Source: a virus
DNA: 34,286 bases
Virus record (IMG/VR): IMGVR_UViG_3300042484_000337
Coordinates: 1-34,286 of that record
Direction: 5' to 3' (one strand)
Notes under the pieces: model-generated
What the model saw: the letters and a program-made list of their open reading frames with translations, nothing else
Database searches by the model: none
Told to the model about the DNA's origin: nothing
Shown: positions 1 to 34,286 of the stretch, in pieces
Position numbering within the stretch: position 1 is the stretch's first letter
Layout of the letters: each line of letters opens with the position of its first letter
Program-made: the position numbers and the translations under genes

Positions 1-1130
1 TCAACTTCAGTCAAATCTTCTATGGAATCAACCACAGTGTCAAACTGTTCATCGGTTAAAGATATATCACCATCACCAGCGTCCTCCAAGGCTTGGACAA
101 GTTCAGGTGGCAATTCCTCAAAGATTGCTGTCGGAAGCAACACAGGCAATTCTGGTGCGTCTGGGAAGATATCTGGAGGTAGTGGCATCATGTCGGAAGG
201 TTCTGGCATAGTGTCGGGGGGTTCAGGCAATTGACCGACAAATGGTAGCGTATCGGGTGGATAAACAGTAGGGTATGTGTCCACAGGAAATGGCATTGTG
301 TCCACAATTTCGGGAGGTAGTTCTAATGTTTCTGGTGGATATGTTTCAATCTCTGGTAGTACGAGGGGTGGTATCTCTGGCATGGCTGGTGGCTCTATTT
401 GTGGTAGAGGAACCGTTGCTGGCGGGTCTGGCATTGTTGGTTCTGGTTGGGGTATATAAATTATTTGAGGCATCGTAGTAGTCGGTTGATTTACCACAGG
501 CACAGTCGTAGAGGGTGCAATAGTAGAAGTGGTCATCTGTTGAATTGTGGATGTTGTTGTGGTGTCCCATGATGTTGTTGTCTCCTGAATAGTTGTTGTT
601 GTTGTTGGGATGCCGTTAGTTGTGAACGCTTCGTCTGGAACTATCTCAAACCCTAAGCCGTCAATGTTCCATGCAAGCATAAGGCACGAACTGCCCCCGT
701 TCTCGTACACCCACAAATCTAGGCTGGCATTGCCTGCACTAATGTGTATCTGTCCTGATTCCATCCAAGTGCAACCTTGGTCATTCCAGTTGCCCCATTC
801 ATTACCGTCAATGTCAATGATACCACCGTCATCTGAAGCCAACCAAAACTCAATCGTATTATGTTCCGGTATCTCAATGAAGCCTGTCATGTGAACCATG
901 AACAGGTCGTTTGTGCAGTCCTCAAACGGTTCACCCTCATACGAACGGTTGATGTTGTTTTCCACTTCACTACCGCAAACGGTATAGATGTCATCTGACC
1001 GTATTGGTGGTATTTCGTCAATCGTGTAGTAGGTGGTTTGTAGCCCCGCTACTGGTTCAGCGTTGGCTTGCGGCGCAAACAACGCCAAGATTGCTACTGG
1101 CGCAAAAATCAACCAACGAGTAATACGCAC
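1..1130 (-). CDS. Secreted-type PA14-domain protein with proline-rich tail (C-terminus beyond the window)
   Basis: The reading frame is open from a GTG at 1130-1128 to the window edge, giving at least 376 codons. The start follows the stop of the upstream gene by three bases. Residues 1-24 look like a signal peptide: an RITR positive end, a hydrophobic core and an ANA|EP cleavage site. Residues about 27-165 match the PA14 fold pattern, with GLQTTYY at the start, WLASDDGGIIDIDG near 97-109 and a final LAWNIDG. A Thr-rich linker (about 175-222) and a long Pro-rich stretch of PP-x-x-x-P-type repeats follow, then an acidic end. PA14 domains are carbohydrate- or surface-binding modules. I infer a secreted or virion-tip adhesin. 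Four or more cysteines in the PA14 region would suit an exported protein. The ribosome binding site is weak, so the start is likely but not certain. Confidence 0.75.
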   Translation of the reverse strand, partial: MRITRWLIFAPVAILALFAPQANAEPVAGLQTTYYTIDEIPPIRSDDIYTVCGSEVENNINRSYEGEPFEDCTNDLFMVHMTGFIEIPEHNTIEFWLASDDGGIIDIDGNEWGNWNDQGCTWMESGQIHISAGNASLDLWVYENGGSSCLMLAWNIDGLGFEIVPDEAFTTNGIPTTTTTIQETTTSWDTTTTSTIQQMTTSTIAPSTTVPVVNQPTTTMPQIIYIPQPEPTMPDPPATVPLPQIEPPAMPEIPPLVLPEIETYPPETLELPPEIVDTMPFPVDTYPTVYPPDTLPFVGQLPEPPDTMPEPSDMMPLPPDIFPDAPELPVLLPTAIFEELPPELVQALEDAGDGDISLTDEQFDTVVDSIEDLTEV

Positions 1131-1133
1131 AAT

Positions 1134-2027
1134 CTAAAAAGTTATGCTTCCAGAACCTGTAAAAGTATAAACATGATAACCAGACCTAGATGAATTAAAA
1201 CTGTATGTAGGAGAACCAGTTACCACAGCAGCATCAAAAGTGATTGGGTATGCAATAATAACCAAACCGCCCTGACCGCTAGTTCCAGCAGTACCACTAA
1301 AACCAACTTCATTACCACCGTTCCCACCACCACCATAAGTACCAGCACCAGAACCAGCACTCCCAGGTGAACCATATGAAGTATATGCTCCTCCTCCGCC
1401 ACCACCAGCACGAGTTGTAGCAGTTCCATTTATGGAAGAAGATGCACCTGACCCACCGCTACCACCGTTTTCACCAGAGTTGCTTGCACCATTGCCACCT
1501 GCTCCACCACCGCCACCAGCAGCACGAGAACGACCAGCAATAATACCTTGTCCACCACCGCCATTGTTTCCTTGTGATGGAGATGTACTAGGTGTGTTTC
1601 CTGCACCTCCACCAGCACCGTCAACTCCATAAGCGCCACCACCAGAACCACCACTTGAATTTTGCGTTCCCCCGCCAGCAGAAGTAATACTAGAAAAAAC
1701 TGAATCAGCACCATTGGTACCGTTTGATAATGCGCCTCCAGTGCTACCACCACCGCCACCAATTGTGACTGTTAATGCCGAACCTGATGAAACAGAAAAC
1801 GCAGCAGAAGTTCTATAACCACCTGCACCACCACCACCACCAGCATAGGAACCACCACCGCCTCCACCACCAGCAATAACTAAATACTCTACAGTTGATG
1901 GGGGATTACCACTAGAACCACCAGACCAGTAAGAATCAGTCTGTGCAGTGCTTCCACGCCGTGAGCGTGGAGCCAAAATAGTAGCAACAGACCTGCCACC
2001 TTTAGTTTTGTTATTGAAAGCAGACAT
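1134..2027 (-). CDS. Glycine-rich tail tip / adhesin-type protein, copy 1
   Basis: This 297-aa protein has a conserved head ending in DSYWSGG, then VEYLVIAGGGGGG, a long Gly-rich centre with GGGGAGG-type runs, and a conserved end (LVIIAYP, then HVYTFTGSGSITF). The YLVIAGGGGGG start and the VYTFTG end are typical of phage glycine-rich tail-fibre tips, which can form polyglycine type II helical bundles and bind receptors. It is a paralogue of the gene at 2372-3304: both ends align, while the Gly-rich middle differs. It lies downstream of small structural genes and directly upstream of the PA14 gene. The receptor-binding role is inferred from family and context. Confidence 0.8.
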   Translation of the reverse strand: MSAFNNKTKGGRSVATILAPRSRRGSTAQTDSYWSGGSSGNPPSTVEYLVIAGGGGGGGSYAGGGGGAGGYRTSAAFSVSSGSALTVTIGGGGGSTGGALSNGTNGADSVFSSITSAGGGTQNSSGGSGGGAYGVDGAGGGAGNTPSTSPSQGNNGGGGQGIIAGRSRAAGGGGGAGGNGASNSGENGGSGGSGASSSINGTATTRAGGGGGGAYTSYGSPGSAGSGAGTYGGGGNGGNEVGFSGTAGTSGQGGLVIIAYPITFDAAVVTGSPTYSFNSSRSGYHVYTFTGSGSITF

Positions 2028-2372
2028 TTAACTTACTTGAATCCAAGACAACGATTCTTCATTCCAATAGTACATTCCGTCTGGTTTTGGAACTGGTGGC
2101 TGCCAATCATTGTTGGAATCTAAAGTCCAAGAAGAAAAAGGTTTAGGTTCAACAAATTCATCTTTAACAGAATCGTATGTTCCACCAATAGTTGCATACT
2201 GCTTTCTAAAATTGTGGTTGTACGATGTTTGCAACCAGTTGCCGTCCAAATTCAAAGAGGCAATAAATGTTTGTCCAATTTCATCTGACTGTGGATATTC
2301 TCCAACCACATCATTTGATACGACAATAACATTGGCAACAATGTTGTTTTCTATTTTTGCAAAATGTGCCAT
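2028..2372 (-). CDS. Small conserved phage structural-type protein (tail-fibre associated)
   Basis: This 114-aa protein starts MAHFAKIENNIV, continues with IVVSNDVV, and has WLQTSYNHNFRKQYATIGGTY in the middle and a Trp-rich end (SSWTLDSNNDW, MYYWNEESLSW). I recognise the pattern from many marine and freshwater phages, where this protein sits among tail-fibre genes. Its function is not established to my knowledge. Its start overlaps the stop of the gene at 2372-3304 by one base (TAATG), and its own stop abuts the next start, so it is translationally coupled between the two Gly-rich paralogues. Confidence 0.75.
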   Translation of the reverse strand: MAHFAKIENNIVANVIVVSNDVVGEYPQSDEIGQTFIASLNLDGNWLQTSYNHNFRKQYATIGGTYDSVKDEFVEPKPFSSWTLDSNNDWQPPVPKPDGMYYWNEESLSWIQVS

Positions 2373-3304
2373 TAGAATGTAATACTCCCTAAACCAGTAA
2401 ATGTGTAAACACGGTACCCTGCACGACTAACAAGACTTATTGTCGGTGAACCTGTAGTTGCACTTGCGGCATCAAAACTATCTGGATAAGCAATAACTAC
2501 TACGCCTGAACCACCTGCACCACCAGTTGGAGAACCACCGCCACCGCCACCGCCACCGCCACCAGTATTGGCTGTACCAGCAACACCTGTTCCATTATTG
2601 CTTCCGTTACCACCACCACCACTGCCTCCAGTACCAGCAGTTAAACCTGCACCACCGTTGTATTCGCCTGTGCCACCGCCACCGCCGCCAGCGTAAGTAA
2701 CAGAAGTACCAGAAATTGATGATGCTGAACCAGCACCGCCTACGCCACCAGCACCATTTGATGGTGCATTAGAACCGACAGCACTTGCACCTCCTCCTCC
2801 GCCACCACCCCAATAGGTGGTGTTGCCGACATCTTTTCCAGTGCCGCCAGCGAAACCTTGTCCAGCAGTTCCTGCTGCGCCTGCTTCATTGCTAATACCG
2901 CTTCCACCACCACCCGAACCACCAGTTGCAGCCAATATATCACCAGAGCCACTTCCGCCACGACCACCAGCCGTTGATGTAACTGTGCTAAAAACTGAAT
3001 TGCTACCATTTGTTCTGTTCGCACCACCAGCACCAACTGTGACTGTGTAAGAGTTACCAGCCGATAAAAAAATTGAACTAGTCAAAAAACCACCAGCACC
3101 GCCACCACCCGAACCACGATTCCCTCTAGCACCGCCACCACCGCCACCAGCGATAACAAGATATTCAACTTCTGATGGTGGACCCATCCCACCACCACGC
3201 CAATAAGAATCAGCCTGAGCAGTGTTACCACGCCGATTGCGTGGTGCCAAAGCACCACCGCCAACCGATTTACCACCACTAGTGTTCCGATTAATACGAG
3301 ACAT
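2372..3304 (-). CDS. Glycine-rich tail tip / adhesin-type protein, copy 2
   Basis: This 310-aa protein is a paralogue of the gene at 1134-2027. The head (GGKSVGGGALAPRNRRG, then DSYWRGG) and VEYLVIAGGGGGG match the other copy, and the end (VVVIAYPDSFDAA, RVYTFTGLGSITF) also aligns. The central region is made of Gly/Ser/Ala runs of different length and order, including a run of ten or more glycines. The family is typical of phage receptor-binding tips. No enzymatic motif is seen. Two copies in one cassette suggest either a heteromeric tip or a recombination reservoir. Confidence 0.8.
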   Translation of the reverse strand: MSRINRNTSGGKSVGGGALAPRNRRGNTAQADSYWRGGGMGPPSEVEYLVIAGGGGGGARGNRGSGGGGAGGFLTSSIFLSAGNSYTVTVGAGGANRTNGSNSVFSTVTSTAGGRGGSGSGDILAATGGSGGGGSGISNEAGAAGTAGQGFAGGTGKDVGNTTYWGGGGGGGASAVGSNAPSNGAGGVGGAGSASSISGTSVTYAGGGGGGTGEYNGGAGLTAGTGGSGGGGNGSNNGTGVAGTANTGGGGGGGGGGSPTGGAGGSGVVVIAYPDSFDAASATTGSPTISLVSRAGYRVYTFTGLGSITF

Positions 3305-3315
3305 CTAAGATGACC

Positions 3316-3684
3316 TTACGCTGCTATGCGGTTAACATACCCATAAACAACAATACTAGTGTTAGTTGCAGCATAAGCCGTAATAACCTTAGGGGTAGCA
3401 TTACCCTGAAGAATAAGACCTGGAACTACTAGATACAAACCGTTTTCAGCCTTAACAGTATATTCAATTTCGTTTGTACCAGCAGTTACACCACCATACT
3501 GAATGGTAAGTTTGCGGTCAGTAGTATCGTAGTTGACTGCATACAGCCAAACTTCGTCAATTGTTGCAGGAGTACTAGAACCTGTGTGGATAGTTGGACC
3601 AGCGACACCAGACGAACCAGAGTTAATCAATAACCCCAAACCGTTTGCTGTACCGCTTAATGCTAGTTTAGTAAAAGTTGCCAT
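3316..3684 (-). CDS. Small structural-type phage protein
   Basis: This 122-aa protein starts MATFTKLALSGTANG and is rich in beta-prone, Thr/Val/Gly sequence (TIHTGSSTPATIDEVWLYAVN, YTVKAENGLYLVVPG). I recognise the MATFTKLALSG-type start from small virion-associated genes next to fibre genes in uncultured phages, but the function is unknown. An AAAGGAAC ribosome binding site lies upstream, just after a copy of the TAGGGAAC motif. It contains no cysteine and no membrane segment. Confidence 0.7.
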   Translation of the reverse strand: MATFTKLALSGTANGLGLLINSGSSGVAGPTIHTGSSTPATIDEVWLYAVNYDTTDRKLTIQYGGVTAGTNEIEYTVKAENGLYLVVPGLILQGNATPKVITAYAATNTSIVVYGYVNRIAA

Positions 3685-3699
3685 ATACTATGTTCCTTT

Positions 3700-3707
3700 G
3701 TTCCCTA
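3700..3707 (-). promoter_or_regulatory. TAGGGAAC gene-boundary motif, copy 1
   Basis: The complementary strand reads TTTAGGGAACAAAGGAAC just before the gene that starts at 3684. It is one of six TAGGGAAC copies found near gene boundaries. Its role is unknown. Confidence 0.4.
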
Positions 3708-4022
3708 AAGAGAGAATATATCTTGCTCAACCGTATCATAACGGGTAAATACCTGTAATTCTAACCATTCCTCAAAATCATTTGTGTCAAAGTTAGATAT
3801 ATCAAATGCCAATGGATAAACATCCATAAAGTAACTATTAGCCAAATCGCCTAAAGTATCACCCGTAGCACCCTCATCCTTAAAGAACTGGTATGCCAAC
3901 GACCCACGATACTGTAAACCTTTTTCAGACCAAAACGCATACAACAAGTCACCCAAAGTTTGACCCGTTGACGGATATGCCACCGATAGAGCCTCATACA
4001 TGGCATCATTAGTTGTAGTCAT
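3705..4022 (-). CDS. Small acidic phage protein with an internal repeat
   Basis: This 105-aa acidic protein contains two related segments, TGQTLGDLLYAFW and TGDTLGDLANSYF, about 35 residues apart, so it is an internal duplication. Similar TG-x-TL-x-DL-x2-x-YW repeats occur in small virion-associated proteins of other phages. The molecular role is unknown. Its start overlaps the stop of the putative small terminase by one base (TAATG). Confidence 0.7.
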   Translation of the reverse strand: MTTTNDAMYEALSVAYPSTGQTLGDLLYAFWSEKGLQYRGSLAYQFFKDEGATGDTLGDLANSYFMDVYPLAFDISNFDTNDFEEWLELQVFTRYDTVEQDIFSL

Positions 4023-4459
4023 TACCTGTCCTTGCTAACCTTAGTATCCAAACGAAACCTCTGCTCTGATGCTGCGCTAGCAGCAATCAACTCAGTCAAC
4101 TCACTATCAGACAACTCACTGGCTTTGCCGCTATGTTCAACCTGAAGTTGAACGGGAGCCAAACGACCAGTAGCCTGAAGATACAACTTAGCCGAATTGT
4201 TATCCCCCTCAAGAGCACGCTGGAACAGGTTGTCCAGCAACTGTTGTGTTCTTTCGGGTGATTGCTGTTGTTCTGTTACTCGTCGTTCCCACTCAGATTT
4301 AAATATAGGTTTCTTTTTCCAACGCCTGAGCGTTGTTTCGTCTATAGATTCTTGTTTGGCATACTGGTTTTGACTGGATGGTATCCGACCTACTGATGGG
4401 GTACACAACCAGTTTAAAAACTTTTCTTGCCGTTCATCCAAGTTAGAGTTTTCTGACAT
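4022..4459 (-). CDS. Putative small terminase subunit (phBC6A51-like HTH protein)
   Basis: This 145-aa protein starts with RQEKFLNWLCTPS, then QNQYAKQESIDETTLRRWK, which reads as a helix-turn-helix with TTLRRWKKKP as the recognition part, then W-E-R-R-V. A helical middle (LLDNLFQRALEGDNNSAKLYL) and a charged C-terminus follow. This arrangement matches phage small terminases of the phBC6A51 type, which bind the packaging site and hand DNA to the large subunit. It is the first leftward gene after the divergent control region. No large terminase is visible next to it, which is unusual, so a regulatory HTH protein remains possible. Confidence 0.6.
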   Translation of the reverse strand: MSENSNLDERQEKFLNWLCTPSVGRIPSSQNQYAKQESIDETTLRRWKKKPIFKSEWERRVTEQQQSPERTQQLLDNLFQRALEGDNNSAKLYLQATGRLAPVQLQVEHSGKASELSDSELTELIAASAASEQRFRLDTKVSKDR

Positions 4460-4476
4460 TCTATAGAAGCGGTACT

Positions 4477-4484
4477 GTTCCCTA
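4477..4484 (-). promoter_or_regulatory. TAGGGAAC gene-boundary motif, copy 2
   Basis: The complementary strand reads CCTAGGGAACAGTACCG, 18 bases or so before the small-terminase start. It overlaps a short palindrome (TTCCCCTAGGGAA). Confidence 0.4.
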
Positions 4485-4490
4485 GGGGAA

Positions 4491-4528
4491 TGTTACAGTT
4501 GTGTTAATTCTTTGTTACAGTTGTGTTA
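4491..4528. repeat. Direct repeat TGTTACAGTTGTGTTA, two copies 22 bp apart
   Basis: TGTTACAGTTGTGTTA occurs at 4491-4506 and again at 4513-4528. The 22-bp period is about two helical turns, so a dimeric regulator could occupy both on one DNA face. The repeat sits directly upstream of the leftward operon. Confidence 0.7.
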
Positions 4529-4575
4529 CAATTTGAGTGTTTTGTTATGGGTGTTGCGTTTTACAAAAACTCTCG

Positions 4576-4583
4576 TAGGGAAC
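4576..4583 (+). promoter_or_regulatory. TAGGGAAC gene-boundary motif, copy 3 (rightward)
   Basis: The top strand reads CGTAGGGAACAGCATG. It is the only copy that points into the rightward arm, about 145 bases before its first gene. Confidence 0.35.
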
Positions 4584-4637
4584 AGCATGTTTTGAGTATG
4601 GGGGGTCAGGGGGGACTCAACCTGTTGGTTTCGTCCC

Positions 4638-4665
4638 GTTAACGCCAGTGCAACGGGGCGTTAAC
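4638..4665. repeat. Perfect 9-bp inverted repeat (GTTAACGCC / GGCGTTAAC)
   Basis: The two 9-base arms are separated by 10 bases. The repeat lies just upstream of the TATAAT box of the rightward arm, so an operator is plausible. As RNA it would form a hairpin, but no U-run follows. Confidence 0.6.
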
Positions 4666-4678
4666 CGAAAGATTCTAT

Positions 4679-4691
4679 TATACAATATAAT
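4679..4691 (+). promoter_or_regulatory. Probable promoter -10 region of the rightward arm
   Basis: A consensus TATAAT lies at 4686-4691 within TATACAATATAAT, 36 bases before the first rightward start codon. No good -35 box is seen (TTAACC at 4661-4666 is poorly matched and 19 bases away), so activation by a bound protein is possible. The TATACAATA part recurs at 5567-5575. Confidence 0.5.
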
Positions 4692-4727
4692 ACACTGGAA
4701 TGTGTTTAGCGTGGACAAGGATGGGTT

Positions 4728-4853
4728 ATGGAAGTGTTGAGAACAACCGTTGTAGTAGTAGGGTCAGTTTCTTTGACCTTAACAGTATTAGGTCTACTTA
4801 TTAGAATACTGTTTAACGCTGTAGATGATTGGACACAAAATGGGTTTGACTGA
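4728..4853 (+). CDS. Mini membrane protein, 41 aa
   Basis: This is a short gene: ATG at 4728, stop TGA at 4851-4853. It is preceded by AAGG with 7-base spacing. Residues about 7-29 (TVVVVGSVSLTLTVLGLLIR) form one clear hydrophobic helix, followed by a polar tail with DDWTQNG. It is the first gene of the rightward arm. A single-helix protein here could be an early host-takeover or superinfection protein, or a holin-type protein, but nothing in the sequence decides this. Confidence 0.55.
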   Translation: MEVLRTTVVVVGSVSLTLTVLGLLIRILFNAVDDWTQNGFD

Positions 4854-4905
4854 TGAAGAGATGGTTTTGTTGAAACTGTTGAAGAAACCAAAACCAAAGA
4901 AGTAA
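4840..4905 (+). CDS. Possible 21-aa overlapping mini-gene
   Basis: A frame from ATG 4840 to TAA 4903-4905 encodes a short amphipathic, lysine-rich peptide (MGLTDEEMVLLKLLKKPKPK plus one Lys). It overlaps the end of the membrane mini-gene, and its stop overlaps the next start (TAATG), as with real neighbours. It may be a leader for coupling or a real peptide. Its size makes this call weak. Confidence 0.3.
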   Translation: MGLTDEEMVLLKLLKKPKPKK

Positions 4906-5300
4906 TGGGTTACACTAAGCCAGAGTTGCGTGCTAGAATTGTGTCAGCCGTTAAGGCTGGCACCGCTGGTGGTAACGCTGGGCAGTGGTCTGCCCGTAAA
5001 GCCCAAATAGTAGCGCAACGCTACAAGAAGGCTGGAGGTGGGTACAGTGGACCTAAGACCAGCAAACAGCAATCGTTGAGTAAGTGGACATCTGAGAAGT
5101 GGACTACCAAATCTGGTAAACCATCCACACAGGGACCTAAGGCTACAGGTGAACGGTATTTGCCTAAGAAGGCTATAAAGGCTTTGTCGTCAGCAGAGTA
5201 TGCGGCTACGACTAAGAAGAAGCGTGAGGGAACTAAGTCTGGTGAACAGTTCGTTAAGCAACCTAAGAAGGTTGCCAATAAAACTAAAGGTTATAGGTAA
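4905..5300 (+). CDS. DUF5872-like small basic protein
   Basis: This 131-aa, lysine-rich protein starts MGYTKPELRARIVSAVKAG, continues with GQWSARKAQIVAQRYKKAGGGY, SLSKWTSEKWTTKSGKPS and RYLPKKAIKALS, and ends in a basic tail (GEQFVKQPKKV). This order is characteristic of DUF5872, a family shared by phages and large eukaryotic DNA viruses, with unknown function. The high positive charge suggests nucleic-acid binding. It overlaps the next gene by one base (TAATG), which also encodes a small basic protein. Confidence 0.8.
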   Translation: MGYTKPELRARIVSAVKAGTAGGNAGQWSARKAQIVAQRYKKAGGGYSGPKTSKQQSLSKWTSEKWTTKSGKPSTQGPKATGERYLPKKAIKALSSAEYAATTKKKREGTKSGEQFVKQPKKVANKTKGYR

Positions 5301-5563
5301 TGGCTAAGACAGCAGCGTGGACAAGAAAAGAAGGCAAGAACCCAGCAGGTGGTTTAAACGCTAAAGGTCGTGCATCCTATAAGGCTCAAACAGGTGGCAC
5401 ATTGAAACCACCTGTCACCGCTAAGGCTGCAAAGAAATCACCTAAGAAAGCGGCACGGCGTAAATCATTCTGTGCAAGAATGGGCGGCATGGAGGGACCT
5501 ATGAAGGACTCCAAAGGACGACCAACTCGCAAAGCATTGGCTTTGCGTAAATGGGACTGTTAG
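5300..5563 (+). CDS. DUF6321-like small basic protein
   Basis: This 87-aa protein starts AAWTRKEGKNPAGGLNAKGR, has a variable Ala/Lys linker (AKAAKKSPKKAARR) and ends KSFCARMGGMEGPMKDSKGR followed by TRKALALRKWDC. These two conserved blocks are typical of DUF6321, found in phages and giant viruses with no known activity. The two cysteines and basic surface would fit DNA or RNA binding. It is translationally coupled to the DUF5872-like gene, a pairing that suggests joint function. Confidence 0.8.
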   Translation: MAKTAAWTRKEGKNPAGGLNAKGRASYKAQTGGTLKPPVTAKAAKKSPKKAARRKSFCARMGGMEGPMKDSKGRPTRKALALRKWDC

Positions 5564-5566
5564 TTA

Positions 5567-5586
5567 TATACAATACTATATAAAAT
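5567..5586 (+). promoter_or_regulatory. AT-rich promoter-like box (TATACAATACTATATAAAAT)
   Basis: It lies just after the DUF6321-like gene and shares TATACAATA with the box before the first rightward gene. Spacing and orientation fit a second rightward promoter driving the non-coding region and the mini-gene cluster. Confidence 0.4.
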
Positions 5587-5772
5587 AAGGGTCCCCCACA
5601 ATTAGACCCCCACCCCATGTGACCTTAGTCATAGCATGGACAAGTTGTATAACCCCCAAAAACTGGTACCCCTCTCTGGCTCTGATGCAATAGAGTACCA
5701 GACTGACCGAGCCGTAGCCCCCCCCATGCCCCCCCACCCGCATTGGAGTCGTGAATGGTGTCACAATCGTGC

Positions 5773-5809
5773 GGGAACACGGGTATCTGTGCGCCCACAT
5801 ACAGTTCCC
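5773..5809 (+). other. Extended hairpin in the non-coding region
   Basis: The outer stem is GGGAAC/GTTCCC and the inner stem is GTAT-c-TGTG paired with CACATAC, with a short loop. This would form a stable RNA stem or a cruciform. No U-run follows, so it is not a plain terminator. Confidence 0.5.
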
Positions 5810-5891
5810 AGCCAAAAACGGTGCGCTAATCGCAGGCGGGCGGGACTGTACGAAGCAGACCTGTTTCTCGGGTTTCTATATGCGTGGGGAC

Positions 5892-5909
5892 GGGTGTGCG
5901 CGTCAAAGA
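5892..5909 (+). repeat. GGGTGT-N4-GTCAAAGA element, copy 1
   Basis: N4 is GCGC. The element is followed directly by TAGGAGG, a good ribosome-binding sequence, but only a five-codon frame (MPHSH) starts after it at 5930. Confidence 0.65.
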
Positions 5910-5969
5910 TAGGAGGCAACTGTTCGGCGATGCCACACAGTCACTAACGCTGATGATGTGTGTGTGGCT

Positions 5970-5987
5970 GGGTGTGCATGTCAAAGA
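5970..5987 (+). repeat. GGGTGT-N4-GTCAAAGA element, copy 2
   Basis: N4 is GCAT. It lies 78 bases after copy 1. GTGTGCAT could pair with ATGC-c-ACAC at 5930-5938, making a long-loop hairpin. Confidence 0.65.
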
Positions 5988-6041
5988 GTTGTTGTGTCGT
6001 TCGGCGTTGCCGAGTGATACAGTGTTCATGCCTGCGTTGGT

Positions 6042-6059
6042 GGGTGTGAGCGTCAAAGA
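6042..6059 (+). repeat. GGGTGT-N4-GTCAAAGA element, copy 3
   Basis: N4 is GAGC. It lies 72 bases after copy 2 and 85 bases before the next start codon. No clear pairing partner is seen upstream. Confidence 0.65.
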
Positions 6060-6144
6060 GGTAGAGTGGTGGTTGCGACATGGTGTTGCGACATTAGGTG
6101 TTCGTGAACGAACAGCCACACAAGTGATAGTCTGGGAGGACATC

Positions 6145-6396
6145 ATGGCACGCAAAGCAAAAACAGTAGAAATCGTTAATGTCATTGGGCGTTACACGAA
6201 GCATGACAAGTGGTGGGTTGTTGCGTTTGATGATGCAACGGAAGTGTACGAGACTGGTACGGTTGTGACCGTGAAGCCACAGGAAAAGGATGCCCACAAG
6301 GTAATCATTCAGGTTCTCAAGGCTTCGTCAATCGTGGTTTCGGACGAGGAGTTGCCAACCTTGTATTACACCTACACGAAGGTGTCTAGCAAGTAG
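6145..6396 (+). CDS. Small phage protein of unknown function, 83 aa
   Basis: The start ATG at 6145 is chosen because GGGAGGA lies eight bases upstream and the protein then begins MARKAKTVEIVNVIGRYTK. The rest alternates beta-type segments (KWWVVAFDDATEVYE, TVVTVKPQ, KVIIQVLKASSIVV), suggesting a small beta-barrel fold. I do not recognise the family. It is the first coding gene after the structured region and is followed by a strong hairpin, so it may be its own transcription unit. Confidence 0.7.
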   Translation: MARKAKTVEIVNVIGRYTKHDKWWVVAFDDATEVYETGTVVTVKPQEKDAHKVIIQVLKASSIVVSDEELPTLYYTYTKVSSK

Positions 6397-6413
6397 GTAG
6401 ACGGTTGGTTGAG

Positions 6414-6445
6414 GGTGCACAGGTTAATCCCCTGACTTGTGCACC
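6414..6445 (+). terminator. Hairpin after the 83-aa gene
   Basis: GGTGCACAGGT pairs with ACTTGTGCACC, giving 11 base pairs with one G-T wobble and a 10-base loop. A second small palindrome, GCACAC-c-GTGTGC, follows at 6451-6463. There is no U-run, so it may be an attenuator or RNA-stability element rather than a full terminator. Confidence 0.45.
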
Positions 6446-6489
6446 TGATTGCACACCGTGTGCAGATAGGATATGGCTGGGAGGCTAAT

Positions 6490-6636
6490 ATGAATAATGA
6501 TAAGCAAGAGGTGCAGTTGTTACCTAAGGGCGTGTACTGTTGTCCACGCTGTGATAAGCAGTTTGAGGTGTTTGTGCGTGTTGTTGAGGTGGCTTGTACT
6601 CAGCACGGACAGATGACAAAGAAAGGAGCAAAGTAA
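6490..6636 (+). CDS. Small zinc-ribbon-like protein, 48 aa
   Basis: ATG 6490 is preceded by GGGAGG at 5-base spacing, which is better than the earlier in-frame ATG at 6439 that lies in a hairpin region. The protein has C-C-P-R-C followed by a beta segment (FEVFVRVVEVAC) and C-x2-H, so a small metal-binding ribbon is likely. The stop overlaps the next start (TAATG). The role is unknown. Such mini-ribbons in phage early regions often bind nucleic acid or host proteins. Confidence 0.65.
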   Translation: MNNDKQEVQLLPKGVYCCPRCDKQFEVFVRVVEVACTQHGQMTKKGAK

Positions 6637-6806
6637 TGGAATATCAGGAGGGTATGAAAGTCAGGTTCATTAAGGGTCACCGTTCGGGTCAGGTGTGGAC
6701 TGTGTTGGAGCATTATTGGGGTTCTGATAATGTTTTGGTCATGCCTGAAAAGGGTTCTGGTCGGTTCGCTGTGTGTGTTACAACTAATATGCTTGAGGAG
6801 GCGTAA
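6636..6806 (+). CDS. Small beta-rich protein, 56 aa
   Basis: It starts at ATG 6636, which overlaps the upstream stop, with AAAGGAGC as ribosome binding site. The sequence MKVRFIKGHRSGQVWTVLEH, then DNVLVMPEKG and RFAVCVTTNMLEEA, suggests a small SH3-like barrel with two or three strands around glycine turns. I do not recognise a family. It ends in GAGGAGG, which serves the next mini-gene. Confidence 0.65.
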   Translation: MEYQEGMKVRFIKGHRSGQVWTVLEHYWGSDNVLVMPEKGSGRFAVCVTTNMLEEA

Positions 6807-6892
6807 TGGATGAGTATAATTTAGTGTTGATGATTATGGGCTTCGGCTTAGTGTGTTTTTTATTCGGATACGGTATGGGAGGTAGCAAATGA
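6806..6892 (+). CDS. Mini membrane protein, 28 aa
   Basis: The frame from ATG 6806 to TGA 6890-6892 encodes MDEYNLVLMIMGFGLVCFLF followed by GYGMGGSK. It is a single hydrophobic helix with an acidic outside end and a short basic tail. It has a full GAGGAGG ribosome binding site and overlaps both neighbours (TAATG and ATGA), which is the best evidence that it is real. The function is unknown. It could be a membrane-targeting peptide or a host-modulating peptide. Confidence 0.6.
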   Translation: MDEYNLVLMIMGFGLVCFLFGYGMGGSK

Positions 6893-7089
6893 TGAGTCGT
6901 AGAGATTATCAGGTATTGGCAAGGTGCATAGAGATAGTTGGAGATAACCACAGAGGTCGGGAGGGTGAGATAGCGTTGGGTGAACTGGTGGAGGATTTGT
7001 GTAAGCGTTTGCACCTAGAGAATCCTCGGTTTGATACGGAGAAGTTTGTCACGAAGTGTAATGTGTCGTTACCACCGAAGGAGGCGTGA
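6889..7089 (+). CDS. Small phage protein, 66 aa
   Basis: The start at 6889 overlaps the upstream stop (ATGA), with GGGAGG six bases away. A second ATG at 6892 is also possible. The protein is mainly helical (RDYQVLARCIEIVGD, GEIALGELVEDLCKRLHLE), then FDTEKFVTKCNVSLPPKEA. I do not recognise the family. It ends with AAGGAGG, which drives the next gene. Confidence 0.65.
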   Translation: MMSRRDYQVLARCIEIVGDNHRGREGEIALGELVEDLCKRLHLENPRFDTEKFVTKCNVSLPPKEA

Positions 7090-7319
7090 TGTTGGTTTGG
7101 GTTAAGACTAGTTATGGTTGGGAGGCTGATGCACCTTATATGGAGGGTAGTTATATTGTGCAAGGCGCAGTAGGCGAGGGGTTTGTTTTGACAGCGTTTT
7201 GGAATTGTGTTAGCAATGGTGGACAAAATCAGATGGAGTTTGAGTGTCCGATTGTGTTTAAGTCGTTGCGTACTGCCAAGGATTGGTGTCAGCGTGATTA
7301 TGATAGTGAGTGTGCATAA
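7089..7319 (+). CDS. Small phage protein, 76 aa
   Basis: The start is taken at ATG 7089, which overlaps the upstream stop (TGATG) and has AGGAGG four bases upstream. The GTG at 7086 would be too close. The protein is rich in aromatic residues (VWVKTSYGWEA, FWNCVSNGGQ) with three cysteines and ends LRTAKDWCQRDYDSECA. I do not recognise it. It closes the chain of five coupled mini-genes. Confidence 0.65.
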   Translation: MLVWVKTSYGWEADAPYMEGSYIVQGAVGEGFVLTAFWNCVSNGGQNQMEFECPIVFKSLRTAKDWCQRDYDSECA

Positions 7320-7324
7320 TAATA

Positions 7325-7356
7325 GGTTTCCGTTGGCAATCCTGCCAACGGATTAG
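7325..7356 (+). promoter_or_regulatory. Conserved leader hairpin element, copy 1
   Basis: GGTTTC leads into the perfect 9-bp stem CCGTTGGCA/TGCCAACGG (7330-7351), followed by GATTAG. A related element lies at 7868-7901. Just after it, ATGAAC/GTTCAT (7358-7375) forms a 6-bp hairpin whose loop carries TGGGAG, the ribosome binding site of the next gene. This looks like translation control. Confidence 0.55.
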
Positions 7357-7376
7357 CATGAACTGGGAGGTTCATT

Positions 7377-7787
7377 ATGAGTAAGAAAATATCGGTTAAG
7401 GTTAGTCGTATTAAATTGTTGGAACAACTTAAAAGTTCTTTGCGTAAAGCAACAGCAATTAGTAATGATTACGATAAGGCTACTGTTGAGCATGATAAGG
7501 AAGTTAAGGCTATTCATGCGAAGGTTGTAAAAAACTTGGGTAAGGGTAAGGTAATTGAGTGTCGTGATAGCACTGGTCATTACGAACGGGTGAACAAGGT
7601 GGTTGAGTACACGATTACTGTGACTTTTCCTGATACCTTTTTCGTTAAGCCTAAGTCACCTGAGTATCCTGAAATGTTAAACAAGTTTGAGCGTTCAGAG
7701 TTGGAGCAAATCATTAAAATGCTTGAGTTGTGTGATGATGAGTTTGTTTCTACAGGCGTTTATGGTAATGTAGCCCGATACATTTAA
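7377..7787 (+). CDS. Phage protein of unknown function, 136 aa
   Basis: It starts at ATG 7377 after a GGGAGG presented in a hairpin loop. The N-terminal half is charged and helical (KVSRIKLLEQLKSSLRKA, then KEVKAIHAKVVKNLGKGKV). The C-terminal half has beta segments (NKVVEYTITVTFPDTFFV) and a last helix (SELEQIIKMLELCDDEFV). No known domain is recognised. It sits between two structured leaders, so its translation is probably controlled separately from the mini-gene cluster. Confidence 0.7.
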   Translation: MSKKISVKVSRIKLLEQLKSSLRKATAISNDYDKATVEHDKEVKAIHAKVVKNLGKGKVIECRDSTGHYERVNKVVEYTITVTFPDTFFVKPKSPEYPEMLNKFERSELEQIIKMLELCDDEFVSTGVYGNVARYI

Positions 7788-7846
7788 TCGGGTCACTGTG
7801 TGGGGGTTCGTAGCCCTCACATAGTACAATTTACGCACACCTGTAT

Positions 7847-7864
7847 GGGTGTGTGCGTCAAAGA
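7847..7864 (+). repeat. GGGTGT-N4-GTCAAAGA element, copy 4
   Basis: N4 is GTGC. The element begins in the loop of the 7833-7858 hairpin and its GTGTGCGT forms the right arm; CAAAGA continues past the stem. Confidence 0.65.
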
Positions 7865-7867
7865 TAA

Positions 7868-7901
7868 GGTTTCGGCTTGGCAATTCCGCCATGCCGATTA
7901 G
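7868..7901 (+). promoter_or_regulatory. Conserved leader hairpin element, copy 2
   Basis: It matches the element at 7325-7356: GGTTTC, then C/G-G, TTGGCAAT, a C-rich loop, GCCA and CGATTAG or GGATTAG. Stem bases differ between copies but mostly still pair (C-G-T-T against A-A-C-G; C-G-G-C against G-C-C-G). Confidence 0.55.
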
Positions 7902-7927
7902 TGCCGAAAGGCAGGAGGAAATACATT

Positions 7928-9241
7928 ATGGCTGGGAAAGCGTTAATTGTTTTATCTGTGAATTGTGCAGATAAATCGGCGAAAGTAAAATTCTCGTTAG
8001 AGTCGGAACGGGAGTACGATTATGCTCTGGTACGACTTGACCGTAACACACTCATTAAGGTTGTTGGGTTGTTGGGTCATAAGTTTGTTGGCAAGTCTCC
8101 ATTGTCGTACACACAGTACGAGTTGAAGAATATGGCTGAGAAACTTATGACAGACCGAACGGATGTTGTGACGAGCAAGATTGTTGCTACTAGACCGACT
8201 CCTAGTGTTCCAGCACCTACGGTGACTGTCACACCTACTGTCCATGCTAAACCAGCAGGGATTGAGGATGCTTTACGGAATGTTATCACCGAGGCTATGT
8301 CGGCTTACACCGAGAATGGCGTGGACAAAGATGTGGTCACACAGATAGTGAATGAGGCTATCGGTCATCATGTGGCTGAAACACAGAAGTCTATTGACGC
8401 TTTGACACGGATTATCGCCGAGTCTAGACCTGAGGTGAAACATATTACGCTTACTGGTGGTGTTGTCCGTAAGATTGAGGGTCGTACACACTTCCTGTTT
8501 GATAAGGTGTTGCGTGTCGTTGATGCAGGGTTATCGCCTTGGATTACGGGGTCGGCTGGTGTGGGTAAAACTATGCTTGCCGAACAGATTGCTACAGCCT
8601 TAGGGTTGGAGTATAGCCCTGAGTCGTTCTGTTCGCAGTCATCTAAGGCTGAGGTTAAAGGCTATAAGGACGGTCACGGATTGTACCAGTCAGTGGACTT
8701 CCGTAAGCGTTTTGAGGACGGTGGTGTCTATCTGTTGGATGAGATTGACGCTGCGAACCCAAACATTCTGCTTACGCTTAACAGTGCACTCAGTAATGGT
8801 TGGATGATGTTTCCTGATGGCAAGGTTAAACGCCACGAGAAGTTCGTGGCGATAGCGTCAGCGAACACTTACGGCAACGGTGCTACAGCAGAGTATGTTG
8901 GTAGGCAGGTGATTGACGGCTCTACACTTAATAGGTTCGTCAAGTTTGATATGCCTATTGACGAGATTATGGAGGCTGGTATCGTGAATGACCTATCGGT
9001 GGACGCTACTAGTGGTCGTACATGGTTGGACATTGTTCGTAAGGCACGAGCCAATGTCGCCTCTAGTGGACTCAAGGTTATCATCTCGCCTCGTGACTCG
9101 TATCATGGTGCGAAGTTGCTTAATGCAGGGTTCACCTTTCAGGAATGTGTGCCTATGACATTCGGTTCAGGTATGAAGTCTGAACAGTATGCTAAGGTCA
9201 TGGCTGGCATTACTATGCCTGCTGGTGGTGCTAAAGTTTAA
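7928..9241 (+). CDS. MoxR/CobS-type AAA+ ATPase
   Basis: The start is ATG 7928, after GCAGGAGGAAATACATT. Residues 1-165 are family-variable and include a Pro/Thr/Val linker (about 88-108). The AAA+ core follows: Walker A GSAGVGKT at 208-215, Walker B VYLLDEID at 267-274, sensor-1-like ASANT at 310-314, and TLNRF with a candidate arginine at 336. MoxR and CobS ATPases remodel protein complexes and act with a VWA-domain partner. The next gene encodes a VWA-like protein, which supports that pairing. Phage roles are poorly known. The structured leader suggests regulated expression. Confidence 0.88.
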   Translation: MAGKALIVLSVNCADKSAKVKFSLESEREYDYALVRLDRNTLIKVVGLLGHKFVGKSPLSYTQYELKNMAEKLMTDRTDVVTSKIVATRPTPSVPAPTVTVTPTVHAKPAGIEDALRNVITEAMSAYTENGVDKDVVTQIVNEAIGHHVAETQKSIDALTRIIAESRPEVKHITLTGGVVRKIEGRTHFLFDKVLRVVDAGLSPWITGSAGVGKTMLAEQIATALGLEYSPESFCSQSSKAEVKGYKDGHGLYQSVDFRKRFEDGGVYLLDEIDAANPNILLTLNSALSNGWMMFPDGKVKRHEKFVAIASANTYGNGATAEYVGRQVIDGSTLNRFVKFDMPIDEIMEAGIVNDLSVDATSGRTWLDIVRKARANVASSGLKVIISPRDSYHGAKLLNAGFTFQECVPMTFGSGMKSEQYAKVMAGITMPAGGAKV

Positions 9242-9253
9242 TGCTTGGATGTG

Positions 9254-9292
9254 GGTACACTCACCTACATTCCCAGCGTGGGTGGGTGTACC
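9254..9292 (+). other. Hairpin between the AAA+ and VWA-like genes
   Basis: GGTACACTCACC pairs with GGTGGGTGTACC, giving 12 base pairs with one G-T wobble and a 15-base loop. The right arm contains the start of a GGGTGT-N4-GTCAAAGA element. It may be a processing or attenuation site. Confidence 0.5.
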
Positions 9293-9301
9293 TGTCAAAG
9301 A
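9284..9301 (+). repeat. GGGTGT-N4-GTCAAAGA element, copy 5
   Basis: N4 is ACCT. The GTCAAAGA part is outside the hairpin and lies 26 bases before the next start codon, whose ribosome binding site is AGGAGG. Confidence 0.65.
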
Positions 9302-9327
9302 TAGCCAACAACAACTAGGAGGTAGTT

Positions 9328-10158
9328 ATGATTACGGAAGTTATAGATAAGGTTCATGTTGATGAGTTTGAGTCGTTAGGTGAGGCGTTACATTACGCTA
9401 AGGCTAATGACAATAGGCGTTCATCGGACGCTCAGCGTGATACAGATTGGGCTGGTTCACGGGACTTAAACACTGCTGTCCAACTGGGGTTGGACGGTTG
9501 GCATGATATTCGTCCTGATGTTGATGCAATGTTTAGTCGTATGGAGGAGCAAATAAATATGTCGCTTGGTGATGTGTTTGAGATGCGTTACGATTACAGT
9601 GGCGATAGTGTGGACATTGACCGTTTCCTTATGGGTGACCCTGAACACATGATGGATTATGAGACTGTTCCTTCAGGTAGAATGGGGCGTGTCGTTCGTG
9701 TTTTGGTTAATGGTTCTGCTAGTGCGTTTGTTTCTCCCGAACTTATTAGACAGCGTGGTGTTCTAGCAGTAGCGTTGATTGATGTGTTATCTAAGTTGGG
9801 TGTTGGTGTAGAGTTGTGGTTGGAGTCTGCTACAGAGTATAATGACAAATTGCACTCACAACTTATCAAAATACATTCATCGGAGGAGCGTTTAGATATT
9901 GACAACCTGATGTTCAGTATGGCTCATCCGTCCATGCTTAGACGAGTCGGGTTCAGTATTCTGGAGCGTACCAGTTGGGCACCTGCTAAACAGTGCGCTC
10001 AACTTGGTGCAGGTTATGGTCGTCCTCACAATTTAACTCAAGGTAAGCGCATTGGTGCTGATGTTGAGATTGACAAGTTACAGAACGCAACAGGTGACCC
10101 TGTTGTGGACGGTGTTGCTTACATTATGTCCACCATTAAAGGATTGGATTTACTGTAA
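9328..10158 (+). CDS. VWA-like partner of the AAA+ ATPase (degenerate metal site)
   Basis: This 276-aa protein starts at ATG 9328 after AGGAGGTAGTT. The N-terminal part has RDTDWAGSRDLNTAVQLGLDGW, resembling phage proteins I recall under DUF7192. At 121-165, RVVRVLVNGSASAF is followed by a helix (GVLAVALIDVLSKLG) and VELWLE, which is the strand-helix-strand of a VWA fold. The usual metal-binding D-x-S-x-S is replaced by N-G-S-A-S at 128-132. A late segment (IDNLMFSMAHPSMLRRVGFSIL) fits the remaining core. It follows the MoxR-type ATPase, so a two-part chaperone is likely. Fold assignment is by pattern only. Confidence 0.65.
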   Translation: MITEVIDKVHVDEFESLGEALHYAKANDNRRSSDAQRDTDWAGSRDLNTAVQLGLDGWHDIRPDVDAMFSRMEEQINMSLGDVFEMRYDYSGDSVDIDRFLMGDPEHMMDYETVPSGRMGRVVRVLVNGSASAFVSPELIRQRGVLAVALIDVLSKLGVGVELWLESATEYNDKLHSQLIKIHSSEERLDIDNLMFSMAHPSMLRRVGFSILERTSWAPAKQCAQLGAGYGRPHNLTQGKRIGADVEIDKLQNATGDPVVDGVAYIMSTIKGLDLL

Positions 10159-10189
10159 GCACAAACAGTGCCTACGCTGAGATAGTAGG

Positions 10190-10222
10190 ACGGGGGTTGG
10201 ACGATAAAACTCCAGCCCCCGT
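10190..10222 (+). terminator. Probable terminator after the AAA+/VWA-like unit
   Basis: ACGGGGGTTGGA pairs with TCCAGCCCCCGT, giving 12 base pairs with one wobble and a 9-base loop, followed by TAATTGATAT. It is GC-rich and well placed, but the following T-run is poor. Confidence 0.6.
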
Positions 10223-10257
10223 TAATTGATATCCCAAACAACAATATGGAGGTAGTT

Positions 10258-10866
10258 ATGAGTAACAAAGTAAAAGGATTATTGTTAAACGCTGGTGTTG
10301 GTGGAAGTATAGATACGATTACTGTTGATGGTTTAGAATCAATTCAAGGTTATGTTGGTGGTACGATTGATGCTGTCAGGGCTGAAGTTGCTGACACTAT
10401 TTGTGCTGTCGGTTATGTGCATGATGAGGGATTGATACTGGATTTGGAGATGAATTGGTTGGCTAGTGCATTGTTCTCACGAGAGATTCGTGGTAATGTT
10501 GTGTTGGTTAATGGATACAATAAGGATAACGAATATGATGGTGATAATCATGAGTTCCCTGATGTATTCATTAGGTATATGAAAACTTCTTTCCTCAAGA
10601 AAGTTGCTGATGCTTACAATGAATCACAAATGATTTCTGCCATGCTACAGTATTCTTTGGACACAGGATTGATTAGCAAAGAAGGAATTGATAATCTTAT
10701 GGAAGAATTAGGCGAGGCTATACTGGCAGACGATGAAGTAGGGTTGGAAGATTTGTCTGCAAGGATTGAAGAAATTATGGCTAAACTTGATAATGCCATG
10801 AGTGAAGAAGCGTCAAGTAAATTGATTGATGAAATCTATGAGTTTCTAGATAAGGAGGTTGAGTAA
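10258..10866 (+). CDS. DUF3846-like phage protein
   Basis: The start is ATG 10258, because GGAGG lies at 10249-10253 with 4-5-base spacing; an earlier in-frame ATG overlaps this site. Residues about 17-82 (ESIQGYVGGTIDAVRAE, then LILDLEMNWLASALF and IRGNVVLVNGYN) follow the DUF3846 layout: a Q-x-x-V-G-G-x-I-D block, a strand, an N-containing helix, then I-x-G-x-V-x-V. The C-terminal 100 residues are acidic and helical, possibly coiled coil. DUF3846 occurs in phage and plasmid accessory regions. Its role is not settled. Confidence 0.65.
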   Translation: MSNKVKGLLLNAGVGGSIDTITVDGLESIQGYVGGTIDAVRAEVADTICAVGYVHDEGLILDLEMNWLASALFSREIRGNVVLVNGYNKDNEYDGDNHEFPDVFIRYMKTSFLKKVADAYNESQMISAMLQYSLDTGLISKEGIDNLMEELGEAILADDEVGLEDLSARIEEIMAKLDNAMSEEASSKLIDEIYEFLDKEVE

Positions 10867-11069
10867 TGGAGTTCATTGAAACACCTATGTGTACCGTGTG
10901 TGGTGCAACTACGCTTATGTATGTGGATGAAATAGCATACTCTAGGTGGCAAGGTCAGGAAATCCTTATACAGCAAGCGTTTCCCGAGATGACTGCTGGT
11001 GAACGAGAGTTACTGAAAACAGGGTTCCATCCTGCGTGTTGGGATTCACTATTTAGCGAGGAGGAATAA
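10866..11069 (+). CDS. Small putative zinc-binding protein, 67 aa
   Basis: It starts at ATG 10866, overlapping the upstream stop (TAATG), with AAGGAGG as binding site. It has C-T-V-C-G near the N-terminus and H-P-A-C-W near the C-terminus, a layout that can hold one zinc. The middle is helical (GQEILIQQAFPEMTAGEREL). The role is unknown. Confidence 0.65.
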   Translation: MEFIETPMCTVCGATTLMYVDEIAYSRWQGQEILIQQAFPEMTAGERELLKTGFHPACWDSLFSEEE

Positions 11070-11632
11070 TGAGTGACACATTCATTAAGGTTGATGCCGT
11101 TTATGGTATGTGGCAAGGTGAACGAATATGTGAAATCATGCAATACACCCGTGAAATGGGACATGTTTGGACTACCGACACCATGTTGAATTACTTTGAC
11201 AAACTACTAGAATGTTACGACTTGTATCGTAGCACTAATGGTTATGTATCAGAATCGTTTGACGAAATAGAACCGTTCAAGACTGAGACTGGAAGTAATT
11301 TTAATCCATTGAAACATTGGAAAAACATAAGGGACTCTGTAACAGATTACTGCATACAGTTCCCTGAGCGGGAACCGTATGACATTATAGATAAACTTGG
11401 TCTAACGGTAGAAGAGTTTCAATGTGCTGTATCTGTGAACAAGAACAAAACTATAATGAACGAAACGGGATTTCGTTCATTTAGTTATGCTTGTTTGGAA
11501 GATAACCCAAACTTTGCCAAGATTGGTAGAGACTACGGTACTGGAGTAAACACTATGGTTTTTTACAAGAAACTCTTCAGGGCAATAAAGTTGGCAAGGA
11601 CAGAAAAGATGATTGATAGTGGTAAGATATAA
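11069..11632 (+). CDS. Phage protein of unknown function, 187 aa
   Basis: It starts at ATG 11069, overlapping the upstream stop, after GAGGAGGAA. The sequence is mixed helical with WQGERICEIMQYTREMGHVW, a tyrosine-rich segment (LLECYDLYRSTNGY), LTVEEFQCAVSVNKNKTIMN and a basic end (FYKKLFRAIKLARTEKMI). The last two thirds could hold a helix-turn-helix (DIIDKLGLTVEEFQCAVSVN). I do not recognise a family. Confidence 0.7.
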   Translation: MSDTFIKVDAVYGMWQGERICEIMQYTREMGHVWTTDTMLNYFDKLLECYDLYRSTNGYVSESFDEIEPFKTETGSNFNPLKHWKNIRDSVTDYCIQFPEREPYDIIDKLGLTVEEFQCAVSVNKNKTIMNETGFRSFSYACLEDNPNFAKIGRDYGTGVNTMVFYKKLFRAIKLARTEKMIDSGKI

Positions 11633-11721
11633 TGAAACTATCGGTTTCGGTACTTAGTACCTCAACCTTACTGTCCATGCTATCTAGTCTATTAGAAAAG
11701 AGAATAAATGAAAATAGATAA
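11632..11721 (+). CDS. Possible 29-aa mini-gene
   Basis: The frame starts at ATG 11632, overlapping the upstream stop (TAATG), and ends at 11719-11721, inside the nuclease gene. It encodes a Ser/Leu-rich peptide, MKLSVSVLSTSTLLSMLSSL, with a charged end. It fills an otherwise empty 75-base gap and could couple translation of the nuclease. No clear ribosome binding site supports it. Confidence 0.25.
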   Translation: MKLSVSVLSTSTLLSMLSSLLEKRINENR

Positions 11722-12514
11722 TGTTAATAAGATAGTGTATGTTAGACAGTCTTGGTTAAATGATATGGTTATCTGTCCCGAAAGAGCCAGACTTGGTGTT
11801 GTTAGACCAGAGTTCCGTAGTGGTAGCGATGCTACCATTATTGGTACTGCTGTTCATGCTGGTATTGAATCAGTGTTGGATGGTAGGTCATCAGAGTTTG
11901 GTGATATGTTGAAGGTTGTCGGTGATGAGTATGCTACACTGGCTGCGTTACCTCATAAGGTAACAAACATTGACCAAGAGAAAATCCCAGAATATCTAGA
12001 GGCTATGTCATTAGCGTTTTACGACGACATTCTACCAAAAGTAGAATTAGGAGGCAAGGTTGAACATTATTTTAAGGTTCCTTTGGGTGTTACTATTCAG
12101 GACTATTCTGTGTGGCTTGAGGGCACGATGGACTACATCGCACCCAGCGGTCTTATATGGGACTGGAAAACATCATCCCGTGCTTATTATATCAAGGACA
12201 AACAGAAATCCGCTATCCAGCCTACGGTCTATGGTTATGCGGCGAAGTATGAGGGGCTAGCAAATGGTGATATTACCGATTTTAATTATGGGATTATGGT
12301 TCGTAGTAATCCAAGTAAGTCTCAAATTGGACATATCACCCGAACAGAAAGTCATTATAATTGGCTCAAGTACTTTGTTCGTGGCGCTGTCGGCTCTTGC
12401 CTTAAGGTGGGTACCGATAGCGAGTGGTTTATGAATGACAGCAGTACGCTATGCTCGTCATCATGGTGTTCGTATTGGAGTATCTGTAAAGGTGCTTTCA
12501 ATACGAATGATTGA
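11708..12514 (+). CDS. RecB/Cas4-type PD-(D/E)XK nuclease with a four-cysteine cluster
   Basis: This 268-aa protein carries the nuclease core: GTAVH with H50, VEH (E119), GTMDY (D142), IWDWKTSS with D152 and K154, and the helix QPTVYGYAA (Q171, Y175). C23 (VICPERA) and C249, C254 and C260 near the C-terminus fit the iron-sulphur staple of Cas4/AddB-type enzymes, though the usual C-x2-C spacing is C-x4-C here. Such nucleases process DNA ends in recombination and replication. It leads the replication block. No Cas1, Cas2 or CRISPR array is nearby, so this is not an adaptation Cas4. Confidence 0.82.
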   Translation: MKIDNVNKIVYVRQSWLNDMVICPERARLGVVRPEFRSGSDATIIGTAVHAGIESVLDGRSSEFGDMLKVVGDEYATLAALPHKVTNIDQEKIPEYLEAMSLAFYDDILPKVELGGKVEHYFKVPLGVTIQDYSVWLEGTMDYIAPSGLIWDWKTSSRAYYIKDKQKSAIQPTVYGYAAKYEGLANGDITDFNYGIMVRSNPSKSQIGHITRTESHYNWLKYFVRGAVGSCLKVGTDSEWFMNDSSTLCSSSWCSYWSICKGAFNTND

Positions 12515-12564
12515 CAGATGAATGTTAATCTAGTTATATCAACAACAACAGTAGGAGGAAAGAT

Positions 12565-13011
12565 ATGAGTGCCGTATCCAAAGACCAAAGCATTATTCTT
12601 CAAGTGGCAGGTAAGATTGCTGCCGACTTGACGACCAAGCATGAGGACATTAACCAAACTATTACAAATTGGTCTATTGCCTTTGATGCTGTATCAGACG
12701 CTCTGCTCACCACAATGGGCATGAATATTCTTACACCAGCACAAGGTGAGGCTATGATTGTTGAAGCGTTTGGTGGTACTGTGGTAACACAACCAGCATC
12801 TGCTTATCAACCAGCACCTAGTGGTGGTGGATTTCAAGTCCGTATCAAAGGTCAGCAACATGGACCGATTCCTGAATGGCTACACAGTGAGTGTGCTAAA
12901 GTAGGAGTTACTGAAGTATGGGACAACCGTGATGGTTTGTCTGCCAACCCGAAACGCCCTTGGTTTAAGGCTGTTTCAGGTGATAAAGCCTTCTGGGCAC
13001 CACGCAAGTAA
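12565..13011 (+). CDS. Replication-block protein, possible ssDNA-binding role
   Basis: This 148-aa protein starts at ATG 12565 after AGGAGGAAAGAT. The N-terminal 70 residues are helical (DQSIILQVAGKIAADLTTKH). A Pro/Gly linker (about 78-90) leads to a C-terminal domain with GPIPEWLHSECAKVGVTEVW and NPKRPWFKAVSGDKAFWAPR, rich in aromatic and basic residues. This tail resembles C-terminal nucleic-acid-binding modules of phage replication or recombination accessory proteins. Its place between nuclease and helicase supports such a role, but I cannot assign a family. Confidence 0.65.
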   Translation: MSAVSKDQSIILQVAGKIAADLTTKHEDINQTITNWSIAFDAVSDALLTTMGMNILTPAQGEAMIVEAFGGTVVTQPASAYQPAPSGGGFQVRIKGQQHGPIPEWLHSECAKVGVTEVWDNRDGLSANPKRPWFKAVSGDKAFWAPRK

Positions 13012-13023
13012 CGATAGGATATT

Positions 13024-14109
13024 ATGGCTCCTGATTATTCGGAGCGTTGGGCTAAGGCGGGGCGGGGCGAACTTATCGCTCCGCCCTCCTCGTCTAAGGC
13101 TTCATACAACTATTATGTTCCCTTAGTAAAAGCAGCAGACGATTATGTGCACTGGGCACAAACACCACACGAACGCATCTACCTAGGGTTCCCTGAGATT
13201 GATGCACAAATGCGTGGTATAGCACCATCAGAAATGTGTTTAATTAACGGCTACAGTCACAGTGGTAAAACATTGGTGCTGTTACAAATCTTGGTTGCTA
13301 ACCGTGACAAGCGTGTAATTTACTTTTGTCCTGACGAACCACGAACCTTAACGCTGATTAAACTGGCTTGTATAACACACGGTATTGATGCCAATGTCCT
13401 TGAGACCAATGTGTCGTTAGGTGAACCTAGTAGTATTGCTTTGCTTCGTGAAACAGCGCAAGAGTTCTTTCCGAACCTTGCAGTGTTTGACCAGACCGTA
13501 TCCCTTATAGATATGGAACGAGCATTATCTGAGTACACTGATGTTATCGGTGACCCACAACTAATCGTTGTGGACTACTTAGATTTGATTACAGGTGGTG
13601 GCGAGGACATCCCATCCAAAGCAAACAGTATTAAGGCGTTTGGCAAGCGACATAATGTTCCACTTATGGTGTTGCATCAGTCGTCCCGTACTGCTGGTGC
13701 AGACGGCAAGAAAATGACGATTAGTTCAGGTGCTTTCGGTGGTGAACAACAAGCAACACACATTGTTGGTGTACGCCGTAAGCGATTTGAGATTGAGGGA
13801 TATATCCGTGACCTGCAAGAGAAACTTGATAGGGCTACTAACACGGAGCGTATTATAGAGAAAATAGAGTCAATGCAATATGACTTGCGTATCCATCAGG
13901 ATACGGTTACTGTGAACTTGGTTAAGTGTAAGCGTCCAGCATCTAAACTATTAGATGACATGGACTTCACTATAGAAGCAGGGACAGGCAGATTGAACCG
14001 TCTTGACAACGGTGTACTACCATACAAAGAGGACAGACCACTACCACCCACTATCGCAGAAATGGTTGATGCACAGTCAGAAGTAATAGACGCACTAGCA
14101 GATTGGTGA
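13024..14109 (+). CDS. DnaB-like / RecA-fold replicative helicase
   Basis: This 361-aa protein has a short N-terminus, then FPEIDAQMRGIAPSEM, Walker A GYSHSGKT at 76-83, a following strand with FCPDEP (catalytic-type E105), Walker B IVVDYLDLI at 181-189, and HQSSR at 218-222. This is the order of the DnaB/gp41 helicase domain. The usual N-terminal primase-binding domain is missing. The primase gene follows directly. It should unwind duplex DNA at the phage fork. Related RecA-fold recombinases are less likely because of the HQSSR motif. Confidence 0.85.
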   Translation: MAPDYSERWAKAGRGELIAPPSSSKASYNYYVPLVKAADDYVHWAQTPHERIYLGFPEIDAQMRGIAPSEMCLINGYSHSGKTLVLLQILVANRDKRVIYFCPDEPRTLTLIKLACITHGIDANVLETNVSLGEPSSIALLRETAQEFFPNLAVFDQTVSLIDMERALSEYTDVIGDPQLIVVDYLDLITGGGEDIPSKANSIKAFGKRHNVPLMVLHQSSRTAGADGKKMTISSGAFGGEQQATHIVGVRRKRFEIEGYIRDLQEKLDRATNTERIIEKIESMQYDLRIHQDTVTVNLVKCKRPASKLLDDMDFTIEAGTGRLNRLDNGVLPYKEDRPLPPTIAEMVDAQSEVIDALADW

Positions 14110-14112
14110 CAT

Positions 14113-15039
14113 ATGATACCTGATTACCTACTCACAGACTTCATAACCTTATTCAGAGGTCGTGGAGATGTTTACGGACATGACGAAGGGCGTTGTGTCA
14201 AAGAACCATTAACAAACGAAGTGTTCCAAAAGCATTTCAAAGACGAACCTATTGGTGTGTACCCTATGGTGCCACATCACGGCGAGTATTATGTTGCTTG
14301 GGGTTGCGTAGATTATGACACAACAGACGCTAAAGAGAACGCTATCAAACTTTACGATGCGTTAGAAGAAGCAGGCATTACATCTTGGATAGAGAAATCT
14401 AGAAGCAAGGGTTACCATGTTTGGGTATTCTCCGAACAGGCTGTCCATGCTACAGATATGCGTAACATGTTGCTTATGGCATCACAGGTAGCAGAAACAC
14501 CAACAACAGAAGTCAATCCCAAGCAGACAACACTTAAGCAAGGTCAGTACGGCAACTATGTTCGTTTACCTTTTGCACACATTGATGACAAGTACACAGA
14601 TAAACAGCGTATGATTTATCGTCAGCGTATCAACGACTGGCAACAGCCGTTGACACCAATGTTGTTCATTGACTTCGTTCGCAATGCTATGGAGAAGCGT
14701 GTATCTAGTGCAGACATCAAACGCATTGCCGACATGTATGTTCCACCAGTCACAACCACACCAGACATTACACCAGACTACGAGTATGATGCCACGCTAA
14801 GCGAGGCTATGGAGTCCCTAAGCCCTTTAGGTAAGGTTATCTGGCGTGATGGTCCACTAACAGGCAAAGACCGTTCCACCACACTAGCCAAACTTGGACA
14901 TGAGTCTGTTCGTTCAGGTCTTAATCCGTCACAAACCAAAACGATTCTGCGTACAGCAGACAAGCGTTGGGGTAAGTATCACATTCGTCCCAACGGCGAA
15001 TTAGAAATAGACAAACTAGTAGTCAGGGTACATTCATGA
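14113..15039 (+). CDS. AEP-superfamily DNA primase
   Basis: This 308-aa protein has the archaeo-eukaryotic primase signatures: VDYDTTD with D67 and D69, SRSKGYHVWVF with H102, EVNPKQ at 133-138, and GNYVRLPF at 147-154. These provide the metal-binding acids, the nucleotide-binding histidine and the closing motif. The C-terminal 100 residues are less conserved and may bind DNA or the helicase (GPLTGKDRSTTLAKLGHE). It follows the helicase, giving a helicase-primase pair as two separate proteins. It overlaps the next mini-gene by four bases (ATGA). Confidence 0.85.
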   Translation: MIPDYLLTDFITLFRGRGDVYGHDEGRCVKEPLTNEVFQKHFKDEPIGVYPMVPHHGEYYVAWGCVDYDTTDAKENAIKLYDALEEAGITSWIEKSRSKGYHVWVFSEQAVHATDMRNMLLMASQVAETPTTEVNPKQTTLKQGQYGNYVRLPFAHIDDKYTDKQRMIYRQRINDWQQPLTPMLFIDFVRNAMEKRVSSADIKRIADMYVPPVTTTPDITPDYEYDATLSEAMESLSPLGKVIWRDGPLTGKDRSTTLAKLGHESVRSGLNPSQTKTILRTADKRWGKYHIRPNGELEIDKLVVRVHS

Positions 15040-15209
15040 GCATAGAACAATCAAAGAAACGCAATGCACGGCATGGCGCATACAAGTTCTGGACTTCAAT
15101 TCCTAAAGCATCCGACATCAAAATTACCAAGGCTGATGGAACTATTACATATCAGAAAGTAAACAACAAGGTTTATGCGGCTAAGGTTATTCGTAAGGCA
15201 AAACCATGA
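15036..15209 (+). CDS. Small basic protein, 57 aa
   Basis: The frame runs from ATG 15036, overlapping the primase stop (ATGA), to TGA 15207-15209, overlapping the next start (ATGA). The protein is strongly basic: SIEQSKKRNARHGAYKFW, then DIKITKADGTITYQKV and KVIRKAKP. Both overlaps support it being real. It may bind nucleic acid and be coupled to the primase. No family is recognised. Confidence 0.65.
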   Translation: MSIEQSKKRNARHGAYKFWTSIPKASDIKITKADGTITYQKVNNKVYAAKVIRKAKP

Positions 15210-15787
15210 CAACAATTTTAGCAATCCAAGGTGACGGTTACGCTGCCATAGGTTCAGACTCCCAGTGGACCGATGATTATGGGCGTGTCGGGAAAATGGC
15301 GCAATCAAAAGTTGTGACATTGGGCAGATACCTAGTTGGTATCGCTGGCGACACGAGGGGAGCAAACATTGTGCAACACATGTTTGTTCCTCCAGCGTTA
15401 CCTGTCAAACTTTCAGGAAACAAACTAACAAACCTTATGGTAACACAATTCGTTCCCGCATTAAGAGACTGCCTAGAAAAGAATGGTGCAGGTCGCCCAC
15501 AATATGATGACCAGCCCGCACAATCAGCGAACGACATCCTAGTGTGCGCTAACGGTGTTATCTACCAAATTGATACAGACTATGGCACTGAGATAGATTC
15601 ATGTAATCTTTACGCTATAGGTTCTGGAGCGCATTATGGTTTGGGTGCATTGCAAGCGTTAATCGGTGCTAAGAAACCTTCCATTAATACTGCTAAGCAA
15701 ATCATTCTTAAATCGTTAAACATATCAGCGAAGTTTGATAGCGGTAGCGGTGCACCATTCTACACATTCTTGCAGGTTGCTAAGTAA
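15206..15787 (+). CDS. Proteasome-beta/HslV-like Ntn hydrolase
   Basis: This 193-aa protein starts MTTILAIQGDGYAAIGSDSQ. Removal of Met would leave Thr as the N-terminal nucleophile, with D18 at the place of the family Asp17 and K30 or K35 as the family Lys33. A later YAIGSGAHYGLGAL matches the beta-subunit motif G-S-G-x2-Y-x2-G-A-L. Family members are threonine proteases that form rings. No propeptide is present, as in HslV. No phage-coded ATPase partner of HslU type is seen, although the AAA+ gene is in the same operon direction. Protease activity is inferred. Confidence 0.8.
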   Translation: MTTILAIQGDGYAAIGSDSQWTDDYGRVGKMAQSKVVTLGRYLVGIAGDTRGANIVQHMFVPPALPVKLSGNKLTNLMVTQFVPALRDCLEKNGAGRPQYDDQPAQSANDILVCANGVIYQIDTDYGTEIDSCNLYAIGSGAHYGLGALQALIGAKKPSINTAKQIILKSLNISAKFDSGSGAPFYTFLQVAK

Positions 15788-16131
15788 TGTCATCACATTC
15801 TATATTCATTGAGATGAAACCCATACCCAAAGGTCGTCCAAGGATGACACGCCGAGGGCGTGTCTTTACACCACAAACAACTATAGATGCAGAAGTAATT
15901 GTGCGTGAAGCATGGACAGGACCTTGTTATGAAGGTGATGTAAGTTTGGTGTGCCAGTTCACTAAAGAAAGCGTAACTTTAACTGTCAGCGAAATATCAG
16001 AAGGAACATTAACAAAATCCACATTACGAGGAGACATAGATAACTATGTCAAGTTGTTGATGGACGGACTGAATGGAGTAGCATGGCAGGACGACAAGCA
16101 AGTGAAACTATTGATAGCAACAAAAGAGTGA
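15787..16131 (+). CDS. rusA: RusA-type Holliday junction resolvase
   Basis: This 114-aa protein has IPKGRPRMTRRGRVFTP at 13-29 and RGDIDNYVKLLMDGLNGVAW at 81-100, followed by DDKQV. Acids D83, D85, D102 and D103 match the RusA metal site, and the N-terminal K/R-rich block matches its DNA-binding loop. RusA cuts four-way junctions, helping phage DNA be packaged without branches. The length is near the family norm (about 120). The stop of the Ntn hydrolase overlaps its start (TAATG). Confidence 0.9.
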   Translation: MSSHSIFIEMKPIPKGRPRMTRRGRVFTPQTTIDAEVIVREAWTGPCYEGDVSLVCQFTKESVTLTVSEISEGTLTKSTLRGDIDNYVKLLMDGLNGVAWQDDKQVKLLIATKE

Positions 16132-16598
16132 ACCAATCCGATTATGATATTGCACCAAAACAATATGACTTCCACACAGATTTACGCTACGGTAAGAAAG
16201 GTGAGAAACTTGTTGAAGAGTTTCTTGAAACCCTTAGCGGTGGTGCGTTTGAAGTTAAGACAGACCGTTATCGTAATGGTCGTATGGTATTGGAAATGGA
16301 ACACAATCCCCGCAGACAAACAGACGAAACAGGTAAAGCGTTATGGAAAGCATCAGGCTTAGCAATTACCAAGGCACGCTGGTGGGTGTATGTTTATACG
16401 CTTGACGGTTCGTTTGTTATTGTGGATGTTCCACGCATTAAAAGATATCTTAAAGCCAACAAAGAAAGATTCAACCCCAAGAAATACCACGACTTTGCAC
16501 ACAGGAGCAGTAACCCATCCAAAGGATATCTATTACAACCAGAAGATGTAATGGACATGATGATTAACCCAGCATATGACACAGTACCCAAGTTATAA
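16083..16598 (+). CDS. Putative PD-(D/E)XK-like nuclease
   Basis: This protein has up to 171 aa. LRYGKKGEKLVEEFL is followed by FEVKTDRYRNGRMVLEMEH, giving an E-x-K core with a downstream acid, as in many small restriction-fold nucleases. An aromatic strand (KARWWVYVYTLDGSFVIVDV) and a basic helix (KRYLKANKERFNPKKY) follow. The start is uncertain: ATG 16083 lies inside rusA, while GTG 16128 would overlap the rusA stop (GTGA) but lacks a good ribosome binding site. Function is inferred from the fold pattern and the position beside RusA. Confidence 0.55.
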   Translation: MAGRQASETIDSNKRVNQSDYDIAPKQYDFHTDLRYGKKGEKLVEEFLETLSGGAFEVKTDRYRNGRMVLEMEHNPRRQTDETGKALWKASGLAITKARWWVYVYTLDGSFVIVDVPRIKRYLKANKERFNPKKYHDFAHRSSNPSKGYLLQPEDVMDMMINPAYDTVPKL

Positions 16599-16950
16599 CA
16601 ACCCACTATCAGACGGCAAGGACATTCCCGATGTAAGGGAATACGACCCAGATAGCACAGAGTGGCTTATGATGCCACATCAAATTGTTGTGCCCTTGGT
16701 TGACAACGATGAACTCATTGAACTTGTGCGCGACCTTCTGTCCACGCTAGATGACATTGACCAACAGATGATACAATTGATTTACTACGAAAGAAAAACA
16801 TTTCAAGAAGCAGCACAAATCATAGGAATACGAGCCAAGTCTCATGCTTGGCGCAAAACAAAAGCAGCAATGAAAAAACTGGAAGCCACATTACGAAGTG
16901 ATGTGGGACTAATGGAACTACTGGAGAAAAAATATGACATCCATAACTAG
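16576..16950 (+). CDS. Sigma-region-4-like helix-turn-helix protein
   Basis: This 124-aa protein has, at about 55-105, LLSTLDDIDQQMIQLIYYER and TFQEAAQIIGIRAKSHAWRK, then KAAMKKLEATLR. This is the region-4 pattern of ECF-type sigma factors: first helix ending in R, then the A-A-Q-x-x-G turn and the recognition helix. No region 2 is present, so it is not a complete sigma factor. It may be a late-gene regulator acting at the leftward operons. It starts inside the preceding gene, with 23 bases of overlap. Confidence 0.65.
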   Translation: MTQYPSYNNPLSDGKDIPDVREYDPDSTEWLMMPHQIVVPLVDNDELIELVRDLLSTLDDIDQQMIQLIYYERKTFQEAAQIIGIRAKSHAWRKTKAAMKKLEATLRSDVGLMELLEKKYDIHN

Positions 16951-17443
16951 AAAACATAACCACAAAAACTTTAACCAAGCAGCACAAGCAGCATATAACA
17001 CCATAACCTCTGAAGCAAAAACAACCTTATCAGACCCACAAAAGTTCACCCCAGTACAAACCTTTATCTCACGATGGGTTAAAGAATTATCCGAAGGCGA
17101 ATACAGTTCAGATGACACAGAGTTAGTTATCATGGTTGCTAAACGAGCAGGTGTAGAAGCAATGTACTGGCTAACAGAAAACCTAGGGACAACGATGCCA
17201 GACATCGTTGAAATCGTATGCAAAAAACAACATGACTACGGTCACCAAAACATCAACAACTTTGGTATCATCGGTGTTGGTATCAGACTGTGCGATAAAA
17301 TTGCACGAATTAAAAACCTAGAGAAAAGTGTTACCCCGCAAAACGAATCATTAATTGACTCATACATTGACATAGTAGGATACTCTATCATTGCTATAAT
17401 GTTAGGAGAAGATTCGTTTCAACTACAACTCAAAGCAGTGTGA
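16934..17443 (+). CDS. DUF1599-like (nucleotide-modification-associated) protein
   Basis: This 169-aa protein has KKQHDYGHQNINNFGIIGVG at 97-116, RLCDKIARIKNLE, then ESLIDSYIDIVGYSIIAIML at 138-157. The K-x-H-D-Y-G-x-x-N motif, DK-I-x-R-x-x-NL and the E-S-x-x-D-x-x-x-D-I-x-G-Y block are those of DUF1599, a family linked to phage nucleotide metabolism or modification and related in fold to MazG-like enzymes. The acidic residues could bind magnesium. No modified-base pathway partner is visible in the window. Confidence 0.75.
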   Translation: MTSITRKHNHKNFNQAAQAAYNTITSEAKTTLSDPQKFTPVQTFISRWVKELSEGEYSSDDTELVIMVAKRAGVEAMYWLTENLGTTMPDIVEIVCKKQHDYGHQNINNFGIIGVGIRLCDKIARIKNLEKSVTPQNESLIDSYIDIVGYSIIAIMLGEDSFQLQLKAV

Positions 17444-17444
17444 T

Positions 17445-17603
17445 ATGACCAAATCAAAAAAGTTAAATCTAGAAATATTGAACGAACAACTAACACACTT
17501 ACATGCGGAACTAACTAAGGCTGGCGCACCCAAGACTGCGGTGCGCCGTGTAGAAGATATAACTGTGTCTGTTAAATGGATAGAAGATATGTTCCATGAC
17601 TGA
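17445..17603 (+). CDS. Small phage protein, 52 aa
   Basis: The frame from ATG 17445 to TGA 17601-17603 starts one base after the upstream stop and overlaps the next start. The protein begins MTKSKKLNLEILNEQLTHLH, is helical and basic at first, then has AVRRVEDITVSVKWIEDMF. No known family is recognised. The tight fit between genes supports it. Confidence 0.6.
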   Translation: MTKSKKLNLEILNEQLTHLHAELTKAGAPKTAVRRVEDITVSVKWIEDMFHD

Positions 17604-17838
17604 GTTCAACTTTGACCCTGATGACATGACAGAACTGTCAGGAATATTTGCTGAAATGATAGCAGATAACGAGGACGGATTCATTATGGAGTTCGGCATA
17701 AGCCGACTCGCCGCTAAAGAAGTAGTTGACATGTGGAAACAAGCATCCAAAGGAAACAAACTAGCCCAAGCCGCATCATGGCTAGAGTACTCAAAAATTG
17801 TTAGCCAACTTGCTAAAGCATTAGAACAAGACAACTAA
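17596..17838 (+). CDS. Small acidic helical protein, 80 aa
   Basis: This 80-aa protein starts MTEFNFDPDDMTELSGIFAE, then helical segments (ISRLAAKEVVDMWKQASKG, AASWLEYSKIVSQLAKALEQ). It is the last rightward gene. Its stop TAA at 17836-17838 overlaps the stop of the leftward 1732-aa gene by three bases in opposite orientation, so the two transcription units collide here. The function is unknown. Confidence 0.65.
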   Translation: MTEFNFDPDDMTELSGIFAEMIADNEDGFIMEFGISRLAAKEVVDMWKQASKGNKLAQAASWLEYSKIVSQLAKALEQDN

Positions 17839-20800
17839 GGCTGTTCAACCTGACCAGTTTGCTTGGACTCTATAATACCTTTAAGTTCTTTCTCAAGGTC
17901 CTGTAAATTGTATTTACGCCTGATGGCTTCGCCACGCTGTTGCTGTTCGCCAATCTGACGATACGGTACACCAAACCAGTTCAACACATTACCCAACCAA
18001 CGCTCTTCAAGCGACTCTTTGCCACCCAACCTACCACCAGTTAAACGGAACGCTTGTGCCAGAGTCGGTAAAGCCTGCTCAATAATATAAGTAGCCTTAG
18101 GGTCAATCATCATCTTGCCGCTAGCGGGGTCAATGTCAGCCCACTGTGTACCAGTAAGATTATACATTAACTTAGCAACAGCAGACTCAACACCACGAGC
18201 AGTACGCTTATCACCAAACGGGATGTCCAACGCTACTTGTTTTCCGTACCACAGTTCAAACGGAACCCGCAACAGCGGGGTCGCCATACCCACTAAACCA
18301 CTAGGGGTGCCAATGTCTTTAATGTTTTGTGCCAAACGAACCATAGGCAAATCTGGTGTTATAACAGCATTAAGACCAGCACCCAAAGGACCAGCCTTCT
18401 GAATCCAACTAGGCACCATCAACTCACTGTTAACAGGAAACTGACGCTTAATATTTTCGTACTGAATATAAGCCTTAGGACGAGTGACCATTTGCGAAAC
18501 TTGCAAAGGGATATTGCGACTAGTCCACAACCAAAACGGAACATACTTTTTGGCTGTTTCATCTAGCGCAGACAAGTCAGTGTAATCAAAGTGAACACGG
18601 CGAATACGGGCAACAGCCTCATCAAAATCCATGCCACGCCGAACCGAATCCAACGCCATAGGAATACGCAAAGCGTTCTCAACAAAATCATTCTTACGGC
18701 TATAGAAACCTAGATACTTATTGCTATAACGAGTAATCACATTACCCTTAGCACCTTCAAGACTGAACGATGGTAAAGCCATATCATCACTTTGACCACG
18801 ACCAGTAGCAGCAACAATCCTTGAAACCAAATCTGCTTCAGCCATCTCGGCTTCAGTTGACAAACCTGCTCTAGACATCCAGTTAGCGTATGTATCACCA
18901 GAGATGCGCTTGCCTCTAGATTCAGCCTGTGCCCTAGCCCATTTCAATCCAACACCCATTTCGTCCAAGCCAACACCATCAGCGTAGTTCATGAACGCAC
19001 CAGAGAAACCGTTACGCATAAAGAAACCAACAGAAGCGGTAACATACCGCTTCCAATAGTTATTTAAATTGCTGGCATATTTTATCAACTTTGCCGATTC
19101 TTCGGAGTCACGCAACTTCTTAAGATTAGGTCCCCATTTTGCGGCAACCTCATCAGGGACTTGAACACCCATACCTTTAAGAACTTCCCAACCACGCTCA
19201 GCATCCTCAAAAATAATCTTGCCAATCTCACCAGACTCAGCCTTGGTGAGTTTCAAATAGTTGTCAGCGATTTCATTATCAATTTTGCCTAATTCAATTT
19301 CACCAATATGAATCAAACCTACAATACGGTCATAAGCATCTCTTAAAGCAGGGTCAAAATCCAGCAATGGGCTATTACCAACTGCTTTCTCAACTTGCCT
19401 AACCCAAGCAGCATTAGAAGCACCAGTAGAACCCTTAGCAGGCTTACGGGTTAACAAAAGTTTAACACCTTCAACTTCGTTTTCAATCATGTTACCCATA
19501 GTGCCATCCCAGTTGTCCATAGCACGAGCATTATCCAACACAAGGGGCAGACGCTCTTCAAGCGTCATACGCATAGAATTAGCCTCTTCGCTTAAACCAT
19601 ACTCGTTAGATAAAACTGATTCAATTTGACGGTCAACATTGTTGGCTTCTCTAGCGAGGACAGAATCCATTTGAGCAAGTTGTTTCCTTGCTTTCTTAAC
19701 CGACATGTCCTTGCCATCAAAACGAATAGTTTCGGTGGAGCGCATACGCTCCGCCAAATCATCAGCAGGATTAATTAAAGTGTCCAACTCTTTAGCAAGA
19801 CTATCTCGTGCTTCCTGCATAGCCTGAAGGTCAATACCCTCAGTGCGCAAAGAATCACCTCTGGACATCAAATCAATTTCATAAGATTCTTTAGACCCAC
19901 GCAAAATGTTTTCTGCCAAAGGATTATCCATAACAGTTTGCCACTCATCGGTTACACCAAAACCAACCCTTGGGGTTGGTGTATCCTTAGGAAGTAGTAC
20001 AGCCCACTCGGAACCAATATCCTCCATGTCAGGGAAAACGGTTCGCATAGGAACAAGAGTTCCCTTAAAGCCACTATCAACAGCATCATCGGTTAACCCT
20101 CTAAGGAAATCATTAACCATACCACGAGCAACATTATCGCTATTCTCAATAGAATATTCTGCTGCAACTTGCTGAAAGTTGTTTTGTAACCAACCAAAAA
20201 AACTTTCAATTTCAAAACTAGTAAGGTCAGCACCCTGCTCAACAGCGTCATCAACCATTCTAGTAAAATCTAAGAAACCTTCAAGTAAGTCAGCCTTGGC
20301 TGGACTTACAATACGCAAAGTTTCCGAAATCTCACCAGTGTTAAACACCTCATCAACAACACCAGCCCAAGTTGGGTCCTCAATACCAGTTTCACGAAAC
20401 ACTCTTGCTACAGTATCCGAAACAGTTTCTGGTGAAACAACCTGTTGCATCATTTCCGCATTACGAAAATCAACCAAATCCTCTTCGGGAATAGCATGAC
20501 CCATCAAACTATCTGGAACACGACTGAAAGTACCAAACTCATCATCAACAGGTTTAGTTGTCCACACCTGAAATGGTGCCTCAACATCTGTCGCATCAGG
20601 AACAGAACCCCAAATCACACCATCATTAGCATAACTAGCACCCTCACGGACATCGCTAAGAACACGAACACCTTCAAGTTCAATATCAACTTTATCTAAT
20701 TCTTCAACAATGCGATTACGACTAGCATCAAACTCGGCACCAGCAGGCATTTCATCTAATGTTGCACGCAACTGATTACGCCTAGCCAATAATCTTGCTT

Positions 20801-23033
20801 GCTCCCTAGGTTCAGATTTGCCACCATTGCTTAAACGCTTAATGCGTTCAGCAAACCATTCCAAAGATTCATTACCTGATAACTGAGAACCACCATCAAC
20901 GCCACTCATACGAATATATTCTTTACGGAAATCCTGCAACAACACATGGCGACTGCTAGTGTTGTTTCCTATAGCGTCACGCAATTCTTCGGCATAACGC
21001 AAATACCCACCCCAAATATCATCAAACTCACCCTTAGCATCTTGAGAAACACGAACGCTCTTAAGACGAGCAGATTCAATAACATCCCAAACCTGATTCA
21101 ACTCTGTTTGGATAGCATCAATTTCTGAGTCACGCAAAGTACGCTCAACATAACGACCTTGAAGAACTTCATCCAAAATAGCAGTAAAGTCATCCCCTGC
21201 TGCCGCAACACCCTCTTTTGTCCCAGCCAATCTTGGGGCATTACGAACTTTGGCACGCAATTTTTTTTGCGTGCTAACAAGAATAGAACGAATACGAGTC
21301 AAATCATCAACCAAAGCAGGGTCTTTAACAATTTTTTTAATTATCAAAGGTTTAATAGCATCAGGACCATAACTCATAGCACGGTTAACATAACCAATAC
21401 GACTCTTGGCACGAGCAATACTTTCAGCATAACCCTGAGCAATAGTTCCCAAATCATCTTCAAACCATTTGAAACCAAGTTCCTCATTAGAAATTTTGTT
21501 CAAACCATCAATAGTGGCATCATCAACCTTGCGACCAAGGAACTCTGCTTGCTGAACAATTTTGCCGTCCGCATCCATCACAGGTGCACGCAACTTACGG
21601 AACATTAAAGTTCCATTAGTTTCCAACAAATCTCTTTCAGTCAAACTAGCAGAACGATAACCAGACCTAGTGATACCACCCTCACCCAAAGTCCAAGCCT
21701 TAGCCTCAGGAGTAATAGTGTGAAACAGGTGATTCTCCAAATAACCCATTTGGCTAACCTCTAAACCATATGCCTCGCCGAGTCTGTATTGAAGTTCAAC
21801 AACTTCATTACGCAACTTATCAGACCAACCCTTATAACCAGCATAAACTTCTTTAGCAATATCACTAAGACCATCATCCGAGCCACGCTCTATAGCCCTG
21901 TAAACCTGTCCAATGCTTTCATCTGTTAAACCAGCAACTCTAGCATTTTCCATCATCGTAGAAATCTCACCCTGAGCCTGCATCAACGATGTAGTCAATA
22001 TACCTTTAGCATGAGCACTAGCAGACATTTCCATCAAACCCTGAACAAACTCAGGCTTATATATGTTTTGAGTCGTCTTACGACCAAAACCTTTAACAGT
22101 TAAATCTTTCAAAGACTCAACAGTGGTTTTACTTAACAATGCTTTACCAGCAGTAGTGCTACCAACAACATCGCCAAGACCAGCACGGACAGGAGCCGCA
22201 GTATATCTCCATGCCTTAGCCAAACCACTACTATAAGGTATTTCCTTACCCATATACTTTACACCAGAAACAATACCCTCAGCCTCACGAATGTTTTTAG
22301 GTATAACAGAAGCACCATAACGAGCAATATTAGACAACAACGGTTTCAACTCAGGATACTTTGGTGCCAACAACGCAGCCTTATTAGCCAAAGCAAACCG
22401 TGAAGCCTTAGACGCGGCACCCGCACCCAAAGTTACATATGTTGTAGGGTCAAAAATTGCATCAGTAGTAAAATTGGTTATACCCTTAATCCACTTATTC
22501 TGTACTCCAGAAGCCTCGGCAGCACTAAACCCTCTTGTCCGTGCTTGCTTTACAAAGTCATCCCAACTTGGTGCATTACCATATGTTATATCAACAAGTT
22601 CTTTTACAAGACTTTGACCAGTTCTTTGAAACGGTGAAACAACAGTATCATAAACCTCATAGGCTGCTTTACCAGCAGCCAATGGAACAGCAGAAATACC
22701 TTTAAGCAAAGCACCAATAGGTCCTTTGTTGGCTACAGACCCACTACCACCAGCCGCAATCTGCATTGCGGCGGTTCTAGCCTTAGCAGATTCAGCATAA
22801 CTTAAAGCAGGGTTACCAGCAAGTTTGCTAACAACTTTATTTGTTTTAAGTTCTAAAGCATTTTTCTCTTCAGAAAAAGTGGTCTTAGGTTTTCCAGCAG
22901 TCTTGGCATTGATGGACAGGTTAATAACTGTTCCATCACCCTTAACATATATAGGGTTACCATCGGAATCAAAACCATAACCTGAGCCAGCAGTGCCAGA
23001 TTTATTAGAAAAAGGTGAACGCTCAATTGCCAT
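17835..23033 (-). CDS. Very large putative internal/ejection virion protein, 1732 aa
   Basis: This is by far the largest gene. It has an N-terminal Gly/Ser-rich segment, an early hydrophobic stretch (GPIGALLKGISAVPLAAGKA), a long charged middle rich in coiled-coil-prone helices, an aromatic patch (KYVPFWLWTSRNIPLQVSQM) and a charged C-terminal helix. No lytic, protease or polymerase motif is recognised. Podoviruses carry such giants as internal proteins ejected with DNA to form a channel through the cell envelope. Position after the nozzle gene fits that role. It starts with TAATG overlap to the 456-aa gene. Confidence 0.6.
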   Translation of the reverse strand: MAIERSPFSNKSGTAGSGYGFDSDGNPIYVKGDGTVINLSINAKTAGKPKTTFSEEKNALELKTNKVVSKLAGNPALSYAESAKARTAAMQIAAGGSGSVANKGPIGALLKGISAVPLAAGKAAYEVYDTVVSPFQRTGQSLVKELVDITYGNAPSWDDFVKQARTRGFSAAEASGVQNKWIKGITNFTTDAIFDPTTYVTLGAGAASKASRFALANKAALLAPKYPELKPLLSNIARYGASVIPKNIREAEGIVSGVKYMGKEIPYSSGLAKAWRYTAAPVRAGLGDVVGSTTAGKALLSKTTVESLKDLTVKGFGRKTTQNIYKPEFVQGLMEMSASAHAKGILTTSLMQAQGEISTMMENARVAGLTDESIGQVYRAIERGSDDGLSDIAKEVYAGYKGWSDKLRNEVVELQYRLGEAYGLEVSQMGYLENHLFHTITPEAKAWTLGEGGITRSGYRSASLTERDLLETNGTLMFRKLRAPVMDADGKIVQQAEFLGRKVDDATIDGLNKISNEELGFKWFEDDLGTIAQGYAESIARAKSRIGYVNRAMSYGPDAIKPLIIKKIVKDPALVDDLTRIRSILVSTQKKLRAKVRNAPRLAGTKEGVAAAGDDFTAILDEVLQGRYVERTLRDSEIDAIQTELNQVWDVIESARLKSVRVSQDAKGEFDDIWGGYLRYAEELRDAIGNNTSSRHVLLQDFRKEYIRMSGVDGGSQLSGNESLEWFAERIKRLSNGGKSEPREQARLLARRNQLRATLDEMPAGAEFDASRNRIVEELDKVDIELEGVRVLSDVREGASYANDGVIWGSVPDATDVEAPFQVWTTKPVDDEFGTFSRVPDSLMGHAIPEEDLVDFRNAEMMQQVVSPETVSDTVARVFRETGIEDPTWAGVVDEVFNTGEISETLRIVSPAKADLLEGFLDFTRMVDDAVEQGADLTSFEIESFFGWLQNNFQQVAAEYSIENSDNVARGMVNDFLRGLTDDAVDSGFKGTLVPMRTVFPDMEDIGSEWAVLLPKDTPTPRVGFGVTDEWQTVMDNPLAENILRGSKESYEIDLMSRGDSLRTEGIDLQAMQEARDSLAKELDTLINPADDLAERMRSTETIRFDGKDMSVKKARKQLAQMDSVLAREANNVDRQIESVLSNEYGLSEEANSMRMTLEERLPLVLDNARAMDNWDGTMGNMIENEVEGVKLLLTRKPAKGSTGASNAAWVRQVEKAVGNSPLLDFDPALRDAYDRIVGLIHIGEIELGKIDNEIADNYLKLTKAESGEIGKIIFEDAERGWEVLKGMGVQVPDEVAAKWGPNLKKLRDSEESAKLIKYASNLNNYWKRYVTASVGFFMRNGFSGAFMNYADGVGLDEMGVGLKWARAQAESRGKRISGDTYANWMSRAGLSTEAEMAEADLVSRIVAATGRGQSDDMALPSFSLEGAKGNVITRYSNKYLGFYSRKNDFVENALRIPMALDSVRRGMDFDEAVARIRRVHFDYTDLSALDETAKKYVPFWLWTSRNIPLQVSQMVTRPKAYIQYENIKRQFPVNSELMVPSWIQKAGPLGAGLNAVITPDLPMVRLAQNIKDIGTPSGLVGMATPLLRVPFELWYGKQVALDIPFGDKRTARGVESAVAKLMYNLTGTQWADIDPASGKMMIDPKATYIIEQALPTLAQAFRLTGGRLGGKESLEERWLGNVLNWFGVPYRQIGEQQQRGEAIRRKYNLQDLEKELKGIIESKQTGQVEQP

Positions 23034-24403
23034 TATTTTTTGTATTTTTTGGCTAGTGCTGTTAGGCGTTGTGCTTCTGCTTGTTGTGGTGTAATCTTTA
23101 CTGGCGGTTTGCTTACTACAGTTTTGTCTACTGTAGGTTTGACTACTGGTTTGGGTTTTACAACTGGAGCAGCAGGTGCGACAGGTGCGGTAGGAGGAAC
23201 AACTGGTGCTGTACCAGATTCTGCTATAGTGGTTGCAGCCATCTCATCAGCCTTAGAAATAATATCTGCAATAACCGAATCAACATCTGATTCGGCACCA
23301 GTGCGCTCTTTACCTAATGCTGCTAACTGTTCAGCAAACTGTGTATTAATACCAGATTTAACTTCAGCCCTACGACCACCCAACTCTTGCAACGCAGCCA
23401 TAGTACCCATTTGTGCAGCGTTCTGTTGAGCAGCGCCATAATTCATTTGACCAGTGTTTAACTGGCTTAACGCATACTTTTCTAAATCAGAAGTTTGTTG
23501 ACCAGTTTGTCTAGCCAAATCTGTAGCAGCCTGAACCTCACCAGTGCCAGCACCTTGAGAACGCAAAGCGGCTAACAAAGGAGTATCGGCAACACTATAA
23601 GTACTAATAGGTACACCCTCATATGCTGTGCTACCTTTAAAGTTTTTGTTGTACTGCTCTTGAGCAGTACCAACTTGTTTTTCAGCCAAGTCAAAAGCGG
23701 CACTAGCATTTTTTAGAACCTCAGCAAGTTGGTCTTTAGTAGCCTGTTGTTGTGGGTCATACAACTCTGCAACACGCTTTAACATATCTGTTTTGCGAGT
23801 TTTAGCCTGCTCACGCAAATATGTTTCGCCTGCTTTACCACCAGCAATTTTGTTTAATCTATCTGTTTCTTCTTTTGCCAACTTTGCAGCGTCTTGAGAT
23901 TTTTCATATTTGAATTTGTCTCTAGCCAAAATGTCTGATGCACTTGGACCAGATTTAGTTCCAGAAGCAGTTTTGTTTGCAAGGTCTAAACGCTTTTGAG
24001 CATTTTCAATTTGTGTAGTTCTAGATGTCCACCAACCAGCAGGAGGGTCCTCATCGGTTGGGCTTGCTGCTTTGTATTCGGCAGCCTCATCAAAAACTGT
24101 TTGCCACATAGAGTCAATAATATCTTGACCAGTCATCGGCACTTCAGGTGCCGCAGGAGCAGTAGGTGTTGCTGGACTAGGATACATTCCAGTTACAGGA
24201 CTAGGAGGACCAGCAGCGGGACGGCGAGGAGTAGGAGGCACAGGAGTACTTGTTTGTGTCTTGTTAGTAACTCCTGGCATACCCTTGGGAATTGAAGTAC
24301 TTCTCTTATCAACAACTCCTGGCAGACCCTTAGCACCAGAATCACTTTTAGCAGGAACCATCTCAAACTTGCCTGTAGTTGAATTATATTTAAAACCAGC
24401 CAT
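23033..24403 (-). CDS. Putative internal virion protein, 456 aa, Ala/Pro/Gln-rich
   Basis: The N-terminus has repeated GMPGV/GLPGV turns and a Pro/Thr-rich stretch (TSTPVPPTPRRPAAGPPSP). The centre (about 150-370) is almost all helix and coiled-coil-like (LAEVLKNASAAFDLAEKQVG, DLARQTGQQTSDLEKYALSQ). The C-terminus has Pro/Val-Lys repeats (VKPKPVVKPTVDKTV) and a basic helix. TTACTAGGAGTTATT gives a good ribosome binding site. Its place next to the 1732-aa gene and its coiled-coil make-up suggest an ejection or core protein. No enzyme motif is seen. Confidence 0.6.
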   Translation of the reverse strand: MAGFKYNSTTGKFEMVPAKSDSGAKGLPGVVDKRSTSIPKGMPGVTNKTQTSTPVPPTPRRPAAGPPSPVTGMYPSPATPTAPAAPEVPMTGQDIIDSMWQTVFDEAAEYKAASPTDEDPPAGWWTSRTTQIENAQKRLDLANKTASGTKSGPSASDILARDKFKYEKSQDAAKLAKEETDRLNKIAGGKAGETYLREQAKTRKTDMLKRVAELYDPQQQATKDQLAEVLKNASAAFDLAEKQVGTAQEQYNKNFKGSTAYEGVPISTYSVADTPLLAALRSQGAGTGEVQAATDLARQTGQQTSDLEKYALSQLNTGQMNYGAAQQNAAQMGTMAALQELGGRRAEVKSGINTQFAEQLAALGKERTGAESDVDSVIADIISKADEMAATTIAESGTAPVVPPTAPVAPAAPVVKPKPVVKPTVDKTVVSKPPVKITPQQAEAQRLTALAKKYKK

Positions 24404-24411
24404 AATAACTC

Positions 24412-24849
24412 CTAGTAAGCCGAATACTGCTTCAAAGCAGTAGCCGCATCAATAACATTCTGTTTCTTTTGTAACGCTAACTGTGCCAAGTAATCATCCA
24501 ACTCAGCCTGAGCATTAGCCTCCTGCGCTGCAACCAAATTAGCCTCATCTTGCAACTGCTGTGTACCCTCACCTATTTGTGTTTGCATATCGGCAGCATA
24601 CCTAGATAAACCTGCACGCTGAATACCAGACTTAACATTAGCCCCAGCCAAACCACGCTGACCATAAGAAGCCATCTTGGGACGAAAACCCTCAGTGAGT
24701 TGCTGAGTCAACTTAGACAGTGACCTTTGTCCACGCATCTGCCCTAAAGAGGCAGCCTGACGGTTAGCAATACTGGAAGCCGCACGCCTTTTGCGTGCTG
24801 TAGCCTCAGCCATACCATAATCACCGTAATATGCGTCTGTCATACTCAT
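24412..24849 (-). CDS. Small virion-associated protein, 145 aa
   Basis: The start is taken at ATG 24849; a GTG one codon earlier is possible. After a Tyr-rich start (MTDAYYGDYGMAEATARKRR), the protein is rich in Ala, Gln and Arg, with helices (QGTQQLQDEANL-type, then AAQEANAQAELDDYLAQLAL). Composition and neighbours resemble small internal virion proteins of podoviruses. No domain is recognised. Confidence 0.65.
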   Translation of the reverse strand: MSMTDAYYGDYGMAEATARKRRAASSIANRQAASLGQMRGQRSLSKLTQQLTEGFRPKMASYGQRGLAGANVKSGIQRAGLSRYAADMQTQIGEGTQQLQDEANLVAAQEANAQAELDDYLAQLALQKKQNVIDAATALKQYSAY

Positions 24850-24854
24850 CACTA

Positions 24855-25001
24855 TTACCTGTTTTGTTCCTTCATCATAGACTTCAAATCTTCTATTTCC
24901 TTAGCCATCTTACCTAACTCGTTTTGCAAAGACCTAAAAATGCTTTGCAAAGTATCCTTATCGGTACCGCTTAGCACGGACAGAAAGGGTGGTTGCCACA
25001 T
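24855..25001 (-). CDS. Small coiled-coil-like protein, 48 aa
   Basis: The frame starts at ATG 25001 with only one base after the upstream stop (TAATATG) and ends TAA 24857-24855. The protein has an aromatic start (MWQPPFLSVLSG) then a charged helix with leucine spacing (LQSIFRSLQNELGKMAKEIE, DLKSMMKEQ). It fills a gap between structural genes exactly, which supports it. Function unknown. Confidence 0.55.
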   Translation of the reverse strand: MWQPPFLSVLSGTDKDTLQSIFRSLQNELGKMAKEIEDLKSMMKEQNR

Positions 25002-25002
25002 A

Positions 25003-25233
25003 TTAACCGAAAATCTGTCCACCAAGAACAATATCGTTATTGTCCCCGCTAGTTGTTAAAGCAGTTACGGCAGCAGCAGCCAGTTTGCTGTACACAATGG
25101 CACCGTCATCAATGTTGGTTCCAGCGGCTAATGCTTCAGCAAAAACTTTAACAGCGTTAAAGTTTGCCACGACTTCTGTTGCAACAGCAGGAGTGCCGTT
25201 CGTAAATGTATTTGGTATGCTTAATGTAGCCAT
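25003..25233 (-). CDS. Small structural-type protein, 76 aa
   Basis: This 76-aa protein has MATLSIPNTFTNGTPAVATE and VVANFNAVKVFAEALA, then GTNIDDGAIVYSKLAAAAV. The pattern of NTF-x-NG, ANFN and N-I-x-D-x-x-I is common in N-terminal anchor domains of phage fibre or appendage proteins. Here it stands alone, as if a fibre anchor without its shaft. It lies after the nozzle gene, with one base between stop and start. Confidence 0.65.
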   Translation of the reverse strand: MATLSIPNTFTNGTPAVATEVVANFNAVKVFAEALAAGTNIDDGAIVYSKLAAAAVTALTTSGDNNDIVLGGQIFG

Positions 25234-25234
25234 C

Positions 25235-26845
25235 TTAGCCCTTTACTCGTCTTGAATTATATTTATATCCGATACTATTAATACCCCATTTTTGGCTGCT
25301 AGGACCAATAAACTCTAGTTGTACTGTCCTTGCTAATCCTAAGTTTCTTCCAGTTTTCACAATAGAACTAATAGCACCACTAGACCAATTTTCGCCCCAT
25401 AAACCAGAACCCCAAATCAACGAAGTTGTTGGGGGTGTTTGTGTAATGGTAAAACTTTTTCTTTCGTTGTTATCACCTTCAGTGAAGTCGTGATATACTT
25501 TAACTGTAATGTTTTGTGTAACATCAGATTCTTTAACAACAAAGTCTGGTCGGCGAAACATTTTCTTTTGCATATAAGAACCACCATCAAACCAACGAGT
25601 CTTATAATATGATGTAAACGCTGTAGCAGTTCCAGAAATGTTATCTGTTTCCTCAGAGTACAAATCAACTTTCATAACATATGCTTGTGTCGGATGACAC
25701 ATTAAACGGTAATCGTTATTAGATGAATCAGTCCAATCGCAACCACCAACCAAACCGTAACCATCAGATGTTTGAAACTGTGTGAATACACCTTCACGAA
25801 TACTTGGGTCTAAAACAAAATTGACACTAGGATAAGCAACACTGGTTTCAACAGAGTAAGGTACAGAAACCCAAACACGCCTACCAACCCAAGAAACGCT
25901 AATGGATTCATGTTCCGCAGGGTTAATATGATTTAAGTCAATAGCGGTACGCAAGTTGCTAAACATGTCTTGAATAGCGGAACCGTTATAGTAAAACAAA
26001 CCTTGGTTATGGCTAAAGAAATATACACCATCTTCAGACTGTGCTATAGAGTGATGGCTTAGACATCCAAGACGGGTTGTTAATTCTACAACTTGAAAAG
26101 TTGCGGAATCATAACCCAAAATAGTGTAAACAGCATTAGGTTTAAACACAACTAACTGTCCACCAACAACAGCCATACCAGTAATACCGTTGCCACCACC
26201 GTTTAATTCAAAATAGTCGTCCTCATCCCAGTTCTCAGGAGAGTTTTCCAAAGACCAATAAATACGATTAGGGTAATCAACGGTAGCAATGTCAACATTT
26301 GCAGCCCACATTTTGTTTGCATGAACAATCAAATGTTCTGCCGTAGGCATTTTACGCTGTGTAGCATCAGGTGTTGTTTGCCAGTCATGCGGATTAGTAC
26401 CAGAGGCTGTCAACGCTGTAGCATAAGTGTCAGTTGTTTTCCACACATATCCACCACTACCAGCAATACCAGTAGAAATATACATGCTATTGCCCCACTG
26501 CGCCATGCACACACCATGAGGGCTAGCGGAAACAATATCGTTACCAGAAGAATACTGTAAAGTGGTAAAGTTGCCCCCAGTAGAACGAAACACTTTAGTA
26601 CTATTGGCTAACATTACTGTTGAGGTTGCACCACTAAAATTATACAATTTTTGTGGTGACCAAGTACCAGCAACAGCAGTAGTATTTAAGCGTTGTTGAC
26701 CGCCACGACTAAACACTCCGCCTCGTGGGTCAATTTCAACATTTAACATGTCAGGAGATTCGTAACTAGCCAACTGAAACTGGTCGGCACGGAAGTTTAA
26801 ACCACCAGTGAAATCCGATACTTCACTAATTTGTATCTGGGTCAT
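25235..26845 (-). CDS. Tail nozzle / tail hub protein (P22 gp10-like role)
   Basis: This 536-aa protein starts with DFTGGLNFRADQFQLASYES and PDMLNVEIDPRGGVFSRGGQ, the typical opening of podovirus nozzle or stabilisation proteins that form the hexameric tail end. Beta-strand-rich sequence with repeated blade-like units follows (YISTGIAGSGGYVWK, AVVGGQLVVFKPNAVYTILG, EDGVYFFSHNQGLFYYNG), suggesting a beta-propeller. The C-terminus carries a beta domain with a GLWGENW turn. It overlaps the adaptor gene by one base (TAATG). The role is inferred from this order and opening motif. Confidence 0.75.
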   Translation of the reverse strand: MTQIQISEVSDFTGGLNFRADQFQLASYESPDMLNVEIDPRGGVFSRGGQQRLNTTAVAGTWSPQKLYNFSGATSTVMLANSTKVFRSTGGNFTTLQYSSGNDIVSASPHGVCMAQWGNSMYISTGIAGSGGYVWKTTDTYATALTASGTNPHDWQTTPDATQRKMPTAEHLIVHANKMWAANVDIATVDYPNRIYWSLENSPENWDEDDYFELNGGGNGITGMAVVGGQLVVFKPNAVYTILGYDSATFQVVELTTRLGCLSHHSIAQSEDGVYFFSHNQGLFYYNGSAIQDMFSNLRTAIDLNHINPAEHESISVSWVGRRVWVSVPYSVETSVAYPSVNFVLDPSIREGVFTQFQTSDGYGLVGGCDWTDSSNNDYRLMCHPTQAYVMKVDLYSEETDNISGTATAFTSYYKTRWFDGGSYMQKKMFRRPDFVVKESDVTQNITVKVYHDFTEGDNNERKSFTITQTPPTTSLIWGSGLWGENWSSGAISSIVKTGRNLGLARTVQLEFIGPSSQKWGINSIGYKYNSRRVKG

Positions 26846-27561
26846 TACTGATTAACTTTAAGATTTTTAGCCATAGTCTGCAAGTAACCGTTGAAAGTTG
26901 GACGACCAGAAGTTTGCCCAGCGTTCAAACGCAAGTTAGCATGGCTAGTAGGTTTACTAAGATTTGCTGAAGCCAAAGTTACACCCTCATCAAATGAACG
27001 CTTATATTCTCCAGCCATCAAAGTATCTTCAAGACGCTGATACACACGACTGCAAGCATAATACACTAAAGGGAAATGCAAGTTTGCACTTGCATCAACA
27101 TTACCTTCAGAAGTAATCCAATCAATAGGTTCACGATAAGCACGGACAACAAGAGTACGCACATTGTTCGGTTTAGGGAACAAATGGATTTTGCCTTCCC
27201 AAATAGAATAAAACAACGGGTCACCACTAGTGTCATACGAACCAATATATGTTTGCTCAGCCATATCGTGACTAACCATATCTAAACGGAACCCAATGTT
27301 ATTGTTGTCCACAATAGAAACAATCTGACTAATAGGGTCGGCAGTGAAACCTGATATAGTGTATGGTCGTTGTTCGGCTACGGTATCAAAGGTAAAACTT
27401 TTTTCTAGAAAAGTCCAACGCTTTTCAAGGTCTAAAATACGGTAGTAGCCGTCACGCAAATAAACATTTAACAAAGAATCTGGCAAATCCTCGGCATCAA
27501 GGTCAGTGATATTACGGACAGTATCCCGTAACGCTGTAGCAGTCATTTGAACATAAGCCAT
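26845..27561 (-). CDS. Head-to-tail adaptor protein (P22 gp4-like role)
   Basis: This 238-aa protein has LLNVYLRDGYYRILDLEKRW, TFDTVAEQRPYTISGF, and a beta segment with PLFYSIWEGKIHLFPKPN, followed by VVRAYREP. These are hallmarks of phage adaptor proteins of the gp4/gp6 kind, which sit between portal and tail nozzle. The C-terminal part has helices (LVYYACSRVYQRLEDTLMAG). The order portal, coat, adaptor, nozzle in one operon agrees with a short-tailed virion. Confidence 0.75.
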   Translation of the reverse strand: MAYVQMTATALRDTVRNITDLDAEDLPDSLLNVYLRDGYYRILDLEKRWTFLEKSFTFDTVAEQRPYTISGFTADPISQIVSIVDNNNIGFRLDMVSHDMAEQTYIGSYDTSGDPLFYSIWEGKIHLFPKPNNVRTLVVRAYREPIDWITSEGNVDASANLHFPLVYYACSRVYQRLEDTLMAGEYKRSFDEGVTLASANLSKPTSHANLRLNAGQTSGRPTFNGYLQTMAKNLKVNQ

Positions 27562-27812
27562 TAAATACCATCCTCAATTTTGGTGGCAACCTCAGCCAAC
27601 GCTTTAGCCTGCTTTAAATGACCTGCACAGAACAGTTGTCCACGCACCTTGTTGGCACCACAAGAATCATCGTTACCAGTACATTTGTCACCCCGACCAA
27701 TATAAGGTCCACTAGGGGCAGCAATACGGGCATTGGCAACCGCTGACAAGCGGTAGCCATCCACAGGTTTACCGTAAAGGGTATGGGCGTGAACAGTGTT
27801 ATTACTCATCAT
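27561..27812 (-). CDS. Small putative zinc-binding protein, 83 aa
   Basis: This protein has DKCTGNDDSCGANKVRGQLF followed by C-A-G-H, giving a C-x5-C-x10-C-x2-H set that could hold one zinc. The first part is short and mixed. It overlaps the adaptor start (TAATG). Similar one-zinc proteins occur in phage structural modules, but the role is not known. A palindrome (GTAGG-TTC-CCTAC) lies just upstream. Confidence 0.6.
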   Translation of the reverse strand: MMSNNTVHAHTLYGKPVDGYRLSAVANARIAAPSGPYIGRGDKCTGNDDSCGANKVRGQLFCAGHLKQAKALAEVATKIEDGI

Positions 27813-27820
27813 ATAAGCCT

Positions 27821-27833
27821 GTAGGTTCCCTAC
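27821..27833. repeat. Short palindrome with TAGGGAAC motif (copy 4)
   Basis: GTAGG-TTC-CCTAC makes a 5-bp stem. It overlaps the stop codon of the gene at 27830-28426 and contains TAGGGAAC at 27825-27832 on the complementary strand. It lies in the 17-base gap before the zinc-protein start. Confidence 0.4.
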
Positions 27834-28426
27834 GGCTTAGGTAAACGGTTAAGTATATCTATGTAAGCCTTAGTTGAACCAGTCTTAGCAGCAGTCTTAG
27901 TAGTTTTGGCAGCCTTGCTTATAGGTCCCATACCGTAAGTGGCAGCCAACCATGCGAGGTCGGCTGGTTTACCTTTACCAGATATAATGTTTTGTATTTC
28001 GGGCAAAGCAGCCATACTACCCAAACCAGAATTATTGATAGCACCAGCATAGTCACCTTGTTTGAAACGGTCCCGTGCTTCTTGTCCCACAGTCCAAGAA
28101 TCAGCAGTAGCCTTGAGACTGCCAATAGGGTCAGATTTCAGCATGTTAACATCTTGTTTCAACATGCCACCCAAACCAGAAAGAATACCCCACAACTTTG
28201 CACTACCCTTATCCAACATACCCATCTTAGGTTGTGGCTTCTGGCTGGCTTTGTAATTAGTCATTTGGTCAGTGGACAAATCTTTAGCATAGTTTTGCAA
28301 AGCCTTCATACCACTATCTTCACCATATGTAGCCAACCCGCTAGGCAAAATCTGTTGAATACTCCAAGGGTCAACAGGCTTAGGGGGTGCTGTTTGTGGC
28401 TTAGATTTCTTGAATCGTGCAGCCAT
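27830..28426 (-). CDS. Structural-region protein of unknown function, 198 aa
   Basis: This protein starts MAARFKKSKPQTAPPKPVDP and continues with helical segments (DSGMKALQNYAKDLSTDQMT, SGLGGMLKQDVNMLKSDPIG) and a Lys/Thr/Ala-rich end (SKAAKTTKTAAKTGSTKAYI). The basic ends resemble the neighbouring lysine-rich proteins. Its place in the leftward virion operon suggests an internal virion protein. No domain is recognised. Confidence 0.65.
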   Translation of the reverse strand: MAARFKKSKPQTAPPKPVDPWSIQQILPSGLATYGEDSGMKALQNYAKDLSTDQMTNYKASQKPQPKMGMLDKGSAKLWGILSGLGGMLKQDVNMLKSDPIGSLKATADSWTVGQEARDRFKQGDYAGAINNSGLGSMAALPEIQNIISGKGKPADLAWLAATYGMGPISKAAKTTKTAAKTGSTKAYIDILNRLPKP

Positions 28427-28428
28427 AA

Positions 28429-29442
28429 CTACTTCTTTGTCGGTGGGTTGCCGTAACGCTGAACAGGTTTACTGGACTTAGGTCTTACTGTTTCCTTCTT
28501 CAATTTTGCTAGACGAGCATCTTTCTGCTGGTCAGTCAAAACTTTACGGGTACGAGTCTTATTTGCCATTGCAGCATTTTTATCTTGTGCAGCACGCAAA
28601 CGCATAGACGACTCTGTTTCCTTAACAGGTTTATACGCTTTCTTTCTAGGACCACTAGAAGAACCCATTTTGGAATCAGCCTTTTTGATTAGCCGTTCCT
28701 GTTGTTTACGCTGTTCCAAGTTAGCCAAACGGCGTTGCGTAGCCTTTTCGTTAGCAGTCATATAATCTGGTTTCTTACCCTCAAGACGCTTACCACGCTT
28801 CTCAAAAGCCATAGCCTTACGGGCACCAGTATCAACCAACTCTTTACGGTTCATGGTACCATACTTTTCCATGAGATACTTTAAGTTACTTTTGGCACGA
28901 GTATTAGTCCGAGAAGCACTCTTCAAAGAATCTTTGGTAATGGCAGCAATGTCAGAAACAGAAAGGTCATACCCTTCTTTTTTGGCGTAATCTTTTACTT
29001 TAGTGATTTGCTTTGTCAACGAATCTCTTCGTCCTTGCGAACCTTTAGTTAGAATACGGTCTGTTGCATCAATGACTTTGTTAAACTTTTCTGTTTCTTG
29101 ACCAAAGTATGATTTAGCCTTGTCAAGTTTCATTGAACCGCCACCCCAGCGTTCATTAACTTCAACCATTTTTTTGTTAATATATTTTGTGCGACTAGCA
29201 TCCTTGCGAGCCGCCTTTTCGGCGGGTCGTTCAGCAGCAAGTTTAGCATCATATTTAGCACGGTCAGCAGCAGACTTAGCCCTATTGGCAGCAGACCTTT
29301 CAGCCTTAGTCATTGCTTTAGCGGGGACAGAAGCAGCCTTACGCCCAACACTCTTAGTTGTTTTAGCAGTAGCCTTAGGTGCGTTAGCACTAAGGCGTTC
29401 TAATACCTTGCGAACAATGTCATCGTAAGGACCCTTAGCCAT
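28429..29442 (-). CDS. Highly basic, lysine-rich protein, 337 aa
   Basis: Lys, Arg and Ala dominate: PKATAKTTKSVGRKAASVPA, then MTKAERSAANRAKSAADRAK and KLAAERPAEKAARKDAS. The first 90 residues resemble histone-H1-like tails. A charged helical middle (FNKVIDATDRILTKGSQGRR) and a basic end (TRKVLTDQQKDARLAKLKKE) follow. The phrase KSVGRKA also occurs in the gene at 29666-30145, so the two are related in their tails. I infer DNA binding, either in packaged DNA or for condensing it. No enzyme motif is seen. Confidence 0.65.
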   Translation of the reverse strand: MAKGPYDDIVRKVLERLSANAPKATAKTTKSVGRKAASVPAKAMTKAERSAANRAKSAADRAKYDAKLAAERPAEKAARKDASRTKYINKKMVEVNERWGGGSMKLDKAKSYFGQETEKFNKVIDATDRILTKGSQGRRDSLTKQITKVKDYAKKEGYDLSVSDIAAITKDSLKSASRTNTRAKSNLKYLMEKYGTMNRKELVDTGARKAMAFEKRGKRLEGKKPDYMTANEKATQRRLANLEQRKQQERLIKKADSKMGSSSGPRKKAYKPVKETESSMRLRAAQDKNAAMANKTRTRKVLTDQQKDARLAKLKKETVRPKSSKPVQRYGNPPTKK

Positions 29443-29444
29443 TA

Positions 29445-29666
29445 TTAGCCTTGCTTTTTGCGCAACATTTGACGCTTGCGCATGTCATCTAATGCTTGTT
29501 GTTGTCTTGCTTTTGCTTGCACTGCTGTTGAACCCATGATTCCCATAGCGACTTGTTTTGCTGGTTTTACTTGCGCTGGTTTTGGCATCTTTGAACCATC
29601 ACCAATACGCTTAGGACGCTTTGGTGGTGTTGGAGCAGTTTGACTTGGATAAGGCTTCTTAGGCAT
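29445..29666 (-). CDS. Small basic protein, 73 aa
   Basis: It has Pro/Lys-rich start MPKKPYPSQTAPTPPKRPKR, then KPAQVKPAKQVAMGIMGSTA and a basic helix (QQQALDDMRKRQMLRKKQG). It overlaps the upstream gene (TAATG) and belongs to the lysine-rich cluster. It is probably nucleic-acid-binding or virion-internal. No family is recognised. Confidence 0.6.
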   Translation of the reverse strand: MPKKPYPSQTAPTPPKRPKRIGDGSKMPKPAQVKPAKQVAMGIMGSTAVQAKARQQQALDDMRKRQMLRKKQG

Positions 29667-30145
29667 TACTTGCCCTCTTTCTTTTTCTTGTTGTACTTTT
29701 CACGCCCAGCCATACGGCGGGCTTCCATTTCATCTTGACGCTTAGCCCAAGCAGCCTGATTTTGTGAACGAGTTTCAGCCTTGCGTGCCTTAGCAGCAGC
29801 ACTACTATCAGCCAAATACTTTTCACGACCAGCCCAATGTGCAGCCACATTCTTTTCACGCTTCTGCATACGAGTCAACTTACTTGCAGCGGCACCACTA
29901 GGCTTCTTAGGCTTAGGTGACGGCTTAGGGGCTGCTACACCACTCTTAGGTGGCTTAGGTGGCTTACGACCTGCACCACCAGTAGCGGTCTTTGCTGTAA
30001 TCTTTGGTGCTTTACGACCAACAGATTTGGTTACAGAACCCATAGCGGCACGAACTTGTTGTTGTCCAACAGACATTCCCGAAGCAGCAAGTGCATCGGT
30101 GATGGCTTTCATCAAAGCATTTTCGTCAATAGGCAACTTTGCCAC
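29666..30145 (-). CDS. Basic Ala/Lys/Pro-rich protein, 159 aa
   Basis: The N-terminus is an acidic-to-neutral helix (MAKLPIDENALMKAITDALA), followed by MGSVTKSVGRKAPKITAKTA, a Pro/Lys stretch (GRKPPKPPKSGVAAPKPSPK) and a helix with WAGREKYLADSSAAAKARKA. The end has MAGREKYNKKKKEG. The KSVGRKAPKITAKTA block is close to KATAKTTKSVGRKA of the 337-aa neighbour. It is likely another DNA-binding virion protein. Confidence 0.6.
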   Translation of the reverse strand: MAKLPIDENALMKAITDALAASGMSVGQQQVRAAMGSVTKSVGRKAPKITAKTATGGAGRKPPKPPKSGVAAPKPSPKPKKPSGAAASKLTRMQKREKNVAAHWAGREKYLADSSAAAKARKAETRSQNQAAWAKRQDEMEARRMAGREKYNKKKKEGK

Positions 30146-30282
30146 TAGTACATTGCTTTCTTAGACATCTTAGATGACTTAGCACCCTTAGACTTTTTGC
30201 CCTTAGGATAGTTAGAGGTCTTTATCCCCGCCTTAGGTTTAGCATCGGCATGGCTGGACAGAATCTTATATTTGACTGGCAT
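30145..30282 (-). CDS. Small basic protein, 45 aa
   Basis: The start is set at ATG 30282 because TAGGAG lies five bases upstream. An earlier in-frame ATG at 30327 is inside a hairpin. The protein is MPVKYKILSSHADAKPKAGI, then KTSNYPKGKKSKGAKSSKMS and KKAMY, a lysine-rich tail. It overlaps the next gene by one base and is the first of the basic cluster in the direction of transcription. Confidence 0.6.
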   Translation of the reverse strand: MPVKYKILSSHADAKPKAGIKTSNYPKGKKSKGAKSSKMSKKAMY

Positions 30283-30300
30283 AATACTCCTAAATACAGA

Positions 30301-30328
30301 AATGGTGGGAGATTGCTCTCCCACCATT
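30301..30328 (-). terminator. Perfect 11-bp hairpin before the basic-protein cluster
   Basis: AATGGTGGGAG pairs with CTCCCACCATT around a 6-base loop. It lies between the decoration-like gene and the basic cluster. In the leftward direction TCTGTATTT follows, so it may act as a partial terminator that lowers expression after the capsid genes. Confidence 0.6.
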
Positions 30329-30336
30329 ATCGGTTT

Positions 30337-30344
30337 GTTCCCTA
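30337..30344 (-). promoter_or_regulatory. TAGGGAAC gene-boundary motif, copy 5
   Basis: The complementary strand reads TTTAGGGAACAAACCG, nine matched bases longer than needed when compared with copy 1 (TTTAGGGAACAAAGG). It lies just before the hairpin at 30301-30328. Confidence 0.4.
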
Positions 30345-30360
30345 AATGTGTGGGAATTAA

Positions 30361-30783
30361 TTACTTAACTGCGCCGCCAGAGTTCTTGCGGTACAATTGT
30401 GCCGTTGATGTTGAAGTTACAACAGCAAGGAATGTTGCTGAAGTACCATCAAACACAACCATGTTTCCACCGTTGGTAATCGTCCAACCAGTAGCCGTAG
30501 TTACCGTGTATTGGTATGCTGACGCAAGGTTCACGATTGTGAACTCAAACGAAGTTCCAACTTCTTCGTCTGTCAAAGCAGCCAGCACAAGTGCGGCTGT
30601 TGGCAGGGTGAAAGTTGTATCTACCGTTGGTGTACCAACAAACAACTTGCTGGTAAGCAATTCTGCTGCGGTTGGTGTTGCTGCGTCAGTAATGGCTACT
30701 GCTGTAACCTTTTCTGCTGCTGTAATATAATTAGCAAGACGGGTGCGGTCAATTGCACCATCAGTGTTTGATTTTAGTGGCAT
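30361..30783 (-). CDS. Putative head decoration or structural protein, 140 aa
   Basis: It has MPLKSNTDGAIDRTRLANYI, then a beta-rich body (VDTTFTLPTAALVLAALTDE, SFEFTIVNLASAYQYTVTTA) with a GWTITNGGNMVVFDGTSATF turn and a short C-terminus. It has no cysteine. Placement just after the coat gene and the Thr/Ala/Val-rich beta composition fit a decoration protein or a trimeric head fibre, but this is by context only. Confidence 0.6.
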   Translation of the reverse strand: MPLKSNTDGAIDRTRLANYITAAEKVTAVAITDAATPTAAELLTSKLFVGTPTVDTTFTLPTAALVLAALTDEEVGTSFEFTIVNLASAYQYTVTTATGWTITNGGNMVVFDGTSATFLAVVTSTSTAQLYRKNSGGAVK

Positions 30784-30831
30784 TTTTTATCCTTAAGTTT
30801 AGTTTTGTTTTTGTTGTTGTTATTATAATAA

Positions 30832-30849
30832 TGGGGGCTTGCGCCCCCA
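30832..30849 (-). terminator. Terminator after the coat gene
   Basis: TGGGGGC pairs with GCCCCCA around a 4-base loop, and in the leftward direction TTATTATAATAAC follows. It lies 17 bases after the coat stop codon. This is the best factor-independent terminator candidate in the window, and probably lets strong coat expression decline downstream. Confidence 0.65.
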
Positions 30850-30865
30850 CTATAGGATTCTTTGA

Positions 30866-31804
30866 CTAAGCAGTCTTAGCAGTCAACTTGCCTTGCTTTG
30901 CAGCATTGCGACAAGTAAGGTTACCGTAACACATGATGAGTGCGTAACGAGCATCCAAGTCCTCTGGACGAACAAACTGTGTTTGTGCGAACCACTTGGA
31001 CGAGTGACCAACCAAAGTCAGGTACTTGCTGTTCAAGAAGTACACTACACCAGCGGTGCAATGCTCATCGTAAACAACTGGAGCAGCCTTGAACAACAGG
31101 TTTTGGAAACCAGCATCTGCTGTCTTGGTGTCCGTGTAACGGAGGTTTGGTTGAAGCAATGCTTCGTACTTCTCAAACAAAGTCTGAGTTGTTAGAACCA
31201 TGTCTGGGTGGTCGTTACCAACAGAAACGCTGTTGTAACCAGTTGCCATATCAGCAAGCGACAAAGCAACGGCATCGTTGTCCTCGTATGAACGCCAGTA
31301 CTCGTTACCAGATGTTGCACGGTTGATACCGCCAACAGTTCCTGATGCTTCAACGATATTTCCAAGACCGTTCCAGTCTTTTGAATCGTTTCCAGTTCCA
31401 TCACCATAGAACATAACATTGAAACCTTCACGCATTGACTCTTCAGCCTGCATGATTTTGGCTTCCAACAAGTTAATAATTTCTTGTTCGCCGTTGTTCT
31501 TGGCTTCTTCAATACCGCTAATTGCGATAGAAGCAGCGTACTGCTTCCAATCGTATTCGGCAGCAGTGATGCCACTTTGTGCGGTCAAAGCAATTGAATC
31601 GTAACCTGAGTACGACTTAACAGTTGAACTTGTTCCGTAAATGAGTGGTTCAACAATTTTGGTACCGCCGTTAAGCATACGGATGCGACCTTTATCCTGA
31701 AGGAAATAGGTCAACGGGCGTGCCGTAAAAATGTTGTCCGTGAGTTGGTCACGATAGTTTGCGAGCGTTGTACTTAACAGCGCATCAAAGTTTGCGTTTG
31801 ACAT
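30866..31804 (-). CDS. Major capsid protein (HK97-fold type)
   Basis: This 312-aa protein has the layout of phage coat proteins: an N-arm (MSNANFDALLSTTLANYRDQ), then RIRMLNGGTKIVEPLIYG and SYSGYDSIALTAQSGITAAE, a long spine helix (EQEIINLLEAKIMQAEESMR) with the loop FNVMFYGDGTG, and a P-domain end (RYALIMCYGNLTCRNAAKQG). It follows a scaffold-like gene and precedes a strong hairpin. No cleavable prodomain is needed, since the scaffold is separate. Confidence 0.85.
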   Translation of the reverse strand: MSNANFDALLSTTLANYRDQLTDNIFTARPLTYFLQDKGRIRMLNGGTKIVEPLIYGTSSTVKSYSGYDSIALTAQSGITAAEYDWKQYAASIAISGIEEAKNNGEQEIINLLEAKIMQAEESMREGFNVMFYGDGTGNDSKDWNGLGNIVEASGTVGGINRATSGNEYWRSYEDNDAVALSLADMATGYNSVSVGNDHPDMVLTTQTLFEKYEALLQPNLRYTDTKTADAGFQNLLFKAAPVVYDEHCTAGVVYFLNSKYLTLVGHSSKWFAQTQFVRPEDLDARYALIMCYGNLTCRNAAKQGKLTAKTA

Positions 31805-31835
31805 TATAGTATCTTTCTAAAGTTTGGTTGATAAT

Positions 31836-32627
31836 TTAACTTGCACCCATTTGACGCTTAGCCGCTTCCCAAGCATCAGCCACCGATGTAATAGGAACAA
31901 AAGTTTCATTGGTTGTACTAGCGGTAGCCGAGGCTCCACCAGATACAACCGCTGCTGCACGCTTCGCTTCCAACACACCATCTTCAACTTTTTGTTGAAC
32001 CTGTTGTGCTGCTTCCTCTGTCCGTGCTTTTGCAACCATTTTATCGTAAGCAATTTGCTTGTAAACGCCCTCAAGGTCCTCGGTGTTCATCCGCAAAGCG
32101 GATGTCACAACTTCCTTGACATCAAAATCAGGATACTTGTTTTGCAACCCCTGAATCTCACGCTCAATAGCCTGTTGACTCTGGTAATCCTCAAACTGTG
32201 CTATACGCTGGTCAAGTTCACGATACTTTACATCCTCAGGACTATAATCTTCTGGTTCAGAACCCTGAACCATCTGTTGTGCCTGTGAACGACTAATACC
32301 GTAATGCTGACTTAATAGGTCAATCGTTGCCTTAGGGTCATTTTCCAAAGCCGCACTAAGCGCACTAGCAAACTGAAACTGGTCCCGTTGCTGAGATAAC
32401 TCTTGTGTTTTTCTGGTATAATCCGCTTGACGCTGATAACCTGCGATAGCCTCTGAAAAAGGAACTTGCAATTCCTCACCATCAACCTTAATTGGAACTC
32501 TATAATTAGAATATTCCTCAACGGACAATGTTGGTGTATCGGGTGCTTCTGTAATTACACTAGTTTCGGTTGACCCAGCACTTTCTAATGCAGGTTCCAT
32601 TGCTGGTGTTGCGAGTTCATCACTCAT
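31836..32627 (-). CDS. Capsid scaffold protein
   Basis: This 263-aa protein is acidic, with a Ser/Thr/Glu-rich N-terminus, then YRVPIKVDGEELQVPFSEAI and GYQRQADYTRKTQELSQQRD. The latter is a conserved scaffold block. A glutamine-rich helical body and an Ala/Thr-rich end follow. The position between portal and coat is the standard one. Scaffolds guide shell assembly and leave before DNA enters. The ribosome binding site AGGAGAAC abuts a small hairpin (32642-32668). Confidence 0.8.
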   Translation of the reverse strand: MSDELATPAMEPALESAGSTETSVITEAPDTPTLSVEEYSNYRVPIKVDGEELQVPFSEAIAGYQRQADYTRKTQELSQQRDQFQFASALSAALENDPKATIDLLSQHYGISRSQAQQMVQGSEPEDYSPEDVKYRELDQRIAQFEDYQSQQAIEREIQGLQNKYPDFDVKEVVTSALRMNTEDLEGVYKQIAYDKMVAKARTEEAAQQVQQKVEDGVLEAKRAAAVVSGGASATASTTNETFVPITSVADAWEAAKRQMGAS

Positions 32628-32641
32628 TAAATATGTTCTCC

Positions 32642-32668
32642 TATAGAGTCCTAAATGGTTGCTCTATA
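32642..32668 (-). other. Small hairpin before the scaffold gene
   Basis: TATAGAG pairs with CTCTATA around 13 bases. The scaffold gene's ribosome binding site begins at the edge of the stem, so folding could limit its translation. It also lies close to the TAGGGAAC copy at 32681-32688. Confidence 0.4.
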
Positions 32669-32680
32669 TATCCTCAAGGC

Positions 32681-32688
32681 GTTCCCTA
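32681..32688 (-). promoter_or_regulatory. TAGGGAAC gene-boundary motif, copy 6
   Basis: The complementary strand reads AATAGGGAACGCC. Its TAG is the portal stop codon, so the motif sits at the portal-scaffold boundary. Confidence 0.35.
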
Positions 32689-34286
32689 TTGGGCTGGAGG
32701 TTGTCCTTGCTGAAGCATAGCCATCATATCTGGAGAAGGTTCACCAGCAGGGGCAGGGGCACCAGAAGGTGCCGCAGCCCCAGCAGGAGCGGGGACAGGA
32801 GGGGTGTCACCCATTTGCTGCTGAGGCTGGGCTAGAAAATCGTCAGGGTTCTTAACACCAAAACCGAACTGTAGCACATGTGCCGCAAGTTTTGACATGT
32901 CAATAATACCTGCACCAGCGAACGGTGCCATAGCATCAACGAGTTGTAATGCCATTTGACGCTTAAAGGATTCGTTATGTGGTTGTGTTGAACCTGCTGC
33001 TACCTCAAAGTCAAAATCACCTTGTAGATAGTCACGGTCATAGTTGACCCATATTGGTTCACCATCACGACCCATAACACGGGCAACTTGCTCACCTTGC
33101 ATGAACTGCTGTGCCAGTTGTAACATGCGGCGAGCAACCTCGGCTATGGCTTGTTCAACGACAGCCAACTTATCTGATGTGCGTGCGTTAGCAGCATCCT
33201 GCATCAAAGATGATTCTGTCGCTGTGCGCCGAATCTCCGATACGGCACCACGCTGAAACTCTGACACACCAGAAATACGGTCAATATCACCAATAATCAT
33301 GTTTGACTGGTTATAGAACTCTGGTGGGTTAATGACCGCTGGGAAGGCTGTAACAACACCACCCAAAGGTTCATCGCTGGTAACTGGAACCATAACATTA
33401 TCTTCATCAGATTCTAATGCTGTACGACCCATCTGGTCAAACGCTGATTCCTTGTATAGATATTTGCGGCTAAACTTTTTGCGATGGTTCATCATCTGCG
33501 AACGGGTTTCGTTCAATTCCAGTTGCAAAGGTTCAATGGACTCTAAATCGCCAATAGGATAGAAATGGTCTGGAACATCATAGTTCCTAATCATAACAAA
33601 TGGTTGACCAAACGCATAAGGCATTTTCATAGGTTTAACAAGGAACATATCTGAACCTTCACTGAAAACGCTCATACTGTTAGAAGAAATGTCGTAGTAT
33701 TCCCAAATCTCTGCGTAACCCTCATTCTTGTCGTACACCTTACGGCGACTAGGGTCATCAGCATAACGGCTAACAGCCATAGGGGTAACATCAACACGAG
33801 CAGCCTTATTGTAACGCTTATCATTACGGACATCAGCAATAGGGCGGCGGATACGCTGCGCTATCCACTTTATGTCTTTCATGGATGTAGCATCGGGGTC
33901 AACAAAAATGTCGTTAACAGAAACACGCTCAGCAAAAGGACTATCCTCACGAACAACCGTGTTCGTATGTCCGATGCCATCAGGGTTAGCCTCCGAAATC
34001 TCAGATTCACCTTCCACTTCCTCCTCAACAAAACGGTAACCAACTTTAATCCAACCATGCCCAAAAGCCAACATGTCCTTGATAGAACGGCGGAACTCTG
34101 AACGAATATCTTTGTGTCTCCACCAATAGTTTACAACAGCCTCGGCAACAACACCCTGCGGAGCGAACTCTGCACTGGTAGCGTTGACAGTAATCTTAGG
34201 ATAGTTAACAGAAATACTAGGTGAAATAACATTGATGGTTGAGAAAGCCACATTGACCAACATTTGGTCCTCATTTTTGTAGTCAT
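32686..34286 (-). CDS. Portal protein (N-terminus beyond the window)
   Basis: The frame stays open past ATG 34263 to the window edge (DYKNEDQMLVNVAFSTINVI), so the true start is outside and the visible part is at least 533 codons. Portal features include VNYWWRHKDIRSEFRRSIKD, AFGHGWIKVGYRF, IFVDPDATSMKDIKWIAQRI, FVMIRNYDVPDHFYPIGD, and a crown helix (TSDKLAVVEQAIAEVARRML). The C-terminus is Pro/Ala-rich. Portals form a 12-part ring at the packaging vertex. The large terminase gene is expected just upstream, outside the window. Confidence 0.85.
   Translation of the reverse strand, partial: DYKNEDQMLVNVAFSTINVISPSISVNYPKITVNATSAEFAPQGVVAEAVVNYWWRHKDIRSEFRRSIKDMLAFGHGWIKVGYRFVEEEVEGESEISEANPDGIGHTNTVVREDSPFAERVSVNDIFVDPDATSMKDIKWIAQRIRRPIADVRNDKRYNKAARVDVTPMAVSRYADDPSRRKVYDKNEGYAEIWEYYDISSNSMSVFSEGSDMFLVKPMKMPYAFGQPFVMIRNYDVPDHFYPIGDLESIEPLQLELNETRSQMMNHRKKFSRKYLYKESAFDQMGRTALESDEDNVMVPVTSDEPLGGVVTAFPAVINPPEFYNQSNMIIGDIDRISGVSEFQRGAVSEIRRTATESSLMQDAANARTSDKLAVVEQAIAEVARRMLQLAQQFMQGEQVARVMGRDGEPIWVNYDRDYLQGDFDFEVAAGSTQPHNESFKRQMALQLVDAMAPFAGAGIIDMSKLAAHVLQFGFGVKNPDDFLAQPQQQMGDTPPVPAPAGAAAPSGAPAPAGEPSPDMMAMLQQGQPPAQ

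Follow-up and report, generated by a model that had tools for sequence, protein, structure and literature searches.

A directional, lineage-specific repeated word is a putative cis-regulatory site upstream of predicted early genes in a group of phages

Genome organization

The phage genome analyzed here is a 34,286-base IMG/VR record, the whole of which is referred to as the window, and it raises the question of what a short repeated sequence, GGGTGT-N4-GTCAAAGA, does among the non-structural genes. The structural and packaging genes are on the minus strand at both ends of the genome, with the portal, scaffold and major head proteins encoded at one end and the small terminase subunit at the other. 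A plus-strand arm from ~4.9 to 17.8 kb includes genes coding for AAA+, DUF7192, PD-(D/E)XK nuclease, DnaB-like helicase, AEP primase, HslV-like peptidase and RusA proteins, and because of this gene content we refer to it as the putative early arm. The genes that bear on the repeat are as follows.

6145–6396, plus strand: gene for an 83-aa protein that follows the tandem copies; the family is kept in clades A–D and is a candidate reader of the word
7928–9241, plus strand: AAA+ (AAA_5, MoxR-like) ATPase gene, downstream of copy 4
9328–10158, plus strand: DUF7192/phrog_1909 protein gene, downstream of copy 5
15206–15787, plus strand: HslV/proteasome-like peptidase gene of the putative early arm
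16576–16950, plus strand: gene for a sigma-70 region 4 protein (124 aa; PF04545 above cut-off), conserved over the phage group

A small beta barrel is predicted for the 83-aa protein, for which a fold search gave no informative match, and the sigma-70 region 4 protein is a possible late-gene activator.

Sequence and distribution of the repeats

An exact search of the whole window returns five matches to GGGTGT-N4-GTCAAAGA, all on the plus strand, with none on the other strand and none for a reversed control pattern. This bears out the earlier note, which had reported five copies on one strand with identical fixed positions and an N4 that differs each time.

5892–5909, plus strand: copy 1, GGGTGTGCGCGTCAAAGA; N4 is GCGC; first of three in tandem, without a conserved stem
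5970–5987, plus strand: copy 2, GGGTGTGCATGTCAAAGA; N4 is GCAT; second tandem copy
6042–6059, plus strand: copy 3, GGGTGTGAGCGTCAAAGA; N4 is GAGC; third tandem copy, with a stem to 6024–6035 that is kept in relatives
7847–7864, plus strand: copy 4, GGGTGTGTGCGTCAAAGA; N4 is GTGC; 63 nt 5' of the AAA+ start codon, with a stem between 7833–7840 and 7851–7858
9284–9301, plus strand: copy 5, GGGTGTACCTGTCAAAGA; N4 is ACCT; 26 nt 5' of the DUF7192 start codon

By simple arithmetic ~0.0003 exact matches to the 14 fixed bases are expected in the window, counting both strands, and five exact copies thus cannot be chance. With a 28-position weight matrix the five copies score 34–43 bits and all other sites in the window −4 bits or less (maxima on shuffled sequence range from −0.5 to −11), so there are no decayed copies scoring above chance; the distribution is all-or-none, with the five sites spanning 3.4 kb. 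The two gene-proximal copies had been described as preceding AAA+ and VWA-like genes, and their positions are as described, with the VWA identity replaced by a match of the second gene to DUF7192/phrog_1909. Separately, the sequence GAGTGTGCATAATAATAGG at 7308–7326 matches the position of an extra intact copy in a relative (L139:1269), with the same 136-aa gene family downstream, and is probably a lost copy of the element.

Copies 1–3 lie inside an open frame (5884–6396) with spacings divisible by three. A coding repeat (GVxVK[DE]) is rejected because the tandem spacings in relatives (e.g. 74, 76, 79) disrupt the frame that these copies share. From the end of the core to the nearest start codon there are 9–93 nt for gene-proximal copies and up to 248 nt for tandem copies, and the genes after the nearest copies have a ribosome-binding site, which the core abuts in the relative L009.

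Conservation in related phages

A search with the AAA+ protein yielded 11 loci in relatives; all sequences are metagenomic, and some contigs may nearly duplicate each other or the window (the AAA+ protein of L006 is 100% identical). In the loci L006, L007, L009 and L011–L014 each of the five corresponding places has a GTCAAAGA copy, and the matched AAA+ segment is 73–100% identical; L010 (the same contig as L139) has copies wherever the contig reaches, plus one extra before the next upstream gene. A collection scan added tandem copies in L023, L098, L127 and L193. In all, about a dozen contigs besides the window carry the word at the corresponding sites, with three tandem copies before the 83-aa gene, one before the AAA+ gene and one before the DUF7192 gene. 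Across 35 copies GGG and GTCAAAGA are invariant, partly by selection, as GTCAAAGA was the search anchor for this set. Copy 4 remains with its downstream gene where the upstream gene differs (L009, L140 and L142), and at L139:1269 the word overlaps the stop codon of the upstream gene.

The earlier note had proposed a covariance-model search of relatives. Pooled sites gave no base pair, and the model therefore searched sequence only; the copies that it found are all of clade A. Built from 23 copies, the model finds 45 copies at E < 1e-6 in 329 kb, oriented with the early genes, and a single other match (E = 2.4). Together with the relatives' loci, this clearly supports the proposal of a phage-specific element ahead of homologous genes. 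No similar phage DNA was found in the annotated collection, and no description of this element in the literature.

Iterons bound by a replication initiator protein are a highly improbable explanation of the repeats. In their favor, the tandem copies number three and occupy a long non-coding stretch, in an arm that also contains the DnaB-like helicase and AEP primase genes, but single copies are fixed before two distant genes in relatives and the tandem spacing of 72–79 bp is long for iterons.

Lineage-specific spelling in distant clades

More distant relatives have the same genes with differently spelled but similarly built words, which were found by eye and from repeated 8-mers in one or two phages per clade.

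Clade B (L144/L145): GTGTGTGCG-N5-GTGCGTCTTTGAT, also written GTGTGTGCG-N5-GTGCGTCTTTGATRG; four copies in L144
Clade C (L138 and L146): GTA-N4-TACGGCGGTGTCAAA with an AAAGAT-like tail; nine copies over two phages
Clade D (L147): TGTGTGT-N4-GTGTGACANAAAG; four copies

All of these words have a G/T-rich part on the sense strand, a short variable middle and then an A/T-rich part. The two-part arrangement around a short spacer of fixed length is common to clades B, C and D, in other letters. Since relatives keep the word at the same genes and distant ones respell it there, the element is judged from these comparisons to be a putative directional, lineage-specific cis-regulatory site.

In each of the four clades the gene that directly follows the tandem copies codes for a member of a single protein family, with identities to the window's 83-aa protein of 65–66% within clade A and 24–37% between clades. 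This divergence would fit, and does not prove, a reader that changed alongside the word, and comparable divergence is seen in many other genes of these phages. The sigma-70 region 4 protein is an unlikely reader because the clades read have almost the same recognition helix (AKSHAWRKTKSA and close variants) and differ in the word.

RNA structure around the copies

The earlier note had placed N4 in a stem with GTCAAAGA left single-stranded, and N4 does pair with an upstream arm at copies 4 and 5, as claimed. Folding compared with shuffled upstream sequence gives mean z values of −0.7, −2.4, −1.8, −1.1 and −3.4 for copies 1–5; the corresponding values for the words of clades B, C and D are −1.6, −0.3 and −0.3. 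The stem at copy 5 is convincing.

9255–9291, plus strand: copy 5 hairpin, in which 9255–9268 pairs with 9278–9291; it overlaps copy 5

In six sequences all 84 of 84 cells of this stem are paired, with two double-compensatory pairs, no broken pair, and seven pairs with one-sided changes that keep a standard pair in every sequence. If the partner is shifted by at most three columns, pairing falls to 29–63%; the count of double changes alone is matched in 21 of 500 shuffles of the six sequences. At copy 3, 13 pairs are kept in most of 10 sequences (RNAalifold) with one-sided changes only. Neither copy 1 nor L139:1269 has a convincing stem by folding (no consensus stem at copy 1), and a pooled alignment of the sites has no consensus base pair. 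The proposed arrangement thus describes copy 5 and in part copies 2–4, and does not extend to copy 1, L139:1269, or copy 4 of L139 and L009, where the stem extends into GTCA itself; compensatory changes, which had been asked of the stems, are found at copy 5 and not at copy 3. What is conserved is a linear word and not a common fold. Moreover, L138 keeps the copy 5 hairpin although the core is lost, and the hairpin is thus at least partly a separate feature.

These stems give some weight to a possible reading as an RNA leader element, in which the word would be read in the mRNA. Its G/U-rich part would supply the 3' strand of a hairpin, leaving GUCAAAGA as a tail to which a phage RNA-binding protein or some other factor binds, and the early modules would be controlled through their translation, decay or elongation. 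Several features are consistent with it: the completely paired copy 5 stem, the largely kept copy 3 stem, the better-than-shuffled folding of copies 2, 3 and 5, the location of copies on the sense strand of untranslated leaders (abutting the ribosome-binding site in L009), and the presence of other clearly covarying leader RNAs in the same phages. Against it, there is no structure common to the sites, with none at copy 1 or L139:1269 and none significant in clades C and D, and the hairpin and the word are separable in L138. We regard it as less probable than not, with the weight that it does have coming from the stems at copies 5 and 3 and from the plain use of structured leaders by these phages.

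Other structured leader elements

One of these leaders is a hairpin with the loop CAATTC (GCAATTCCGC), which is often downstream of the element.

7873–7896, plus strand: leader hairpin with the GCAATTCCGC loop, sequence CGGCTTGGCAATTCCGCCATGCCG, after copy 4

The same hairpin is at 7330–7351 and in L137, L138, L009, L139, L140, L142, L146 and L147. Its apex, GCAATTC[CG]GC, is near-invariant, and seven of the nine pairs are changed on both sides among 10 sequences; with covariation far stronger than that of the repeated word, it is a much better structured-RNA candidate.

Another structure, a 52-nt three-way-junction-like RNA (GGACGAAATAGC...GGGCAGTGCAATTCTGCTATCGTCC), is present 5' of the AAA+ gene in L149, L150, L151, L152, L154, L156 and L159; six of its 18 pairs are changed on both sides and none is broken in six sequences, and it has no Rfam match at gathering score (L151 and L159). 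A hairpin at 7797–7825 with the loop GGGTTCGTAG, before the AAA+ gene, is kept in L137, L138, L139 and L146. Before the 83-aa gene, the sequence ATTAGGTGTTCGTGAACGAACAGCCA at 6093–6118 is almost identical to ATTAGATGTCCGTGAACGGACAGCCA before the AAA+ gene in distant relatives, and a sub-threshold Rfam S15-leader match covers 6081–6198. In the window from 4500 to 12000 nothing reaches the Rfam gathering score, this S15 leader being the best (25.4 of 39.5 bits).

Comparison with known phage repeats

The element is best called a lineage-specific repeated regulatory word of phages, a known sort, for which the ESAS of Cluster K appear to be the nearest known kind, with SAS and the Cluster A stoperators also among the closest. 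ESAS in Cluster K mycobacteriophages are imperfect inverted repeats with a short spacer and a 17-bp arm consensus (PMC3203893, PMC11373665); they contain SigA-like −35 and −10 hexamers and were later described as holding putative promoters (PMC11373665). Both are oriented intergenic repeats before selected non-structural genes, with imperfect inverted arms (at some copies here), a consensus that varies by subcluster and retention in front of the same gene families. They differ in sequence; in the hexamers, of which the −10 was scored here, with TANNNT in at most 4 of 27 copies at any single offset; in the conservation of both arms in ESAS and of the right arm only here; and in RNA pairing, for which ESAS arms had little support and copy 5 has it. 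Inverted arms of the ESAS type are present at copies 2–5 and absent at copy 1 and L139:1269, and with this and the −10 result we do not claim ESAS membership.

SAS, also of Cluster K, are typically 3–7 bp before the start codon and contain AGGAG (PMC3203893). The likeness is of a short asymmetric word, in a single orientation, outside genes and on the early genome side; SAS membership is rejected, as the nearest core here ends 9–93 nt before the start and there is no AGGAG or ribosome-binding site in the word.

Cluster A stoperators, of which the TipsytheTRex genome has 26 operator/stoperator sites with a known repressor (PMC9283540), are likewise asymmetric directional words with a variable middle, the two halves being contacted in stoperators. 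Here there are five all-or-none sites in early leaders, with no repressor recognized, and membership is rejected on spread, with the five sites in 3.4 kb and the next-best match under the shuffled maxima. The asymmetric site is accordingly improbable as an operator at which a phage repressor stops initiation or elongation: direction, variable middle and lineage-specific spelling would suit that role, and the clustering of the sites, compared with ~26 genome-wide, would not. The stoperator system includes a cognate two-domain immunity repressor encoded by the phage; Pfam and PHROGs scans of the gene products, which leave small ORFs unassigned, recognized neither a repressor nor an integrase family.

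Proposed function

Of the earlier choice between a regulatory RNA element and a protein-binding box, the RNA part is thus partly supported and a DNA box is at least as likely. We slightly favor a site read in DNA over an RNA leader element, namely a directional, lineage-specific promoter-like or activator site at the head of early modules (probability about 0.42); what the sequences show is the exact conservation, direction, positions and clade-specific spelling of the word and the lack of a common RNA fold, from which we infer that it is read in DNA, that it serves as a promoter or activator and that a phage factor is its reader. The word is tied to the downstream gene, has its nearest copy ending 9–93 nt from the start, is tripled at the first gene and at several sites is followed by a covarying hairpin, and it may therefore be read as the start of a transcription module with its leader.

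In the mechanism that we propose, a phage-encoded or phage-altered factor would bind the G/T-rich half and the GTCAAAGA half of the element, the centers of which are ~11 bp apart (one helical turn) with N4 between, and would start or boost transcription of the module directly downstream. At the 5' end of the transcript there would be a short leader, folded at several of the sites, and then the ribosome-binding site; expression of the first early gene (the 83-aa protein) would depend on the three tandem copies, and that of the AAA+ and DUF7192 units on the single copies. Tandem early promoters exist in other phages, and the triple copy before the first early gene resembles them.

In favor of this DNA-level site count the exact one-strand copies at equivalent places in relatives, the conservation of the linear word without a consensus pair, its attachment to the downstream gene, the two-part layout in the other clades, the triple copy, and the covarying leader hairpin downstream of the word at several sites. 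Counting against it, the copy 5 stem and the kept copy 3 stem suggest at least some selection at the RNA level, the sole recognized transcription protein, that with sigma-70 region 4, keeps its recognition helix as the word changes, and neither a TANNNT hexamer conserved at a fixed offset nor a phage RNA polymerase was found. A host SigA promoter is rejected, there being no fixed −10 hexamer. A phage RNA polymerase was sought with PF00940, which has no match in 15 records; this search is weak, as the control genomes were silent too. An N4-like virion RNA polymerase is rejected, as a 1732-aa ORF has no polymerase match among Pfam, PHROGs and PDB sequences, and so is an N4-type hairpin promoter, since the hairpin is missing at copy 1 and no virion RNA polymerase is recognized.

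A more far-reaching proposal, which we consider rather unlikely, is that the word is private and rapidly re-spelled, and is read by an unrecognized phage factor as a new transcription start or RNA leader signal, with relatives having replaced it at all sites together. Four lineages with the same early genes and different spellings would imply a reader that changed with the word. Such phages have no recognized RNA polymerase or repressor, and finding the reader would provide a compact specificity system with which they control their early genes; the clades offer a test of how a regulatory code gets replaced at several sites at once.
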